From NCBI GenBank assembly GCA_002284915.1, contig CP015606.1, positions 1,178,001 to 1,242,000 of the forward strand: a stretch of 64,000 nt of DNA, given 5' to 3'. Source of the stretch: Actinobacteria bacterium IMCC26077. Lineage in GTDB: Bacteria > Actinomycetota > Actinomycetes > Nanopelagicales > Nanopelagicaceae. Of the stretch, positions 1 through 64,000 are shown in pieces (positions within the stretch are counted from its first letter, which is position 1; each line of letters opens with the position of its first letter). Position numbers and translations under genes: made by a program. Below the pieces are notes generated by a model. The model was not told the DNA's origin, did not search any database, and saw only the letters and a program-made list of their open reading frames with translations.

Positions 1-40
1 GTTGAAGTACCGTAGCCAGCAACGAACCAAAGACGCTCAT
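1..40 (-). CDS. YggT-family membrane protein, N-terminal fragment
   Basis: Only the first 13 codons lie in the window; they read MSVFGSLLATVLQ, a hydrophobic start compatible with a first membrane helix. The start lies 9 nt downstream of the sepF stop. In actinobacteria the gene after sepF is usually a small YggT-family membrane protein that precedes divIVA, so position and hydrophobicity suggest that identity. No Shine-Dalgarno sequence is obvious. The call rests mainly on synteny. Confidence 0.5.
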   Translation of the reverse strand, partial: MSVFGSLLATVLQ

Positions 41-49
41 AGAGCGATA

Positions 50-604
50 TTAACTCTGATTGAAGAAACTTGCTTCGGCGGCGGCGAACTTATCCTCGGC
101 GCTTACCTTCACATTAGGTGGAGAGAGAAGGAATACCTTTGCGGTAACCCGTTCAATTGATCCTCGATGTCCGAAGACAAGTCCGGCTGCAAAATCAACC
201 AAACGCTTCGCATCGGCATCATCCATATCGGTTAAATTCATGATTACTGGAGTGTGGTCGCGGAAGTGCTCACCAATCAACCGGGCATCGTTGTAGCTAT
301 GCGGATGTAAGGTGATGATTCGATCGAGGACGGGCTCTTCACGATAAACCGGCGTCACGCTCTCAACGGAGCGAAAGCGAGGCGTCACCGCTGGCACAGG
401 AGCGCTCGGTTGCTCGGGCTCCTCATGTGAACGCGAGAAGAATCGACTCATTCCACCTTTACTCGCACTTGTGCCTGTACTCGCAATGGGTTGCGCAGCA
501 GCTGCGCTTCGGGGAGCGATCGATTGTTCTGGAGCGACGGAGTCATCGATTCCGTCGTCAACGAGTCCGAGATAGAGCGCGACTTTACGAATGGGGCTCG
601 ACAT
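50..604 (-). CDS. sepF: Cell division protein SepF
   Basis: SepF tethers FtsZ filaments to the membrane and aligns them at the division septum; in actinobacteria, which lack FtsA, it is the main FtsZ anchor. The protein starts with [17 protein letters not shown], the usual amphipathic membrane-binding N terminus of actinobacterial SepF. A low-complexity linker follows (about residues 20-85), then the conserved C-terminal dimerisation domain with the signatures [27 protein letters not shown] and [15 protein letters not shown]. The length of 184 aa is normal. It is the last complete gene of the dcw block, 20 nt after yggS, and is probably cotranscribed with it. Confidence 0.95.
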
Positions 605-624
605 AATGTATAAATTTAGCTGGT

Positions 625-1326
625 TTAGCGGCGAGAACCGAGTATTGACGAGCCAATTCTCAGATGTGTCGCTCCTGAGAGGAGCGCATCGGTGAAGTCG
701 CCACTCATCCCCGCAGAGAGAATCGCCATCTCCGGAGCTGACCGTCGCAGTTCGAGGAATATCTCGTGGAGTTGGGTAAAGGCCAGTCGCGGTGAGCCGC
801 CAAGAGGCGCCACCCCCATCACTCCACCGAGTGAGATACCAGCGAGATTATCGCCTTCACGTTCTGCGGTGGCGAGAATCTGCCTCGCCCCGGCAAGGTC
901 AGTGCCCGCTCTCCCCGGGCGAGGCTCCTCATCGAGCGAGATCTGAATCAGCGCCGATATTTTCCGCCCACTTTGTTGGGCGCCATCGGATAGGCCTTTG
1001 AGGTACTTCACATCGTCGACCGAGTGGACTAAATCTGCCCAACTGCTAATCGATGCCAATTTGTTCCGTTGCAGTTGACCCTGGAAATGCCAGCGCACAC
1101 CTTCGCTACCAAAGAGTGAGATTTTCGATCGCGCTTCTTGATCGCGGTTCTCACCAAAATCGCGCACCCCAAGTTGATAGAGGATCTCCACGTCGCTCAG
1201 GGGAAAATTCTTTGTGACTGCTATCAGAGTGATTTCGGAGCGATTACGACCAGCCTGGTCAAGAGCAGCAGCAATCTCAACCTCGACCTTTTCTAAGTTT
1301 GCCGCGATCTCAGATTTGCGGGTCAT
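625..1326 (-). CDS. yggS: YggS/PipY-type pyridoxal phosphate homeostasis protein
   Basis: This is a single-domain PLP-binding protein with the fold of the alanine racemase N-terminal domain; the family keeps the pool of free pyridoxal 5'-phosphate in balance and has no known catalytic activity. The PLP-binding lysine is K39 in LIAVTKNFP. Other family motifs are [25 protein letters not shown] and, near the end, [20 protein letters not shown], which contains the phosphate-binding loop. The 233 aa length is typical. The start overlaps the end of pgeF by 17 bases. Position between pgeF and sepF is the standard actinobacterial arrangement. Confidence 0.95.
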
Positions 1327-1993
1327 GGATCACCACTCCCGCTTGTCTGCCGGTGAGCTGATCTCTTCGGTAGGAGTAATGGCTCTCACTTTCCAAGGTG
1401 CAGATTCCATTCCACTCTGCCCGCTCGACTCTCTTTCCTGCGACATCGTGGAGAATCTTGATGATGGATCGAGGAATATCAAGTCTCTGGTTGCCCACGA
1501 TAAATCCTCGTTCGAGCGCTTGGTCATAGAGATCGGCGCCTACTTGGTAACAAGCAGAACAGATAGTCGGACCAATAATCGCGGTGAATCTCTCGGACTC
1601 CATGTCAGCGAGAACTTTCTCGACGATGCCCGCAAAGAGGCCGCGCCACCCCACATGAACTACTGCGCTCGTCCGTTCACCGATGAGTAGCAGCGGTGCA
1701 CAATCGGCGACCAGGACTACTAACGCAGTGCCCGGTGTTCTCGTGATCATCGCATCGCAGCGACGAAGCTCGGATGAGTTGCTGGAGTCATCAACGACGA
1801 TTACTTCCGAACCGTGTACTTGCTCCATAAAAAACAGTCGGTCGGTGCGAACGCCAACTTCTTCGGCTAATTGATCGCGATTTCGACGTACGACTTCAAG
1901 ATCATCACCTACATGGGTTCCAAGATTCCGCGAGCTATAAGGTCCAGTACTCCAACCACCCGCACGCGAGGTGAAAAGCGCTCTGCTAGCCAC
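1310..1993 (-). CDS. pgeF: Peptidoglycan editing factor PgeF (YfiH/DUF152, laccase-domain)
   Basis: PgeF-family enzymes remove wrongly incorporated residues (L-Ser at the second position in E. coli) from muropeptide precursors; older annotations call them multicopper polyphenol oxidases. The zinc-binding His-Cys-His triad is visible in MEQVHGSEV, VLVADCAPLLL and AVVHVGWRGLFAG, and IIGPTICSACYQVG is the conserved downstream motif. It is 227 aa, slightly short because the N terminus is compact (MASRALFTSRAGGWS). It lies 17 nt after ftsZ, which fits quality control of cell-wall precursors next to the wall-synthesis genes. Substrate specificity in this organism is inferred. Confidence 0.92.
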   Translation of the reverse strand: MASRALFTSRAGGWSTGPYSSRNLGTHVGDDLEVVRRNRDQLAEEVGVRTDRLFFMEQVHGSEVIVVDDSSNSSELRRCDAMITRTPGTALVVLVADCAPLLLIGERTSAVVHVGWRGLFAGIVEKVLADMESERFTAIIGPTICSACYQVGADLYDQALERGFIVGNQRLDIPRSIIKILHDVAGKRVERAEWNGICTLESESHYSYRRDQLTGRQAGVVIHDPQI

Positions 1994-2010
1994 CGGAGAG
2001 GCTTCTTGCC

Positions 2011-3147
2011 CTACTTGAGAAAGTCGGGAACGTCGAGCTCATCAACCGATCCATCTTCTTCGAAGATGATCCGCTTTCGAGTTGCACCCCCACCAAGTGA
2101 GCTTCCCGCGGGAACTGATGCAGCCACTTCAAGTGGGTCGCTCTTTTCGCGCACTGGCGTTATCGGCGTTTCAATGACCGGCACATCGATCTTGGTCGGC
2201 TCACCGCTATCAAAACCAGCAGCGATGACCGTTACTCGGACCTCATCTCCCAGCGCATCATCGATGACCGTGCCATAGATGATGTTGGCATCTGGGTGTG
2301 CCGAAGCTGCCACCAGCTCAGCCGCCTCGCTAATTTCAAAGAGCCCTAAATCAGAGCCGCCGGCAATCGAGAGGAGAACGCCATGTGCACCGTCAATCGA
2401 AGCCTCCAACAGCGGGCTAGCTATCGCTGATTCGGCTGCTCGCGTTGCCCGATTCTCGCCACGGGCAGAGCCAATGCCCATAAGTGCAGAACCAGCGCCA
2501 TACATAACTGAACGGACATCAGCGAAATCGAGATTGATCAATCCTGGAGTAGTGATCAAATCCGTGATTCCTTGAACTCCTGCCAGCAACACTTGGTCAG
2601 CGCTCTTGAATGCTTCGAGCGCAGTTATCGTTCGATCGGAGATCGATAAGAGGCGATCGTTAGGAATCACAATCAAGGTATCAACCTCGTTGCGCAGCGC
2701 AGAGATGCCCTCTTCTGCTTGCGCGGCACGACGCTTTCCTTCAAAGGTGAATGGTCGAGTAACAACACCAACGGTCAACGCACCGATTTCGCGAGCGATG
2801 CGCGCAACTATTGGCGCGCCACCGGTGCCGGTTCCACCGCCTTCACCAGCCGTCACAAATACCATATCTGAGCCTCGAAGTACTTCTTTGATTTCTTCTT
2901 CGTGATCCGTCGCAGCTTGTCGTCCAACATCAGGAGAGGCGCCTGCACCTAATCCACGGGTCACTGCTCGTCCAATATCAAGTTTCACATCTGCATCGCT
3001 CATCAACAGCGCTTGCGCATCAGTATTGATTGCGATGAATTCAACGCCCTTTAATCCGACATCAATCATTCGATTGACAGCATTAACCCCGCCGCCACCA
3101 ATACCAACAACTTTTATCACTGCTAGATAATTTTGCGGGGTTACCAC
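2011..3147 (-). CDS. ftsZ: Cell division protein FtsZ
   Basis: This is the tubulin-like GTPase that polymerises into the Z ring. The GTP-binding region [15 protein letters not shown] is at residues 13-27. The tubulin signature [16 protein letters not shown] lies near residue 100 and the catalytic T7-loop region [11 protein letters not shown] near residue 205. A variable linker ends in the conserved tail [10 protein letters not shown], the docking peptide for SepF. At 378 aa the length is usual. It starts with GTG, preceded by an AAGG motif at suitable spacing. A 156-base gap separates it from ftsQ, the largest break in this part of the cluster and the likely site of its own promoter. Confidence 0.97.
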
Positions 3148-3186
3148 AGTTGCGCCTTTCGACAGGAGATAACCCTCATTCTCTAC

Positions 3187-3208
3187 TTGAGAGTGAGTGA
3201 TATCTCAA
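3187..3208. promoter_or_regulatory. Inverted repeat in the ftsZ upstream region
   Basis: The 156 bases between ftsQ and ftsZ hold no gene. On the minus strand TTGAGA is followed 17 bases later by TAGAGAAT, a plausible -35/-10 pair about 30-60 bases before the ftsZ start. TTGAGA and TCTCAA form an inverted repeat with a 10-base gap overlapping that -35. This suggests a regulated ftsZ promoter, but the -10 is imperfect and no regulator family can be assigned. Confidence 0.3.
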
Positions 3209-3303
3209 AACGTGGCGAGAAGGTAGAGGGAAATCGGTGCAGCTACAAACACCAACGCGATTTTTTTTCTCTGTGTCGCAAGCAGGTTGCGCACCTTCGG
3301 CGC

Positions 3304-3972
3304 TTATTTAACGGTGGGCGTCAGAGGTGTGGCGATATCGATAAATCGCGCTCGTTTATTCTCAGGAGCAGCGAGCAGAGCAGCGAGCACCGTGAGCTTG
3401 GCATCTTGTTCTTCCGCACTTCCCCAGAGAATCGAAAGGCCGCCGCGGAGGGAGAGCGTGATAGAAGCCCGACTAGGCAGCGCTATCTGCTCAACACGTT
3501 TTCGAATCTTCGTGGGCAAGGCTTGGTAGATGATCATTGCGTCGCGAAGGTAGCGGGTATCTCCAGTAATCACCGGTATCCCTCGGGGTGGACGAGCGAC
3601 CTCGACAAATGTCACACCAGAGCTATCACCGAGAGCGTATTTACCTTTACCAGTGACAATGGCGAGATCGATATCTCGAAGCTGCAGGGAAATCTCGACT
3701 GTATGTAAGGGTCTTCGATTGATCTCTACCTTGGCGATTTCTGGATACTGTCGTAACGCACGCGCAACCGTTCGAGAATTTACTCTTGCCAACTTTGAGC
3801 CCACGGTGATTCCGCTCTTCTTGATTACCTTCTTTTCGGTGAGCGTCTTAGATCCTTCGATACCGATAACTTTTATCGTTCGCACCTCTAGCAAGCTCGA
3901 CCAACCGAATAGGTATCCCAAGAGCGCAACAAGCGCTAATGCTGCAAGGAGGCGCTTAGCTCTAACGTTCAT
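3304..3972 (-). CDS. ftsQ: Cell division protein FtsQ (POTRA domain)
   Basis: FtsQ/DivIB is a bitopic divisome protein that bridges early and late division proteins. One N-terminal membrane helix (about residues 7-26) follows a very short cytoplasmic tail. A POTRA domain starts at LEVRTIKVIGIEGSKT (about residues 28-95), then comes the beta domain with VEINRRPLHTVEISLQLRD. At 222 aa it is at the short end for FtsQ and lacks the long cytoplasmic extension of mycobacterial homologues. It overlaps murC by 11 bases, in the usual murC-ftsQ-ftsZ order. Assignment rests on domain pattern and position. Confidence 0.93.
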   Translation of the reverse strand: MNVRAKRLLAALALVALLGYLFGWSSLLEVRTIKVIGIEGSKTLTEKKVIKKSGITVGSKLARVNSRTVARALRQYPEIAKVEINRRPLHTVEISLQLRDIDLAIVTGKGKYALGDSSGVTFVEVARPPRGIPVITGDTRYLRDAMIIYQALPTKIRKRVEQIALPSRASITLSLRGGLSILWGSAEEQDAKLTVLAALLAAPENKRARFIDIATPLTPTVK

Positions 3973-5353
3973 TGATCGCGGCGATTATCTGAGGGGCGAG
4001 CGAAGTTACATCTCCCGCGCCCATGGTGAGAATAATGTCATTCCCTTCTGCAAAGTAAACTGCCCGTTCGATGGCTTTCATCAGGTTCGGTTCAAAATCG
4101 CTCACTCCACCAAGCTTGGTGATCATCGCCGAGATTGCTGCGCTACTGGCTCCAGGTATGGGCTCTTCGCCAGCTCCGTAGATATCGAGTAAGAGCGCAT
4201 AGTCAGCCGCTTTCAGCTCGCTAGCAAATTGCTCGCTAAATGCCGCTGTTCGTGAGTAGCGATGTGGTTGAAAGATTGCGATTACGCGACCATCGCGCTC
4301 CTTAGCAACTAAACGAGCGGTGGCGATAGTGGCGCGAACCTCTGTCGGATGATGCGCATAATCATCAAAGACCCTAATTCCACGCGCGCTCCCTCGTAGC
4401 TCGAACCGTCGCCCGACTCCGGTGAACGAGCCAAGATGCTTTATCGCCTCGCTCGCTGGGGCTTTGAGTACTAAGGCCATAGTGAGAGCGGCCGCTGAAT
4501 TGTGGACGTTGTGTAAACCAGGAATAGCCAGCGACACCTCGCCCAGGACGCTCCCCTGCCAAGTTGCTCGATAGAACGATTTTTCGGGGCCGGTGTGAAT
4601 ATGGGTGATGCGAAGATCTGACGCATCCCCTTCACCATATATATAAGTATCTAAACCCTGCTCTCGCGCGGTAGCGGCAAGTCGAGCGCTACCTGGGTCA
4701 TCGCCACAAAGGATTACCCCTTCTTTCACTGTTCTCACCAAGGCTTCAAAAGCGGCATTGATAGCGCTCTCATCGGCAAAGTGATCAACGTGGTCGACTT
4801 CCACATTGGTGATGATCGCATAATCAGGGTGATACTCAACGAAGGAGCCATCAGACTCGTCCGCTTCAACGACGAATGTGGATCCCGTGCCATGGTGTGA
4901 ATTAGCTCGTGAATCATGTGGGGTGCCACCAATAGCGAAAGATGGATCCATCCCTAGCCCTTGCAAGGTAATGGTGAGCATCGAGGTAGTCGTTGTCTTG
5001 CCATGAGTACCAGCGACAGCAATCGATGTATATCCATCTAAGAGCGTTGCTAACGCTTGTGCTCGGGTACGAATCTGGAGCCCACGCTCACGCGCGGCAA
5101 TCAGCTCAGCATTCTGCTCGCGAATCGCGCTTGAGATAACCACAGTTCTAGCCTGGCCAATGTGCGCTGCATCATGACCCACATGGACCTTTGCTCCTTG
5201 TAATGCAAGAGCTTCTAATGTCGTCGATGCTTTTGCATCAGAACCACTTACCGCTAAGCCGCGGTCGATGCAGATTCGTGCAATCCCGCTCATTCCGGCG
5301 CCGCCAATGCCAATAAAATGAATTGGCGGAGTTAGCAGATTTACTTGGCTCAT
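3962..5353 (-). CDS. murC: UDP-N-acetylmuramate--L-alanine ligase
   Basis: MurC adds L-alanine to UDP-MurNAc, the first step of stem-peptide assembly in the cytoplasm. The N-terminal nucleotide-binding motif is HFIGIGGAGMSGIA. The ATP-binding P-loop is VAGTHGKTTTTSM near residue 115, and the central domain has the Mur-ligase motif VVEADESDGSF, with the C-terminal domain reading RGIRVFDDYAHHPTEVRA. The 463 aa length is normal. It shares ATGA with murG upstream and overlaps ftsQ downstream, so translation of the three is probably coupled. Confidence 0.97.
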   Translation of the reverse strand: MSQVNLLTPPIHFIGIGGAGMSGIARICIDRGLAVSGSDAKASTTLEALALQGAKVHVGHDAAHIGQARTVVISSAIREQNAELIAARERGLQIRTRAQALATLLDGYTSIAVAGTHGKTTTTSMLTITLQGLGMDPSFAIGGTPHDSRANSHHGTGSTFVVEADESDGSFVEYHPDYAIITNVEVDHVDHFADESAINAAFEALVRTVKEGVILCGDDPGSARLAATAREQGLDTYIYGEGDASDLRITHIHTGPEKSFYRATWQGSVLGEVSLAIPGLHNVHNSAAALTMALVLKAPASEAIKHLGSFTGVGRRFELRGSARGIRVFDDYAHHPTEVRATIATARLVAKERDGRVIAIFQPHRYSRTAAFSEQFASELKAADYALLLDIYGAGEEPIPGASSAAISAMITKLGGVSDFEPNLMKAIERAVYFAEGNDIILTMGAGDVTSLAPQIIAAINER

Positions 5354-6459
5354 CTCGAACCGCCTGCCTCGATGATTATCCGCGCCATTCGCGTTGATGG
5401 TGAATCCTCGGCGGAGCTGCTCGCATACGGCATAGTGATTAACTGCTCGATTGAATGCAGTAGTGAAGCAGCGCTGAGATTATCTTCTTGAAGCACTACC
5501 GCTGAGCCTGCGCCGGCACGATTGCGCACTACTTGTGCTGCATTGAGCAACTGTTCTCCATTGCCGATTGACAGGGGCACCATAATCGCTGGTATCCCTG
5601 TTGCCTCAATTTCAGCACAGGTGCCGGCGCCGCTGCGCGAGATAACGAGATCGGCTGCAAGGTAAGCCTGGTCCATCTCAGAAAGATATTGAACGGGGTG
5701 GTAACCAGGACGAGCATCTAGGAGATTCTTGCCAGCTCCGGTGCTATGCAGAATCTGATAGCCGTGGCTAAGGAGTTGATCTAACGCACCGCCTAAAGCT
5801 TGATTGATTCGAGCCGCACCGAGTGATCCTCCAAATACGAGAATTGTTTTCCGATGTAAATCTAAGCCAAAACTCGTTCGCGCGCGCTCCTGCAACGTGA
5901 TTCGTTCGGCTTCACTTAATCCCCCGATTCGCCAAATAGTTTCTCGAATCGGCAACCCAATCACATCGCTCCGACTCCATCCTGGTATCGGAAAGTTTGC
6001 AAGTGCCCGATCTGCAAATCTTCGACCCAATCTATTTGCCAACCCAGGAAGTGCATTTGCTTCATGGATGATTAGCGGTTTTTTTGCAATGTACGCGGCG
6101 AGGTAGGCAGGTAGCGCAACATATCCGCCAAAACCAACGACTACATCTACCCGACGGACCAATGGGAGGGTAAGTAGCAGCGCACGAACGAGTCTGATTG
6201 GGAACGTCACAAGGTCGGTGCTGATTTTTCGGGGAAGATCGGTTTTAGGCACGATTCGAAATTTCGCACCTGCCTGCTCGAGAATCTTTCGCTCTGCGCC
6301 ATCTCTAGTAGCTAAATAGGTAATCTCCAAGTCAAAAATCGACCCGTCATATGATTGCCTTCTTAGCGCCTCCATTGTTGCCATTGCCGGCAAGACGTGG
6401 CCAGCTGTTCCGCCGCCGGCAAAAAGGAGCGCGAGTTTTCGCTTCACTGCTTTCGCCAC
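5350..6459 (-). CDS. murG: UDP-GlcNAc:lipid I N-acetylglucosaminyltransferase
   Basis: MurG transfers GlcNAc from UDP-GlcNAc to lipid I to give lipid II on the inner face of the membrane. The GT28 N-terminal loop is LFAGGGTAGHVLPA, and the second glycine-rich loop is ILVFGGSLGAARINQAL. The UDP-GlcNAc-binding region contains VISRSGAGTCAEIEATGIPAIMVP, cited here only as its position near residues 275-300. At 369 aa it has the usual size. It starts with GTG inside the 3' end of ftsW and shares ATGA with murC, so ftsW-murG-murC are coupled. Confidence 0.97.
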   Translation of the reverse strand: MAKAVKRKLALLFAGGGTAGHVLPAMATMEALRRQSYDGSIFDLEITYLATRDGAERKILEQAGAKFRIVPKTDLPRKISTDLVTFPIRLVRALLLTLPLVRRVDVVVGFGGYVALPAYLAAYIAKKPLIIHEANALPGLANRLGRRFADRALANFPIPGWSRSDVIGLPIRETIWRIGGLSEAERITLQERARTSFGLDLHRKTILVFGGSLGAARINQALGGALDQLLSHGYQILHSTGAGKNLLDARPGYHPVQYLSEMDQAYLAADLVISRSGAGTCAEIEATGIPAIMVPLSIGNGEQLLNAAQVVRNRAGAGSAVVLQEDNLSAASLLHSIEQLITMPYASSSAEDSPSTRMARIIIEAGGSR

Positions 6460-7643
6460 TCTAAAATTTTCGGACGAGCATCAAAATATCTCTTCGCCTC
6501 AGGCTCGCGCCGCGCGACTCCTAAAATGAAAGCTAAACCGACCATCGACGAGATTAACGCTGAACCACCATATGAAACTAGTGGTAATGGCAAGCCCACG
6601 ACCGGGAATACACCAGTTACCGAACCGATGTTGATGGAGGCCTGAGCGATGATCCAAATTGTCACTCCAGCAACTGCGTATCGAGAGAATGCATCACGGG
6701 TCGAGATTGCAATCTTGATTCCCGCCCACGCAATCATGAAGAAAGCAGCAAGGACGATTGTTGTTCCCAACAATCCAATCTCTTCACCGATTACTGCAAA
6801 GATGAAATCAGTATGCGCCTCTGGACCTAAATTGCCCCACTTCTGCCTGCTACCACCTAACCCAACACCGAAGATCCCGCCAGTTGCAAGGGCCATTCGA
6901 GAGTGTGCTGGCTGCCATCCGAGTCCTCGGTAATGAGCGGCAGAGAATGGATCGAGGAATGCGGTGAGTCGAAGCAGGAGCGTGGGTCGAAGCAACGCAA
7001 GCGCGATGATTGCTGCCAGGCAGATGCCCCCGATAAGCAGTAGCTTGGGGATTCGCTCTCCCGAGATAAAGAGCATGCCCAACAAAATTAGAGTCAGCAC
7101 CATAACTGTGCCGATATCTTTCCCAACAAGAATCAAAATGGCGATGAAGCCAAATCCGGAGATGAGCGCTCCAGTCCCTTGATTCCGCAGAAATTCACCA
7201 CGTTCAACCTTTGCCAAGATAAAGGCGCCCCAAATGATGAGAGCGATTTTCGAAAACTCGCTTGGTTGAATCGTGATCGGTCCCAGGTGAATCCAATTTC
7301 GATTTCCATTAATCTCAAGGCCAATTCCATCAACAAACACCAGCGCAAGCATCGCTGCCGATGAAATGAGCAAGATTGGTGAGATCTTCCGCCAACCTTT
7401 TGTGGGCATTTTGAAAGCTACATAACCAAGGCATAAGCCCGCGCTGAACCAAATCAATTGCCTGAAGAGAATGACAAATGAAGATCCTGAGTTCGCGTAC
7501 GAACGAACACCAGAAGCGGAAAGCACCATGAGCAGTCCCATAAAAATAAGTACGCCCATTCCAGAGAGCAGGACATAGAAAGGAGCGGTGGGATGTGCAA
7601 GTAGCGGACGCTTACCCTCCTGCTCTTTACTCGCCATGGTCAC
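6444..7643 (-). CDS. ftsW: Lipid II polymerase FtsW (SEDS family)
   Basis: FtsW is the SEDS-family glycosyltransferase that polymerises lipid II at the septum, working with FtsI. About ten hydrophobic helices are visible along 399 aa. The SEDS region DFIFAVIGEEIGLLG and the C-terminal loop VVGLPLPLVSYGGSALISSM are characteristic, and the helix boundary NWIHLGPITIQPSEFSKIA is a classic FtsW/RodA motif. The N-terminal 25 residues are cytoplasmic and basic. The gene lies between murD and murG, overlapping both by a few bases; this dcw location favours FtsW over the elongation homologue RodA. Confidence 0.95.
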   Translation of the reverse strand: MTMASKEQEGKRPLLAHPTAPFYVLLSGMGVLIFMGLLMVLSASGVRSYANSGSSFVILFRQLIWFSAGLCLGYVAFKMPTKGWRKISPILLISSAAMLALVFVDGIGLEINGNRNWIHLGPITIQPSEFSKIALIIWGAFILAKVERGEFLRNQGTGALISGFGFIAILILVGKDIGTVMVLTLILLGMLFISGERIPKLLLIGGICLAAIIALALLRPTLLLRLTAFLDPFSAAHYRGLGWQPAHSRMALATGGIFGVGLGGSRQKWGNLGPEAHTDFIFAVIGEEIGLLGTTIVLAAFFMIAWAGIKIAISTRDAFSRYAVAGVTIWIIAQASINIGSVTGVFPVVGLPLPLVSYGGSALISSMVGLAFILGVARREPEAKRYFDARPKILEWRKQ

Positions 7644-9055
7644 TCTCCAACCAATTCTCGTACTGCATCTGAGAAGAATTCGCCTCGTTGCGCGTAGGAC
7701 TGGAATTGATCCATAGAGGCACAGGCAGGTGCTAGTAGGACTGTGTCGCCAGGTTGCGCGAATTTTCCTGCGGTGAGCACTACATCGCGCATCAATTGTT
7801 TGGCCCGTTCAGCTCCAGTGAGTCCTTCAACCTCATCAACCAGCACTACTGGGATATCAGGAGCATGTTCTGCCAGCGCCATTCGAATCAACTCGCGATC
7901 GGTACCAATGAGGAGCGCAGCGCGAATCTGCCCCTTTCGCCGCTGAACCAGCTTGGACATATTGGCGCCCTTTGCCAACCCACCTGCTACCCAAATGACT
8001 TTTTCGAAGGCGGCGAATGCTGCGCTGGTTGCATGCGGATTTGTCGCCTTCGAATCATTGACCCAACTAATCCCATTTCGTTCGGCTATTTTTTCAATTC
8101 GATGGTGGTCAGGAGCAAATTGGCGCAACCCATTTCGGATTGCCTCTGGAGCGATATCGAAAGTTCGAGCGAGCCCGGCAGCAGCGAGCGCGTTGGCCAC
8201 ATTATGTGGCGCCGGCGGGTTTATATCTGATATCTCAGCTAACTCAAGAGCGGTGGTCTGCGAACCAGTGAAAGCTCGGTCGATCAAAAGATCCTCAACT
8301 AACCCTAACTCACCGAATTGCGGTACTTGAAGGGTAAAGGTTGTGAGTTCTCGCGTGCGCGCCAATGAATCAATCGAGTCATGGAGTCGCGGGTCGTCGC
8401 CATTTAGCAATGCACATTTTGCACCATCGAAAATTTTCAATTTAGCGTTGAGATAGGCCTCAAAGCTGCCGTGCCAATCAAGATGATCATCATCGATATT
8501 AAGGAGTGCTGCCGCATCTAACTCCAATGCGCTACTCCAATGAAGTTGAAAGGATGAAAGCTCAATAATCAGATACTCGTAGAAAACATCGCCAGTGATG
8601 ATCTCAATCACTGGTGTTCCGACATTTCCACATGCAATAGCCTGGAGACCTGCCGATGTAAATATTGCTTCAGTCATACCCACTGTTGTCGTTTTTCCAT
8701 TGGTACCGGTGATGCCAATCCAATGACGCCTCCGAGTTTTACCGGTTTTAAATTCCTTCAGGTAATGAAGATAGGCAAATTCCACTTCGCTGATGATGTG
8801 TGCACCTTTATCCGCTGCTTTCTGCAATACCGGATGGTCCGGCCTCCAGCCAGGCGAAGTGATAACTTGTTGTGGGAAATCATCAGGAATGGCAAAGGTC
8901 ACAGATATACCTAGCGCCGCCAATTCCTGCGCAAGTTCCCGGTGGGCTGCATCATCTCGCTCTTCAAAAACCGTTACCTGATATCCCAACTTGTGAAGCG
9001 CTCGAGCGGTAGCGACACCAGTAACTCCCAACCCAGCAATTAACGTGTCCGACAT
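7640..9055 (-). CDS. murD: UDP-N-acetylmuramoylalanine--D-glutamate ligase
   Basis: MurD adds D-glutamate to UDP-MurNAc-L-Ala. The Rossmann-like N terminus reads LIAGLGVTGVATARALHKLG and the P-loop is IGITGTNGKTTTVGMTEA near residue 115. The central motif is LLNIDDDHLDWHG, and the C-terminal domain holds WVNDSKATNPHATSAA, the conserved MurD substrate-binding stretch, and VWVAGGLAKGAN. The 471 aa length is usual. It overlaps ftsW by 4 bases and follows mraY after 3 bases. Confidence 0.97.
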   Translation of the reverse strand: MSDTLIAGLGVTGVATARALHKLGYQVTVFEERDDAAHRELAQELAALGISVTFAIPDDFPQQVITSPGWRPDHPVLQKAADKGAHIISEVEFAYLHYLKEFKTGKTRRRHWIGITGTNGKTTTVGMTEAIFTSAGLQAIACGNVGTPVIEIITGDVFYEYLIIELSSFQLHWSSALELDAAALLNIDDDHLDWHGSFEAYLNAKLKIFDGAKCALLNGDDPRLHDSIDSLARTRELTTFTLQVPQFGELGLVEDLLIDRAFTGSQTTALELAEISDINPPAPHNVANALAAAGLARTFDIAPEAIRNGLRQFAPDHHRIEKIAERNGISWVNDSKATNPHATSAAFAAFEKVIWVAGGLAKGANMSKLVQRRKGQIRAALLIGTDRELIRMALAEHAPDIPVVLVDEVEGLTGAERAKQLMRDVVLTAGKFAQPGDTVLLAPACASMDQFQSYAQRGEFFSDAVRELVGE

Positions 9056-9058
9056 GAT

Positions 9059-10117
9059 CTAACCAGAGACCCAAGCGCCATAGAAAAGACCTAAACCAGC
9101 TGCAACCAGAATTCCGGCGATGATCCAGAATCGAATGACGATTGTCACTTCGCCCCAACCGAGTAATTCGAAGTGATGTTGTAACGGCGCCATTCGAAAA
9201 ATTCTCTTCCCGCGGGAGATCTTGAAGTAAGTCACTTGCAGAATTACCGAAAGCGTAATCACTGCGAATAATCCCCCGATTAGTACGAGCAAGAGTTGAG
9301 TTCGCAAAGTGATTGCTAAGCCGGCAAGGGCTCCCCCGAGCGCGAGCGAGCCGGTGTCACCCATGAAGATTTTCGCAGGGCTGGCGTTCCACCAGAGAAA
9401 AGCAAAACAAGCGCCGCTTAGCGCTGCGGCGAGTACCGCTAAATCCAGCGGATCACGCACCTCGTAACATTTCGTACTTAATGCAACTGCACAACTTTGA
9501 CCAAATTCCCAGACTCCGATGAGGATGAAGGCGCCAAAGCTCATTACGGCTGCACCTGTGGCCAAGCCATCTAATCCATCGGTGAGATTGACGCCATTAC
9601 TTGTCGCGGTAATCATGAGAAATACCCATATCACAACAAGAACAACACCTAATTTTATCGAGGTATCCCGAACGGTCGAAAGATTGAGTGAGACCGGAGT
9701 GAGACCGCGTTCATCAGGAAAATTTACTCCTGCGACTGCAAATGCAATCGCTACCAGGCTCTGTCCTAACATTTTTGTACGGGCGCGTAATCCAAGTGAT
9801 CTCTGCTTAGAGACTTTCAACCAATCATCAAGGAAGCCAACTAACCCAAGTCCGCTCATGAGCCCGATGACTAATAATGCTGAGACCGTCACTGATCGCT
9901 GCGTGATGAGATGTGTAAAAAAGTAACTTGCAATCACCGAAGCGATGATGACCGTTCCACCCATTGTGGGGGTGCCACGTTTGGTGTGATGGGTGGTGGG
10001 ACCATCATCGCGAATAAATTGCCCATAACCTTTACGTACTAGGAGTTTGATTGCTGCAGGCGTGCCAAGAAATGCGAAGAGAAAAGCGAGCGCTCCTGCA
10101 GAGAGAATTCCTCTCAT
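9059..10117 (-). CDS. mraY: Phospho-N-acetylmuramoyl-pentapeptide transferase
   Basis: MraY is the integral membrane enzyme that moves phospho-MurNAc-pentapeptide onto undecaprenyl phosphate, making lipid I. About ten membrane helices are spread over 352 aa. Active-site motifs are all present: [18 protein letters not shown] near residue 38, the Asp-rich loop [22 protein letters not shown], the magnesium-binding [11 protein letters not shown] and the histidine motif [11 protein letters not shown]. The gene overlaps murF by ATGA upstream and lies 3 bases before murD, in canonical order. Confidence 0.97.
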
Positions 10118-11508
10118 ACTTGCCTCTCCTCCGTGCTCGACTCTCGCTCTATGAGTGAGCTCTTAATTAGCTCGCTCAGCTTTTCAAGACCCTCTGCGCG
10201 TGAGCCTTTCACAAGTATCACATCTCCACCTTCAATTTCGCCGGATATCGCTAGGGCCTCTTCAAGGGAGTTAACATGCTGCACGATTGAGTTGGCAGGA
10301 GCGCTTCCCGACCCATATTCGCCACTATTCACTGCAATCACATGATCGATTTCGAGCTCTTCTGCGTAAGTAGTAATGCTCCGGTGATCGCGATCTGAGC
10401 TTGAACCCAACTCGTGCATTCGCCCGAGGAAGGCCCATGCACGCCCTCCGCGCTCTTGTGCGAAATAGCGGAGCGTCTCCAGGGCCGCTCGCATACTCTC
10501 CGGATTGGCGTTGTACGAATCGTTGATGAGCAACACTGAAGCGCGCTCGGAGATTTCCATTCGCCACTTACTCGCTACTTCCGCCGTAGATAATCCGCTC
10601 ACAATCTTCTCCAGTGGAAGTTCACAAGCGGTGGCGATAGCCGCTGCGGCCAGAGCATTTGGGACTTGATGTCTTCCAATCAATCGAAGCGCCACTGGTT
10701 CTCTGCCAGCAGCTGTCACTAAATCGAAATGTGCACACCCCTCGCGTATCTCAATATCGGTGGCGCGAATGTCGCAGCTATTTTGCTCACCGAAGTACAG
10801 CACCGAGGCAAGAGTTTTTTTGGACATTTGTGGTGTGAATTCATCATATGTCCCCAGAATTGCAATCGCTCCAGGTTTTAAATTAGCGACAATTTCGGAT
10901 TTTGTCTCCGCAATTCTCTCACGGGAACCAAACTCTCCGATGTGCGCAGTGCCAACAACGAGAACAACACCAATATTTGGGCGTGCCATCTTCACCAAGC
11001 GTGCGATATCTCCCAAATGCCGAGCGCCCATTTCCAAAATGCAGAATTGAGTCTTCTCGGTCGCCCGAAGCAAGGTAAGTGGGACCCCAAGATCGTTATT
11101 AAACGATTGTTCTGGAGCGATGGTTTCTCCCGCCATGGACAGCACATGTCGCGTGATGTCCTTGGTTGTGGTCTTTCCTTGTGAACCAGTTATTCCAATT
11201 ACCGTAAGTTCAGGAAGCCGGTTACGGATTTCTGCACCTAACTTGCTGATGGCCTCAAGAACATCAGCTACCACTATGCACTTCTCGCCCACTGGTCGTG
11301 TGGTTAGCGCAGTAATGGCGCCTGCGGCAACCGCAGCTAAAACATGATCATGACCATCCACATTCTCACCTTTAAGCGCAAGGAAGATGCCACCAGGTAT
11401 CGGCTTGCGTGAGTCGAAGAATGGCTCGCGAGTAATTAGCGCGCTTCCATCTCCTTCATAACTACCACCAACAATCTTGGCAATCTCGCTCACGGTCATG
11501 GGGATCAT
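10114..11508 (-). CDS. murF: UDP-MurNAc-tripeptide--D-Ala-D-Ala ligase
   Basis: MurF attaches the D-Ala-D-Ala dipeptide, completing the UDP-MurNAc-pentapeptide. The N-terminal domain has the MurF-typical [20 protein letters not shown], the P-loop is [15 protein letters not shown], and downstream motifs [18 protein letters not shown] and [14 protein letters not shown] are specific to MurF among Mur ligases. It is 464 aa. The ATG shares four bases with the murE stop; a second methionine three residues later is an alternative start. Confidence 0.96.
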
Positions 11509-12995
11509 CGACTTTTTCCAATCAATTCCCGAGTGACATCTCGATCGTCGAATGGGTGAACGACACCATTAATCTCTTGTCCAGATTCATGTCCTTTTCC
11601 CAATATCAGAAGGACATCGCCCTTCATGGCAATGTTCAATCCATATTCAATTGCTTTGCGACGATCAATTTCGACCGTAACATTTGAGAACCTTGAGGGC
11701 TCCATTTGCGCAATAATCGCGTCTGCTGATTCATTTCTAGGGTTGTCGCTTGTGAAGATTGCGATATCGCAACCCTGTGCAAGTGCCGCACCCATCAATG
11801 GCCGCTTGCTGGAATCTCGATCGCCGCCACATCCAAGGATGCCGATCACTCGACCTGGGGTGTTCGTTCGTACTGCAGAGAGCACGCGCTCAACCGCATC
11901 TGGAGAATGCGCATAATCAATCAATACGTTTACCCCGTCTGGGTGATCGATTCGTTCCATTCGACCGGGAGCGCCATACGCGTTTGCCAATGCATCAGCT
12001 GCTGAGAGAGGATCAATACCACTATCAACTGCTAAAGCCATGGCCATCATTGCGTTTGCAATGTTGTACTCCCCCACAAGTGGAGTTTGTACATCAATCA
12101 AGAGTCCATTTGGTCCACGTACGGAGAAGTGCATTCCGCGCACCGATCCCGGAAAGGTTTCGATTAAATGCCAAGCTGCTTTTCGATTGGTCATGGAGAT
12201 ATCAAGAGCTGGAATTGCGGCTTCCTGATACAGGCGCGCACCCCACTCGCTATCAACATTGATAACCGCACTCTCTGCAAAGGAGAGGGTGAATAACCTC
12301 TTTTTTGCTCGGAAGTAGCTCTCCATGTCACCATGGAAATCGAGGTGATCTTGCGAGAGATTCGTAAATCCAACTGCTGAAAATCTGCTGCCATCTACCC
12401 GGTGGAGAGCAAGCGAGTGGCTGGATACCTCCATGACAACATTGGCGATATGTCGTTCACTAAGAGTGGCCAATAACGCTTGGAGATCTGGCGCCTCCAT
12501 TGTGGTTCGCAAACTTGGAAATCTTTCACTGCCAACTTTCACCTCTACCGTGCCCATCAAGCCACTTTCGCGTCGGTTTGCGTGCCAGATGTGCTCGAGG
12601 AGATATGCAACAGTTGTCTTGCCGTTTGTTCCGGTTATTCCATAGAGGCGTAAATCATGGGATGGAGCACCATAGAACCAAGAAGAGAGGGGACCAAGCG
12701 CGCTGCGAAGATTCTTTGTGACTAACGCGGGTAGCGAACTATGCATTGAAGCGATTTCAAATCCAGAATGATCTGTGAGAACTGCGGCTGCACCAGCGCT
12801 GATTGCATCGTGCAGAAACGTGATTCCGTGGGTATTTGCACCTTGTAACGCGACGAATAAATCTCCGCTTCGTACCTCTCGAGAATTGAGAGTAATCCCG
12901 TGAATGTTCGGATTAGCCTGCACGTGGCTGGCTTCTAGAAAGTCCGCAATTTGATTGAGCGTTCGCGAATATTCATATTGCAGTAGATTTCGCAT
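11505..12995 (-). CDS. murE: UDP-MurNAc-L-Ala-D-Glu--meso-diaminopimelate ligase
   Basis: MurE adds the third stem-peptide residue. The UDP-MurNAc-binding domain contains GITLNSREVRSGDLFVALQG, the P-loop is LYGITGTNGKTTVAYLLEH, and the central domain contains TNLSQDHLDFHG. The amino-acid selectivity motif reads DNPRNE; DNPR is the form associated with meso-diaminopimelate rather than lysine, so the cell wall is predicted to be DAP type. The 496 aa length is normal. It lies 2 bases after ftsI and overlaps murF. Confidence 0.96.
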   Translation of the reverse strand: MRNLLQYEYSRTLNQIADFLEASHVQANPNIHGITLNSREVRSGDLFVALQGANTHGITFLHDAISAGAAAVLTDHSGFEIASMHSSLPALVTKNLRSALGPLSSWFYGAPSHDLRLYGITGTNGKTTVAYLLEHIWHANRRESGLMGTVEVKVGSERFPSLRTTMEAPDLQALLATLSERHIANVVMEVSSHSLALHRVDGSRFSAVGFTNLSQDHLDFHGDMESYFRAKKRLFTLSFAESAVINVDSEWGARLYQEAAIPALDISMTNRKAAWHLIETFPGSVRGMHFSVRGPNGLLIDVQTPLVGEYNIANAMMAMALAVDSGIDPLSAADALANAYGAPGRMERIDHPDGVNVLIDYAHSPDAVERVLSAVRTNTPGRVIGILGCGGDRDSSKRPLMGAALAQGCDIAIFTSDNPRNESADAIIAQMEPSRFSNVTVEIDRRKAIEYGLNIAMKGDVLLILGKGHESGQEINGVVHPFDDRDVTRELIGKSR

Positions 12996-12997
12996 AG

Positions 12998-14809
12998 CTA
13001 CCTGTTATCTGGCTGATTCGCTGATGGAGAAGTTTCAGTTAGAGCGGCTGCCTTTAAGCCAGCCTTATCGAGTGGGAATGGTTTGAATTCCACCCCACTA
13101 GGCGGGACTCGGTACTTTTTCAACGCGTAGGAGATAACCGATTTGAAGACAGGACCGCCTAAATATCCACCCCAGTGAATTCCGACTGGATTTTGAACGG
13201 TAACGCTCATCGCAAAGTGCGGCTGATCAGCTGGTGCAAATCCAATGAATGATGATGTGTAGCCGCGATAGCAGCCGCAGCTACCGTCATATCGTTGCGC
13301 CGTTCCAGTCTTGCCGGCTACCCGGTATCCAGGAATCGCTGCACGAGTAGCAGTGCCACCCTCTTGAGTCACGCTCTCCATCATCACGCTCAATTGCTTA
13401 GCCACATCCGCGGAGATGACTCGCCGGGTTTCTGGGCGCATTGACGGCGTGTAGTGCCCCGAAGCATCGCTTGTTCCCGCAATCAACGTTGGCGTTACTC
13501 GCACACCCGAATTTGCGATTGTTGCAAAGACGCTAGTTGCTTGGATGGTGTTTACCGAATAGCTCTGACCAAAGGCGACTGTCGGGAAAGTCGAGCTCGA
13601 CCACTTCTCTACTGGATTAAGAATGCCGGCAGTCTCTGCTGGGAGTCCAAGGCGAATCCGATCTCCGATACCGAATCGCTGCAAGTATGAGTAAAGGGTG
13701 TTATCACTCATCCGCTCTGCGATTTTAATGGTGCCCACATTGCTGGATTTAGCAAGAATTCCAGTTGAGGTGAGCTGCCAGACCGGATGATTATCGTGAT
13801 CTTTGAAGAGCTTTCCAGCTCGCTTCATACGATCAGGTGTCTTGAATACCGAAGTCGGAGTCACAACTTTCTCTTCGAGCGCCGCCGCCATCGTCATCAC
13901 TTTCCCAGTCGAGCCTGGCTCGTAAATCTCTTGCACCGAGGGGACTTTCAACAGCGAAGCTTTGGTGTGGGAGAAATTATTCGGATCAAACCCAGGTGCA
14001 GTTGCGAGCGCAAGAATCTCGCCCGTTTGGGTATCGATAATGACTGCGCTGACCGAAGACGCCTTGGTTTGTTTCGCCAATTCATTGATTGCATCTTCAG
14101 CGGCCCACTGAAGGTCGCGATCGATGGTCAATCGCACTGATTTTCCTGGTTGCGGTGGAACGAGAGTCTGTCGCGAAGAGGGAATTGATGGCCCGCCGCC
14201 ATTCTCATAAGTGAAGATGCCATCTTTACCTGCAAGAGTGCTATTGAGAGAACCTTCCATCCCGCCGCCACCAACTCCAGCCGAGTTCACGAAACCAAGA
14301 AGCGATGCTGCGAGATACTTCTCGGGGTAATCGCGTCGAAATCCGCGTTCACTAAAGAATCCACCGATGCGCTCTGAGAGTTTTCCGGCGGCATTCTCGC
14401 TCGCAATCACCTCTTTGATTTTTACCCACTGCGCTGGAGTGATATCGCGAGCAACATAGACGAACTTTCGATTTCCAGTGAGGCGGGATTGAACATACGA
14501 AATGCTCTCGCCGATTATTGGAGCGACCAGCTCAGCAGCGCGCCCTGGTCGATTGATCAATGTTTGATCAACTACTAAATCGAGAGATTCGACGCTTCGA
14601 GCGAGTACATGGCCGTTCCGATCTGTTATCTCACCGCGTGGAGCTGGCAACGTTGCGGTTTTGGTGAGTTCCCGAGTTGCCCGCTCTGCATAAGATTTCG
14701 CGTTAACCGCTTGCACATCAATCAAACGCAAGAAGAATGCAAAGAACAGGATTGCCACCATAAGTAGGGCAATCCGAAGTCGACCTTGGGCCATTCGCAA
14801 TGGGCTCAT
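12998..14809 (-). CDS. ftsI: Septal peptidoglycan transpeptidase FtsI (class B PBP3)
   Basis: FtsI crosslinks septal peptidoglycan together with FtsW. One membrane helix lies at about residues 12-30. The N-terminal dimerisation domain starts at TATLPAPRGEITDRNG. The transpeptidase domain carries the three penicillin-binding motifs: S300-T-G-K, S355-S-N and K500-T-G-T. Two cysteines just after the KTG motif (C511 and C513, in SCGCYRGY) may form a small structural element; paired cysteines here occur in some actinobacterial PBPs. It is 603 aa with no PASTA repeats. The gene overlaps the ftsL-like gene by 4 bases. Confidence 0.96.
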   Translation of the reverse strand: MSPLRMAQGRLRIALLMVAILFFAFFLRLIDVQAVNAKSYAERATRELTKTATLPAPRGEITDRNGHVLARSVESLDLVVDQTLINRPGRAAELVAPIIGESISYVQSRLTGNRKFVYVARDITPAQWVKIKEVIASENAAGKLSERIGGFFSERGFRRDYPEKYLAASLLGFVNSAGVGGGGMEGSLNSTLAGKDGIFTYENGGGPSIPSSRQTLVPPQPGKSVRLTIDRDLQWAAEDAINELAKQTKASSVSAVIIDTQTGEILALATAPGFDPNNFSHTKASLLKVPSVQEIYEPGSTGKVMTMAAALEEKVVTPTSVFKTPDRMKRAGKLFKDHDNHPVWQLTSTGILAKSSNVGTIKIAERMSDNTLYSYLQRFGIGDRIRLGLPAETAGILNPVEKWSSSTFPTVAFGQSYSVNTIQATSVFATIANSGVRVTPTLIAGTSDASGHYTPSMRPETRRVISADVAKQLSVMMESVTQEGGTATRAAIPGYRVAGKTGTAQRYDGSCGCYRGYTSSFIGFAPADQPHFAMSVTVQNPVGIHWGGYLGGPVFKSVISYALKKYRVPPSGVEFKPFPLDKAGLKAAALTETSPSANQPDNR

Positions 14810-15210
14810 CGCTTGACCTCGGCAGGAGTTACGCTCTTTGGACGAAGATCTAGAAATTCTGGCGTTCCGCTGGGCACCATTCCGAGCACTCGAGCCCGCT
14901 TGGCAAGTAGATGTGGCGCTGAGAAGCGAGCAACTTGAGCAGTGATTGCCTCCTCTTGGTCGGCAATCGCTTGTGCTTGCACTTTCAAGCGATGAAGCTT
15001 GATGGAATCTTGATTAAGCGCCATGTTAAGAGCCATCACCATAAAGATGCTCGTGATCAAAGCGCCAAATACGAGTGAGACAAATGCCGTTGTAGTCACA
15101 GATTTGCCCTCAGTGACTCGGAGTTCCTGAACGATGCGGAGTAATGGCTCTGGCGTACGGGCCGTGGGAAGCGATTTAGTGAAATTGAGTTTGCGGGCTG
15201 CTAAAGCCAT
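14806..15210 (-). CDS. ftsL: FtsL-like divisome membrane protein
   Basis: This is a small bitopic protein of 134 aa: about 45 cytoplasmic residues, one membrane helix (about residues 44-66, TTTAFVSLVFGALITSIFMV), then a heptad-like extracytoplasmic stretch (LNQDSIKLHRLKVQAQAIAD). FtsL proteins have this plan and almost no conserved sequence, and the position between rsmH and ftsI is where ftsL is found. FtsL forms the FtsQLB complex that activates FtsWI. The C terminus ends in a short prolyl segment (LDLRPKSVTPAEV). It begins exactly at the rsmH stop, sharing one base. Confidence 0.8.
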   Translation of the reverse strand: MALAARKLNFTKSLPTARTPEPLLRIVQELRVTEGKSVTTTAFVSLVFGALITSIFMVMALNMALNQDSIKLHRLKVQAQAIADQEEAITAQVARFSAPHLLAKRARVLGMVPSGTPEFLDLRPKSVTPAEVKR

Positions 15211-16154
15211 TATGCGGCCCTTCTCTCGATTGCGCGGATGCGCACAGATTGGGCGCGTGGATTCACTGCAATCTCTTCATCGCTGGCACTTTCACTCGAT
15301 CGAGTAAGTAAGTGGAATGGCGCTGGAGCTGGCTCTACAGGCAAGCCATGAGGCACCTCACTACTGGTTACCTCGGTGAAAGCTTGCTTGACGATTCGAT
15401 CCTCAAGAGATTGGTAAGAGAGAACCACCATCCGCCCATTAATCGCTAGTAATTCCAATGCCGCAGGTATTGCATGTTCGAGAACCTCTAATTCATTATT
15501 CACATAAATTCGAAGCGCTTGGAAAGTTCTCTTCGCTGGATTTCCGCCAACTCTCCTGGTTGCAGCAGGGATACTCTCTTTAACCAGCTCTGCCAAGGTG
15601 ACCGTCGAATTTAGCGGTGCAAGCTTTCGAGCATCAATAATGCGAGCTGCAATCCGACTGGCGAATTTCTCTTCACCATACACGCGTAGGATTCGAGTTA
15701 GCTCTTCATGGGAGAATGTGTTTACTACCTCGTGCGCACTTACTCCACGCGATTGATCCATGCGCATGTCAAGCGGGGCATCATGTGAATAGGCAAATCC
15801 ACGTTCTGATTGGTCAAGTTGCATCGACGAGACGCCAAGGTCAAAAAGTATTCCCTGAACTGCCGAGTAGCCGCTTTCGCGCGCAACCTCTGTGATTTGG
15901 TCATAAACTGCATGCACAAGAGTGACTCGATTTTCAAATCTTGATAACCGCGCTGCAGCTTTTTCTAACGCGCTCTTATCTCGATCGATTCCAATCAGGC
16001 GCAGCGCAGTGAATCTCTCAAGAAGCCTTTCAGCGTGGCCACCTAAACCTAACGTTGCATCGATGACACAAGGATTGGTGCCAGCAAGTGCAGGAGCGAG
16101 CAAGTCAATAGTGCGTTCCAGAGCTACTGGAATATGTTCGGTACTCAACTGCAT
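15210..16154 (-). CDS. rsmH: 16S rRNA (cytosine-1402-N4)-methyltransferase RsmH (MraW)
   Basis: RsmH methylates N4 of C1402 in the ribosomal decoding centre using S-adenosylmethionine. SAM-binding motif I is [19 protein letters not shown], and [20 protein letters not shown] and [16 protein letters not shown] are strong family signatures. The C-terminal part reads [21 protein letters not shown]. An upstream GTG is possible two codons earlier, but the GAGGGG ribosome-binding motif is better spaced for the ATG used here, giving about 314 aa. The 150 bases between it and mraZ hold no gene and no clear signal. Confidence 0.95.
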
Positions 16155-16311
16155 CTTCACCTTCCCCTCACTTACTTTCGTTATTACCTCTGCTTGCCTT
16201 ACTCACGCTCTTCTCGCTCGCCCTGACCTTTGGACACCGCCGCCGGACGGATCGATCGGCGCCGGGGAAGGGGCGTCGATACTCGGTGCGGCAGTGACCG
16301 AAAATCAGGGA

Positions 16312-16743
16312 TTAAAAGAGGCCAGGAAAAACCTCCTCTGAAACGTCAGCAAAACTCTTCTCGCGATCTGCGAGATAGCTTTCCCACGCTTGGTGATCCC
16401 AAATCTCAACGCGAGTATTCGCACCAATGACAACGCACTCTTTTTCTAAACCGGCATAACTGCGCAACGAACTTGGAATAGTTACTCGACCTTGTTTATC
16501 GGGAATCTCATCGTGTGCTCCGGCGAACATCACGCGCATGTAGTCGCGCGCAGATTTTGCTGTGACTGGCGCTTGGCGCATCGACTCAGTGAGCGTTGCA
16601 AACTCCTGCGCTGGCCAGACATAAAGGCAGCGCTCTTGCCCTTTAGTGATCACAAGACCGGAAGCGAGCTCATCGCGGAAGCGAGCCGGGAGGATAAGGC
16701 GCCCTTTTTCATCGAGGCGGGGCTCGTAGGTACCAAGAAACAT
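16312..16743 (-). CDS. mraZ: Transcriptional regulator MraZ
   Basis: MraZ is a small AbrB-like DNA-binding protein that forms rings and controls its own dcw operon by binding direct repeats upstream. The protein contains two copies of the fold: [20 protein letters not shown] with RFRDEL (first half) and [20 protein letters not shown] (second half). I used the methionine of MFLGTYEP, which matches the family start; a longer frame of 22 extra codons would run across the operator. The resulting 143 aa is the usual length. It opens the large minus-strand wall and division cluster. Confidence 0.95.
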
Positions 16744-16777
16744 GCGGTACTCGACCCCCTTCCCCAAGGTTGTTATC

Positions 16778-16812
16778 CCCCACTTTACTCCACTCAGCCC
16801 CACAGTCAACCA
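16778..16812 (-). promoter_or_regulatory. MraZ operator repeats
   Basis: On the minus strand, upstream of mraZ, the pentamers TGGTT, TGGGG, TGGAG and TGGGG follow one another with exactly five bases between each, so the period is ten. MraZ of several bacteria binds TGGGN pentamers separated by five bases, and the proximal unit TAAAGTGGGG also matches the AAAGTGG form described in other phyla. The distal copy is degenerate. The last repeat ends 34 bases before the mraZ start, suited to autoregulation. Confidence 0.75.
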
Positions 16813-16839
16813 CCCTCCCCCATCAAACTCCCCCTACCT

Positions 16840-16853
16840 CCCCGCCGGCGGGG
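16840..16853. repeat. GC-only perfect palindrome between divergent genes
   Basis: CCCCGCCGGCGGGG is a perfect 14-base palindrome, followed directly by another CGGGG. It lies in the 158-base space between the divergent mraZ and flavin reductase-like genes, just upstream of the MraZ repeats on the mraZ side. There is no T-run on either side, so it does not look like a terminator. Function unknown. Confidence 0.5.
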
Positions 16854-16888
16854 CGGGGTGAAAATGGGTGAAAGGAGGGCGAAGGCCG

Positions 16889-16894
16889 TACCGT
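16889..16894 (+). promoter_or_regulatory. Candidate leaderless -10 element (TACCGT)
   Basis: TACCGT is followed by seven bases and then the ATG of the flavin reductase-like gene. This spacing would put the transcription start on or next to the start codon. An AAGGAGG-like stretch also occurs about 24 bases upstream of the ATG, too far to serve as a ribosome-binding site. Confidence 0.5.
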
Positions 16895-16901
16895 TAGCGA
16901 A

Positions 16902-17393
16902 ATGGCTACTCATGAGATCAACCCCCGCTCCTTTCGCTCACTGATGAGCGGATGGATCACCGGGATTGCCATCGTCACCGCTGAGGTCGATGGCCAACGA
17001 GTGGGCATCGTCTGTAATTCGCTGACCTCGGTATCGCTTGAACCATTGCTGGTCTCGTGGTGCGTGGATAAGAAGATTTCGTCATTTGCCCTGTGGCAGC
17101 GGGCAACTCATTGGACCGTTCACTTCGTGGATGCCGAGCAAGAAGAGCTCGTCCACCGATTCACGGCCCACGGCGTCGACCGGTTCGCCGGGATAGAAGT
17201 GGTTGAACCAAATCTCGAGCATCCGGCGCCCTCGTTAGCCTGTGCGAAGACATTCTTTACTGCCAAAACTTTTGCCCAATATGAAGCCGGTGATCACGTC
17301 ATCCTCGTTGGCGAGGTGCTCTCCTACACCGATGGCATCACCCAACCGTTGACCTTCTTTAGAGGGAAGTTTCTCCCCGGGCCAAAAGCATAG
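16902..17393 (+). CDS. Flavin reductase-like, FMN-binding domain protein
   Basis: The 163 aa protein matches the split-barrel flavin reductase family (HpaC/DIM6-like), which reduces FMN or FAD with NAD(P)H or serves as an FMN-binding oxidoreductase. Family features are the N-terminal MSGWITGIAIVTAEVDGQRVG, the loop CNSLTSVSLEPLLVSWCVDK and the C-terminal GDHVILVGEVLSY. It fills the whole domain with no extra partner domain. The gene stands alone on the plus strand, divergent from mraZ and convergent with nnrD (35-base overlap of the ends). The partner monooxygenase, if any, is not evident here. Confidence 0.85.
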   Translation: MATHEINPRSFRSLMSGWITGIAIVTAEVDGQRVGIVCNSLTSVSLEPLLVSWCVDKKISSFALWQRATHWTVHFVDAEQEELVHRFTAHGVDRFAGIEVVEPNLEHPAPSLACAKTFFTAKTFAQYEAGDHVILVGEVLSYTDGITQPLTFFRGKFLPGPKA

Positions 17394-18171
17394 GAATCGC
17401 ATCGAGGAGATCAGTCGCCACTAACGGCGCTCGAGAGCCAACGGCCACGTGTGCGGCAGCGGAGAAAATCTCCACTGCATGAGCAGTGATTTCCGCGGCA
17501 TGCGTGAGTGTATTTGGGCGATGGGATGCAATCATCGATGCAATCAAACCAGCGAGGACATCACCAGTACCGGCGGTCGAAAGCTCTGGCCCTGAAATCT
17601 CATCGATAAATATGATCTCTTGAGGAGTCGCCACGATTGAGTTTCGCCCTTTAAGTAATAGAACGGCGCGCAATTGGGCAGCAGCTTGTAGAGCACACGA
17701 TTTTCTATCGGCTGGATCGAATCCGAGTTTTCTGATCTCACCTTCATGTGGTGTGAGTATTCGAATCTGTTCAGCAGGATGTGGTTGCATCGCTAGTGCG
17801 AGCGCGCCACCATCTATCACCAATCGAGATTTACTAGGAAGCGCAGTGATTCTTGGCGAACCTGGACCAATAAGAATGGCATCGAAAAGATCTGCACCAA
17901 TCTCAGTGTCGTCAGATAGCGGAACGACATCAGGATATGCCCGCAGCACCAAATCAGTTGGTGCCGGTTCGCGTCCGAGGTAGTTGATGTAACCCGCGCC
18001 ACCGCGCCTTGCACCACCTACTGCAAGTACTGCAGCACCGGGAAATTGTGATGAACCAGCATCGACGAGCAATCGACCAGAGGTGTACTTATTGCCATCG
18101 AGTTGGCGTTGATAAAGATAGGAGCCCAGAGAATGGCTAGGAGAGGAACTGTTATTGCTGTTGGTCGTCGC
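17359..18171 (-). CDS. nnrD: ADP-dependent NAD(P)H-hydrate dehydratase
   Basis: This is the YjeF C-terminal domain (ribokinase-like fold) that repairs hydrated NADH and NADPH using ADP. Recognisable motifs are GARRGGAGYINYLG, LIGPGSPRI, ILTPHEGEIRKLG, VLLLKGRNSIV and STAGTGDVLAGLIASM, the last containing the catalytic Asp. The partner epimerase domain (NnrE) is not fused and is not in the window. The frame is open further upstream into the DUF3040 gene; I chose a TTG with a GGGAG motif before it, but the start is uncertain within about 30 bases. Length about 270 aa. Confidence 0.87.
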   Translation of the reverse strand, partial: ATTNSNNSSSPSHSLGSYLYQRQLDGNKYTSGRLLVDAGSSQFPGAAVLAVGGARRGGAGYINYLGREPAPTDLVLRAYPDVVPLSDDTEIGADLFDAILIGPGSPRITALPSKSRLVIDGGALALAMQPHPAEQIRILTPHEGEIRKLGFDPADRKSCALQAAAQLRAVLLLKGRNSIVATPQEIIFIDEISGPELSTAGTGDVLAGLIASMIASHRPNTLTHAAEITAHAVEIFSAAAHVAVGSRAPLVATDLLDAIPMLLARGETSL

Positions 18172-18511
18172 CAAACTGACGGCGCTCCCAGCGCTCTTCA
18201 AGGATGCTATTGAAACGAGATTTACGCTTACCGCGCGGAGCCTTTGCTCCTGCTAAGCCAGATCGAGAGGTAGTAATCAGACGATAGAGGCCTGCGAGCG
18301 CGACAATAAATCCAGCGACGCCTGCGATAACCACCTGCGAAACCAAACCTACAAATAATGTGATGAAGCCAAGGGCAATCAAGCCGAGGCTAAGCAACGG
18401 TGAGCGCTTGCTCTTCTTCTGCGAGAGCGCTGAAACCAATTTGGGATCCTCTTGTGAGAGGGCCGCTTCCATTTGAGCAAGTAAGCGCTCTTCATGCTCT
18501 GATAACGGCAT
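18152..18511 (-). CDS. DUF3040 family membrane protein
   Basis: The protein begins MPLSEHEERLLAQMEAAL, the near-invariant opening of DUF3040 proteins, which are restricted to actinobacteria. Two hydrophobic helices follow (about residues 38-58 and 62-82, separated by a very short turn), then a basic cytoplasmic tail rich in Arg and Lys. At 119 aa it has the normal size. The function is unknown; in many actinobacteria it lies near dinB and the dcw cluster, as here, where dinB is 66 bases upstream. Confidence 0.9.
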   Translation of the reverse strand: MPLSEHEERLLAQMEAALSQEDPKLVSALSQKKSKRSPLLSLGLIALGFITLFVGLVSQVVIAGVAGFIVALAGLYRLITTSRSGLAGAKAPRGKRKSRFNSILEERWERRQFGDDQQQ

Positions 18512-18577
18512 CTGCTCCTCGCCCTCCTTAAGAACTTCGGTTACCCGGATACCAAAAATCTTAGCCCAGAGCGGCGG

Positions 18578-19801
18578 TTACGGCTCACCCGCCCGTTCGC
18601 CCGATTCGCTCTCGCTTTCAATCAGGCGCGCTGGCTTCAGCGCCCCGCCACCAAAGCGGCGGCGGGCTCGATCCAAGGCTTTATCGACCTGGCGCCACCC
18701 CTGCTCCCGACCACCGAGGGTGAGCTGCTCCACCAGCCCAGCTTCGCTCTCGAGATTCTCTAAACGAACTCCCACCAGGCGTACTCGCGCTCGGACTAAA
18801 CCCAAGGCGGTAAAGAGGCGTCGCACCTGGTCGTAAATTTCCTGTGTGCTATCAGTTGGCAAATCAATGCTCTTTGACCGAGTGATCGTAGTGAAATCGC
18901 TAAATCGAATCTTTATCGAAATAGTTCGAGTGGCCAACTCTTGATCGCGCAATCGTCGGCTAGCGCGCTCGGTTACGCGAAGCAACTCTGCAAGTAACTC
19001 TTCATTGTCATCAATATCGCGTGCGAAGGTCTCTTCTGCGCCAATGCTTTTATCGCTGACGCTCGCCGCTACCTCCCGAAAATCTCGCCCCCATGCCAAC
19101 TCATACAAACTCTCTCCTTGGCTGGAGCCAAGTGCGCGGACCAATGTGGCCCGTGGCGTCTGCGCAATATCACCGATTGTCTGCAAACCAAGTCGAGTGA
19201 GCGCCTCGGCTGTTTTTGGGCCAACTCCCCATAGCTCACGGACTGGAAGTGGATGGAGGAATTCCAATACACGATCATGAGCAATCTCTAATAAGCCGTT
19301 GGGCTTACATCGCCCTGAGGCGAGTTTGGCAATCAACTTAGTTGTGGAGATGCCTACTGAACAGGTGATCTGTAATTCGGTTTCGACTCGGGACCGTATT
19401 TGATGTCCAATTTCACGAGCGCTGCCAATTAATCTCGTTGCACCGGATACATCAAGGAATGCTTCATCGAGCGAGAGCGGCTCAACCAAAGGTGAGAAGT
19501 CGTTGAAGATCGACATCACTTGAGTGGAGACCTCACCGTAGCGATGATGGCGATTGGGTAAGAAGATCGCTTGCGGTGCGAGTCTGCGCGCTTGAGCAAC
19601 GGGCATTGCGGCGCGAATACCAAAGGTGCGAGCAAGATAATTTGCTGATGTGACTACTGCCCGCGGCCCAGCGCCAACGACTACCGCTTTACCTTTGAGC
19701 GTTGGGTCGTCGGCCTCTTCTACTGAAGCAAAGAAGGCATCCATATCGACGTGGAGGATGGTGCTCGCTTTTATCTCAGGCACTGGCGCTCTTTTCTCCA
19801 T
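18578..19801 (-). CDS. dinB: DNA polymerase IV (Y-family, DinB)
   Basis: This is a translesion DNA polymerase. Catalytic carboxylates are intact: HVDMDAFFASVEE near residue 20 and LSLDEAFLDVSGA near residue 115, so it is an active polymerase and not the inactive ImuB type. Helix-hairpin-helix motifs (ELWGVGPKTAEALTRLG) and the little-finger domain follow. A QLTLGG sequence near residue 368 resembles a beta-clamp-binding peptide. The 407 aa length includes an unremarkable charged C-terminal tail. Its start lies 26 bases inside the end of dnaE2, so the two are probably cotranscribed and coupled. Confidence 0.96.
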   Translation of the reverse strand: MEKRAPVPEIKASTILHVDMDAFFASVEEADDPTLKGKAVVVGAGPRAVVTSANYLARTFGIRAAMPVAQARRLAPQAIFLPNRHHRYGEVSTQVMSIFNDFSPLVEPLSLDEAFLDVSGATRLIGSAREIGHQIRSRVETELQITCSVGISTTKLIAKLASGRCKPNGLLEIAHDRVLEFLHPLPVRELWGVGPKTAEALTRLGLQTIGDIAQTPRATLVRALGSSQGESLYELAWGRDFREVAASVSDKSIGAEETFARDIDDNEELLAELLRVTERASRRLRDQELATRTISIKIRFSDFTTITRSKSIDLPTDSTQEIYDQVRRLFTALGLVRARVRLVGVRLENLESEAGLVEQLTLGGREQGWRQVDKALDRARRRFGGGALKPARLIESESESGERAGEP

Positions 19802-22800
19802 TACTACTATTTATAAGAGTATCCATCTGCGCCCGTACGTGAGAGATATCGCCACTTTCACGCCAGAGTGAGTAAAGCTCCCCTAGATCCCATGCGCACC
19901 GGGCAAGAATCGAGACGCCGCGGGCGCCAGTGCGACGGGTCGTGCCATGGACTATGAGCAATTTCGAGTGATAGAGGGTGCGACCAGAATGGAGCTGGGT
20001 ATCTTCGAAGAAAGTAGCATCGCTACATCCAGTTCCATCATCGAGGGTGATGAATATGACTCGACGACCAGAGCGAACTGGTGGACTTTGGAGCGCGACT
20101 TTGACGCCAGCGATGAGTAGCGGCGTTCGAGAGCGATGTGTGAGTAAATCAGCTGCACGCACTACTCCTAGTGCGCTCAAGAAATGATGATAGAAGGCGA
20201 TGAGGTGATGACTGACATCAAGACCAAGGAGCGCAACTTCATTACGGACCTTCTCGCTCTCAGTAAGCGCTGGTAATCCACTTGCGATATGTGAATCATG
20301 GCTCCCGCCAAAGGTAAGTGCCATCTGGTCAGATGAAGAGGCGCTCCATCGATCGAGCTCTGTGTAATGAAGTAAGAGTTCACGCCTATTGATCTGAGGG
20401 TGGAGCGCGTCGAAGGCGCCTAGGAGAATAAGGTTTTCGACCGTTGGCTTAGAGACTCGAGCTCGATAGACAAAATCAGCGCAGTCGATAAATGGTCGAC
20501 CAGAGGCAATCTCAGCTATCTCGCTCGGATTGATTCCTGAGATATCAGAGAGCGCTACTCGGATTCCGTAGCCATCGTTGGCTTGCTCTAGTTTTTCGAC
20601 GAGATAGTCGCTCCCAGATTTATTGATATCTAACGGTAGGAGCGTAACGCCCATCTGTCGCGCCTCATCGAGAAGGAGTCGCTTCGGATACATCCCGGGA
20701 TCGTGGGTAAGCAGACCTGCAATGAAGTGTGCTGGGTAATGAGTCTTAAGCCATGCTGATTGATAAGTCGGCAGTGCAAATGCTGCAGCATGCGCTTTGC
20801 AGAAACCAAATGAAGCGAAAGCGCGAAGAACATCGTTGACCTCTTCGACGACTTCGATGGGGTATCCACGTTCGCGCGCTCGAGCAATGAACCATGGATA
20901 GAAATCGACGCTCTGCTCTGGATCATTGAGAATCCGGCGATATGACTCAGCTTGCGCGAGTGAGATTCCGGCAATGGTGGCGATGATCCGAATGACCTGT
21001 TCATGAAAGACGACAACCCCTTCGGTTTCGGCGAGAATCTCATAAAGCGATGGATGGATAAGTCGTGGCGCACTCCACCCTTGTCGCGCTTTAAGAAATG
21101 GTGTGATCATGTCGCTCTTGACCGGCCCGGGGCGAAAGAGTGAGATATCGATGATGAGATCGTTGAAGACTTCAGGTGCGAACTTGCCGATGAGCTCGCG
21201 CTGCCCCGGACTTTCGATCTGAAAGACGCCAAGGGTCTTAGTCGAACGAATGAGGGTGAAGGTCTTCACATCATCGAGCGCGATTGCATCGAGTGGAATC
21301 TCTTTCTTATCGACTCGACGAATCTCACTTAAAGCATGAGCCATCGCTGATTGCATCCGCACGCCGAGGATGTCTAACTTCAGTAGACCAACGCTCTCGA
21401 CATCATCCTTATCCCATTGCGAGATCGGGTAACCAGAGGCGCCCATCTGACTGGGCATCCGATCAAGGAGCGCGCTATCGGCAAGGATCACTGCGCAGGG
21501 ATGCATCGAAAGATGGCGTGGCAACTTATCGAGCGCTTGGGCAAGAGTGATTGCCCTTCCCATGGGCGCGTTGATGGTGAGGTGGCGGAGTTCAGGAAGA
21601 TCGCGGAGCGCATTGGTGATGTTCTTGGCGCGGATATGCGGGAGTGATTTCGCCAAGGTATCGATCTCTTCATGTGGCAGCGCGAGCGCTGCACCGACAT
21701 CACGAATTGCATGGCGCGCCCGATAGGTCTCGACCATCGCAACTGTCGTCGTCTGTGCTGGGCCATGTGGCCAAGAGCCAGCTGGGTTATATCGAGCGAA
21801 GACTTGATCGTAGATCTCTAACCGTCTGGCCGATTCAACATCGATATCGATATCAGGGAGATCGGTGCGAAGAGTGGAACAGAAGCGCTCCATCAACAAT
21901 CCATGTTCGAGCGGATCGACTCCTGAGATGCCAAGGAGATGACAGATTAACGAACCGGCGCCGCTACCTCGAGCGGCAACGCGAATCCCAGAACGGCGAG
22001 CGCTATCGACGATATCGGCAACAGCGAGGAAGTATGCCTCGTAACCCAATGAATTAACGGTCTGCAGCTCTTCATGTAATCGCTCAGTAGCAACCCGCAA
22101 TTTCTCGCCGGAGTATCGTGAAGTCAATCGCACCTCGCATCGCGCTTTGAGATGCGCTGCCATCTCGTTATACGAAGAGAGACCGACAACGCGCGGCTCA
22201 GGAAGATGGACTCCCCCTAATCCGATATCGCGCGTGGGTGAGAGTTCGCAGCGCTGCGCCCATTCGAAGGTCGTAGCAAGGAGTTCATATTCGCTCTTCT
22301 CACCAGCGCTTGCTGCGATTTCTCTGGCGATGTGGAACATCTCTTCGCTACTTTTTAGATATGCCTGATCAGTCTTATTCTCAGTATGGCGCGGTGAAAG
22401 TGGAACGAGTTTGCGAATCGCATCGAGGACATCGGCTACTGGCGCATCGCTAGCGTGGAGCATGCGAACGTTATTGCTGAGGATGACTGGAGCTTTCATC
22501 ATCCGTCCGAAGAGGAGCATCTTGCTGGCATGATGCGTTGACCACTTACCTACCCCTGGAACGCGATGTGAAGTTGCTTCGATGGTGATCAGATCGCGAG
22601 GGAAGTATTCGCTCCATTCATCGAGGGCGCGCTCTGCTAAATCGGCGCGATTGGTTTCGATATGGCGACCAACATCAGAATCAGCGCCGAGTAAGAGAAT
22701 TAACCCTTTGCCATAACGTGAGAGGTTTTCACGAGTGAGCAGACCCTCTTCCGTCGCTGAAATCAGACGCACGAAGTTTCGCCACCCAGCGGGAGTGGCG

Positions 22801-23132
22801 AGGACAGTGGCGCGGGGATACCTCTTCTCGACCTGCCCACCGCCCTTTACTGGCGTTGCTGGCGCTGACCTAGATCTTTTAGGGGAGCTAATAATCACTG
22901 GCGGTGCGATCAGAAAATCACTTCCGAGAATCGGTGTGATATTTGCTCGCTGACAAGCTTGGGTAAAACGAATCGCACCAGCAAGGCCACCAAGCTCCGC
23001 CCGATCGGTGAGTGCAAGGGAGGGCATCTCAAGTTCAGCGGCGCGAGCTACGAGCGCTTCGGGAAGCGCCGTTCCATATTTGAAGGAGTACCCACTGGCG
23101 CAGTGAAGGTGGGTAAAGCGCGCACGAGCCAT
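19776..23132 (-). CDS. dnaE2: Error-prone DNA polymerase III alpha subunit (DnaE2/ImuC type)
   Basis: This C-family polymerase has an N-terminal PHP domain (FTHLHCASGYSFKYGTALPE) and a palm domain with the catalytic Asp cluster PDIDIDVESARR after VAARGSGAGSLICHLLGIS. A C-terminal OB domain (about residues 1000-1060) and the DnaE2-like ending GVSILARCAWDLGELY complete it. The PDIDIDVES form, the MVETYRARHAIRDVGAAL stretch and the length of about 1,118 aa favour DnaE2/ImuC over replicative DnaE1. I start at the ATG of MARARFTHLH with GGTGGAG just before it; the frame stays open another 19 codons through a repeat array. A LexA box and promoter lie upstream, and dinB overlaps downstream. No ImuA or ImuB gene is in the window. 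Confidence 0.92.
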   Translation of the reverse strand: MARARFTHLHCASGYSFKYGTALPEALVARAAELEMPSLALTDRAELGGLAGAIRFTQACQRANITPILGSDFLIAPPVIISSPKRSRSAPATPVKGGGQVEKRYPRATVLATPAGWRNFVRLISATEEGLLTRENLSRYGKGLILLLGADSDVGRHIETNRADLAERALDEWSEYFPRDLITIEATSHRVPGVGKWSTHHASKMLLFGRMMKAPVILSNNVRMLHASDAPVADVLDAIRKLVPLSPRHTENKTDQAYLKSSEEMFHIAREIAASAGEKSEYELLATTFEWAQRCELSPTRDIGLGGVHLPEPRVVGLSSYNEMAAHLKARCEVRLTSRYSGEKLRVATERLHEELQTVNSLGYEAYFLAVADIVDSARRSGIRVAARGSGAGSLICHLLGISGVDPLEHGLLMERFCSTLRTDLPDIDIDVESARRLEIYDQVFARYNPAGSWPHGPAQTTTVAMVETYRARHAIRDVGAALALPHEEIDTLAKSLPHIRAKNITNALRDLPELRHLTINAPMGRAITLAQALDKLPRHLSMHPCAVILADSALLDRMPSQMGASGYPISQWDKDDVESVGLLKLDILGVRMQSAMAHALSEIRRVDKKEIPLDAIALDDVKTFTLIRSTKTLGVFQIESPGQRELIGKFAPEVFNDLIIDISLFRPGPVKSDMITPFLKARQGWSAPRLIHPSLYEILAETEGVVVFHEQVIRIIATIAGISLAQAESYRRILNDPEQSVDFYPWFIARARERGYPIEVVEEVNDVLRAFASFGFCKAHAAAFALPTYQSAWLKTHYPAHFIAGLLTHDPGMYPKRLLLDEARQMGVTLLPLDINKSGSDYLVEKLEQANDGYGIRVALSDISGINPSEIAEIASGRPFIDCADFVYRARVSKPTVENLILLGAFDALHPQINRRELLLHYTELDRWSASSSDQMALTFGGSHDSHIASGLPALTESEKVRNEVALLGLDVSHHLIAFYHHFLSALGVVRAADLLTHRSRTPLLIAGVKVALQSPPVRSGRRVIFITLDDGTGCSDATFFEDTQLHSGRTLYHSKLLIVHGTTRRTGARGVSILARCAWDLGELYSLWRESGDISHVRAQMDTLINSSNGEKSASA

Positions 23133-23150
23133 CGCTCCACCCCCATCTCT

Positions 23151-23200
23151 GGATCCCATGGATTCCCGTGGATTCCCGTGGATTCCCATGTATTCCCATG
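23151..23200. repeat. Five tandem 10-base repeats upstream of dnaE2
   Basis: Five consecutive ten-base units read GGATCCCATG, GATTCCCGTG, GATTCCCGTG, GATTCCCATG and TATTCCCATG on the plus strand, ending exactly where the LexA box begins. They fall in the predicted untranslated leader of dnaE2, or would encode an alternative N terminus (MGIHGNPRESMGSR) if translation began upstream. The unit length is not a multiple of three, so copy-number change would shift any frame started within it. No similar array was seen elsewhere in the window. Confidence 0.9.
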
Positions 23201-23222
23201 TATTCGAACAAATGTTCGAATA
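23201..23222. promoter_or_regulatory. LexA (SOS) operator
   Basis: TATTCGAACAAATGTTCGAATA is a 9-4-9 inverted repeat containing CGAAC-N4-GTTCG, the LexA consensus of actinobacteria and firmicutes. It sits directly downstream of the proposed dnaE2 -10 element, so LexA would cover the transcription start. It predicts DNA damage induction of dnaE2 and, through the overlap, of dinB. The divergent secreted-protein gene starts 57 bases to the right and could also be affected. Confidence 0.92.
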
Positions 23223-23225
23223 AAC

Positions 23226-23255
23226 ACCCTAGCCGCCACCACAGACAGCGGGCAA
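23226..23255 (-). promoter_or_regulatory. Candidate dnaE2-dinB promoter
   Basis: On the minus strand TTGCCC is followed after 18 bases by TAGGGT, a fair -35/-10 pair. The predicted start of transcription falls inside the adjacent LexA operator. The leader would then be about 87 bases long and contain the ten-base repeats. Confidence 0.5.
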
Positions 23256-23265
23256 CCCCCTGATT

Positions 23266-23271
23266 TATGCT
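23266..23271 (+). promoter_or_regulatory. Candidate leaderless -10 element (TATGCT)
   Basis: TATGCT is followed by seven bases and then the second in-frame ATG of the secreted-protein gene. This is the main reason for choosing that ATG as start. No good -35 is visible. Confidence 0.4.
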
Positions 23272-23278
23272 CACTTCT

Positions 23279-25039
23279 ATGACCTGCGCTCTGACCCCCA
23301 AGCGGCTCCCTCGGCTGATTAGGGCAGCTCTAGTGGCCCTCCTCGCCGTGGCTGCAATCGCCCCGAGCGCTGGGTGGTCAGCTGGCGCTGATATCGAAGA
23401 TGAGTTGATCAAGACCCCGACTGAGACTTCAGCGCTCAACACCGGGGTGATGTTCAAATCTCCGCAAGGTGGCTTTATGGAGTCAGCGCTCTTTGCGCGC
23501 TATCCCAATAATGAGCGGAACCAATTTCGCTCTCGCACCTGCACTGATATGAAAGATCCGCTCTGCGACGATGCGACCTCGCTCTACTACAGCACCTTTT
23601 TGCCAGTGTGCGCTAACGCTTCCGCATTTGATTGCGTTGAGAAGTTCGTAGCGCGCACGCAAGATGGCAAAGAGCTCGCTGCCACGCTCGATGCCATCCA
23701 ACCAACGCCATCGCTTACGCCCTATCAAGCAAATGCGGCAAAGAGCCTTGTTGGTCCAGTGCAACCATTGGTCTTCACCATTCCGGGAGCGGAACATCGC
23801 GGTGGATCTCGCTACCTGCTCTCGGTAAATCTCAATGGTGCTACCCCTGAGGGCGCGCATAAACCCGGGCAGGAGTATGGCAGCTTCACGCCCTACAACA
23901 TCCAAATAACTGTTGATGCTGTCGATTATGTTCCTGCCACGCGACCTGGTGAATATCAAAAAGGTCGATGGTATTTCTATGAGCCAGAGCAGAAAGTTGC
24001 GCTACAGAAAAATCCATTCTCCACATGTGCGATTGAAGAAGATACCTTCTGTATGAATAAGCGGGCTTTTCCAGACGGAATTCGTTTCCAAGTTGTTCTT
24101 CGCCTTCGTTCATCGACAAATGGTTGGCTCTACGGGCGCGTAGCAAAACCTGATGTCTCGATCAGCTCGATTCCTGGGGGTGAACGTTGGGATCTAACTG
24201 CAGCTCCGGTGCGCGTACCGCAGATTTGGGAATTCGTTCCGCTGGCACAAATGCCAGCAACTTTCGAGAAATGGAAGGCAGAGAATTGGGAGAGCGCACC
24301 CTCCTCTCCACTACAAGATAATTCGACTAGCCCACCAACTCTCGTTCGAATCCCCAATGCGCTGAATACGGGCGGGGTCGATACTCCCATTAAATGGTTG
24401 AACTATTGGATGCCCATCACCGGCGACAAGGCAACCGCATCGCCTGGAGTATGGAGCATCCGCAACCTCGGCCCCTCGGAGATGAATAACTCCAGTAATT
24501 GCTATGACTCCAATAGTTACAAAGAGAAGCGAGTGACGGGAATGGTCACGAGTAATGCCATGATCACCACTCCTGGCCCGCCACTCTTCGATAAACAAGA
24601 GCAGGCGCTGATCTATCAGGTTGCCGGACCGCACTTTGAACGCGATGGCAAGACGCTCTTTCGGGGAACCTATGACTTAATCATGCGAAAAGATGTCGCT
24701 CGATGCCTGTACAACTTCACTGATGCGCCGATTAAGGCAACAATCTCCGTGATTTCAGCGAGCGGCGAAGAGATTGTCGCCACCGAGCAAGTTGCCGAAC
24801 GGAATGATTCCAGCGGTGAATGGATCACTCTAGGTAAATACGGTTTCACCTTTTCTTCACCGAAATTAAAAGTAAAACTGACTCAGGATAAAGTTGCGGC
24901 AGCTCCGACAAAACCCGCGCCAGCGCCGGTGGCAAAAATGAAGCCCAGTAAGAATTCAATTGTTTGCGTCAAAGGAAAAATCAAGAAAATAATCACCGGC
25001 ACTAAACCCAAATGTCCCACCGGATATCGAGTTAGTTGA
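23279..25039 (+). CDS. Secreted protein of unknown function with C-terminal Lys/Cys module
   Basis: I do not recognise the main domain. The protein of about 586 aa has a clear signal peptide: basic start (KRLPRLIRA), hydrophobic core ALVALLAVAAIAPS and likely cleavage near WSAGA. The mature part has scattered cysteine pairs (for example CTDMKDPLCDD, VCANASAFDC), aromatic-rich strands and no membrane anchor. After an Ala/Pro linker it ends in SIVCVKGKIKKIITGTKPKC followed by PTGYRVS; a short CVKGK...KPxCPxGY module like this ends many exported proteins of aquatic actinobacteria. An ATG four codons upstream is also possible. It stands alone, divergent from dnaE2. Confidence 0.75.
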   Translation: MTCALTPKRLPRLIRAALVALLAVAAIAPSAGWSAGADIEDELIKTPTETSALNTGVMFKSPQGGFMESALFARYPNNERNQFRSRTCTDMKDPLCDDATSLYYSTFLPVCANASAFDCVEKFVARTQDGKELAATLDAIQPTPSLTPYQANAAKSLVGPVQPLVFTIPGAEHRGGSRYLLSVNLNGATPEGAHKPGQEYGSFTPYNIQITVDAVDYVPATRPGEYQKGRWYFYEPEQKVALQKNPFSTCAIEEDTFCMNKRAFPDGIRFQVVLRLRSSTNGWLYGRVAKPDVSISSIPGGERWDLTAAPVRVPQIWEFVPLAQMPATFEKWKAENWESAPSSPLQDNSTSPPTLVRIPNALNTGGVDTPIKWLNYWMPITGDKATASPGVWSIRNLGPSEMNNSSNCYDSNSYKEKRVTGMVTSNAMITTPGPPLFDKQEQALIYQVAGPHFERDGKTLFRGTYDLIMRKDVARCLYNFTDAPIKATISVISASGEEIVATEQVAERNDSSGEWITLGKYGFTFSSPKLKVKLTQDKVAAAPTKPAPAPVAKMKPSKNSIVCVKGKIKKIITGTKPKCPTGYRVS

Positions 25040-25051
25040 GATACTTACATT

Positions 25052-25822
25052 GTGGTTAACCCGAACAATATCGGCGATCTCACCGGCAAGACCGCAGTCG
25101 TCACCGGTGCTAATCGTGGAATAGGTGCAGCAATTGCCCTAGGTCTAGCGCGCGCCGGGGCTGACATCATCGGAACTAGTCGCCAGATGAGCGCGAACGA
25201 AGAGATTGCGCGTGAAGTCACCAAGCTTGGTCGTACCTTCACCCCAATAGCTGCAGATTTAGGCGATCGGGCGCAGAGCGCTCGATTTGCAGAGAGAGTT
25301 CTTGAAATCGTTCCTCGAGTAGACATCCTGATAAATAATGCGGGTATCACTGCGCGCTACCCCGCGGCGGAGATACCTCTTGATGAATGGGATCGAGTAA
25401 TCGAGATCAACCTCAACTCGCAATTCATCCTCGCCCAAGGTTTTGGCCGCCACATGATTGAACGAGGATCAGGGCGCATCATTTTCATTGCATCAATCAT
25501 GTCCTTCCAAGGTGGGCTACGGATCCCGCCTTATGCGGCGAGTAAACATGCGATTATCGGATTGACCAAAGCGCTATCGAATGAATGGTCTGCACTTGGC
25601 GTCAATGTCAACGCTATTGCGCCCGGTTATATCGCCACCGATCACAACACGGCGTTGCGATCTGATCCAGTCCGGATGCCTGAAGTGACATCGCGGATTC
25701 CAATAGGTCGATGGGGCGTTTCGGAAGATATTGCTGGAACCGCACTCTTCCTCTCTGGTAGCGGCGCCGACTACATCTCGGGCTCAGTTATCACTGTTGA
25801 TGGAGGCTGGGTTGCCAGATAA
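25052..25822 (+). CDS. SDR-family dehydrogenase, KduD-like
   Basis: This is a classical short-chain dehydrogenase/reductase of 256 aa. The NAD(P)-binding motif is TGANRGIGAAIALG, followed by ADLGD, INNAGIT and the catalytic Ser...Tyr-x-x-x-Lys in IPPYAASKHAIIGL. The C-terminal part (NTALRSDPVR, RIPIGRWGVSEDIAGTALFL, ITVDGGWVAR) closely resembles 2-deoxy-D-gluconate 3-dehydrogenase (KduD). The acidic or neutral residue after the glycine motif was not decisive for NADH against NADPH. It starts with GTG six bases after GATACT, a possible leaderless promoter. No other pectin or uronate genes are nearby, so the substrate is open. Confidence 0.82.
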   Translation: MVNPNNIGDLTGKTAVVTGANRGIGAAIALGLARAGADIIGTSRQMSANEEIAREVTKLGRTFTPIAADLGDRAQSARFAERVLEIVPRVDILINNAGITARYPAAEIPLDEWDRVIEINLNSQFILAQGFGRHMIERGSGRIIFIASIMSFQGGLRIPPYAASKHAIIGLTKALSNEWSALGVNVNAIAPGYIATDHNTALRSDPVRMPEVTSRIPIGRWGVSEDIAGTALFLSGSGADYISGSVITVDGGWVAR

Positions 25823-25868
25823 TCGCCAGTCATTCGCAAAAATAGCCCAAACACGCCAAACCCCAGAT

Positions 25869-25899
25869 AGTTGAACTTTCAACTTTCTTCCTTTATCCT
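25869..25899 (+). promoter_or_regulatory. doxX promoter with overlapping operator-like palindrome
   Basis: TTGAAC (25871-25876), 17 bases, then TATCCT (25894-25899) form a good sigma-70-type promoter. AGTTGAACTTTCAACT is a 7-2-7 inverted repeat that covers the -35. The shape resembles operators of MarR-type repressors, many of which control DoxX genes, but no regulator is encoded next to it. Confidence 0.65.
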
Positions 25900-25945
25900 A
25901 AAGGTTCAGGTTAAAAATAGCTAAGACAATAACCAAAGGAGCACA

Positions 25946-26362
25946 ATGGACATCGTTCTCATCGTGGGTCGAATTCTCTTCGCCCTCATCTTCATCAACT
26001 CTGGATTCGCACATTTCGCACAGCGTGATGCAATGACTGGGTATGCTCAATTCAAGAAAGTGCCAGCGGCGAAATTAGCGGTGCCAGTGAGCGGAGTGAT
26101 GATTCTTCTTGGTGGCCTCTCAATCGTTCTCGGTCTCTGGATGGACCTGGGCGCTCTCCTTCTTGCAATCTTCCTTATCTTCTCGGCCTTCATGATGCAC
26201 AACTTCTGGACTATGGACGATGCAACTCAGAAGATGAATGAGACTGTTGCATTCTTCAAGAACCTTTCAATGGCAGGGGCAGCGCTCATCATCCTTGCGG
26301 TCATCGCAAATGGTGGCGACCTCGGTGCCAATCTCGGAGATCTCTCACTCTTCAAGAACTAA
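25946..26362 (+). CDS. DoxX family membrane protein
   Basis: The 138 aa protein has four hydrophobic helices (about residues 3-20, 48-66, 68-86 and 108-124) and the DoxX opening GRILFALIFINSGFAHFAQ. MSGVMILLGGLSIVLGLW-type glycine-rich second and third helices are also typical. DoxX proteins are small membrane components of redox or thiosulfate-linked systems; the exact role here is unknown. It has a textbook AAAGGAG ribosome-binding site six bases before the ATG, its own promoter with a palindrome, and a strong terminator, so it is a single-gene unit. Confidence 0.88.
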   Translation: MDIVLIVGRILFALIFINSGFAHFAQRDAMTGYAQFKKVPAAKLAVPVSGVMILLGGLSIVLGLWMDLGALLLAIFLIFSAFMMHNFWTMDDATQKMNETVAFFKNLSMAGAALIILAVIANGGDLGANLGDLSLFKN

Positions 26363-26374
26363 CGGGTCCTCGAC

Positions 26375-26407
26375 AAAAACCCGGTTGGAACTTCCAGCCG
26401 GGTTTTT
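26375..26407. terminator. Rho-independent terminator after doxX
   Basis: AAAAACCCGG pairs with CCGGGTTTTT, and the inner bases extend the stem to about 15 pairs with a three-base loop. The T-run on the plus strand follows the stem, and the matching A-run would let it act on the minus strand as well. It separates doxX from the TSUP gene. Confidence 0.93.
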
Positions 26408-26411
26408 GCAT

Positions 26412-26417
26412 TACTCT
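26412..26417 (+). promoter_or_regulatory. Candidate leaderless -10 element (TACTCT)
   Basis: TACTCT followed by seven bases and the ATG of the TSUP gene, immediately after the doxX terminator. The same hexamer and the same spacing occur before two other plus-strand genes in this window. Confidence 0.6.
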
Positions 26418-26424
26418 GTTATAC

Positions 26425-27180
26425 ATGCTCGATATCGTCTGCGCGATTCTTCTCGGTTCGATTATGGGCGCTGCGCTTGGTTTGGTTGGCACCGGTGGCG
26501 CGATTTTGGCGGTGCCCGCCCTCGTCTATATTTTTGATTTCCCTGCGCTGCAAGCGACAACTGCTTCGCTTGTCATAGTTATCGCCGCAGCTCTGGTGAG
26601 CGCGCGAATTCGAGCCAAGGCGAAGCAGGTCGATTACCGAAAAGCTCTCACGCTCTGGTCGATTGGAATTGTCGGAAATGCGGTCGGCGCGGTTGCATCG
26701 AAAAGCGCCTCTGATTTCATTCTGCTAACCGGAATCTCGATCATCATTCTGGGCGCATCAATCAGTATGTGGATTCGATCCTTTCAAGGTGAGATCGTTT
26801 CGAAAGAACGACATCCCATCGTCTTACCCATCATGGGCACGCTTATTGGATTCATCGCTGGATTCTTTGGAGTGGGCGGCGCCTTTTTAGTCGTGCCTAC
26901 TCTCATATTAGCTTTTGGTGTTTCGGCGCATATCGCTGCGGGCACTGGATTAATCGTGATGTTGCTCAACAGCGCCACTGCGCTCTTAATTCGATTCGAT
27001 ACCTGGTCAAAGGTCGATTGGAGCACTCCGATTGTCGTTCTTATCAGCGCAGTAGTCGTTGCGTGGTTTGCAGCTGAAAAAGGAACTCGCCTAAAGTCAA
27101 AGAGTTTAGAGCGGGGATTTGCTGGCTTACTCCTTGCAGTTGGTCTCTTTACCTTTATCGAGACAGTTTTTCTCGCCTGA
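26425..27180 (+). CDS. TSUP (TauE/SafE) family permease
   Basis: The 251 aa integral membrane protein has about eight helices and the two-fold repeat of the TSUP family: GAALGLVGTGGAILAVPALVY in the first half (19 of its residues in the first helix and loop) and IAGFFGVGGAFLVVPTLIL in the second. Family members move sulfite, sulfoacetate or other organosulfur anions. The substrate here is not predictable because no sulfur metabolism genes adjoin it. Its last 26 bases overlap the convergent sensor kinase gene. Confidence 0.9.
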   Translation: MLDIVCAILLGSIMGAALGLVGTGGAILAVPALVYIFDFPALQATTASLVIVIAAALVSARIRAKAKQVDYRKALTLWSIGIVGNAVGAVASKSASDFILLTGISIIILGASISMWIRSFQGEIVSKERHPIVLPIMGTLIGFIAGFFGVGGAFLVVPTLILAFGVSAHIAAGTGLIVMLLNSATALLIRFDTWSKVDWSTPIVVLISAVVVAWFAAEKGTRLKSKSLERGFAGLLLAVGLFTFIETVFLA

Positions 27181-29467
27181 GAACCAGAATGTACTCTTGC
27201 TGGTTTTGAGGGTGGACAAACATCGTAATTTCAGGGTCGTTAATAACTTGGACAGTTTTTTGTAAGTCTCTGACTGAATCAGGAATAGCAGACCTGCATC
27301 GGAGTGAGAGCTCTGCATATCCATCATTAACTATTACTTGTATCGATGAACCATTTGGCACGTCACCAGTCACAGCAAAAAATCGCTCTCGAATTACAGG
27401 TGGAATTTCTCTCGCATCCTCGTCTCCATGAATTGATCTTACTTCCATCCACCGATTCTGAGCTGTCACTCGATTAACGAAATCACGGGCAAGAATGGTC
27501 AAGCCAGAGCTCGAAACTGGATCAATTTGAATCTCTGCACGCAATTGCGCGTCAATTCGACGCAGCGAATTTTGATATTCTATCGATAACATCCCAGAGC
27601 GCTCTATCAATTCCCGAATAATCTTTTGAGCTGAGGCGTCAAGTTCGAGGATTTTTTCAAATGCCGCATCATTGCGCTCGATTTCTGAAACGAGCTGCAG
27701 ATTTTTCTCATTTCGAGAATCTCGGAATGTCTCTACGCGTTCAAAGGTCTTGAATACCAAGGTGAAAACGATTGCTACAAATAGAAATGAAAAAAGCGTG
27801 TTGAGAATGGGAAAATTGAATATGAAATTACACTCTTGCGGTATTAAATCATGGAATGGCGCAACTAGATAAAGAAAGATTGGATAAGCAACGACGGCGA
27901 TTTGCCACTTACCCCACAATAAGATGATAAATAACCCATAGACTGCTGAGTTAATCACCCATTGAAAGGGCTGACTTTGAGTGCAAGTTAGTGGATCTAA
28001 TTGGAGAAAATGGATAATTGCCAATAAACCTATTGCAGTTATCGTACTTTCAATCCAGCCCAAACGTTTCATTCGAATGAATGTGGTTATGAGCAAATAG
28101 AGAAGAGCAATAAAGCCGATTGCCTGCGATATCCATTGTCCCGACCACCAAATCCCCAAAATTGGAAAAAAGAAGACGCCGGTCATGGCAGGCCCAAATA
28201 ATGTAAGCAGCGCCATGTAACGGCCTAGATTAATTGCGCTATACGAGGGAAAGTCAACGGTTCCGACATCTATCTCTGTGACAAATGTGGGGACATCGAG
28301 TTTGACTACTGCCCCTGCCCCCGTGAGTTCGTCACGAGTGGAAATGGTAAATGTCCCCCCTAATTCCCGAATCGATTTGGCCATAACAAGGCTAGTTCCA
28401 ATGCCATCAGATTTGGCAGCGACTGGTAGCAAACCATCGTCAGTAATTGTGATCTGCACCCGACCACGTTCGCGCTCTCCCGCGCTCTGATTTCTGTCGA
28501 TGCTCGTTCGCCAGTGAATCTCAATACTTTTCGCTGCCGCATGTTCCACTGCATTGCGTAGAGCCTCTTGGACCACGCGCTCGATAGTTTCTGCAACCTG
28601 AGCTTCAAGATGCAGATTGACACCTTGCGAGATAATTCGCACGCGTTCTTGTAATGCCGCGCTATCAATACCTGCGCGAATGGCAGCGATGACCGACCCC
28701 GAGCGACGTTCTTGCGCTTTTCTCATTATTAAACGATCCTGCTGAAACGAATTTTCAATCGCACTCCGCAAGTCTTGGATGGGGGTATCCTTTAAAGTTA
28801 ATAGCGAGCGAATCGTATTGAGCGTTGTTTCATGAACTCGAATCACGAGATTCCGCCACAATTTCTGACTCTCTTGGGATTTTTCTAACATTTTTATTTC
28901 CGCTTGCAAGTTTGTCATCTTGATATCATTCGATCTTGCACGAATGAGCATTCGATTCCAACCGTACAATGCGTAAACGCTCGTGGAAGCAATCATCAAA
29001 GTACTCACTGCTCCTCGACCAAGAAAGCTTCCAGAGCGAAGTAAGCTCACAGGAGCATAGAAATATGCCAAGAAATTGAAGAGGGCAAGGAAAGCAAGTA
29101 TCGATATGGTTAGCGTCCAGGTACGTTCGACAAAGAGAAAGACGACCGCCAGGGAAATTATCGCTATTAATACGCTCAACTGAAACCAGGCGATTGTGAC
29201 GAATGGGTCCACCACCAAGTAAATTGTTACGATTGCAAGTGACGCAGTCATCAACCACAGCCCAATTTCTCTACGTGCTAAAACCACTCCCGCGACAGCA
29301 ATAATCGCGCCAAGAATTACTACAGCTTGAGTGATCGGCGGTAGCTCTGCACCTCGACGCCATAACGCAAAAGCGAGCAGAAAATATCCGTAACTGATAA
29401 CAACAATGAGTAACGATCTACGCAATCTAATCAACGCGTCGACTTCCGAGGTTCGATGAATACTCAC
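27155..29467 (-). CDS. Sensor histidine kinase with duplicated membrane-kinase modules
   Basis: First half: about six membrane helices (residues 22-175), a coiled coil, the phospho-acceptor region RVHETTLNTIRSLL (H216, HisKA_3-like with E in place of the usual D) and a HATPase domain with N309 in EALRNAVEHA, TDDG at 346-349 and GIGTSL at 359-364. Second half: again about six helices (residues 420-580), a coiled coil, then a soluble domain (about 600-774) with a strand pattern like the first kinase (VIVNDGYAEL) but no acceptor His, N box or G box. The total of about 770 aa is near twice that of a NarL-type kinase. It is divergent from its probable response regulator. Residue numbers count from a TTG four codons upstream; the GTG used here has GGGGG just before it. 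Confidence 0.85.
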   Translation of the reverse strand: MSIHRTSEVDALIRLRRSLLIVVISYGYFLLAFALWRRGAELPPITQAVVILGAIIAVAGVVLARREIGLWLMTASLAIVTIYLVVDPFVTIAWFQLSVLIAIISLAVVFLFVERTWTLTISILAFLALFNFLAYFYAPVSLLRSGSFLGRGAVSTLMIASTSVYALYGWNRMLIRARSNDIKMTNLQAEIKMLEKSQESQKLWRNLVIRVHETTLNTIRSLLTLKDTPIQDLRSAIENSFQQDRLIMRKAQERRSGSVIAAIRAGIDSAALQERVRIISQGVNLHLEAQVAETIERVVQEALRNAVEHAAAKSIEIHWRTSIDRNQSAGERERGRVQITITDDGLLPVAAKSDGIGTSLVMAKSIRELGGTFTISTRDELTGAGAVVKLDVPTFVTEIDVGTVDFPSYSAINLGRYMALLTLFGPAMTGVFFFPILGIWWSGQWISQAIGFIALLYLLITTFIRMKRLGWIESTITAIGLLAIIHFLQLDPLTCTQSQPFQWVINSAVYGLFIILLWGKWQIAVVAYPIFLYLVAPFHDLIPQECNFIFNFPILNTLFSFLFVAIVFTLVFKTFERVETFRDSRNEKNLQLVSEIERNDAAFEKILELDASAQKIIRELIERSGMLSIEYQNSLRRIDAQLRAEIQIDPVSSSGLTILARDFVNRVTAQNRWMEVRSIHGDEDAREIPPVIRERFFAVTGDVPNGSSIQVIVNDGYAELSLRCRSAIPDSVRDLQKTVQVINDPEITMFVHPQNQQEYILVLRREKLSR

Positions 29468-29569
29468 TCCCCCTCTCAAAAAAATTATGTCAATAGTTTA
29501 TGCGCGCCAATTGATTACTGATACAGTTTTGTGGGCAAATAATTGTAAATTCTGAAACGGGTGGACTAT

Positions 29570-30238
29570 ATGACCGAGCCAAGAGTGGAAGTCGCCATAT
29601 TCGAAGACCACCCCATGATGCGTGAGGCCTTGGCCCATAACGTTGTCCTACATTTGCCTGACGCAAACATTTCGTACAAGGGAAGTTCAATTATTGATTT
29701 CTTCAAATACTTATCTGGGAATACCAATCCATTGGCAATTGATAACCCGAGGAATCTTTTTGCAATTCTCGATTTAGATCTCGGCGATGGCTCTCACCCC
29801 CTCGATAATCTTGCGCAATTGTGCGAGCGTAATATCGCCGTTATCGTGGTAAGCGCTCTTGCTAAACCACAAGTAGTTCGACTGATGCTCAAGAATGGTG
29901 CTGCGGCATTTGTAAGTAAGAATGCTGAAAGTGAAGCGCTTCGCGATGCAATTCTTGCCACAATCAAAGGCCAGCAGTACATGAGCCCCGACATTGCTGT
30001 AGCACTTCTCGCTGATGATGATGTCGCGGTTAATCTCTCTCAGAAAGAGCGAGAGGCTCTGGCGCTCTATGCGTCGGGGTTAAAACTTGACGCAGTTGCA
30101 GATGCTATGAGCATCTCACGGAGCACGGCCTCGGAATACATCCAGCGAGCCCGCAAGAAGTACACCAAGGCTGGCATTAGTCTTCCGACAAAAACCGACC
30201 TATATCGCCAAGCCCAGAAAGATGGCCTACTCAAGTAA
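29570..30238 (+). CDS. LuxR/NarL-family response regulator
   Basis: The receiver domain has the acidic pocket FEDHP (E12, D13), the phospho-acceptor D68 in LDLDLGDG and the conserved Lys in FVSKNAE. A C-terminal LuxR-type helix-turn-helix follows: LSQKEREALALYASGLKLDAVADAMSISRSTASEYIQRAR, cited by position near residues 150-190. The protein is 222 aa. The start ATG has GGGTGG six bases upstream; a GTG three codons earlier is an alternative. It is divergent from the duplicated kinase across about 100 bases of A+T-richer sequence, so the two most likely form a pair. Targets are unknown; the carotenoid operon begins 520 bases downstream. Confidence 0.92.
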   Translation: MTEPRVEVAIFEDHPMMREALAHNVVLHLPDANISYKGSSIIDFFKYLSGNTNPLAIDNPRNLFAILDLDLGDGSHPLDNLAQLCERNIAVIVVSALAKPQVVRLMLKNGAAAFVSKNAESEALRDAILATIKGQQYMSPDIAVALLADDDVAVNLSQKEREALALYASGLKLDAVADAMSISRSTASEYIQRARKKYTKAGISLPTKTDLYRQAQKDGLLK

Positions 30239-30248
30239 TCTTCTCTCC

Positions 30249-30737
30249 ATGAACGACTCTGTTGCCAACCATCCAAGTGTCGCTCGAGTGCGCCAGCGCC
30301 TCTCTGAATTGCATCTCACAGGCGAAGTGAGGATCCTCGCCGATTCTGCTCGCAGCGCCCGCGAAGCTGCCACTGCGCTCGATGTCGAAGTAGGACAGAT
30401 CTGTTCCTCCCTCATCTTCGTGAGTGCGGGTGCGCCAGTCTTGATCCTCACCTCTGGTCGCCACCGGGTAGATACCGAATTAGTCGCTCGGGAGCAGGGG
30501 TTGGCGCCCCTCGAGCGAGCCGATGCCGAGCTCGTCAAGAGCGCAACCGGTTTTGCTATCGGTGGCGTTGCTCCAATTGGCCACGCACATCCCATTACTA
30601 CTTATATAGACCGTGCCCTTGCGGAGTACCCGATCATCTGGGCGGCAGCCGGACACCCACACGCCGTCTTTCCCACCACCTTCGATGAACTCCTTCAAAT
30701 CACAGGCGCGGAGGCGATTGCGGTGGCAGTCGAATAA
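30249..30737 (+). CDS. YbaK/aminoacyl-tRNA deacylase-like protein
   Basis: The 162 aa protein fits the YbaK/ProX editing-domain family, which hydrolyses mischarged tRNAs (for example Cys-tRNA-Pro or Ala-tRNA-Pro). Visible family features are CSSLIFVSAGAPVLILTSG with its core strands, the Lys-containing ELVKSATGFAIGGVAPIGH, and WAAAGHPHAVFPTTFDEL near the C terminus. The GFAIGGVAPIGH glycine loop is diagnostic. The start is 10 bases after the response regulator stop. It may be cotranscribed with the regulator, but I see no functional link. Confidence 0.87.
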   Translation: MNDSVANHPSVARVRQRLSELHLTGEVRILADSARSAREAATALDVEVGQICSSLIFVSAGAPVLILTSGRHRVDTELVAREQGLAPLERADAELVKSATGFAIGGVAPIGHAHPITTYIDRALAEYPIIWAAAGHPHAVFPTTFDELLQITGAEAIAVAVE

Positions 30738-30759
30738 GAGAGTGCGAGAGAATCGCGCT

Positions 30760-31569
30760 ATGGCCGTGAAGTTCCAACGATTCGCTCCGACAATTGGGAG
30801 CGCTGCAAGTAATTCGAGGGACCCCATTCTGCTCGTCCACGGGATGGGCTCTGCCGATACGGTCTGGAAACCAATAATCCCTGCGCTTCAAGAAGTTGGT
30901 GAGGTGATCACCTGTCTTCTTCCAGGACACGGTGGCAATCCCCTCGATCCCCGAGTGGCGATGGATCCATATTCGCTCGCTGCCCATCTTCACGAAGAAA
31001 TGGCACGTGAAGGTATCGAAAATGCACATCTAGTTGGCAATTCACTCGGTGGTTGGATTGTCCTCGAACTTGCTGCCAACTTTCCACATCGTGTCGCTAC
31101 AGTCACCGCCCTCGCTCCAGCTGGACTCTGGCTCCACCCATTTTTCTTCCGCGTTCCAGGAACTGATGCTGCAAAACGTATTGCCAACCGCACCAATAAA
31201 TTCGCACATATCGGATTACGTCTTGGCATCGCGCAGCAATTGGGTTTCTCGCGCGTCTCACCACGATGGCGTGAGATTAGTTATGAGACGATGCTCGATG
31301 CCACCCGCGCGATGGCGATATCCGATGGTTACTACCCTGCATGGGATGCCTTCCTCGATAAGAGATTTGATACTCCAATTGATTCATCAATTCCCATCAC
31401 AGTCGTATTCGGCGAGAAAGATCGCACCTTACCAGCGAAGACGTGTCAGGAGCGCTCGCTAGTCTCACCACATGCCAGGTGGGTGATATTGGAGAACACC
31501 GGCCATGCACCGATGTGGGACAGTCCAAATGAGGTCGTCTCCGAAATTTCCCGGCATGTACTCATATGA
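30760..31569 (+). CDS. Alpha/beta hydrolase coupled to the carotenoid operon
   Basis: This 269 aa alpha/beta hydrolase has the oxyanion motif LLVHGMGSADTVW, nucleophile elbow VGNSLGGWIV (Ser in GNSLGG), acid residue in VFGEKDRTLP and catalytic His in ENTGHAPMWD. No signal peptide or membrane segment is visible, so it is cytoplasmic. Its stop overlaps the start of the crtA-like gene by ATGA, so translation is coupled to the carotenoid-tailoring genes. The substrate is unknown; an ester or lactone linked to carotenoid modification, or a simple housekeeping esterase, are both possible. The frame extends upstream but the ATG chosen has a GAGAGA motif and matches the family start. Confidence 0.85.
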   Translation: MAVKFQRFAPTIGSAASNSRDPILLVHGMGSADTVWKPIIPALQEVGEVITCLLPGHGGNPLDPRVAMDPYSLAAHLHEEMAREGIENAHLVGNSLGGWIVLELAANFPHRVATVTALAPAGLWLHPFFFRVPGTDAAKRIANRTNKFAHIGLRLGIAQQLGFSRVSPRWREISYETMLDATRAMAISDGYYPAWDAFLDKRFDTPIDSSIPITVVFGEKDRTLPAKTCQERSLVSPHARWVILENTGHAPMWDSPNEVVSEISRHVLI

Positions 31570-32261
31570 AAGTCACATTATTCATCTGGCGGGTGCGTAC
31601 CACTGCAATTCCATACGCAATCATTCGAATGGCTCTAGATCGTATCTACTTACGTAAAGTCTCTGGAATCTCTTTTTACAAACTTCTCGGCACTGGCAAA
31701 GGTGAGACTTTCACCCCGCGCGATGCTGATCTCTGGCAATGGGGATTACTCGTTGTGGGAAGCGATGAAGCAATCGCTGAGGTCAAACGCTCTCGCTTAA
31801 TAAATCGGTGGCAGATGCGCGCGACTGAAAGTGCCACCTTCGAACTGGCACCGCTCTCCTCACATGGGCAATGGGCAAATCAATCACCATTCACGATGGA
31901 TTCGTCGGCTAAGAATTACTCTGGTCCAGTTGCGGCAATCACGAGAGCTCGAATCAAATGGTCGAAGAATCTTCGCTTCTGGCGCGCAGTTCCACCTGTC
32001 ATCACCGAGCTCGACAAAGCGCCAGGGTTGATGGCAGCAATCGGAATCGGCGAAGCGCCTATCGGTCTGCAAGGCACCTTCTCGCTATGGCGCGATAGCC
32101 AATCGCTCCGAAATTTCGCATACAAGACGAGTGCGCATAACGATGCCATCGCTGCCACCAAGGAGATTGGCTGGTACCGCGAGGAGCTATTCGCTCGCTT
32201 TGCGGTGGTATCAGCAACGGGCTCCGTAAATGGAATCGATGTAAGTCATACGGCAGACTAG
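31566..32261 (+). CDS. crtA: CrtA-like carotenoid monooxygenase (spheroidene monooxygenase family)
   Basis: CrtA enzymes are heme-containing oxygenases that oxidise C-2 of acyclic carotenoid ends to a keto group. The 231 aa protein has the family hallmarks KLLGTGKGETFTPRDADLWQ, WQMRATESATFELAPLSSHG, FWRAVPPVITELDKAPGL, GIGEAPIGLQGTFSLW and WYREELFARFAVVS. Length is close to proteobacterial CrtA. It is cotranslated with the hydrolase before it and lies 5 bases before the cruF-like gene. In this setting it most likely adds the C-2' oxygen that the downstream glycosyltransferase would use. The reaction is inferred from the family and neighbours. Confidence 0.85.
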   Translation: MKVTLFIWRVRTTAIPYAIIRMALDRIYLRKVSGISFYKLLGTGKGETFTPRDADLWQWGLLVVGSDEAIAEVKRSRLINRWQMRATESATFELAPLSSHGQWANQSPFTMDSSAKNYSGPVAAITRARIKWSKNLRFWRAVPPVITELDKAPGLMAAIGIGEAPIGLQGTFSLWRDSQSLRNFAYKTSAHNDAIAATKEIGWYREELFARFAVVSATGSVNGIDVSHTAD

Positions 32262-32266
32262 CGACC

Positions 32267-33070
32267 GTGTCGGTCCATAACTACAAGCCAAGACGAAGAG
32301 AGCGGCGCGGTCCAAGCCGCTGGGAGACGCTCGTCTTATGGGGAACTCTTGCGGTAGCGATCGCGTTTCAAATCTCCTATCCACTTCTCGAGGGTGAAGC
32401 GCTGCGCCTGATCACTATCGGTACCGTCTATGCCGCTGCGCTTACCACGCTCGTCAATGCCTACCTCTCACATGGCTCGACCTATCTCCTTCGTTACTTC
32501 GTTATCACCTTTACCTTCGGCCTGGTCATCGAACAGATTGGCGTCACTACTGGATGGCCATTTGGCAGTTACCAATACGACCCATCTCTCGGCGCATTCC
32601 TGTTTCATATCCCGCTCGTCGTTCCCTTTGCCTGGATGATGCTGACCCATCCAATTCTGATTGCTGCGCGCGCGCTTTCCACGAAGTGGGCAGTGGTGAT
32701 TGGTGGCTTCGGATTGATGGCCTGGGATCTCTTCCTTGATCCACAGATGGTGAGCGCTGGTCGATGGAGTTGGAGCGACACCTCACCGCATGTTCCCTTT
32801 CAACCTGAGATTCCACTCTCCAATACCTTCGGTTGGCTCCTCGCTGGCATCCTTTTAATGTCAATTCTTCAGCTCTTGTTACCAGTCGAGCGGCGGAAGA
32901 ACGGCGTCAATACCAATGCCGGTGATGCCCTGCTCATGTGGACCTGGTTCTCTGGAGTAGTTGGCAACATCTTCTTCTTCGACCGTCCTGAAGTCGCCTT
33001 TGTTGGCGGCACCGCCTTCGCGATATTTCTCTTTCCCTACTTATTCAAGCGCTGGATCAATCGCCAGTGA
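32267..33070 (+). CDS. cruF: CruF-like carotenoid 1',2'-hydratase (DUF422 family)
   Basis: This integral membrane protein of 267 aa with about seven helices belongs to the Caroten_synth/CruF family, which hydrates the psi end of monocyclic carotenoids at C-1'. Conserved stretches are GWPFGSYQYDPSLGAFLF, the helix HIPLVVPFAWMM and WDLFLDPQMVSAGRWSW, whose Asp residues are likely active-site residues. It starts with GTG and its stop shares GTGA with the next gene. Adjacent crtA-like, cruG-like and crtD-like genes support a role in making a hydroxylated, glycosylated carotenoid. Confidence 0.87.
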   Translation: MSVHNYKPRRRERRGPSRWETLVLWGTLAVAIAFQISYPLLEGEALRLITIGTVYAAALTTLVNAYLSHGSTYLLRYFVITFTFGLVIEQIGVTTGWPFGSYQYDPSLGAFLFHIPLVVPFAWMMLTHPILIAARALSTKWAVVIGGFGLMAWDLFLDPQMVSAGRWSWSDTSPHVPFQPEIPLSNTFGWLLAGILLMSILQLLLPVERRKNGVNTNAGDALLMWTWFSGVVGNIFFFDRPEVAFVGGTAFAIFLFPYLFKRWINRQ

Positions 33071-34158
33071 CCACGATCATCTATGTCTTTGGATTTCTTC
33101 TCGCAATCCACTCGATAATTAACGCGCTCTTACTTCGTCGCCCTGGTAATCGTGAACTCGTTCAGGAAAAAATAGCAATCCTCATTCCAGCTCGTAATGA
33201 GGCGTTAAATATCGAAGAGTGTCTGACCGCCGCCCTAGCCCAAAAGCACCTTGCCTCCTTCCATCTCTTCGTACTCGATGATGGCTCTACCGATGACACC
33301 AATGCGATCATCCGGTCCATGGTTGCCAAAACAGATCGATTGACTCTTCTTCGCGGCCAGGAGCTGCCAGAGGGATGGACTGGCAAGAATTTCGCATGCT
33401 GGCAATTGGCAAATGCGGCGGCGCAAACAGGAGCTTTTGATTACTTGGTTTTCATCGATGCTGACGTTCGCTTAGGAGACGGTGCGGTCGCAAAGTCAGT
33501 AAATGCGCTCCAGAAACTTTCATGGAAGTTCATCTCTCCCTATCCTCGCCAAATTGCTCGGAGTTGGAGTGAGTGGTTGATTCAACCCTTACTGCAATGG
33601 AGTTGGATCACTACGCTCCCACTACGAATCGCAGAGCGATCACTGAGACCAGAGCTCACTGCAGCCAACGGTCAATTCTTCATCCTCGAACGCGCTGCCT
33701 ACTTCTCGGCAGGTGGTCATAAGGCCATTCATGAAGAGGTTCTTGACGACATTCATCTTGCGCGGCAGATGAAACGGAATGGATTCCGTGGGAACGTCAT
33801 TGATGGCAGTGGTATTGCTACCTGCCGGATGTACACCTCCTGGCGCGAGCTGCGCGATGGCTACACGAAATCGCTATGGTCTGCCTTTGGTTCAATCCCA
33901 GGCGCGATTCTTGTCATGATTTTCCTCATCTCGCTCTACATATTTCCTGCGTTTATTGCGCTGCAGGGGCTTAGTTGGGGTGTAGCTCTTTTCCTATTCG
34001 CATTTATCTCTCGATTGATCTCTGCAGTGCGCAGCAGGTGCTCGATCACTAGCGCGCTCTTTCATCCCATAGCGATAAGTATCTTGTGCTACTTGATTGT
34101 CAGATCGTGGTGGCTCAAGCGAAAGAATCGCTTAGAGTGGAAATCGAGGGCGCTGTGA
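33067..34158 (+). CDS. cruG: CruG-like carotenoid glycosyltransferase (GT2)
   Basis: This family 2 glycosyltransferase of 363 aa has one N-terminal membrane helix and about three more at the C terminus. Sugar-nucleotide motifs are AILIPARNEALNIEECL, VLDDGSTDDTNAI, FIDADVRLG (DxD-like) and EEVLDDIHLARQMKRNGF, followed by CRMYTSWRELRDGYTKSLW. This last combination is typical of CruG, which glycosylates the 2'-hydroxyl of myxol-type carotenoids. Translation is coupled on both sides by GTGA overlaps. The sugar donor cannot be predicted. Confidence 0.83.
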   Translation: MTTIIYVFGFLLAIHSIINALLLRRPGNRELVQEKIAILIPARNEALNIEECLTAALAQKHLASFHLFVLDDGSTDDTNAIIRSMVAKTDRLTLLRGQELPEGWTGKNFACWQLANAAAQTGAFDYLVFIDADVRLGDGAVAKSVNALQKLSWKFISPYPRQIARSWSEWLIQPLLQWSWITTLPLRIAERSLRPELTAANGQFFILERAAYFSAGGHKAIHEEVLDDIHLARQMKRNGFRGNVIDGSGIATCRMYTSWRELRDGYTKSLWSAFGSIPGAILVMIFLISLYIFPAFIALQGLSWGVALFLFAFISRLISAVRSRCSITSALFHPIAISILCYLIVRSWWLKRKNRLEWKSRAL

Positions 34159-35675
34159 GCGAAGACTCAAAGCCACAATCGAAACGCGCAATCATCATTG
34201 GTGGAGGCTTGGGTGGTTTGAGCGCTGCCATCAGGCTGGCAAAAAATGGTTTCGCTGTGCACCTCTTCGAAGCAGGTAGCGAACTCGGTGGAAAATGTCG
34301 CGTAGAGAAATTCGACGATCACTCCTTCGATACCGGCCCCTCGCTGCTCACCTTGCCCGCGGTCTATCGAGATCTCTTTCTGAAGACTGGTTCCCCGCTC
34401 GAAAGCGAGCTCACGCTACTGCCGGTCGACCCCGCTTTTGATTATTACTTCCCTAGCGGGAAGCGTTTGACGCTGCCCAATGCTTCGCGTGCAGGCGTGA
34501 CCGAGGCGATAGCAACGACCTTTGGTAGCGCGAGCGCACAGGAGTGGAGCGCATTGATGGATCGCGCTGAGGCGATGTGGGATGTTTCGCGAGAGCCATT
34601 TATCGAATCTGAGTTACGCGGGTTCTTACCGCTATTGAAGCGACCAGGATTTCTCCGAAGCCTTCGGACGATTGCCCCTTTTACTTCACTCCGGGCGATG
34701 GCCAAGCGCTATCTCTCGACCCCCGAATTGATCACCCTCATCGATCGTTATGCGACGTACACCGGCTCTGATCCACGTCGGGCACCAGCAGTCCTACTCA
34801 CTATCGCATACATCGAACAGGTATTTGGCGCCTGGCATATTGAAGGTGGCATTGGAGAGCTCGGCTCAGCGATGGAACATCGAGCGCGCAAGTTGGGCGT
34901 GGAAATCTCGTGCAGCTCGCCAGTTGAAAGGATTACGACCACTGGTAACCGAGCAACAGGTGTGCAACTCAGAGATGGACGATCCTTCCACGCTGATTAC
35001 ATCGTCAGCAATGTCGATGCGCAAATTACCTATGAGAAATTAATCAAAGATCCCACATTGGCCAAAGGCGAACGAGCAAAATTGCGACGAGCAACTCCTT
35101 CGTTCTCAGGCTTCTATTTACTGATTAACCTCAACGGTCTTAATGACAATCAAGCACATCACACTGTCTCATTCCCCGCTAACTACGATGCCGAATTCGA
35201 TGCGCTTTTTCATAGCCTCCAACCAGTTGTCGACCCCACCTTGTATATCTGCTCTCCGCGAGATCGCTCGATGGCGCCGGCAGACTCGGAGTCGTGGTTT
35301 GTTTTAGTCAATGCACCGCGACATAGCAACGGAAGCGATGGATTCAATTGGCGTACCCCAGGGGTTGCGGAGAAATATCGCGACCATCTCATCGAGCTCC
35401 TCGTTAAGCGCAACTTGCTCGATTCATCTCGAATCAAGTCGCTCCAATTTCGTACGCCAGCAGATATCGAGGAGCTTTACAGCGCACCTGGTGGCTCGAT
35501 CTACGGCAATTCCAGTAATGGTGCAAGCGCCGCGTTCAATCGCGCCGCCAATCGCTCCCCCATCGAGGGGTTATTCCTCGTCGGAGGTTCAGCGCACCCA
35601 GGAGGTGGCGTTCCGTTGGTAGGTTTGAGTGGAGAGATAGTTGCTAACGCAATAACTTCCGCGCCGTCACGCTAA
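34155..35675 (+). CDS. crtD: CrtD-like carotenoid 3',4'-desaturase (CrtI family)
   Basis: This FAD-dependent phytoene-desaturase-family enzyme has the dinucleotide motif AIIIGGGLGGLSAAIRL and the second FAD motif FDTGPSLLTLPAVY. The C-terminal family motif LFLVGGSAHPGGGVPLVGLS is also present. It is 506 aa from the GTG that overlaps the cruG stop (GAGGG upstream); an ATG 23 codons earlier lies inside cruG and is unlikely. Because a separate CrtI is encoded 2.5 kb away with crtE and crtB, and because this copy is grouped with CruF- and CruG-like genes, it is best read as CrtD, adding the 3',4' double bond after hydration. A ketolase of the CrtO type cannot be fully excluded. Confidence 0.82.
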   Translation: MSEDSKPQSKRAIIIGGGLGGLSAAIRLAKNGFAVHLFEAGSELGGKCRVEKFDDHSFDTGPSLLTLPAVYRDLFLKTGSPLESELTLLPVDPAFDYYFPSGKRLTLPNASRAGVTEAIATTFGSASAQEWSALMDRAEAMWDVSREPFIESELRGFLPLLKRPGFLRSLRTIAPFTSLRAMAKRYLSTPELITLIDRYATYTGSDPRRAPAVLLTIAYIEQVFGAWHIEGGIGELGSAMEHRARKLGVEISCSSPVERITTTGNRATGVQLRDGRSFHADYIVSNVDAQITYEKLIKDPTLAKGERAKLRRATPSFSGFYLLINLNGLNDNQAHHTVSFPANYDAEFDALFHSLQPVVDPTLYICSPRDRSMAPADSESWFVLVNAPRHSNGSDGFNWRTPGVAEKYRDHLIELLVKRNLLDSSRIKSLQFRTPADIEELYSAPGGSIYGNSSNGASAAFNRAANRSPIEGLFLVGGSAHPGGGVPLVGLSGEIVANAITSAPSR

Positions 35676-36270
35676 ATTGTGTAACAGCGATGGCCTGTAG
35701 CGCTAGCCAAACGAGGGCCACCCACACAAGTGAACCGCTGACGATAAATTCTCCGAGAAACCCTAAAGCAACGAGTAAACCTCGAACCGGTCGTTCGCAG
35801 ACCGTGACTACGCCGAGGTGATTGCCAACAAGTTGGTTGAGCTTTGCCCGTCCATATTCTTGCGTCGCCACCAAAACCCAGATCAGCAATAGGAGCGCTG
35901 GCGAGATTCCGGCGTAGTAGAGCGCGCCTATCCAGAGTAGCTCTGTCACTCGATCGATGATGCCGTCCCAAACTCCACCAAAAGCCGAACTTTTTCCTCT
36001 GATGATTGCGACTGCGCCATCAAATCCATCGACCATCAGTGAAGCCAAGATCAGAAATGCGATAGCGAGAGCGCTGTCGGCTAAAAGCGCTGCGGCAGCG
36101 AGAACTGGCGCGAATAAGGTGACGAGATTTGGCGGCAATCGAAGTATGAGCAATGGCCGAACCAAAAGGTAGTTAAGCGAAAGATACCAACGGGCAATTC
36201 CAGCTACTTCGCGATCCTCGGCAAAGCCATGCGCCGCTGACCACGCCCTTAAATATTCGCTGCGATTCAT
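35644..36270 (-). CDS. CDP-alcohol phosphatidyltransferase family membrane protein
   Basis: This is a membrane protein of 208 aa with about five helices. The CDP-alcohol signature is near residues 78-104: DGFDGAVA, then eight residues after the usual Arg position GGVWDGIID. All four Asp and both Gly are in register, but the Arg that normally follows the conserved Ala (D-x2-DG-x2-AR) is Ile here. The family makes phospholipid head groups such as phosphatidylglycerol phosphate or phosphatidylinositol phosphate; the alcohol substrate is unknown. Its ATG shares four bases with the metF stop. Its 3' end overlaps the convergent crtD-like gene by 32 bases. Confidence 0.82.
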   Translation of the reverse strand: MNRSEYLRAWSAAHGFAEDREVAGIARWYLSLNYLLVRPLLILRLPPNLVTLFAPVLAAAALLADSALAIAFLILASLMVDGFDGAVAIIRGKSSAFGGVWDGIIDRVTELLWIGALYYAGISPALLLLIWVLVATQEYGRAKLNQLVGNHLGVVTVCERPVRGLLVALGFLGEFIVSGSLVWVALVWLALQAIAVTQFSVTARKLLR

Positions 36271-37109
36271 GCGCGTAGACCGAGGTTGGTGACGATCTCT
36301 CGAGTAGCTGGCGAGGAATTGAGCGTAAAGAAATGGAGGGCATCGACCCCTATTGCTAACAGCTCTTCGCATAATGTGGTGGCTACTTCGACACCCATTC
36401 GAGCAACAGCGCTCGGATCATCAGCAATCTTTTCAAACTTACTTCGAATTGAGTGTGGAATCTCAGTACCTGATAGTTCAGCGAATCTAATTAGTTGTTT
36501 TACATTCGTCACCGGCATTATTCCTGGAATAAGCGAGATATTTAAATTTGCACGGGAGACCTCTGCCATCAATCGCTCCCACGAGCTCGCATCAAAGAAG
36601 AATTGTGAGATGGCAAAGCTCGCTCCCGCTTCAACTTTTCTCCGTAAGGTGAGCAAATCATCCGCTAGGTTTTTACTTGCTGGATGGCCATCTGGAAATA
36701 CTGCGACCCCAACATCAAAACCCGATTCGGCAGCTAGCGCTACTAATTGATCGGCATGATCTAATCCATCGGCGGTGTGTACCCACTCGCCGCGAGGCCC
36801 CGTAGGTGGATCTCCACGGAGAGCGAGCACTTTATTGATTCCCGCACCTTTATATTGTGTTAAGACCGACGCTAACTCTGTGCGCGAGGCTCCCACACAG
36901 GTGAGGTGGGCGATGGTTGGTATCCCAGTCCGTTGGGTGATCTCAGAAGTTATCCGCGCAGTCCGATCGCGAGTACTTCCACCAGCGCCATAAGTCACCG
37001 AGGCAAAATCTGGGTTGATCTCTGAAAGCTGCCCAAGCGCGCTCCATAGGCGCTCCTCTCCCACCTCATCTTTCGGCGGGAAGAGCTCGATGGATACCTG
37101 CGTTCTCAC
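36267..37109 (-). CDS. metF: 5,10-methylenetetrahydrofolate reductase
   Basis: MetF reduces 5,10-methylene-THF to 5-methyl-THF with FAD, supplying methionine synthesis. The TIM-barrel motifs are SIELFPPKDEVGEERLW near the N terminus (catalytic Glu in the first strand), ASVTYGAGGSTRDRT, HLTCVGASRTEL, LALRGDPPTG and SFAISQFFFDA. The 280 aa length is that of a bacterial single-domain MetF. It begins with GTG only 23 bases from the divergent crtE ATG. It lies at the head of a two-gene unit with the CDP-alcohol phosphotransferase. Confidence 0.95.
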   Translation of the reverse strand: MRTQVSIELFPPKDEVGEERLWSALGQLSEINPDFASVTYGAGGSTRDRTARITSEITQRTGIPTIAHLTCVGASRTELASVLTQYKGAGINKVLALRGDPPTGPRGEWVHTADGLDHADQLVALAAESGFDVGVAVFPDGHPASKNLADDLLTLRRKVEAGASFAISQFFFDASSWERLMAEVSRANLNISLIPGIMPVTNVKQLIRFAELSGTEIPHSIRSKFEKIADDPSAVARMGVEVATTLCEELLAIGVDALHFFTLNSSPATREIVTNLGLRA

Positions 37110-37116
37110 GGCAGTC

Positions 37117-37126
37117 AGGGTAGCGT
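37117..37126. promoter_or_regulatory. Overlapping divergent leaderless promoters of metF and crtE
   Basis: AGGGTAGCGT contains TAGCGT (plus strand, six bases before the crtE ATG) and, on the minus strand, TACCCT (seven bases before the metF GTG). The two -10 hexamers share the central TA at 37121-37122. With only 23 bases between the two start codons, both genes must be transcribed with little or no leader, and the two promoters should exclude each other. Each -35 would lie inside the opposite gene. Confidence 0.6.
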
Positions 37127-37132
37127 TGCCAC

Positions 37133-38215
37133 ATGCTTTCTGGCTCTCAGTCAGGTTTAGAAACCGAAAAATTAGCGATTGATCACTCCTTAGAGGAGTT
37201 TCTCACTTATGCCACCCAAGAATTGAGCGCCATCGATCCATATCTCCAACCAATCAGCGCCGCCCTTAGGGAGTTCCTCGCCGGAGGTAAGCGCCTGCGC
37301 CCTCTCTTCGCAGTAGCTGGATATATAGGTGCGGGCGGTTCCCTAGAAAGCGATGCCATCACTGGCGTTCACAGAGCAGTGGTCAGCCTGGAGCTACTCC
37401 AAGCCTGTGCGCTCATTCACGATGACATGATGGATGGCTCTGACACCAGACGCGGCGCTCCTTCGATGCATCGTCGCTTTGAGCGCGAGCATAGATCTCG
37501 CTCCGGCCATGGCGAGAGCGCAGCCTTCGGCAACGCTGCCGCACTACTGATAGGTGATTTAGCGCTGGTCTTATCGACTCAAGCCCTGAACCAATCAGGG
37601 ATCTGCACTGAGCAGGCGGAGCAAGTTAATCCAATCTTTGATCTCATGAAAGTCGAACTCATGGCCGGCCAATACCTCGATATGCACGCGGGCAGTCGCG
37701 CCCATGTTCCCGTTGCGGATGCGCTAAAGATTGCAATCTATAAATCTGGTAAGTACACGATCGAACGTCCCCTCCACTTTGGTGGCGCATTGGCCCTTTG
37801 TGCGCCTGAGCATCGCGAGATTTACAGCGAATACGGGATTCCGCTCGGGATTGCCTTCCAGCTCCGTGACGACCTACTTGGCGTCTTCGGCGATTCTTCA
37901 GTGACTGGCAAGCCAGCTGGAGATGACTTACTCGAAGGAAAACGGACTGCGCTCATCTCCTACGCCATCGAACACCTAGCAGGTGCAGAAGTCGAAGAAT
38001 TTACCGCCAACTTCGGAAATAGGAGCGCTACGCCAGATGAGATTTCACGAATGCGAGCGTTAATCAATAATTCAGGGGCCGTCGAATTCATCGAGAAAAT
38101 AATCGAAGAGAAAACTACGCTTGCCCTCGAAGCGAGCAAGCACCCACGCATCAGCGTCGATGGCCAAGAGCTACTTGCTCAACTTGCGATAGCAGCAACT
38201 CGAAGGAGCGCTTGA
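37133..38215 (+). CDS. crtE: Geranylgeranyl diphosphate synthase
   Basis: CrtE condenses isopentenyl diphosphate with allylic diphosphates to give the C20 precursor of phytoene. The first Asp-rich motif is ALIHDDMMDGSDTRRG, with GKRLRPLFAVAGY before it, and the second is FQLRDDLLGVFGD, followed by GKPAGDDLLEGKRT. A loop of about 20 residues rich in Ser, Arg and His follows the first motif, as in other actinobacterial synthases of the IdsA type. The 360 aa protein starts on the plus strand six bases after a -10-like TAGCGT. It leads crtE-crtI-crtB. Confidence 0.94.
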   Translation: MLSGSQSGLETEKLAIDHSLEEFLTYATQELSAIDPYLQPISAALREFLAGGKRLRPLFAVAGYIGAGGSLESDAITGVHRAVVSLELLQACALIHDDMMDGSDTRRGAPSMHRRFEREHRSRSGHGESAAFGNAAALLIGDLALVLSTQALNQSGICTEQAEQVNPIFDLMKVELMAGQYLDMHAGSRAHVPVADALKIAIYKSGKYTIERPLHFGGALALCAPEHREIYSEYGIPLGIAFQLRDDLLGVFGDSSVTGKPAGDDLLEGKRTALISYAIEHLAGAEVEEFTANFGNRSATPDEISRMRALINNSGAVEFIEKIIEEKTTLALEASKHPRISVDGQELLAQLAIAATRRSA

Positions 38216-39690
38216 TGCGAAAAGTTTCCGGAGCCACCAACAAGGTGGTCATCGTCGGTGCTGGCCTTGGTGGCCTCAGCGCCGCGCTCCGTTTGGCAGG
38301 GGCAGGGCGAGAGGTCACGATTATCGAACGGGAAGCAATTCCCGGGGGTCGCAATGGCCTCCTCGTCGACCAGGGCTATCGATTCGATACTGGCCCAACC
38401 GTGCTCACCATGCCTTCACTCATTGACGATGCGTTGAATGCTGTCGGCGAAAAATTAAGTGATTGGCTCGAACTCATCCCGCTCCGTCCCCTCTATCGCG
38501 CCTTCTATCACGATGGTTCGCAGTTGGATGTCTTCCCAGATACACAGGAGATGGAAGCAGAGATCGCACGAGTGATCAGCCCCGATGAGGCTCTTGGCTA
38601 TCGCAAATACGTTGATTTTGTCACCAAGTTATATAAGTACGAGATGAACGACTTTATCGATCGGAATATCGACTCCCCCCTCCAATTGCTCACTCCCAAT
38701 CTCGCACGATTGATTGCGATTGGTGGATTCCGCAGGCTCGCACCTAAGGTCAGCCAATATCTCAAGGATCCACGGACTCAAAAGGTCTACTCCTTCCAGG
38801 CGATGTATGCCGGAGTGAGTCCGCAACAGGCGCTAGCTATCTATGCCGTCATTGCGTACATGGATTCGGTCAACGGCGTCTTCTTTCCAAAAGGTGGCAT
38901 GCATGCCGTTCCACGCGCTCTTGCCGGCGCTGCTGAGAAACATGGCGTAAAGATCAGATATTCGACGACGGTAAGTAGCGTCGCCACTAAGAATGGCCGC
39001 GCCACTGGGGTGATCACCGATACTGATGAATATATTCCCGCTGATGTCGTGGTACTCAATCCTGACCTTCCCATTGCATACCGAGAGTTATTAGATCGAG
39101 AACCGCTCGATATCAAACGATTGAGCTACTCGCCCTCGTGCGTCGTGATGTTAGTTGGCTCCAATAAGAGCTACGAGCACATCGCTCACCACAATATTCA
39201 CTTTGGCCAGTCGTGGGATGGCGTCTTCGATGAATTAATTAAGAAGAAGACTTTCATGAGCGATCCATCGTTGCTCGTTACCGTCCCTACATACGATGAT
39301 CCCAGCTTGGCGCCTCACGGAAAATCCTCTTATTACGTACTCTTCCCAACGCCAAATCTCCACTCAGCTATCGATTGGAAGCGCGAGCGAAATCGCTACC
39401 GCGATGAGATGGTCCGCGTGCTTGAAGCTCGGGGCTACACCGGTTTTGGCGAGGGTATCGAAGTGGAGCACCTCACCACTCCGGTCGAGTGGCGAGCGCA
39501 AGGAATGGAAGCTGGCGCGCCATTTGCCAGCGCGCATACTTTCTTCCAAACCGGACCATTCCGTCCGCGCAACCTGGCTCGCGGCTTAGAGAATGTGGTC
39601 TTCACCGGATCTGGTACGCAACCAGGAGTTGGCGTTCCGATGGTCTTGATCTCAGGAAAGTTGGCGGCAGAGAGAATCATCGGGCGATGA
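38215..39690 (+). CDS. crtI: Phytoene desaturase
   Basis: CrtI converts phytoene to lycopene with FAD. The N-terminal FAD motif is VVIVGAGLGGLSAALRLAGA, with FDTGPTVLTMPSL downstream, and the C-terminal signature VVFTGSGTQPGVGVPMVLIS closes it. It is 491 aa. The crtE stop and this ATG share one base (TGATG), with GAAGGAG six bases before the ATG, so I prefer this start to the TTG one codon earlier. The context crtE-crtI-crtB is the standard lycopene operon. Confidence 0.95.
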   Translation: MRKVSGATNKVVIVGAGLGGLSAALRLAGAGREVTIIEREAIPGGRNGLLVDQGYRFDTGPTVLTMPSLIDDALNAVGEKLSDWLELIPLRPLYRAFYHDGSQLDVFPDTQEMEAEIARVISPDEALGYRKYVDFVTKLYKYEMNDFIDRNIDSPLQLLTPNLARLIAIGGFRRLAPKVSQYLKDPRTQKVYSFQAMYAGVSPQQALAIYAVIAYMDSVNGVFFPKGGMHAVPRALAGAAEKHGVKIRYSTTVSSVATKNGRATGVITDTDEYIPADVVVLNPDLPIAYRELLDREPLDIKRLSYSPSCVVMLVGSNKSYEHIAHHNIHFGQSWDGVFDELIKKKTFMSDPSLLVTVPTYDDPSLAPHGKSSYYVLFPTPNLHSAIDWKRERNRYRDEMVRVLEARGYTGFGEGIEVEHLTTPVEWRAQGMEAGAPFASAHTFFQTGPFRPRNLARGLENVVFTGSGTQPGVGVPMVLISGKLAAERIIGR

Positions 39691-40619
39691 GCGCTCGCGA
39701 ACTTGATGCCGCGGGTATCTTTGATCCAAACTTGCGCGCCTCGTATCTGGAATGTAAGCGCCTTAATTCGCTCCATGGCAAGACGTACTACTTAGCAACG
39801 CTCCTGCTACCACCGGGAAAGCGCCCCTTTGTCCATGCGCTCTATGGCTTTGCTCGCTATGCCGATGAAATCGTCGACGACTTGAGCTCGTCTCTCCCGC
39901 TCGAAGAAAAAGCAGAAGTCTTGCGCCGTTGGAGCGAACAACTCCTCGACGATCTCGCTAAGGGAGCAAGCTCGGACCATATCGGTGCCGCACTCGTTGA
40001 TACCGTTCATCGATTTGATATTCCCTTAGAGCACTTCCGCGCCTTTTTACATTCGATGGCCATGGATATCTCGGTCACACGGTACGAGAACTACTCAGCG
40101 CTGATGGAATATGTCTACGGCTCGGCCGCCGTCATTGGTCTTGAGATGGTTCCGATTCTCGGGCCGCTAGCAGATGAGGCATATCCGGCCGCAGAGAAAT
40201 TGGGAATTGCATTCCAACTAGCCAACTTCATACGTGATGTTGATGAAGATCTTGATCGAGGTCGGATATACCTTCCGCTCGATGAACTGCGCTCCTTCAA
40301 TGTCACCGAAGAGATGCTGCACGCTCGAAGAACTACTCCTGAAATCGTAGCGGCGCTCAAATTCAACATTGAGCGAGTCCGCCAATTACAACGAGAGGCT
40401 AATCCAGGAATCAAACTGCTTGCGCCCGAGAGCAGGGCGTGCATTGAGGCAGCAAGTGAACTCTATTGCGGGATTGTCGATGAGGTCGAAGAAATCGACT
40501 ATCAGATTTTCGATAAGCGAGCGAAGACCTCTACCTTTCGAAGGTTATCGGTTGCTATTCCGGCTTATGCCCGCGCTCTTGCTGCACGCCGCGCGAACCC
40601 CAATAGATCCACAAAGTAA
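39687..40619 (+). CDS. crtB: Phytoene synthase
   Basis: CrtB joins two geranylgeranyl diphosphates to make phytoene. The squalene/phytoene synthase motifs are ALYGFARYADEIVDDLSS (first Asp-rich region), ENYSALMEYVYGSAAVIGLE and IAFQLANFIRDVDEDLDRGR (second Asp-rich region), followed by IYLPLDEL. The protein is 310 aa from the ATG that overlaps the crtI stop (ATGA). The frame is open for 66 further codons upstream inside crtI, which are not part of the gene. Its last 65 bases overlap the convergent crtYd gene. Confidence 0.95.
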   Translation: MSARELDAAGIFDPNLRASYLECKRLNSLHGKTYYLATLLLPPGKRPFVHALYGFARYADEIVDDLSSSLPLEEKAEVLRRWSEQLLDDLAKGASSDHIGAALVDTVHRFDIPLEHFRAFLHSMAMDISVTRYENYSALMEYVYGSAAVIGLEMVPILGPLADEAYPAAEKLGIAFQLANFIRDVDEDLDRGRIYLPLDELRSFNVTEEMLHARRTTPEIVAALKFNIERVRQLQREANPGIKLLAPESRACIEAASELYCGIVDEVEEIDYQIFDKRAKTSTFRRLSVAIPAYARALAARRANPNRSTK

Positions 40620-40878
40620 TCACTCCTAAGATCAGCGCAAAACCGAAGAGCAAGTCCTCTACTGGCGCGCTTGCGATGCGCTTACCCGTGATGAATTGAG
40701 GTCGATACATCACGATCTCCCGAGAAGTTAACCACCAATTTGTAAGGAGCTGAAACGGCAAAATAATTGCATAAGAGGTCCAGAAGGAGCGACGGAAGAT
40801 CATCTTTCGCTTGGTGATAAATAGATCGAATAAAATCGCGATGGGAACAGCCAAGAGCGCTAGTTGGGTATAGCTCAT
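40555..40878 (-). CDS. crtYd: Lycopene cyclase subunit CrtYd
   Basis: This is one half of the actinobacterial heterodimeric lycopene cyclase. The 107 aa membrane protein has three helices; the conserved cyclase segment is ITGKRIASAPVEDLLFGFAL, with the Pro-x-Glu-Asp motif. It lies downstream of crtYc with a 4-base overlap. The heterodimer cyclises one or both ends of lycopene; whether it makes beta or epsilon rings cannot be read safely from sequence, though the YcYd type usually makes beta rings. Its C-terminal 65 bases are antisense to the end of crtB. Confidence 0.88.
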   Translation of the reverse strand: MSYTQLALLAVPIAILFDLFITKRKMIFRRSFWTSYAIILPFQLLTNWWLTSREIVMYRPQFITGKRIASAPVEDLLFGFALILGVITLWIYWGSRGVQQERGHKPE

Positions 40879-41234
40879 TGCTCATCACCAAATGTCCACT
40901 TGGAATTCTTACGTTTGACGACCCCAACCGCTTCGATAGTCATAATGGCAGCTAACGGAACTACTGTGAAGAACAAGATCTCTTCGAAGGGAATTCCGCC
41001 GGGAGTGAAAATTCCAAGTACCTGATTCCGATCAAAGTGCCAATGCCCACGGCTGATTGCGTAGAGATCCCAAATTATAAATACGGCAGCTATTGGCAGA
41101 ATACTCATGACTACCCGTTTGATCCGGCGAAGCACCCCTACTTTGAGGATTAGCTCAAGCCAGAATGAACCCGCAACGGTGAATGCAATCATTGCCAAGT
41201 ACCCGAACTTCAGCACAGCTAATGCTATCCTCAT
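40875..41234 (-). CDS. crtYc: Lycopene cyclase subunit CrtYc
   Basis: This is the other half of the heterodimeric lycopene cyclase: 119 aa, three membrane helices, with the conserved FDRNQVLGIFTPGGIPFEEI and the following FFTVVPLAAIMTIEAV. The Pro-x-Glu-Glu motif parallels the Pro-x-Glu-Asp of CrtYd. The gene is divergent from pnuT; its promoter must lie within the DNA that encodes the TPP riboswitch on the other strand. No ribosome-binding site is obvious, so a leaderless or short-leader transcript is likely. Confidence 0.88.
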   Translation of the reverse strand: MRIALAVLKFGYLAMIAFTVAGSFWLELILKVGVLRRIKRVVMSILPIAAVFIIWDLYAISRGHWHFDRNQVLGIFTPGGIPFEEILFFTVVPLAAIMTIEAVGVVKRKNSKWTFGDEQ

Positions 41235-41237
41235 ATC

Positions 41238-41320
41238 AACACGGGAGCCGAAGTACGGCTGAGAGGGTGGCCCACCACCGACCGTTCGAACCAGTCCGGT
41301 AATGCGGATTTGGAAGGAGT
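41238..41320 (+). promoter_or_regulatory. TPP riboswitch (THI-box)
   Basis: The conserved elements are in order: P2 arms ACGG (41241-41244) and CCGT (41282-41285), P3 GCCG/CGGC, the core CTGAGA (41259-41264), an extra small hairpin GGTG/CACC, then GAACC, P4 CCA/TGG and P5 TCCG-GTAATG-CGGA. The changes relative to the common GGGG/CCCU P2 are compensatory. The ribosome-binding site AAGGAG of the next gene sits at its 3' edge, and ATATC upstream could pair with GATAT across the start codon, pointing to control of translation. P1 itself is not convincing. Confidence 0.9.
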
Positions 41321-41329
41321 AACAGCGAT

Positions 41330-41926
41330 ATGTCCAATCTCATCAACACCGTTCTCTTCACTGCGTGGAGCTATCAAGTCACGTTATTGGAGTTCTCAGC
41401 TGCGTTGACCTCGTTGGTAGCGGTCTACCTTGGTACGACTGGAAGAAAAGTAATGTGGCCATGGTGGATTGGCAGCTCTGCCCTCTACGCCATCTGGTTC
41501 TTGAACGCTAAGTACTACGGTTCTTTCGCAACGCAGTTCATTTTTATTGCATTTGGCATCTGGGGATGGAGCGCGTGGAAGCGCACCGGTGCGCAACCCG
41601 CAACCCTCTCACTAAAAGGGCGCGCAATCGCTGTCGGCGCCTTCGCACTCTGCTGGATTGCATTTGCTCCATATCTCAAATCAATAGGCGCAGTCGCGAT
41701 TTGGAGTGACACCTTCGGTCTCCTGGGCAGCTTGATCGCACAAGTAATCATGGTCAAGCAGAAGTGGGAGAACTGGGTCCTTTGGTTCGCTGTCGATATC
41801 GTCTTGACCATCCAATACTTCCGCGGCGGCGCATATTTCACCTCGTTGGTCTATTTGATTTTCACCGCAGTTGCGATTCTTGGATGGGTCCGTTGGTATA
41901 GCAATGCACGACGCGCTGCTCGATAA
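41330..41926 (+). CDS. pnuT: PnuC-family vitamin transporter, predicted thiamine (PnuT)
   Basis: This 198 aa membrane protein with about seven helices has PnuC-family features: WPWWIGSSALYAIWFLNAKY, FGIWGWSAWKRTG, KWENWVLWFAVDIVLTIQYF and the ending AVAILGWVRWY. PnuC relatives are energy-independent facilitators for nicotinamide riboside, riboflavin (PnuX) or thiamine (PnuT). The TPP riboswitch directly upstream assigns thiamine. AAGGAG lies ten bases before the ATG, inside the riboswitch. Its 3' end overlaps the next gene, a P-loop kinase, by 23 bases; such facilitators need a kinase to trap the vitamin. Confidence 0.88.
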   Translation: MSNLINTVLFTAWSYQVTLLEFSAALTSLVAVYLGTTGRKVMWPWWIGSSALYAIWFLNAKYYGSFATQFIFIAFGIWGWSAWKRTGAQPATLSLKGRAIAVGAFALCWIAFAPYLKSIGAVAIWSDTFGLLGSLIAQVIMVKQKWENWVLWFAVDIVLTIQYFRGGAYFTSLVYLIFTAVAILGWVRWYSNARRAAR

Positions 41927-42464
41927 CATCGCTGCTCTACTGAGTAGAGAGCGAAATCGTCCGGTCTTCATAGTGATTGATGGCCCGGCCGGCGCTGGCA
42001 AGACCACGCTAGCGAGATCGATTGTCGATCATTTCGCGATGGGCGAAGTGATCCATTGCGATGATCTCTATCATGGTTGGGAAGATGCGCTTACGTCCAC
42101 ACTTGAGGAGCATTTCCAGGAGTGGATCCTCACGCCGTTGCGCGCTGGAGCGATGCCAAGTTACCGAAAATTTGATTGGCATCAGAATTCATATCAGCAA
42201 CGTGTACAGGTGCCTGCCACCTCCCTGCTCATCCTTGAGGGGGTGGGCGCTGCCCTCGCAATCGTCACTGACCTAGCCGACCTCGCGATTTGGATAGATG
42301 TCCCAGCCGACATCGGGTTGGAGCGAGTCTTGCGTCGTGATGGCCGCGAGATTCATGAGCAGATGGTTCGCTGGATGAGTGAGCAACAGGCATTCTTCGC
42401 ACGCCATCGCAATCGTGAGAATTGCACTATCCACCTCTCTTACGGAGAGCCTGCTCACTCTTAA
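41904..42464 (+). CDS. P-loop kinase, uridine kinase-like, coupled to pnuT
   Basis: The 186 aa protein has Walker A GPAGAGKTT (residues 27-35, K33) and an EVIHCDDLYHGW motif that resembles the DDFY substrate-binding motif of uridine kinases. An LILEGVGAAL strand and an Arg-rich lid (ERVLRRDGREIHEQMVRW) follow. The DDLYxGW form belongs to a family common in actinobacteria and annotated loosely as uridine kinase; its substrate is not established. The start overlaps pnuT by 23 bases, so translation is coupled. A thiamine or hydroxyethylthiazole kinase role is inferred from context only; a nucleoside kinase is the alternative. Confidence 0.78.
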   Translation: MHDALLDNIAALLSRERNRPVFIVIDGPAGAGKTTLARSIVDHFAMGEVIHCDDLYHGWEDALTSTLEEHFQEWILTPLRAGAMPSYRKFDWHQNSYQQRVQVPATSLLILEGVGAALAIVTDLADLAIWIDVPADIGLERVLRRDGREIHEQMVRWMSEQQAFFARHRNRENCTIHLSYGEPAHS

Positions 42465-42477
42465 CTCGCCCTTTTCA

Positions 42478-42483
42478 TAGACT
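42478..42483 (+). promoter_or_regulatory. Candidate leaderless -10 element (TAGACT)
   Basis: TAGACT followed by six bases and the GTG start of pknB. No ribosome-binding site is present before the GTG, which fits a leaderless message. The -35 region is poor. Confidence 0.5.
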
Positions 42484-42489
42484 TTCCTA

Positions 42490-44391
42490 GTGTCTGACCG
42501 AATTGGCGAAGTTATCGATGGGCGCTACCAAATAACTAGCGTCATCTCTCGCGGTGGCATGGCGACGGTCTATTCCGCAGTAGATACTCGCCTTGATCGT
42601 ACGGTAGCCGTCAAAATCATGCATGAACACCTTGCTCAAGATGAGGAATTCGTCTCACGTTTCATTCGTGAGGCCAAAGCAGCCGCAGCGCTCTCTCATC
42701 CGAATTTGGTGCAGGTCTATGACCAAGGGTGGAATCAAGGTGGGATGCCAGCAGTTTTTCTCGTCATGGAATACGTTCCTGGTGCAACGTTGCGAGATCA
42801 CCTCTTTGCAGTTGGACAATTAGGCGCACAGGAATCGCTAGAGATTCTCGACCAAGTCCTCACTGCTCTGATCTATGCCCATCGAGGTGGCATCATCCAT
42901 CGCGATATCAAACCTGAGAACATCATGATTACTGCAGATGGCCGAGCGAAACTTGGTGATTTTGGTTTGGCTCGCGCGGTAAGTACCGGTAACACCTTGA
43001 CTGCCGATGCCAATGTGTTGATGGGCACGGTCGCCTACCTAGCACCGGAGCAAGTGCAGCGAGGCATCGCCGACGTAAAGAGCGACATTTACTCCCTCGG
43101 AATTGTTCTCTTCGAAATGCTCACTGGTAAGAAACCTTATGAAGGTGAGACACCGATTCAAATCGCCTATCGCCATGTACACGATCGCGTTCCAGCACCC
43201 TCGACACTTACTCCCGCAATCACCAAAGATGTCGATATGCTCGTTTTACGAGCCACCGCGCCTGACCCTGGTTTGCGATATCAGAGCGCTGAGGAATTCC
43301 AAGGTTCGATTCGCAAGAGCTTGCTCCTACTTGACCCCAATGAACAACAATTGAGCCTGCCGTTAGGAATCCCCGAAGAGCTCCGCCGACCCCAGCGAGC
43401 CAAAAGCAAAGGCAAAGCTCAACCAAAAACCACTGTGGAGCGCGCGATGACCAATCCTCGAATAAGTAATACCAGTGAGATCAAGCGGCGCACATCCGAG
43501 CGAGTCCGAAGAAATAGATTTATCGCAGTACTGATCGCCGGAATCATCGGCATTGCAGGTTGGTACCAACTACTTGGTCCAGGCTCGCAGGCTGCTATTC
43601 CTTCCATCATTGGCGCCACCAAAGCTGAAGCAATGACGACCATGGAGCAGTTCGGGCTCAAGGTGAAGGTTCGAAAATCGACTTTCGATGAACTCGTTCC
43701 TAAGGGAAAAATCATCACAATGTCGCCGCCGGCTGGAACTCGGCTAGCTGAAGGTGAAACGATTTCCGTGATCATCTCGAAAGGGCCAGAACGATATAAG
43801 GTCCCCAACTTAGAGGGTAAAAATATCTCACAGGCGACTGTTGTCCTTGCAAACGAGAAATTAGTAGTTGGAAAAACAATTGAGCAATTTGATGCGAAAG
43901 TTCCAAAGAACCAAATCATCTCCGTGAATCCTGAGCCAGGAACTTTGGTGAAGAAGAATACCGAGGTGAATCTCGTTATCAGCAAAGGTGAAGAGTTGGT
44001 TGCGCTTACCAATTATGTCGGCAAAAGCAGTGAGCAGGCTCTCAATGAGTTAACTGATTCCGGATTCAAGGTGGCGCAAAAAGAGGCGTTTAGTGAAACT
44101 TATCCGGTGGGAGTTGTGATCGAACAAAATCCCAATTCGGCAGAGATTGCAAAAGGTGGCAAAGTGACCTTGTTGGTCTCCAAGGGGCCGGAACAGGTCA
44201 AGGTGCCATCGGGAGTTCTCAAATTAGAGGAAGGTAAGGCGATAAAACTTCTCGAGGATTATGGCTTCTCAGTTAAAGTCTTGAAACCGGCAAAGGTAAC
44301 GAAGGGCAAGAAGCTATTTGTCATCAAGGTATCGCCAACTGAAGGCGCACTGGTCAAGCCAAATTCGGTGATTACTATCGAAGTCAAGTAG
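42490..44391 (+). CDS. pknB: Ser/Thr protein kinase with PASTA domains (PknB/StkP type)
   Basis: This is a Hanks-type kinase that senses cell-wall precursors or fragments through extracellular PASTA repeats and controls growth and division. The kinase domain (about residues 10-275) has VAVKIMHEHL (catalytic Lys), HRDIKPENIMI, GDFGLARAV and GTVAYLAPEQV. A basic linker, one membrane helix (about 340-360) and four PASTA domains (about 370-633) follow. The PASTA repeats carry the typical VPxLxGxxxxxA and P.GTxVxxxxxVxLxVSKG patterns, and the fourth is the most divergent. It is 633 aa, starting with GTG. Unlike many actinobacteria, it is not next to pbpA, rodA or a PP2C phosphatase here. Confidence 0.95.
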   Translation: MSDRIGEVIDGRYQITSVISRGGMATVYSAVDTRLDRTVAVKIMHEHLAQDEEFVSRFIREAKAAAALSHPNLVQVYDQGWNQGGMPAVFLVMEYVPGATLRDHLFAVGQLGAQESLEILDQVLTALIYAHRGGIIHRDIKPENIMITADGRAKLGDFGLARAVSTGNTLTADANVLMGTVAYLAPEQVQRGIADVKSDIYSLGIVLFEMLTGKKPYEGETPIQIAYRHVHDRVPAPSTLTPAITKDVDMLVLRATAPDPGLRYQSAEEFQGSIRKSLLLLDPNEQQLSLPLGIPEELRRPQRAKSKGKAQPKTTVERAMTNPRISNTSEIKRRTSERVRRNRFIAVLIAGIIGIAGWYQLLGPGSQAAIPSIIGATKAEAMTTMEQFGLKVKVRKSTFDELVPKGKIITMSPPAGTRLAEGETISVIISKGPERYKVPNLEGKNISQATVVLANEKLVVGKTIEQFDAKVPKNQIISVNPEPGTLVKKNTEVNLVISKGEELVALTNYVGKSSEQALNELTDSGFKVAQKEAFSETYPVGVVIEQNPNSAEIAKGGKVTLLVSKGPEQVKVPSGVLKLEEGKAIKLLEDYGFSVKVLKPAKVTKGKKLFVIKVSPTEGALVKPNSVITIEVK

Positions 44392-44402
44392 CCTCTCCTT
44401 TC

Positions 44403-45263
44403 ATGGCAGCGAAGGCAAAGACGCGAATAGGTGCGCACGTCCCCACCTCTGGTGGCTTAGTCAAAAGGGCGCTCGGATACGCTCAAGCGATCGAGGCCGA
44501 AACGATTCAAATTTTCGCTTCGAATCCGCGAGGTTGGGCGATGCCCGAATCTAATCGCGCCGCCGATGAAGAATTCCGGAACCAGGCAGCTGCTCTCGAC
44601 ATCACAACATATGTCCATGCGCCGTTTCTTATTAATTTAGGTTCACCGACAGAGGGAACGTACGAGAACTCGCTAGCCTCCACGGAGTACTCCTTGAAGC
44701 GAAGTCGAGAACTTGGAGCGCTTGGAGCAGTCATTCATACCGGCTCTGCCGTGAAAGAGGAGTTTGTGGAGCAGGCGTGGAAACAGATTCACGATGGCTT
44801 ACTTCCAGTGCTCGATAGATTAAAAGAGGATGACCCATTTCTTCTCCTCGAACCCACCGCTGGTCAAGGTCAATCTCTCGTCCGACGCCTTGAGGAGCTG
44901 ATCAAATACTTTGATGCGCTCGAACACCATCCGAAACTTGGTATATGTATTGACACCTGCCATGTTTTCGCTGCCGGGCACGACATCGCCGCTGAGGGTG
45001 GCGTCGATGAGATGCTTGGCGCATTAACTAGCGTGATTCCAAGTGAGCGAATCAAGTTGGTGCACGCCAATGATTCGATGGATATCTGTGGCGCGCTCAA
45101 AGATCGCCATCAATCCATCGGCGAGGGACATATCGGCCAGAAGCCCTTCCAAGTATTGATGGCCCATCCAGCAATGGCGGGAGTTCCGTTTGTGCTTGAG
45201 ACCCCTGGCGAAGAACCAGAGCATGGCAAAGAAGTGAAAATTCTTAAGAAGTTACGGGGCTAG
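44403..45263 (+). CDS. nfo: Deoxyribonuclease IV (AP endonuclease, Nfo family)
   Basis: This TIM-barrel endonuclease cleaves 5' of abasic sites in base-excision repair. Metal ligands are recognisable in order: RIGAHVPTSGGLVKRAL, YVHAPFLINLGSP, GAVIHTGSA, LLLEPTAGQG, ICIDTCHVFAAGHD, LVHANDS, the loop DRHQSIGEGHIG and FVLETPGEEPEH. The 286 aa length is normal. TAGCCT lies eight bases before the ATG, which may be a further short-leader promoter. It follows pknB by 11 bases and precedes an EamA permease by 5 bases. Confidence 0.95.
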   Translation: MAAKAKTRIGAHVPTSGGLVKRALGYAQAIEAETIQIFASNPRGWAMPESNRAADEEFRNQAAALDITTYVHAPFLINLGSPTEGTYENSLASTEYSLKRSRELGALGAVIHTGSAVKEEFVEQAWKQIHDGLLPVLDRLKEDDPFLLLEPTAGQGQSLVRRLEELIKYFDALEHHPKLGICIDTCHVFAAGHDIAAEGGVDEMLGALTSVIPSERIKLVHANDSMDICGALKDRHQSIGEGHIGQKPFQVLMAHPAMAGVPFVLETPGEEPEHGKEVKILKKLRG

Positions 45264-45268
45264 CAGGC

Positions 45269-46141
45269 ATGACTAGGCGAGTCCAGATTTTCGCGCTGTT
45301 TGCCCTCACTTCGGTTGCCGCAGTCTGGGGAGCCTCATTCGTGCTGATGAAGGATGCGCTTGCCGGACAGAGCGTCGATGACTTTCTTGCTACCCGTTTC
45401 ATCATTGCCACTGTTGCACTCATCGCCATCCGACCCAAGGCGCTCGCTGAAATCAATCGCCAGATGCTCACCAAAGGCGCGCTCCTTGGACTCTTCCTAG
45501 GATCTGGATATCTCTTCCAAACGATTGGCCTCCATCTCACCACTGCCGCAACTACCGGATTTATCACCGGGTTATACGTGGTTTTTACTCCCATCCTGGG
45601 CGCGCTCGTGCTCAAATCATCGGTGACGCGAAATGAATGGATTGGCGTGGTGATGGCAACGCTCGGCCTCGCCCTACTTTCTTTCAAAGGAATTACCATC
45701 GGCCTTGGTGAATTATCAGTCTTGCTCAGCGCGCTATTTTTTGCACTCCATATTCTTGGTCTTGGTCGGTGGTCAGAAAAGTTCGCTACCTATCCCCTAA
45801 CAATTGTGCAATTAGGAACTATTGCGCTACTCACCTCAATACTCGCTATCTTCGATGACGGATACGAAGCGCCAAATACTGACCAGGAGTGGAAAGCGAC
45901 TATTTTTACCGCTTTGCTCGCTACTTCAGTAGCCTTCTTGATTCAAACGTGGTCGCAATCGAAGATGGATGCCACAGTCGTTGCAGTGGTCTTGACCTTA
46001 GAGGTGGTATTTGCTGCGTTGTTCGCAGTAATCGCAGGACAAGAATCACTCACCATTCGAGCCATTACTGGTGGTGGACTGATATTTGCAGCGATGCTGT
46101 TGATGCAAGTTCCCCAAAAGAACGTTGCTACTACTCGATAG
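45269..46141 (+). CDS. EamA-family (DMT superfamily) permease
   Basis: This is a ten-helix drug/metabolite transporter of 290 aa made of two EamA repeats. The first begins AVWGASFVLMKDALAGQS, and LLGLFLGSGYLFQTIGLHLT is the typical third/fourth helix region; the second repeat has LVSALFFALHILGLGRWS-like spacing from residue 150. Members export amino acids, purines or other metabolites, and substrate cannot be predicted. It is probably cotranscribed with nfo (5-base gap) and its end overlaps the convergent ogt by 11 bases. Confidence 0.88.
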   Translation: MTRRVQIFALFALTSVAAVWGASFVLMKDALAGQSVDDFLATRFIIATVALIAIRPKALAEINRQMLTKGALLGLFLGSGYLFQTIGLHLTTAATTGFITGLYVVFTPILGALVLKSSVTRNEWIGVVMATLGLALLSFKGITIGLGELSVLLSALFFALHILGLGRWSEKFATYPLTIVQLGTIALLTSILAIFDDGYEAPNTDQEWKATIFTALLATSVAFLIQTWSQSKMDATVVAVVLTLEVVFAALFAVIAGQESLTIRAITGGGLIFAAMLLMQVPQKNVATTR

Positions 46142-46655
46142 CTCCTTCATGGCGAAGCAGCCAACTCTTCTTGCTCGCGCCATATCCGTAATTTCCCAAC
46201 GACCCGTCGCTACGAATGATTCGATGGCAGGGAATTATCGGAGCAATCGCATTACGTCCACATGCGGTACCTGCCGCTCGGACCGCTGCCGGCGAACCAG
46301 CCTTAGCCGCTAACTGAGAATAGGTGATGATCTTCCCTGACGGAATCTTTCGCATCGCCCGCCAGGCTTTCTGACTAAATGCACTCCCTGGCTGACGTAC
46401 TCGAAGGCCATCAAATGCATCAATGTCACCATCAAAATAATCTGCAACCGCATCAAGCAGCCATTGCATCTCTGAATTGCTCCGCGAAGCTGTCGCCTTA
46501 GCAATGCGCATAATTCGCATGCGATCCTCTTCGGCGAGCTTCTTAGTGAGCGTCGCAAAATCCGAGAAGCCCGCAGCAAGGAGTACCTCTTCATCGCAAA
46601 TGAGATAGAGCGCGCCAATCGGGGTCTTAGTGGTGAGTTTTGCGAGCGCCTTCAT
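46131..46655 (-). CDS. ogt: Methylated-DNA--protein-cysteine S-methyltransferase
   Basis: This protein directly reverses O6-alkylguanine by transferring the alkyl group to its own cysteine. The active site is IIPCHRIIRSDGSLGNYG, with the preceding GKIITYSQLAAKAGSPAAVR (helix-turn-helix) and the RAAGTACGRNAI segment that contains the arginine finger. The N-terminal domain is compact; total 174 aa, typical of Ogt without an Ada domain. It lies 9 bases downstream of the DAHP synthase gene on the same strand. Confidence 0.94.
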   Translation of the reverse strand: MKALAKLTTKTPIGALYLICDEEVLLAAGFSDFATLTKKLAEEDRMRIMRIAKATASRSNSEMQWLLDAVADYFDGDIDAFDGLRVRQPGSAFSQKAWRAMRKIPSGKIITYSQLAAKAGSPAAVRAAGTACGRNAIAPIIPCHRIIRSDGSLGNYGYGASKKSWLLRHEGAIE

Positions 46656-46664
46656 CAGCAGCGC

Positions 46665-48014
46665 TTATCGAGCTTGGAGCATCTCTGCGACGAGGAAGGC
46701 GAGCTCAAGTGATTGGGTGTGATTCAAACGTGGATCACAAGCGCTCTCGTAACGCGAAGCGAGATCTTCGTGCGAGATCTCCATGCCGCCACCAACGCAT
46801 TCGGTGACATCATCACCGGTAAGTTCGATGTGGATACCGCCAGGGTGAGTCCCCAATTTCCTATGGACTTCAAAGAAACCACGAACCTCATCCATGACAT
46901 CATCGAATTTGCGGGTCTTATATCCGCTTGGCGCTTCGTAAGTATTGCCATGCATCGGATCGCAAACCCAGAGAACTTCGGCTCCGGATTTACTTACTCC
47001 CTCAACCAGCGCAGGGAGCGCCTGGCGAATCACGCCGGCACCCATTCGAGTAATCAAGGTAATTCGACCAGGTTCGCGCTCGGGATCTAATTTATTGATC
47101 AAGGCAATCACTTCATCGACGGTCGCCTTTGGCCCAATCTTGATGCCGATTGGATTTCGAATCTTGGAGCAGAAATCGACGTGCGCCCCATCTAATTGTC
47201 TGGTTCGCTCGCCAATCCATACGAAGTGCGCCGATACATCGTATGGGGTACCGGTTCGTGAATCGATTCGAGTAAGGGCTTTCTCGTATTCAAGGATGAG
47301 CGCTTCATGACTTGAGAAGAGATCAACGGAGCGGAATTGATCAGCATCGATTCCTGCCGATTTCATGAAAGCAAGAGCGCGGCCAATCTCATTTGCCATC
47401 TGCTCATACCGCTCACCAAAAGCTGCATCGCGAATGAATCCCTTATTCCACTCATGCACGCGACGAAGGTCGGCGAAACCACCCTGGGTGAAAGCGCGAA
47501 CTAAGTTCAATGTCATCGCTGATGTGTGATAGACCTTGACCAATCGTTGTGGATCTGGAGTTCGGGAACGCTCATCGAAGGCGAGATCATTCACTGCATC
47601 ACCACGATAGGCAGGAAGTGTGACGCCATCGCGAGTCTCAGTATCTTTACTTCTCGGCTTTGCGAATTGGCCCGCCATGCGTCCAACTTTTACCACGGGC
47701 AGGCTCGCACCATATTGCAAGACAGCAGCCATCTGCAGAATGGTCTTGATTCGATTTCGAATCGAGTCAGCCGTTGCGCCGGTGAAAGTCTCGGCACAAT
47801 CTCCCCCTTGGAGCCAGAATGCTTCACCGCGGGCCGCTTGGGCGATACGCCGCTTTAATTCATCGCATTCTCCGGCGAAGACCAATGGTGGAAAACTCTT
47901 CAATTCTGTGACAGCGGCCTCGAGCGCAGCGCTGTTTGGCCACTGTGGTTGTTGCGCCGCAACGAGAGCAGGGTCGAAGAGATTATCCAGAGAGGTATTC
48001 GTTGAGCTCGCCAT
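46665..48014 (-). CDS. aroG: Class II 3-deoxy-D-arabino-heptulosonate 7-phosphate synthase
   Basis: This enzyme condenses phosphoenolpyruvate and erythrose 4-phosphate, the first step of the shikimate pathway. It is of the plant-like class II type found in actinobacteria. Diagnostic motifs are FWLQGGDCAETFTGATAD, KVGRMAGQFAKPRS, FVWIGERTRQLDGAHV, GIKIGPKATVDEVI and CDPMHGNTYEAPSGYKTR, and the C-terminal GGIHIELTGDDVTECVGG. The 449 aa length is usual. It follows the phosphofructokinase gene by 30 bases, so carbon flow into aromatics may be co-regulated. Confidence 0.96.
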   Translation of the reverse strand: MASSTNTSLDNLFDPALVAAQQPQWPNSAALEAAVTELKSFPPLVFAGECDELKRRIAQAARGEAFWLQGGDCAETFTGATADSIRNRIKTILQMAAVLQYGASLPVVKVGRMAGQFAKPRSKDTETRDGVTLPAYRGDAVNDLAFDERSRTPDPQRLVKVYHTSAMTLNLVRAFTQGGFADLRRVHEWNKGFIRDAAFGERYEQMANEIGRALAFMKSAGIDADQFRSVDLFSSHEALILEYEKALTRIDSRTGTPYDVSAHFVWIGERTRQLDGAHVDFCSKIRNPIGIKIGPKATVDEVIALINKLDPEREPGRITLITRMGAGVIRQALPALVEGVSKSGAEVLWVCDPMHGNTYEAPSGYKTRKFDDVMDEVRGFFEVHRKLGTHPGGIHIELTGDDVTECVGGGMEISHEDLASRYESACDPRLNHTQSLELAFLVAEMLQAR

Positions 48015-48044
48015 TTATCGCACCTATTCCACTAGTTCCCGTTA

Positions 48045-49070
48045 CTACCCGAAGAATGTCTCTGACTCGGCATAGAGCGCTGGGTCAACTAATTTCAACT
48101 TCTCGGTCGCTGCCGCGAGCGGGACGCGCACGATATTGGTCCCCTGTAGCGCCACCATCTTTCCCCAGTCGCCATCGTGGACCGCGGTGATTGCATGGAG
48201 GCCAAAGCGAGTGGCAAGCACCCGATCGAATGCAGTGGGAGTGCCACCGCGCTGAATGTGGCCAAGGACCGATACTCGAGCCTCTTTTCCAGTTCGACTC
48301 TCGATCTCTTTTGCTAACCATTCGCCGATACCAGAGAGTTTCACGTGGCCAAAAGCATCGAGCGAGCCATCTTTTGTCACGATGCTCCCCTCTTGGGGAA
48401 GTGCACCTTCGGCTACGACGATGATTGGCGCATAATTATATTTATAACGAGATTCGACATATTCACAAACCTTCTCAATAGAGAAAGGTACTTCGGGAAT
48501 CAAGATGCAAGAGGCGCCGCCAGCTAAACCCGAATGGAGCGCAATCCACCCTGCATGACGACCCATTACTTCGACAATTAACGTTCGGTGGTGTGATTCA
48601 GCAGTCGTATGCAACCTATCGATTGCCTCCATCGCGATATTGACGGCAGTATCAAAACCAAATGTGTAATCGGTTGCGTTTAGGTCATTATCGATAGTTT
48701 TGGGGACGCCAATAACATTGACGCCAAGAGTGTGTAGCTTCGTTGCAACACCCAAAGTGTCTTCACCGCCGATTGCAACGAGCGCATCAACTCCTGCTGC
48801 AGCTAAATTCGACTTGATCTTCTCGACGCCACCGTCAATCGCAAAGGGATTGGTCCGCGAAGAACCAAGGATGGTGCCGCCTCGGGGTAGTAAGCCGCGA
48901 GTGCTCTTGATATCCAGCGGAATAGTTAAGCCTTCCCGCGGACCTTTCCACCCGTCGCGGAATCCGAGGAATTCGTACCCGTACTCCTTAACCCCTTTAC
49001 GGACGACCGCGCGAATGACCGCGTTCAACCCAGGGCAATCTCCGCCACCGGTGAGCACGCCCACGCGCAT
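48045..49070 (-). CDS. pfp: 6-phosphofructokinase, predicted pyrophosphate-dependent
   Basis: The enzyme phosphorylates fructose 6-phosphate in glycolysis. The N-terminal motif is VGVLTGGGDCPGLNAVIRAV. The phosphoryl-donor site reads AIGGEDTLGVATKL: the residue after Glu is Asp where ATP-dependent enzymes have Gly (E. coli position 104). The following loop is GVPKTIDNDLNATDYTFGFD, with Lys where ATP enzymes have Gly (position 124). Asp and Lys at these places mark pyrophosphate-dependent enzymes, which are reversible. MGRHAGWIALHSGLAGGAS and the C-terminal HIQRGGTPTAFDRVLA complete the match. It is 341 aa. GGGAG lies seven bases before the ATG. Confidence 0.9.
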   Translation of the reverse strand: MRVGVLTGGGDCPGLNAVIRAVVRKGVKEYGYEFLGFRDGWKGPREGLTIPLDIKSTRGLLPRGGTILGSSRTNPFAIDGGVEKIKSNLAAAGVDALVAIGGEDTLGVATKLHTLGVNVIGVPKTIDNDLNATDYTFGFDTAVNIAMEAIDRLHTTAESHHRTLIVEVMGRHAGWIALHSGLAGGASCILIPEVPFSIEKVCEYVESRYKYNYAPIIVVAEGALPQEGSIVTKDGSLDAFGHVKLSGIGEWLAKEIESRTGKEARVSVLGHIQRGGTPTAFDRVLATRFGLHAITAVHDGDWGKMVALQGTNIVRVPLAAATEKLKLVDPALYAESETFFG

Positions 49071-49143
49071 AATCTGCTCCCTAAAAATCCCAATTTCTTG
49101 TAGGAGCCAATGGTACCGGTGCAGCGGTGTGGCGCGCTCCCGT

Positions 49144-49149
49144 TACTCT
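49144..49149 (+). promoter_or_regulatory. Candidate leaderless -10 element (TACTCT)
   Basis: TACTCT followed by seven bases and the ATG of the EamA-family gene. Identical hexamer and spacing are seen at 26412 and 50071. Confidence 0.55.
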
Positions 49150-49156
49150 TGGGTCA

Positions 49157-50038
49157 ATGAGGGGCGAGCAGGAGAACCGCTATATCGGGTATTACATCGC
49201 GGTAAGCGCGCTCTGGGGCATCCCCTATCTCTTCGTCAGCATCGCAGTAAAAGAGCTATCCGTCCCGGTCATTGTCTTCACTCGAGTTTTCATCGGCGCG
49301 TTGATACTGATTCCGCTCGCTCTTCGCTCTGGTGTTTTGCGAGTGCCTCGTTCTAGTTATAAGTACATCGCGCTCTATGCCATCTTCGAGATGTTTATTC
49401 CATGGACGTTGATCTCAGATGGCCAGAAGAAAGTCAGCTCTGGGTTGGCCGGATTGCTGATTGCAACTGTTCCCATTTGGGCAAATCTTCTTGCGGCGCT
49501 TGCGGGCGATCGCTCAGTTCGCCACCCTCGACAAGTCTCGGGGATCTTTATCGGTTTCCTTGGCGTGGTCGCCCTTGTTGGCGTTGATACCTTTATGGAT
49601 AGCCATGACTTTGTAGCGATGCTCAAAATCCTCTTCAGCGCATTCTCTTATGCCTTCGCTACGTTTATGGCCGCTCGACATCTCTCGGGAGTCTCTGGTG
49701 TGAGCGTCAACGGGTTAGCGATGGCGTTAACGGCAGTGGTCTTCTTCATTCCCGCGATGAGATCTCTGCCGACCGAAACCCCCTCGCCTCGAGCGCTCTT
49801 CTCACTCTTAGCCCTGGGTCTACTCTGCACAGCGCTCGCCTTCTACTATTTCTTCACGCTGCTCCACCTAATTGGCGCACCAAAAGCATCGACCGTCACC
49901 TACCCCAACACCGCTATCGCTATTGCCCTGGGAGTGATACTTCTGCGCGAACCAGTGACGATCGGGATGTGGGTGGGCTTTCCGATGGTCTTACTTGGCT
50001 CATATCTGGCGACTTCCAGAAAGCGGAGAGCGATCTGA
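49157..50038 (+). CDS. EamA-family (DMT superfamily) permease
   Basis: This is a second ten-helix DMT transporter, 293 aa, with two EamA repeats: YIAVSALWGIPYLFVSIAVK begins the first and LKILFSAFSYAFATFMAARH the second, with LLREPVTIGMWVGFPMVLLG near the end. A KxSSGLAGLL stretch (KKVSSGLAGLLIATVPIWA) is conserved in this family. I start at MRGEQENRY because a TACTCT element lies seven bases before it; an upstream ATG ten codons earlier is weaker. Substrate unknown. The gene is divergent from pfp. Confidence 0.88.
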   Translation: MRGEQENRYIGYYIAVSALWGIPYLFVSIAVKELSVPVIVFTRVFIGALILIPLALRSGVLRVPRSSYKYIALYAIFEMFIPWTLISDGQKKVSSGLAGLLIATVPIWANLLAALAGDRSVRHPRQVSGIFIGFLGVVALVGVDTFMDSHDFVAMLKILFSAFSYAFATFMAARHLSGVSGVSVNGLAMALTAVVFFIPAMRSLPTETPSPRALFSLLALGLLCTALAFYYFFTLLHLIGAPKASTVTYPNTAIAIALGVILLREPVTIGMWVGFPMVLLGSYLATSRKRRAI

Positions 50039-50070
50039 ATTTTCAACGGGCAGGAATCGGCGGCGCGACC

Positions 50071-50076
50071 TACTCT
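50071..50076 (+). promoter_or_regulatory. Candidate leaderless -10 element (TACTCT)
   Basis: TACTCT followed by seven bases and an ATG that opens a short zinc-ribbon frame. It supports the reality of that small gene. Confidence 0.55.
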
Positions 50077-50083
50077 TTGGCGC

Positions 50084-50215
50084 ATGTCCTCCTCGCTCCT
50101 CCACTGCGGCTGTGGCACCCCGTGGAGTATCGCTGAGAATGGCGCGGTTATCTGTGTTAACTGTCAACGCCCGGCTCATCCTTCGGTAGCGGTATTGGTG
50201 GCGAGTAAGAGTTAG
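50084..50215 (+). CDS. Small zinc-ribbon-like protein (43 aa)
   Basis: This short frame encodes MSSSLLHCGCGTPWSIAENG followed by AVICVNCQRPAHPSVAVLV and a short basic end. It has two metal-ligand knuckles, HCGC at residues 7-10 and CVNC at 24-27, typical of a one-turn zinc ribbon. Its size falls below usual gene-calling limits. Support comes from the cysteine pattern, a TACTCT element seven bases before the ATG, and an exact fit between the EamA gene and the convergent era (the stop codons overlap by four bases). Function unknown; it may bind nucleic acid or a protein partner. Confidence 0.6.
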   Translation: MSSSLLHCGCGTPWSIAENGAVICVNCQRPAHPSVAVLVASKS

Positions 50216-51096
50216 AAGCCGAACTTCTCCAGCGAGCGAGGATTACGCTGCCATTCGGATTCAACCCCTACGTGGAGCTTGAGAAAGACTTTTTCGCCGC
50301 GATGTTTCTCAATTGCCGCCCGCGCCTTGGTCCCAATCTCTTTGATTCGCTCTCCTGATTTTCCGAGAAGGATCTTCTTCTGACTATCGCGCTCAAGGAA
50401 GATCTTTCCGTATATGACTGGCGTCTTACCGTCGTCGCCGAGAGCAACCTCTTCGATGGTGACCATCAAGGAATGAGGAAGTTCATCGCTGAGTAGTTCG
50501 AGCGCAGCTTCACGAATCAATTCGCTGTAAGTATCTAGCTCGCTCTCTTCGCTGATGTAATCCTCGGGGTAGAGGGCAGGGCCCTCGGGCAGATGAGCAA
50601 TCAGGAGCCCGAGCAATTTCTCTATTTGGAAATCTTTCTTAGCTGAGACGGGAATGATCTCTTGCCACGGAGCCAACGCGCCCACGCTCCCTAACTTCTC
50701 CATCAACGTCGCTGGCGCAACGCGATCTGATTTGGTCACTACTGCAATCAATGGAATCGATCCCGAGATATCGTTGATGATTCGCTTATCCCCTGGCCCA
50801 ATCTCTTCATCGGCAGGTAGGCAACAGAGAATGAGATCGACATCGGCGTAGGTTTGCGCAACCAGCGCATTGAGGCGTTGGCCAAGCAAGGTTTTTGGTT
50901 TATGAATGCCGGGCGTATCAACGAGTATAACCTGTCCTTCGGGGCGGTGAACTATGCCACGGATGGCGCGGCGAGTGGTTTGAGGTCTCGTTGAGGTGAT
51001 CGCAATCTTCTCGCCAACGAGAGCGTTGAGTAAAGTCGATTTACCCGTGTTGGGGCGACCAACGAGAGCAACAAAGCCGGAACGAAAGTCAGTCAC
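50212..51096 (-). CDS. era: GTPase Era
   Basis: Era is an essential GTPase that binds 16S rRNA and assists assembly of the small ribosomal subunit. G motifs are visible: G1 ALVGRPNTGKSTLLNALV, G3 LVDTPGIHKPKTLLGQ, G4 AVVTKSDRV and G5 IPVSAKKDFQ. A C-terminal KH domain contains KIFLERDSQKKILLGKSGER and IKEIGTKARAAIE. The 294 aa length is normal. It overlaps dprA by 8 bases and ends the yraN-yifB-dprA-era run. Confidence 0.96.
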   Translation of the reverse strand: MTDFRSGFVALVGRPNTGKSTLLNALVGEKIAITSTRPQTTRRAIRGIVHRPEGQVILVDTPGIHKPKTLLGQRLNALVAQTYADVDLILCCLPADEEIGPGDKRIINDISGSIPLIAVVTKSDRVAPATLMEKLGSVGALAPWQEIIPVSAKKDFQIEKLLGLLIAHLPEGPALYPEDYISEESELDTYSELIREAALELLSDELPHSLMVTIEEVALGDDGKTPVIYGKIFLERDSQKKILLGKSGERIKEIGTKARAAIEKHRGEKVFLKLHVGVESEWQRNPRSLEKFGF

Positions 51097-51772
51097 TTCC
51101 TAATTCTCTCATGATTATTTCGCGAGCCTCTAATGGAGAGGTAACCAATTCGGCGATTCGATCACGGATCAAGTTGTGGGTGCCGGCGCTAGTTGGAGCA
51201 GTTATCGGGCCTGGAATCGCGAGTACTGGACGAAATAACTCAGCGCTATCGCGCGCGGTTCGAATTGCACCACTTTTAAAGGCCGCTTCAACCACAATCG
51301 TTCCACCTCCGAGAGCCGCAATGATCCGATTTCGATTGAGGAAATGGCCTTTTGCTGCTCGCACCCCCGGGGGTTGTTCGGAGATGAGCGCACCCTGTTC
51401 GAGAATCTCGTTGAAGAGACGATCATGACTTCGCGGATAAGGGGCATCCAACCCACCAGCTAGGACAGCGAGAGTGGCCCCGTCAGCGATAAGCGCTCCG
51501 CGATGGGCGTTGTAATCAATCCCAAATGCGCCACCGCTGATCACGCTCCAGCCGAGAGCTCCAAAATATGTACCGAAATCGCGCGCAATCTTCTCGCCGT
51601 AATAGGTGGAATTTCGAGCGCCGACGATAGCGAGTGAATTCCTTTCGAAAGTGAGAAGCTCGTTGAGCGCTCTTCCGCGGATAAAGAGTTCCCGCGGGGG
51701 TCGGCTCAATTGGTTGAGTTGGATCGGCCACTCTGCGTCGGCAGGGGTAATCCGCCTAATGTCGGCGCTCAT
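51089..51772 (-). CDS. dprA: DprA/Smf-family DNA processing protein, core-only
   Basis: This is the Rossmann-fold DprA core, which in transformable bacteria loads RecA onto incoming single-stranded DNA. Motifs are LAIVGARNSTYYGEKIARDF, VISGGAFGIDYNAHRGAL, VLAGGLDAPYPRSHDRLF, ISEQPPGVRAAKGHFLNRNR and GTIVVEAAFKSGAIRTAR. At 227 aa it lacks both the N-terminal SAM domain and the C-terminal winged-helix domain of long DprA proteins. It lies between yifB (4-base overlap) and era. Whether the cell is transformable is unknown; the core is widely kept in non-transformable bacteria. Confidence 0.93.
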   Translation of the reverse strand: MSADIRRITPADAEWPIQLNQLSRPPRELFIRGRALNELLTFERNSLAIVGARNSTYYGEKIARDFGTYFGALGWSVISGGAFGIDYNAHRGALIADGATLAVLAGGLDAPYPRSHDRLFNEILEQGALISEQPPGVRAAKGHFLNRNRIIAALGGGTIVVEAAFKSGAIRTARDSAELFRPVLAIPGPITAPTSAGTHNLIRDRIAELVTSPLEAREIIMRELGSD

Positions 51773-53289
51773 AACTTCTCCCGAACATGGAGCGCAAGCG
51801 CTCGATCAACGGTAGCTCGCGTCGGTACATCCTCTTCTCGGAGATCGGCGATACTCCATGCGACGCGCTGGATTCGATGAAAGCCTCGGACAGTGATCTC
51901 TTCATCATCGAGCGCTTGAAAGAGCAGGGATAGGGCTTTTCGCTCTGGTGCGAAATCGCTGCGAAGGGCTGATGCGGGAATCTCGGAGTTTATCGACCAT
52001 GGCACTGCGTGAAACCTCGCCGCTGCCCGAGCGCGAGCGGAGCTCACTCGTGCAGCGATCGACTCACTCGATTCACCGGTGCGAAGCAGATCAGATTGTG
52101 AGAGCGGCTCGAGCTCTACTCGAAGATCGATTCGATCGAGAATCGGACCAGAGAGACGTTCCCGATATCGCCGACTGGCAAGCGGTGAACAGGTGCAGCG
52201 TTTTGCCTTACCAATCGACCAGCCACATGGGCAGGGATTTGCCGCAAGTACCAAGGTGAAGCGAGCCGGAAAGGTGGCGCTTCTACCCAAGCGAGTGAGC
52301 GTTACTTCGCCGAGCTCCATCGGCTCGCGAAGTGATTCGATGACTGGACGAGAGATTTCAGGTGCTTCATCGAGAAAGAGAATTCCCCGATGTGCCAATG
52401 AGCATGCTCCTGGTGAGATCGTCGCCGAACCGCCACCAATTAACCCGGCGCGAGTAATAGTGTGATGAGGGGCAATAAAGGGCGGCGTTGATATCAAAGG
52501 CGCGGGGGCGTTTGGTGAAATTCTGCCGGCAATTGAATGGAGTGAAGTGACTTCTAATGAATCACCCTCACTCAGTTGCGGCAGAATGGTAGGAATTCGC
52601 TCAGCGAGCATGCTCTTACCGACGCCAGGTGGTCCAACCATCGCTAGGTGGTGGCCGCCAACTGCGCCAATCTCAAGAGCCTCTTTTGCGCTCTCTTGCC
52701 CAGAGATTTCTGAAAAATTTACGAGAGGGCTCGCGCTAGCGTTTTGTGAGCTCGATAGCGAATCATCACCAAGATAATCGCTTCCTTTACACCAGGCAAT
52801 CAACTCTCTCAGGTGGCTAAAGTGAAAGATATCCACCCCACTAACCAATGCGCCTTCTTGGTAATTCTCAGTGGGAAGTATCGCTCGAGTGATGTTCTGT
52901 AGCGCGCCCGACCGAATCGATGGCAAGACTCCCGGAACAGATTTGATGCGACCATCGAGGGTGAGCTCTCCCAGAACGAGAGCGCCCCGTAATCGATCCA
53001 GGGAGAGCTCCTCGGCTGCACCAAGGAGCGCTAAAGCGATTGCGCAGTCAAAGGCAGAACCACGTTTAGGCAGGGAAGCTGGCGAGAGCGCCAAAGTAAT
53101 TCTTTTATTTGGCCAATTCGCACCCGAGTTGATGATTGCCGAACGAACTCGGTCGCGAGCTTCGGAGAGGGCAGCATCAGGCAGACCAAGAAGATTGAAG
53201 GTAGGCACGCCATTTCCGATATCTGCCTCGATGTCGATCAGATGTCCAGTTAATCCAACGAGAGCTAACGACTGAGTGATAGCAATCAT
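51769..53289 (-). CDS. comM: YifB/ComM family AAA+ ATPase (Mg-chelatase-like)
   Basis: The N-terminal S16/Lon-like domain reads FNLLGLPDAALSEARDRVRS. The AAA+ core has Walker A MVGPPGVGKSMLAERIPT and Walker B GILFLDEAPEISRPVIE. A cysteine cluster (CPCGWSIGKAKRCTC) lies in the conserved NPCPCG motif. The C-terminal domain ends RVAWSIADLREEDVPT. ComM helicases drive branch migration during natural transformation; many homologues have unknown roles. The start is the ATG that shares one base with the yraN stop (TGATG), giving 506 aa; a longer frame inside yraN is not used. Confidence 0.94.
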   Translation of the reverse strand: MIAITQSLALVGLTGHLIDIEADIGNGVPTFNLLGLPDAALSEARDRVRSAIINSGANWPNKRITLALSPASLPKRGSAFDCAIALALLGAAEELSLDRLRGALVLGELTLDGRIKSVPGVLPSIRSGALQNITRAILPTENYQEGALVSGVDIFHFSHLRELIAWCKGSDYLGDDSLSSSQNASASPLVNFSEISGQESAKEALEIGAVGGHHLAMVGPPGVGKSMLAERIPTILPQLSEGDSLEVTSLHSIAGRISPNAPAPLISTPPFIAPHHTITRAGLIGGGSATISPGACSLAHRGILFLDEAPEISRPVIESLREPMELGEVTLTRLGRSATFPARFTLVLAANPCPCGWSIGKAKRCTCSPLASRRYRERLSGPILDRIDLRVELEPLSQSDLLRTGESSESIAARVSSARARAAARFHAVPWSINSEIPASALRSDFAPERKALSLLFQALDDEEITVRGFHRIQRVAWSIADLREEDVPTRATVDRALALHVREKL

Positions 53290-53678
53290 CAGGCGATCAA
53301 CCCTTTGTGATGGACTAATTCGAAACCAACCGGATTCTGCAGGAGCAGAATCACATCGATCCGCCAGCTCGCCTTGGGTTGCCAGAGCGCGCTCCACTCC
53401 CGCGCTAACCGAAAAATCCGACGATACTTTTCCGGTGTAATCGCCTCGAACGGGTCACCGAAGCGAAGTGATGCTCGAGTCTTCACCTCGACAAAAACGA
53501 ACTCACCATTCTCTGCTCGGGCGATGATGTCGACCTCTCCACTGCTACCCCGCCAATTACGTTCCATAATCATGTAGCCAGATGAGAGTAAGAATTTGGC
53601 AGCCGCATCCTCTCCCTGTCGACCTAAGAGATGTGGTGGATGGGTATACCTAACACAATGTTTGGATTCCTGGGGCAT
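53289..53678 (-). CDS. yraN: YraN family protein (UPF0102, nuclease-like)
   Basis: This 129 aa member of UPF0102 has a restriction endonuclease-like fold: RQGEDAAAKFLLSSGYMIME, then SSGEVDIIARAENGEFVFVE and VKTRASLRFG. The Glu-Val-Asp and Glu-Val-Lys residues form the expected metal site. The function is not established experimentally in general. It heads yraN-yifB-dprA-era. TAGATT lies six bases before the ATG and no ribosome-binding site is present, so the transcript may be leaderless. Confidence 0.92.
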   Translation of the reverse strand: MPQESKHCVRYTHPPHLLGRQGEDAAAKFLLSSGYMIMERNWRGSSGEVDIIARAENGEFVFVEVKTRASLRFGDPFEAITPEKYRRIFRLAREWSALWQPKASWRIDVILLLQNPVGFELVHHKGLIA

Positions 53679-53684
53679 AGTCGG

Positions 53685-53690
53685 AATCTA
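53685..53690 (-). promoter_or_regulatory. Candidate leaderless -10 element before yraN (TAGATT)
   Basis: On the minus strand TAGATT is followed by six bases and the yraN ATG. It would drive yraN-yifB-dprA-era independently of the rnhB gene 57 bases upstream. Confidence 0.45.
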
Positions 53691-53735
53691 AGAAGGACAT
53701 CTGACAGTTGTTTGCGATTCTTTAGTAGCTGTGAA

Positions 53736-54338
53736 TTATTTGGAGCTGAGCAACTTCGCGATAGGGGCAAAAGAGTGGCGATGAATCGGCGTGACTCCAT
53801 GAATTTCCAAAGCGCGTTGATGCGCTGCAGTTCCGTAGCCCTTGTGCTCAGCAAAACCATACTCGGGATACTTCTCATCCCAACTAATCATCGCCTCATC
53901 ACGAAAGTTTTTTGCCAGAATCGATGCGGCGCCAACGGATTGGCTTACCTGATCTCCTCGCCACATCGCAATTGACGGAATCTCAAGGCCCTGGACGTGA
54001 TAACCGTCAGTAATTATGTAATCGGGCTGAACAGCGAGCGCAGTGATTGCTCGGCGCATCCCACCGATATTTGATGGTTGTAATCCATTAGCATCTATCT
54101 CGGTAGATTCGATGGAGATAATGGCGTAAGCAAGGGCGCGCGCTCTAATCTGCTCTGCTATCTCGCTCCGCTCTCTCGCGGTAAAGCTTTTGGAATCTCC
54201 CACTTCATCCAGAGGCTTTTGCGGGTCAAGAATGACAGCAGCGATAACGATTGGCCCGGCATACGCTCCTCGCCCTGCCTCATCAACGCCAGCGATGAGC
54301 CTAAAACCGGCATCACGAAGCGCGTCTTCAGGATTCAT
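53736..54338 (-). CDS. rnhB: Ribonuclease HII
   Basis: RNase HII removes ribonucleotides embedded in DNA. The catalytic start LIAGVDEAGRGAYAGPIVIA supplies the DEG motif. Further acidic residues are in LDPQKPLDEVGDSKSFTARE (Asp-Ser-Lys motif), YIITDGYHV and WRGDQVSQSVGAASILAK. The ending GYGTAAHQRALEIHGVTPIH is typical. It is 200 aa and shares ATGA with lepB upstream. Confidence 0.96.
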   Translation of the reverse strand: MNPEDALRDAGFRLIAGVDEAGRGAYAGPIVIAAVILDPQKPLDEVGDSKSFTARERSEIAEQIRARALAYAIISIESTEIDANGLQPSNIGGMRRAITALAVQPDYIITDGYHVQGLEIPSIAMWRGDQVSQSVGAASILAKNFRDEAMISWDEKYPEYGFAEHKGYGTAAHQRALEIHGVTPIHRHSFAPIAKLLSSK

Positions 54339-55009
54339 TGCAGGGGAATTGCAGTCAACGCTTCTGGTCTTGGCAGCAGAGAGAAGTGGCCTACGGGCCA
54401 GATAATCATGAATGCTCGCCCCACTACTTTGTTGAGCGGGACCATTCCCTTATTGCTATCTTCTTGGTGGTAGCGCGAATCTTCGCTTGCAGCGCGGTGA
54501 TCACCCATCGCCCAAATGTAACCTTTCGGCACCGTGACATCGAAGGTCATCTCGCTTGGCTTATTTCCCTCGTATAAGTAATTCTCTTTAACGGGCTTGC
54601 CGTTGACCAGCAATGAACCGGATTTATCGCAACAGACGATGCGATCGCCACCAACTCCGATGACTCGCTTGATGAGATGCTGTTTAGCGGGATCCGGTGC
54701 TAATCCAACGAAAACTAAACCATTCCGAAGCGCCTTGAGTGGGGCAGAGCGTTTCTCTTCATAGGCGGGAGGCAACCATCCGCCTGGATCGCGGAAGACG
54801 ACGACATCACCACGTTTGACCTCGCTAAAGAAATTCCAGAACTTATTGACGATTACGCGATCGTTGATTTCGAGAGTCGTTTGCATCGACCCCGATGGAA
54901 TGTAAAAAGCTTGAATCAAGAAAGCCTTGATGATGATAGAGATGAAGAGTGATACGACTACGAGAATTGGAATTTCGCGAAGGAGCGAGCCCTTCCGCGG
55001 GAGTTTCAC
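54335..55009 (-). CDS. lepB: Signal peptidase I
   Basis: LepB removes signal peptides from exported proteins at the outer face of the membrane. One N-terminal membrane helix (about residues 14-35) precedes the catalytic serine in YIPSGSMQTTL (S41). The catalytic lysine is in IKRVIGVGGDRIV (K114), and box E reads AMGDHRAASEDSR. The 224 aa length fits gram-positive type enzymes. The GTG start shares one base with the rplS stop, so it is coupled to the ribosomal gene, a common arrangement in actinobacteria. Confidence 0.95.
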   Translation of the reverse strand: MKLPRKGSLLREIPILVVVSLFISIIIKAFLIQAFYIPSGSMQTTLEINDRVIVNKFWNFFSEVKRGDVVVFRDPGGWLPPAYEEKRSAPLKALRNGLVFVGLAPDPAKQHLIKRVIGVGGDRIVCCDKSGSLLVNGKPVKENYLYEGNKPSEMTFDVTVPKGYIWAMGDHRAASEDSRYHQEDSNKGMVPLNKVVGRAFMIIWPVGHFSLLPRPEALTAIPLQ

Positions 55010-55521
55010 TACTCGCTTTTCTCTTTCTCAGACTCAGAAGCCTCAGGAGCGGCAACGCTCTCAACAGCAGCTGCTGCCTCAGTTGCCTCTTCTACCTCTA
55101 CCGGAGCTAAGAGCTCTTGCGTGACCTCTTCAGCCTCGCCACTTTCAAAGACCAAAGTCTCGCTCGGACCGAAGTTTCCGCCACGACGTTCGCGAATCTT
55201 GGAAGCCTTACCGCGAAGCTCGCGGAGGTAGTACAACTTGGCGCGACGAACATCACCGCGACGGACAACCTCAATCTTCTCAATCACTGGCGTATGTACT
55301 GGGAAGGTACGTTCAACCCCCACGCCATAGGAGATCTTGCGGATGGTGAAACTCTCGCGAACGCCGCTACCGCGACGTCGGATGACCAAGCCTTGGAAGA
55401 CCTGGATACGGGATTTGTTTCCTTCGATAACGCGAACGTGAATCTTCAATTCATCGCCGGGGCGGAAGGAGGGAAGGTCGCGGCGAAGGGTTGCCGCATC
55501 AAGAGCGTCCAAAGTATTCAT
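55009..55521 (-). CDS. rplS: Ribosomal protein L19 with acidic C-terminal extension
   Basis: The L19 core occupies residues 1 to about 118: [60 protein letters not shown] and [21 protein letters not shown]19 forms part of the 30S-50S interface. The remaining 50 residues are an Ala/Glu/Val-rich, acidic low-complexity tail, so the protein is about 50 aa longer than usual. AGGAG lies seven bases before the ATG. A 155-base leader region precedes it. Confidence 0.95.
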
Positions 55522-55571
55522 GAGTTTCTCCTAGTAATCGCCGCAGGTCGGTTACCGTATTAGGACCACTC

Positions 55572-55615
55572 GGCGATCAGAAACTCGCTCCCCTGCGGCG
55601 GGGCGCATTTCTCGC
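55572..55615 (-). promoter_or_regulatory. Hairpin in the rplS leader region
   Basis: GGCGA...TCGCC encloses GAAA/TTTC, CGC/GCG and CCC/GGG pairs around a GCCGCAG loop, an imperfect stem of about 15 pairs. It lies in the 155-base space between trmD and rplS, roughly 50-95 bases before the rplS start. There is no T-run, so a simple terminator is unlikely. It could be a protein-binding leader for L19 or a processing site; no known leader family was recognised. TTGAGT further upstream is a possible -35. Confidence 0.4.
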
Positions 55616-55676
55616 CAAGGCGGCTTAGTCTGCCGTACCGAGCTGATTTACTCAAAATGGCCCCAAATCCGCTGCC

Positions 55677-56384
55677 TTAGGTGAGCTTTCGCGCCCGCGC
55701 TCTGGCCTGCTCTAACCGCCACCGCGCAATCGCACCATGGTTGCCAGAGGTGAGGACCTCGGGCACATCCAGACCTCGCCATTGCGGTGGCTTGGTGTAA
55801 TTCGGGTACTCCACCAACGTCTCACCCGCACTCTCGTCGCCACTGACATCTCTGAGTACATGGGACTCTTCAACCAACGAATCAGGGTTACCTAAAACGC
55901 CTGGGATAAGTCGCGTAATCGCTTCGATCATCGCCAGCGATGCAACCTCTCCACCTGCGAGCACATAGTCGCCAAGTGAGAGTTCTTCTACCCGAATCTG
56001 CGCTACTTCGCGGTAGTACTCAGGAACTCGAGCATCAATCCCCTCGTACCGTCCACATAGGAAGAGTAAGTGCTCTGCCGTGGAAAGTTCGACCGCCCTC
56101 TCCTGCGTAAACCGAGCGCCAGAAGGGGTAGGAATAATCATCACTAATTCAGGATCTGCATTAACTAGTGGATCGATTGCTTGTGCGATGGGTTCAGCCA
56201 TCATCACCATCCCCGCGCCACCACCATAAGGGGTGTCATCAACGCTCTTGTGTACACCATGAGCGCGCTCTCGGAGATTATGCGTGGAGATCTCCAATAA
56301 GCCATCGCCTTGCGCTTTGCCGAGCAGCGAGAGTGAAAGCGGTGTGAAGTACTCAGGGAAAATCGTGACGATATCAATCTTCAT
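55677..56384 (-). CDS. trmD: tRNA (guanine-37-N1)-methyltransferase
   Basis: TrmD methylates G37 next to the anticodon and prevents +1 frameshifting. The knotted SPOUT fold is marked by KIDIVTIFPEYFTPLS, the conserved HKSVDDTPYGGGAGMVMMAE, LLFLCGRYEGIDARVPEY and SLGDYVLAGGEVASLAMIEA; the ending YPNYTKPPQWRGLDVPEVL is also strongly conserved. It is 235 aa and overlaps rimM by 11 bases in the standard rpsP-khpA-rimM-trmD operon. Confidence 0.96.
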   Translation of the reverse strand: MKIDIVTIFPEYFTPLSLSLLGKAQGDGLLEISTHNLRERAHGVHKSVDDTPYGGGAGMVMMAEPIAQAIDPLVNADPELVMIIPTPSGARFTQERAVELSTAEHLLFLCGRYEGIDARVPEYYREVAQIRVEELSLGDYVLAGGEVASLAMIEAITRLIPGVLGNPDSLVEESHVLRDVSGDESAGETLVEYPNYTKPPQWRGLDVPEVLTSGNHGAIARWRLEQARARARKLT

Positions 56385-56892
56385 TAATCAACCCTCCTGG
56401 CGGATCAATCAATACTCGGCCAGCAGTGATATCGACCTCAGGTACCAACGCTTTCACGAAGGGAATGAGAAATTCCCCGCCATCGGGCTTGGCAATTTCC
56501 AAGAGATCCTGTGCTACGCCAGTAATCACACCGGAAACTTCACCAATCAAATTACTATGAGCAGTATCGGAGATATGGAAGACCTGCAGCCCGATTAATT
56601 GTTGAATGTGATACTCGCCTTCATCGACATCATCGAGATCGACTTCGGCGAGCAATTGAATCCCACGTAACAACTCTCCACCGTTGCGGTCGGTAATTCC
56701 TTCGAAAGCTAAGAGCAATGTGGAGTTATGCCATCGAGCACCAGAGAGAATCAAGCCACCTGCGCGAGCCGGTTCGGTGGTGAACTCGGCGCCAGGATAG
56801 AAACGCTCGTCCGGAGAATCGGTGAGAACTTCAACGGTAACCTCACCACGTATGCCATGAACGCGACCAATTCGGCCAACGGTCAGGAGCAT
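56374..56892 (-). CDS. rimM: 16S rRNA processing protein RimM
   Basis: RimM binds S19 and assists maturation of the 30S head. The N-terminal RimM domain begins LTVGRIGRVHGIRGEVTVEV, and the PRC-barrel domain contains EYHIQQLIGLQVFHI and DLLEIAKPDGGEFLIPFVKA. The ending VDITAGRVLIDPPGGLI is characteristic. It is 172 aa and lies 2 bases after khpA. Confidence 0.95.
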   Translation of the reverse strand: MLLTVGRIGRVHGIRGEVTVEVLTDSPDERFYPGAEFTTEPARAGGLILSGARWHNSTLLLAFEGITDRNGGELLRGIQLLAEVDLDDVDEGEYHIQQLIGLQVFHISDTAHSNLIGEVSGVITGVAQDLLEIAKPDGGEFLIPFVKALVPEVDITAGRVLIDPPGGLINED

Positions 56893-56894
56893 TG

Positions 56895-57128
56895 TTATTC
56901 GTCAGCCTCGAGGAGGTCTACTCGAATAGGTCGGCGAGCAAGAGCGCTGGCAACGGTTCGCAACGCTTTAGCGGTACGTCCGGCGCGTCCGATTACCTTG
57001 CCAATATCTTCAGGATGGACTCGAACTTCGTAAGTCAAACCACGACGACCGTTCTTCTCACTGACAACTACATCAGAGGGGTGATCAACAATGCCCTTGA
57101 TGAGATGTTCTAGCGCCTCATCGATCAT
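56895..57128 (-). CDS. khpA: KH-domain RNA-binding protein KhpA (YlqC)
   Basis: This 77 aa single type II KH-domain protein has the GxxG loop in EDIGKVIGRAGRTAKALRTV. KhpA works with KhpB in RNA binding and control of cell division or wall synthesis in gram-positive bacteria. The position between rpsP and rimM is conserved. It starts with the sequence MIDEALEHLIKGIVDHPSDV, the common opening of the family. Confidence 0.94.
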   Translation of the reverse strand: MIDEALEHLIKGIVDHPSDVVVSEKNGRRGLTYEVRVHPEDIGKVIGRAGRTAKALRTVASALARRPIRVDLLEADE

Positions 57129-57130
57129 TG

Positions 57131-57658
57131 TTACTCGCTTGCTGGAGCGCTTTCAGGTGCGCTCTCTTCTGCAGAAGTAGTCACTGCCGCTTCACTCACT
57201 GCAGCTGGCGCCTCTGGCGCATCGGCCGGAGTCTCTTCAGCCTTCGGCGCACTCTTTGCGGCAAGCTTCTCAGCTGCGCGCTTCTTCAACGTTGTAGCGC
57301 CATCCTTCGGCTCGTTCATCGCCTCTTTCGCGGCGGCTTCAAATGCTGCGCGACGATCGGGGCGCGGTGGTGCCACCTTAAGGGTGCCCTCTTTGCCGGG
57401 CAGGTCGTAGAACTTCTGCCAGTCACCGGTGATCTTCAATAACGCCTCGACTGCAGGTGTTGGTGTTGCGCCAACGCCCATCCAATAGAGAGCGCGCTCA
57501 GAGTTAACGATGATCAGAGATGGCTCTTGTGCAGGTGAGTAGCGACCGATCTCTTCGATCGCCTTGCTGTTACGCGCAGAGCGCGAATCTGCTACGACAA
57601 TGCGGAAATGCGGAGTGCGAATCTTTCCCATACGAGCCAAACGAATTTTTGCAGCCAC
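57131..57658 (-). CDS. rpsP: Ribosomal protein S16 with long C-terminal tail
   Basis: The S16 core is at residues 1 to about 85: KIRLARMGKIRTPHFRIVVA, DSRSARNSKAIEEIGRYSP and YWMGVGATPTPAVEALLKIT. The last 75-90 residues form an Ala/Glu/Pro/Ser-rich tail with a charged helix-like start, making the protein 175 aa instead of about 90. Extended S16 is common in actinobacteria. The GTG start has GGAGAG close upstream. The 142 bases between it and ffh hold no gene; a GATATGA-like -10 is possible but unproven. Confidence 0.94.
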   Translation of the reverse strand: MAAKIRLARMGKIRTPHFRIVVADSRSARNSKAIEEIGRYSPAQEPSLIIVNSERALYWMGVGATPTPAVEALLKITGDWQKFYDLPGKEGTLKVAPPRPDRRAAFEAAAKEAMNEPKDGATTLKKRAAEKLAAKSAPKAEETPADAPEAPAAVSEAAVTTSAEESAPESAPASE

Positions 57659-57800
57659 AAACTCTCCAAGTTCTTTGATGTAGTGAGGAAGTGGGCAACT
57701 GCCTCGAGGTGTGATGAGGACGGGAGAGAGGGCCCGTTCTCAAGGCTTCATATCTTGCCAGCAGCGGCCCGAACCGCCAAAACGGGGCGCGAGCAGCGGG

Positions 57801-59255
57801 CTAACCGCGCTCTTGCTCTGCCCGTTTGGCAGGGTTGCCCGAGCGAGATTTCTTCGCCGGCCGCTGGGGCGGGCGCGCCGATGTCGGCGCTGCCAACCCT
57901 GGTGGCAAGCCTTGCGGCAGCGCCCCAGGCCGGGCGTTCTTCATCTGCTTCATCGCCTTTTGTGCCCCCGCGAAGCGCTCGAGTAATCGATTGACGCTCG
58001 AGACCTCATGACCGCTACCCCGAGCAATCCGAAGTCGGCGCGAGCCATTGATGATTTTTGGGTTGCTCCGCTCCTGTGGAGTCATGGACTGGATAATTGC
58101 TGCTGCGCGATCAGTCTCACTGTCATCAATTGCTTCGATTTGTTTCTTCAGCTGCGCTCCTTGAGCTCCAGGCATTCCTGGCAGCATTCCTAACAATTTC
58201 GACATCGAACCCATCTTCTTCATTGCTTGGAGTTGTTCCAAGAAATCATCGAAGGTGAATTCCTCGCCAGTGACAAATTTCTCTTCTAAACGCGCAGCGC
58301 TCTTCTCATCAAGTGCTTTCTTCGCCTGTTCGGCAAGAGTTGCTACATCGCCCATTCCCAAAATTCGTTGCGCCATTCGATCGGGATAGAACGGTTCGAA
58401 CTCAGTTGATTTCTCACCAGTAGAGAGGAAGAGAATCGGCTTACCAATCACTGAGGTCACTGAGAGCGCAGCACCTGCTCGAGCATTGCCATCGACTTTA
58501 GTAAGTACTACGCCATCTATGCCTACTCCGGTGTTGAAGGCGTTAGCAGTATTTACTGCATCTTGTCCGGTCATCGCATCGACGACGAATAAAGTGTCAT
58601 CGGGTTCCACAGCGCTCTTTATTGCGCGCGCCTCTTTCATCAATTCGACATCTACGCCAAGACGGCCCGCAGTATCGAAGATGACATAGTTAAATAACTT
58701 TTGTTCCGCATGTACAAGTCCTGCCTTTGCGACCGTCACCGGGTTACCAATTCCGTTGCCAGGTTCAGGCGCAAAGACTGAGACCCCAATCTGTTCACCG
58801 ATTATCTGTAGTTGTTGCACGGCATTAGGGCGAGCGAGATCGCAAGCGACGAGGAGTGGAGTATTTCCCTGCTCCTTCAGCCAGAGTGCGAGCTTTCCAG
58901 CCAGGGTCGTCTTTCCGGAACCTTGCAATCCGGCGAGCATGATTCTCGTCGGGGGTTTCTTTGCCACCGCGAGCGAGCGAGCATTGGTGCCGAGAATGTT
59001 GAGAATCTCTTCATGAATGATGGTGATCACTTGCTGGCCAGGGTTGATACCAGCCTGTTTGAGCGAGAGCGCTTCCAAACCTCGCCGCTGTACTTGCGCA
59101 ATCAGTGAATCGACAACCGCTAGCGCAACATCTGCTTCCAGAAGTGCGGTGCGAATCTCACCGCACGTTACTTCCAGATCGACCGGATTGATCCGGCCCC
59201 GACTGCGCAGTCCGGCTAGGGTTCGCGACATCCGCGAGGTCAGAGCATCAAACAC
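57801..59255 (-). CDS. ffh: Signal recognition particle protein Ffh
   Basis: Ffh binds signal sequences and 4.5S RNA for cotranslational membrane targeting. The NG domain has GLQGSGKTTLAGKLALWL, DTAGRLGVDVELM and TKVDGNARAGAALSV. The M domain (from about residue 320) has Met-rich segments including QLQAMKKMGSMSKLLGMLPG and the RNA-binding motif RIARGSGHEVSSVNRLLERF. A Pro/Ala/Gly/Arg-rich tail of about 50 residues ends the 484 aa protein. Its receptor FtsY is encoded 1.8 kb upstream. Confidence 0.97.
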   Translation of the reverse strand: MFDALTSRMSRTLAGLRSRGRINPVDLEVTCGEIRTALLEADVALAVVDSLIAQVQRRGLEALSLKQAGINPGQQVITIIHEEILNILGTNARSLAVAKKPPTRIMLAGLQGSGKTTLAGKLALWLKEQGNTPLLVACDLARPNAVQQLQIIGEQIGVSVFAPEPGNGIGNPVTVAKAGLVHAEQKLFNYVIFDTAGRLGVDVELMKEARAIKSAVEPDDTLFVVDAMTGQDAVNTANAFNTGVGIDGVVLTKVDGNARAGAALSVTSVIGKPILFLSTGEKSTEFEPFYPDRMAQRILGMGDVATLAEQAKKALDEKSAARLEEKFVTGEEFTFDDFLEQLQAMKKMGSMSKLLGMLPGMPGAQGAQLKKQIEAIDDSETDRAAAIIQSMTPQERSNPKIINGSRRLRIARGSGHEVSSVNRLLERFAGAQKAMKQMKNARPGALPQGLPPGLAAPTSARPPQRPAKKSRSGNPAKRAEQERG

Positions 59256-59294
59256 TCCCCTAGCCTAACTGGCTACCACTACACGCACTTTTCG

Positions 59295-60925
<1,631 letters not shown>

Positions 60926-61033
60926 TGAATATCTCCCACATTCTCGTTAGTACAGCAGGGCTAGGGGGTGGGATAACTATCTGGTGGGAGTGGTTCGAGA
61001 GCGTTAGCAGAAGGTTTCGCGAGAATAAACAAT

Positions 61034-61071
61034 CTTCGCCCTCTGTAACAGAAATGTTTCAGGGGCTACAG
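61034..61071 (-). promoter_or_regulatory. GlnR-like box upstream of amtB
   Basis: On the minus strand CTGTA-N6-GAAAC-N6-GTTAC-N6-CGAAG gives four half-sites at the eleven-base period of the actinobacterial GlnR box (GTnAC-N6-GAAAC repeated). The central GAAAC and GTTAC are exact; the outer two are degenerate. It is placed 110-146 bases before the amtB ATG, a normal place for an activator. GlnR itself is not encoded in the window. The 148-base space between ftsY and amtB holds no gene. Confidence 0.5.
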
Positions 61072-61073
61072 AT

Positions 61074-61901
61074 TTACTGCGCCAACAACTGGGCGATATA
61101 GGCGTCGGGATCGAAGGGGGCGATATCGCCCACCCCTTCTCCGGTGCCAATCCATTTAATGGGGGTGCCCAAGGTCGCTTCGATAGCCAGCGCCGCACCG
61201 CCTCGAGTGGAGCCATCGAGTTTGGTGAGGATCAAGCCGGTTACATCGACGGCCGCAGTAAAGCTCTCTGCTTGCGAGAGGGCGTTCTGGCCGGTGCTCC
61301 CATCGAGGACGAGGAGCACCTCAGAAACTGGGGCTTTTTTCTCGATGACGCGACGGATCTTTGTCAGTTGATCCATCAGCCCCTCTTTGCTCTGTAATCG
61401 CCCTGCAGTATCAATCAATACAAAATCGGCTCGCTGATCAATACCTTGGCTGACGCCATCAAAGGCAACAGCAGCTGGATCGGCGCCATCTCTACCAGCG
61501 ATACAGGTAACGCCAGTGCGCTGCGCCCAGGTCTGCAACTGTTCGCGAGCAGCGGCGCGAAAGGTATCTGCGGCAACAACGAGAACAGATTTGCCTTGGC
61601 GCGCAAGATAGGCACTCAACTTGCCGATGCTGGTGGTCTTGCCACTTCCATTCACACCCACGACCAAGATCACCGTTGGTCCATCAGTGGCAACTTGTAA
61701 TGAACGTTCAGCGGGAGAGAGCAACTCTGCCAAAGCATCAGGTAGCGAGAGATCGCGAGCATCATGAAGTCTGGTCGAGACTCGTTGAGCAAGCGCAGGT
61801 CCCAAGTCGGCGCCAATCAGGGTTTGCTCGAGATCGTTCCAATCGACGACCGCTCGCTCACCTCTAGTGAATAGAGAGGTGAATTTCGAAAAGAGCGACA
61901 C
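61074..61901 (-). CDS. ftsY: Signal recognition particle receptor FtsY
   Basis: FtsY is the membrane-associated GTPase receptor for the Ffh particle. Motifs are VILVVGVNGSGKTTSIGKLS (G1), ADTFRAAAREQLQTWAQ, IDTAGRLQSKEGLMDQL (G3) and LILTKLDGSTRGGAALAI (G4). At 275 aa it is a minimal version: it begins MSLFSKFTSLFTRGER and has the NG core with no acidic A domain, so membrane binding must rely on the short amphipathic N terminus. Its start and the smc stop share one base. Confidence 0.96.
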   Translation of the reverse strand: MSLFSKFTSLFTRGERAVVDWNDLEQTLIGADLGPALAQRVSTRLHDARDLSLPDALAELLSPAERSLQVATDGPTVILVVGVNGSGKTTSIGKLSAYLARQGKSVLVVAADTFRAAAREQLQTWAQRTGVTCIAGRDGADPAAVAFDGVSQGIDQRADFVLIDTAGRLQSKEGLMDQLTKIRRVIEKKAPVSEVLLVLDGSTGQNALSQAESFTAAVDVTGLILTKLDGSTRGGAALAIEATLGTPIKWIGTGEGVGDIAPFDPDAYIAQLLAQ

Positions 61902-64000
61902 TATGCGTTCTCAACTTCGCGAATTCGTTGAGAGATAACTTCAGTCACCCCATCGCCACGCATCGTCACACCATAAAGCGAATCAGCTATCTCCATGGTG
62001 CGCTTTTGGTGAGTAACGATGATGAGTTGGGAATCGGCGCGAAGTTCGGCAAGAACTTCGAGCAAGCGCCCCAAATTCACGTCATCGAGAGCTGCTTCTA
62101 CCTCATCGAGGACATAGAAAGGACTTGGTCGCGCCTTGAAAATCGCTACCAAGAGCGCAACGGCAGTCAGTGATCGCTCACCACCGGAGAGCAAGGAAAG
62201 GCGCTTGACCCGTTTTCCAGGTGGACGGGCTTCGACATCGACTCCGGTGGTCAACCAATCCTCAGGATTGGTGAGCAAGAGACGTCCATCGCCGCCAGGG
62301 AAGAGCCTTGGGAAGATCTCTGCGAAGGCCTTTGCCGTATCGCGATACGCCTCTTTAAAAATAGTCTCCACTCGTTCGTCGACCTCGCGGACGATTTCGA
62401 GAAGATCACGTCTGGTGTTCTTGAGATCCTCTAACTGATCTGCCAGATACTTCGATCTCTCCTCAAGTGCCGAAAATTCTTCGAGTGCGAGCGGGTTAAT
62501 CTTGCCAAGCAGTGCGAGCGAACGTTCAGCAGCGGCCAATCGTTTCTCTTGTTGATCGCGGCGATAAGGAATCACTTCGGTCGAGATGACTTGCCCCTCA
62601 TCATCAAGGATGAAAGTGGGCACATCGTTGGTAGGCCCGTACTCTGCCACGAGCGTCTGAGTATCGATTCCGAATTCGGTGCTGACTTTCTCTTCGAGCT
62701 GTTCCATTCGAAGTCGCTGCTCGGCTCTAGCGATCTCGTCTTTATGAACGCTATCGGTCAACTGCTCCATCTCTGCGGTGAGCTCTCGACTCTTTCCACG
62801 GACTGCGAGAATTTCACCTTCACGTTCCGTGCGAGCCGCCTCTAACGCATTTCGCTCGGCAAGGGCGCTATTTATCGATACTTCAATTTGAATCAACGCG
62901 TCATAAGCAATCTCCGCAAGCTTTTGAGCGACGATTGCGGCGCTTGCTCGCGCCTCACGTTTAGTAATCGCCCGTACCCGTGAATCGCGTTCATTCTGCG
63001 CACCCCGTTCGAGCGCGCTCGCGCGCTCTGCCATGGCATTGACTCGTTCTTCACCAGTGCGCAACGTCAGACGCGCTTCCATCTCAACTGTTCGAGCTAA
63101 CGAGACGCGCTCACGCATGGGATCGATATCAAAGGAGCGCACATCAACTGAAGGAGTGATAGTCGCCGGCGTACTCTCTAGCTGCGCAAGCTCGCGTCGG
63201 TGGGTTGCGAGCAATTCGTTCGCTTCCGCTATCGACATCGTCAATCGATCAGCCTCCGCCTGGGCTGCCGAGCGAGTCTGACTAAATACTGCAATCTGTT
63301 CGGCCAAGGCCGCCATTCGGGCATCCGACTCATTAAGAGCCGCAACTAATCGATCCAACTCGCCCCGCTCGAGATTGACCTTTTCGAGCGCTTGCGAAAT
63401 CTCAAAACGAAGTCGTTCACCTTCATGAGTGAGTTCGCCAAGCTTCCGTTCGCTGATTTCGATCGCTGCATTGAGCTCAACGATGCTCGAGTCGCGCTTG
63501 GAACCTCCGCTGACTAAGTCGCGCCCCAAAACGTCGCCATCTTTAGTGACTACTCGAATCGTCGGATACTGCTGCAGAAGTGCGTGGGCAACATTGAGCG
63601 ATTCAGCAACGACCGTATTTCCCAAAATATGGGCGAGCGGTCGCTGCAATTGCGAGGTTTTAATCACATCTATTGCTCGATAGGCCCCTTGAGGCAATTG
63701 CTGATTGAAGATTGGTCCCTGGACATCATTGCCACCGATGACAACAATCTCGGCTCGGCCAGCGTTCTCACGTTTGAGCAGCGTGAGCGCATCGAGCGCA
63801 TCGGAGAGTCGACCTACGACCACTCCATCTGCCAACGTACCTAAAGCGGCGCTAATTGCCGCATCCCAACCGCTGGCAACTTCCATCAACGAGGCGAGCG
63901 TTCCGAGAACTGGAACCTCATTGCGCGCGGCGAGAAGTAAGGCGCTGCCATCTCGTGATGCGACGGAGAGTTTGAGCGCTTCGACCCGCGCTTGCGTTGA
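61901..64000 (-). CDS. smc: Chromosome segregation protein SMC, C-terminal two thirds (cut by window edge)
   Basis: The frame stays open to the end of the window, reading upstream STQARVEALKLSVAS and VPVLGTLASLMEVASGWDAA (hinge region), so the N-terminal ATPase half lies outside. Within the window the order is hinge (about the first 180 residues), C-terminal coiled coil rich in Glu, Arg and Ala (about residues 190-520), and the C-terminal ATPase lobe. That lobe has the ABC signature RLSLLSGGERSLTAVALLVA and Walker B SPFYVLDEVEAALDDVNLGR. SMC dimers compact and organise the chromosome. The smc-ftsY order is usual in actinobacteria. Confidence 0.96.
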   Translation of the reverse strand, partial: STQARVEALKLSVASRDGSALLLAARNEVPVLGTLASLMEVASGWDAAISAALGTLADGVVVGRLSDALDALTLLKRENAGRAEIVVIGGNDVQGPIFNQQLPQGAYRAIDVIKTSQLQRPLAHILGNTVVAESLNVAHALLQQYPTIRVVTKDGDVLGRDLVSGGSKRDSSIVELNAAIEISERKLGELTHEGERLRFEISQALEKVNLERGELDRLVAALNESDARMAALAEQIAVFSQTRSAAQAEADRLTMSIAEANELLATHRRELAQLESTPATITPSVDVRSFDIDPMRERVSLARTVEMEARLTLRTGEERVNAMAERASALERGAQNERDSRVRAITKREARASAAIVAQKLAEIAYDALIQIEVSINSALAERNALEAARTEREGEILAVRGKSRELTAEMEQLTDSVHKDEIARAEQRLRMEQLEEKVSTEFGIDTQTLVAEYGPTNDVPTFILDDEGQVISTEVIPYRRDQQEKRLAAAERSLALLGKINPLALEEFSALEERSKYLADQLEDLKNTRRDLLEIVREVDERVETIFKEAYRDTAKAFAEIFPRLFPGGDGRLLLTNPEDWLTTGVDVEARPPGKRVKRLSLLSGGERSLTAVALLVAIFKARPSPFYVLDEVEAALDDVNLGRLLEVLAELRADSQLIIVTHQKRTMEIADSLYGVTMRGDGVTEVISQRIREVENA

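Follow-up and report, generated by a model that had tools for sequence, protein, structure and literature searches.

The 774-residue open reading frame at 27155-29479 of the window (the whole stretch of DNA analysed, 64,000 nucleotides) is confirmed, by profile comparison and structure prediction, as an internal duplication of a single module consisting of six membrane helices, a coiled coil, a DHp hairpin and a CA domain. The first copy has the motifs of a catalytic histidine kinase and the second has lost them. The gene belongs to a family of tandem membrane histidine kinases that is widespread in actinomycetes and apparently undescribed; no published description of tandem or fused pseudo-dimer histidine kinases was found in the literature covered, which included few subscription journals. 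The likelier start of the kinase, by sequence comparison with the related locus L043, is the GTG at 29467 and not the TTG. The gene and its parts are:

27155-29479, minus strand: tandem sensor histidine kinase/pseudokinase, 774 aa if read from the TTG, 770 aa from the more probable GTG at 29467
28955-29446, minus strand: module 1 membrane part, six predicted helices (AlphaFold2 model), residues 12-175, with the conserved W98
28703-28954, minus strand: module 1 coiled coil and DHp, residues 176-259, with the putative acceptor His H216 at 28832-28834
28289-28693, minus strand: module 1 CA domain (HATPase_c), residues 263-397, from Pfam (E 1.4e-6) and conservation
27755-28240, minus strand: module 2 membrane part, six predicted helices, residues 414-575, in register with module 1
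27530-27754, minus strand: module 2 pseudo-DHp hairpin, residues 576-650, without acceptor His
27170-27502, minus strand: module 2 pseudo-CA domain (GHKL fold), residues 660-770, lacking the N box, both G boxes and the ATP lid

A preliminary description of this DNA had proposed two membrane-kinase modules in one chain, and structure prediction and profile comparison agree on this. In the full-length AlphaFold2 model, predicted as a monomer (pTM 0.59), six membrane helices, a long helix, a DHp hairpin and a CA fold are followed by the same elements in the same order. Comparison of the full module 1 with module 2 by hhalign, using 39 homologues, gave an E-value of 6.3e-15 (probability 98.4%, 305 columns), and in the profile self-comparison the halves align in register across their full length, the membrane part included. 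The signal reached this strength only when complete modules from 39 diverse sequences were compared; with soluble domains from a small number of sequences the match was weak (probability 9-16%), and reversed controls were therefore run. Cross-comparison with one half reversed gave probabilities of 10% and 17%, and two reversed comparisons within a half gave 52-66%, confined to stretches of 16-32 columns. Compared by themselves, the membrane parts reached 53% (3% when reversed); they are considered homologous because the register extends over the full length and because W507 of the module 2 membrane part faces W98 of module 1 in the alignment. By both self-alignment and structure prediction the second half is kinase-related and not an unrelated domain.

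Module 1 contains the catalytic residues H216 and E217, an N box (E305-N309-H313), a G1 box (D347-x-G349) and a G2 box (G359-x-G361). Of its earlier assignment to HisKA_3/HATPase, the second part stands, as HATPase_c is found above the Pfam cut-off (29.1 bits vs 26.4) and in module 1 only, but the HisKA_3 model itself (PF07730) did not match the kinase up to E 10; its single match in the same genome is a different gene. The kinase is therefore called HisKA_3-like and is not filed as a PF07730 member. Judged by predicted structure and motif the module 1 DHp is HisKA_3/DesK-like, the top Foldseek matches of the DHp-CA part being the DesK structures 5iuj and 3ehj (E 1.5e-5). In the HisKA_3 motif the acceptor His is followed by an acid and by a phosphatase Gln or His at His+5 (DxxxQ/H; PMC11502775). 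The sequence at the acceptor His of module 1 is H-E-T-T-L-N-T, i.e., His and acid are present and Asn replaces Gln/His at +5 (HETTLN).

H216, N221, E305, N309 and H313 are invariant in all 39 homologues. In relatives from genus g12, however, the His+1 acid is changed to Ala and the Asp of DxG to His, and autokinase activity is therefore not conserved in all relatives. It is conceivable, if improbable, that the protein mainly dephosphorylates its regulator instead of acting as a kinase, and that module 2 governs whether the regulator can reach the HExxxN motif. The invariant Asn occupies the position of the HisKA_3 phosphatase Gln/His (PMC11502775, PMC5231405), the g12 relatives, which lie beside the same operon, combine HAxxxN and a broken DxG with a retained Asn, and one form among the neighbouring paralogues L058 and L089 has the acceptor His and no module 1 CA domain. 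Against this, the window protein retains the acid at His+1 and every ATP-site box, and His+1 is D or E in 35 of the 39 homologues.

Module 2 was said to be without acceptor His, N box and G box, and here profile alignment and Pfam agree with the preliminary description: D614, A615, K619 and D706 stand opposite H216, E217, N221 and H313, respectively, and Pfam searches with module 2 of 19 homologues returned chance matches only, nothing kinase-like and no HATPase_c. Predicted alone, module 2 nevertheless adopts a DHp-CA fold (pLDDT 89), with PDB fold matches that are all histidine kinase or GHKL proteins (AgrC, DesK, CpxA and PrrB, and also DivL). The four best matches of its profile to PDB sequences are to the GHKL protein SpoIIAB, and these are weak (E about 0.04). 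The second half had also been called decayed, and this does not hold. Module 2 is under purifying selection, with a dN/dS of 0.02-0.32 for its soluble part, and it is conserved, and simple decay is rejected on these grounds. Its length and predicted fold are the same across many families, Arg647 of the pseudo-DHp is invariant (39/39), and Cys499 and Cys550, both in predicted extracytoplasmic loops, form a pair conserved in 24 of 39 homologues. In the face of this constraint it is highly improbable that module 2 is functionless duplication debris, tolerated while it decays, even though every catalytic motif has been lost and conservation is usually lower in module 2 than in module 1.

Proteins with the same tandem layout are found in many families of actinomycetes, at identities of about 20%, and the kinase is thus not the unusual one-off that it first appeared to be. 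A module 2 HMM built from the freshwater set picks up the C-terminal half in 20-odd distant relatives, and it matches their module 1 too, in register (L103, iE 5.7e-4). A phylum-wide search with the first alignment gave only generic ATPase domains and was excluded from the distribution. The search for single-module homologues did find one, G913 (428 aa, loci L098/L152), which has an overlapping regulator gene of the same subfamily.

The kinase gene is paired with a divergent regulator gene, and both open reading frames are intact. The surrounding features are:

29480-29560, no strand: intergenic region between the divergent kinase and regulator genes, putative regulator-controlled promoter region
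29561-30238, plus strand: cognate NarL-type response regulator, 225 aa, GerE HTH; ATG at 29570 also possible
27181-30248, no strand: kinase-regulator cassette, missing from a genome of the same genus, in which tauE directly adjoins ybaK
30249-35675, plus strand: co-directional operon 3' of the regulator, same order in L044

The regulator was placed 100 bases from the kinase, which is close to the measured start-to-start gap of 81 nt (TTG to GTG) or 93 nt with the kinase start at 29467. Its C-terminal GerE/LuxR HTH scores above the Pfam cut-off (25.4 bits vs 23.5) and its Response_reg match below it (25.8 bits vs 30.2). The receiver residues D16, D71, S98 and K120 are invariant in 15 homologues, and by its sequence features (phospho-Asp, Lys and Ser/Thr in the receiver, and the HTH) the protein is a NarL/FixJ-type regulator, as had been claimed. 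Almost all freshwater-type loci have a homologue of it (28-69% identity, one subfamily) next to the kinase. A consensus promoter was sought in the intergenic region 29480-29560 and none was found.

The regulator stop lies about 10 nt from the ATG of ybaK (tRNA_edit), which is followed by genes for an alpha/beta hydrolase, CrtA-like, CruF-like and CruG-like (glycosyltransferase) proteins and a CrtI/CrtD-family desaturase; the same order is found in another genus, L044. The regulator is likely the first gene of the carotenoid operon here. Since in two genera the cassette is inserted precisely at the junction of tauE and the carotenoid operon, with the regulator directly upstream of the operon and co-directional, one may ask if the pair is devoted to carotenoid or light regulation, with light or a carotenoid intermediate as its signal. 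We consider this improbable: the protein has no chromophore domain, sister genomes keep the operon and lack the cassette, in other genera the cassette is located elsewhere, away from cruF, and most family members are found in other contexts. The link to carotenoids noted earlier is, because of these sister operons and other locations, only local.

On sequence, models and analogy taken together, the protein is somewhat more probably than otherwise a DesK-like membrane kinase whose asymmetry is constitutive, a catalytic half being joined to a pseudokinase half. The gene would have arisen when a DesK-like 6TM-DHp-CA module was duplicated and the copies fused. Module 1 would be the enzyme, binding ATP, phosphorylating its own His216 and passing the phosphate to the neighbouring regulator, possibly with phosphatase activity through the Asn at His+5. 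Module 2 would be a permanent non-catalytic dimer partner and probably the sensory or allosteric half; as it has neither acceptor His nor ATP site there would therefore be one active site per polypeptide. Once phosphorylated, the regulator probably binds the DNA between the kinase and regulator genes and controls its own gene, and read-through from its promoter would probably bring the carotenoid operon behind it under the same control. A candidate signal is the membrane state, or an extracytoplasmic redox or metal cue at the Cys pair.

We infer that the two DHp hairpins pair within one chain, and likewise the direction of catalysis. It is tempting to speculate, with rather less confidence, that in a single chain the catalytic half folds onto its own pseudokinase half and is phosphorylated in cis at one site while the six membrane helices of the other half sense the signal, and that such proteins form a widespread, as yet undescribed class of obligately asymmetric kinases rather than homodimers. 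A second molecule could equally supply the partner, its module 1 pairing with that of the first. A dimer of tandems, in which two copies of module 1 act in trans and the module 2 copies pair as a signal-receiving platform, has in its favour that known histidine kinases, including HisKA_3 members such as DesK, function as homodimers (PMC5231405) and that the L058/L089 form described above could be phosphorylated only from another polypeptide. It leaves unexplained, however, why a fused full copy of 6TM-DHp-CA is kept across very distant lineages, and we regard it as rather unlikely.

Published accounts treat histidine kinases as homodimers that become asymmetric on activation, as for DesK (PMC5231405). 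If the asymmetric reading is true, the protomer roles in sensing, catalysis and cis or trans phosphorylation become testable by mutating one half at a time, for which adenylyl cyclases provide the precedent. In this broad actinomycete family Pfam recognises nothing beyond the ATPase domain of module 1. The local lesson is that insertion of a two-component cassette could place a carotenoid operon under a new regulator.

Several known systems resemble the window kinase in part. DesK, the membrane-fluidity kinase of Bacillus subtilis (HisKA_3) and best fold match of module 1, likewise has several membrane helices without a separate sensor domain, a coiled coil, DHp-CA and a NarL-type partner; it is however a single-module homodimer with HDxxxQ, whereas the window kinase has HExxxN and a fused pseudokinase copy of the module. 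G913 shares the membrane-DHp-CA module, with the motif HDTVLATL, and its regulator is a 34% match to the window regulator, but it has one module, likely the ancestor-type arrangement. TodS, a seven-domain phosphorelay with two autokinase domains and PAS sensing (PMC4321377), also has two kinase modules per polypeptide; the window kinase differs in having 12 membrane helices, no PAS domain and only one competent module, module 2 lacking acceptor His and ATP-binding boxes. Repurposed pseudo-histidine kinases of the DivL type similarly use a kinase fold for regulation, and DivL also turned up when module 2 was searched by fold, but it is a separate polypeptide of another family and the window pseudokinase is fused to its catalytic partner. 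A further parallel, in layout, is to membrane adenylyl cyclases, pseudo-heterodimers of two related catalytic domains, and their 6TM mycobacterial ancestor Cya (PMC9433096), in which six membrane helices, a helical part and a catalytic domain occur twice in one chain. This parallel is architectural only, as the cyclases belong to another enzyme superfamily, but if the proposal is true asymmetric tandem kinases would be the two-component counterpart of membrane adenylyl cyclases.

The kinase gene and the gene of a NarL-type response regulator lie next to each other in the window:

27155-29479, minus strand, kinase ORF of 774 residues
29561-30238, plus strand, NarL-type response regulator ORF of 225 residues

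The listed kinase start is a TTG at 29479; a GTG at 29467 is likelier because L043, a homologue from the same genus, has a purine-rich stretch before a GTG. HATPase_c is the sole Pfam match in the kinase (residues 296-397, E 1.4e-6), and HisKA_3 is absent from its Pfam matches. In an AlphaFold2 model of the full-length protein (19-sequence alignment, mean pLDDT 77, pTM 0.59), module 1, the N-terminal half, has helices at residues 12-45, 48-67, 72-89, 97-116, 121-141 and 152-228 and a hairpin helix at 234-259, followed up to residue 397 by helix-strand-helix-strand-strand-helix-strand-strand, and the identical order of elements is repeated over residues 414-770, i.e., in module 2. Alignment of full module 1 with full module 2 from 39 homologues (hhalign) gave an E of 6.3e-15 (probability 98.4%, 305 columns) in a register spanning both membrane and soluble parts, against probabilities of 10% and 17% with one half reversed. 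Similarly, a module 2 HMM from the freshwater set picks up, in register, the first module of distant relatives (L103, iE 5.7e-4; L102, L105 and L106, 0.003-0.006). The aligned residues include H216/D614, E217/A615 and N221/K619 and, in the membrane part, W98 opposite W507. Module 1 groups with DesK (Foldseek). The soluble part of module 2, modelled alone at pLDDT 89, matches histidine kinase DHp-CA structures (AgrC, DesK, CusS, CpxA and ZraS), and its VIA-align list is filled by kinases and other GHKL folds; the match over 112 residues with the ATP-binding domain of PrrB (3.0 A) has a Z of 10.0, middling by the tool's own warning. The four best matches of the module 2 profile among all PDB sequences are SpoIIAB, a GHKL protein, at only E 0.04. 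The kinase is an internal duplication with one catalytic and one pseudo half. The two-module kinase of the preliminary description is thus borne out, and its structural reading is largely right.

H216, N221, E305, N309 and H313 are kept in all 39 sequences, G349 and G361 each in 38 and D347 in 35. The second half had been called decayed, and this needs correcting. R647 in the second DHp helix is the one module 2 residue, among those tested, that is invariant in the 39 sequences, and for close pairs with measurable dS the soluble part of module 2 had a dN/dS of 0.16 (L045/L046, L044/L045 and L054/L055), 0.02 (L050/L052) and 0.32 (L047/L048), compared to 0.03-0.27 for that of module 1. As read from these substitutions, module 2 is under constraint and not in decay. 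All members of the 19-sequence set have C499 and C550, which are predicted to lie in extracytoplasmic loops, and 24 and 23 of the 39 sequences keep them, respectively; they are a possible disulfide or metal site. This pair is restricted to module 2 (membrane part, window 28240-27755); it is kept throughout the freshwater set and is not conserved in family f91.

Full-length two-module relatives were found at 17 loci by genome contig search, mostly in freshwater MAGs. They occur within the window's own family and in other families of the class (e.g., genomes G901, G871, G908, G943, G894 and G785), and in f91, a family of large genomes, the proteins have about 770-960 residues with a clear C-terminal module 2. 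The architecture is present in many families and is therefore old and retained. Genome G913 has a single-module relative of 428 aa, overlapped downstream by a regulator of the same subfamily. The public contig titles of L043 and L059 name Bifidobacterium breve MAGs, labels that look wrong; the L043 kinase is 57% identical to that of the window, from a small-genome freshwater-type actinobacterium, and L043 falls into the same genus as the window in the genome set.

The regulator keeps D16, D71, S98 and K120 and has a GerE-type HTH with a conserved tail (KYTKAG...TKTDLYRQA). Kinase and regulator are paired: a regulator homologue adjoins the kinase, usually divergently, in nearly all freshwater-type loci checked; the sequences of L045 and L046 start at the kinase itself, so that a neighbour would lie out of view, and most f91 loci have flanks too short to show one. 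Several loci have two regulator genes, either next to each other or on both sides of the kinases (L047:4325-5689, L048:4064-5401, L051:4038-5594 and L058:453-1088); of each pair in L047 and L058, the more divergent gene is without most of the conserved HTH tail.

The suggested link to the nearby carotenoid operon is a local one, and this point too needs correcting. In G024 (same genus, 95% complete) there is no kinase; only 22 nt separate the tauE stop from the ATG of ybaK, behind which the operon is complete, at 73-85% identity. The 3.07-kb kinase-regulator cassette of the window occupies exactly this junction. Within genus g12, G012 and G049 are without the cassette and have tauE followed by the hydrolase gene, and L044 carries it in this very position, with hydrolase, CrtA-like, CruF-like, CruG-like and CrtI-family genes behind it. 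Pfam and NCBIfam back the gene names of the operon no further than family level. In kinase-bearing genomes of genera g4, g6 and g14 the kinase is not near cruF. The carotenoid operon can thus do without the two-component system, which for its part has no general tie to carotenoids. As the regulator lies about 10 nt upstream of the operon in the window and the kinase converges on tauE, the regulator's promoter has probably come to control the operon in this lineage.

In the g12 kinases (L044:5983-8319, L045:236-2560 and L046:74-2398), Ala replaces the acid at His+1 of module 1 (HAVTLNT) and His replaces the G1-box Asp (THDG), with the N box and the Asn at His+5 kept; where flanks permit a check, these genes adjoin the same carotenoid operon. 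They are possibly phosphatase-only, pseudokinases in both halves. A second paralogue (L058:4115-6016; a 640-aa ORF at L089/L047:7884-9803), encoded just downstream of a complete tandem kinase, keeps the acceptor-His DHp and has lost the entire first CA domain, so that phosphorylation would be possible by another protein only. In a mirror-image kinase (L149:1532-3427, and G000:C1:422682-424424, or L169:1183-2925, in the window's genome) the first half has membrane helices and a coiled coil without acceptor His or ATPase, and the second an HGSLQ/HGPVI H box and an ATPase-like domain; a response-regulator gene lies upstream. Tandem kinases of both polarities thus occur in the window's genome.

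In the favoured reading, the DHp hairpins of both halves would pack together as an intramolecular four-helix bundle, the module 1 CA domain would then phosphorylate H216 in cis, and the second 6TM unit, with its cysteine pair, would carry or gate the signal. A dimer of tandems, in which module 1 homodimerises, is the leading alternative. Apparently undescribed as a family, the tandem kinase is a broadly distributed and directly testable variant of the histidine kinase. The H box reads H-[E/D]-x-x-L-N-T; at His+1, where a carboxylate is reportedly critical for autophosphorylation (PMC5231405), the window protein has Glu. The Asn differs from HisKA_3 kinases, which have the phosphatase Gln or His of the DxxxQ/H motif at this position (PMC11502775), Gln193 in DesK (PMC5231405). 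Membrane adenylyl cyclases offer the architectural parallel: their ancestor with six helices has to dimerise to make what the mammalian enzyme builds within one chain (PMC9433096).
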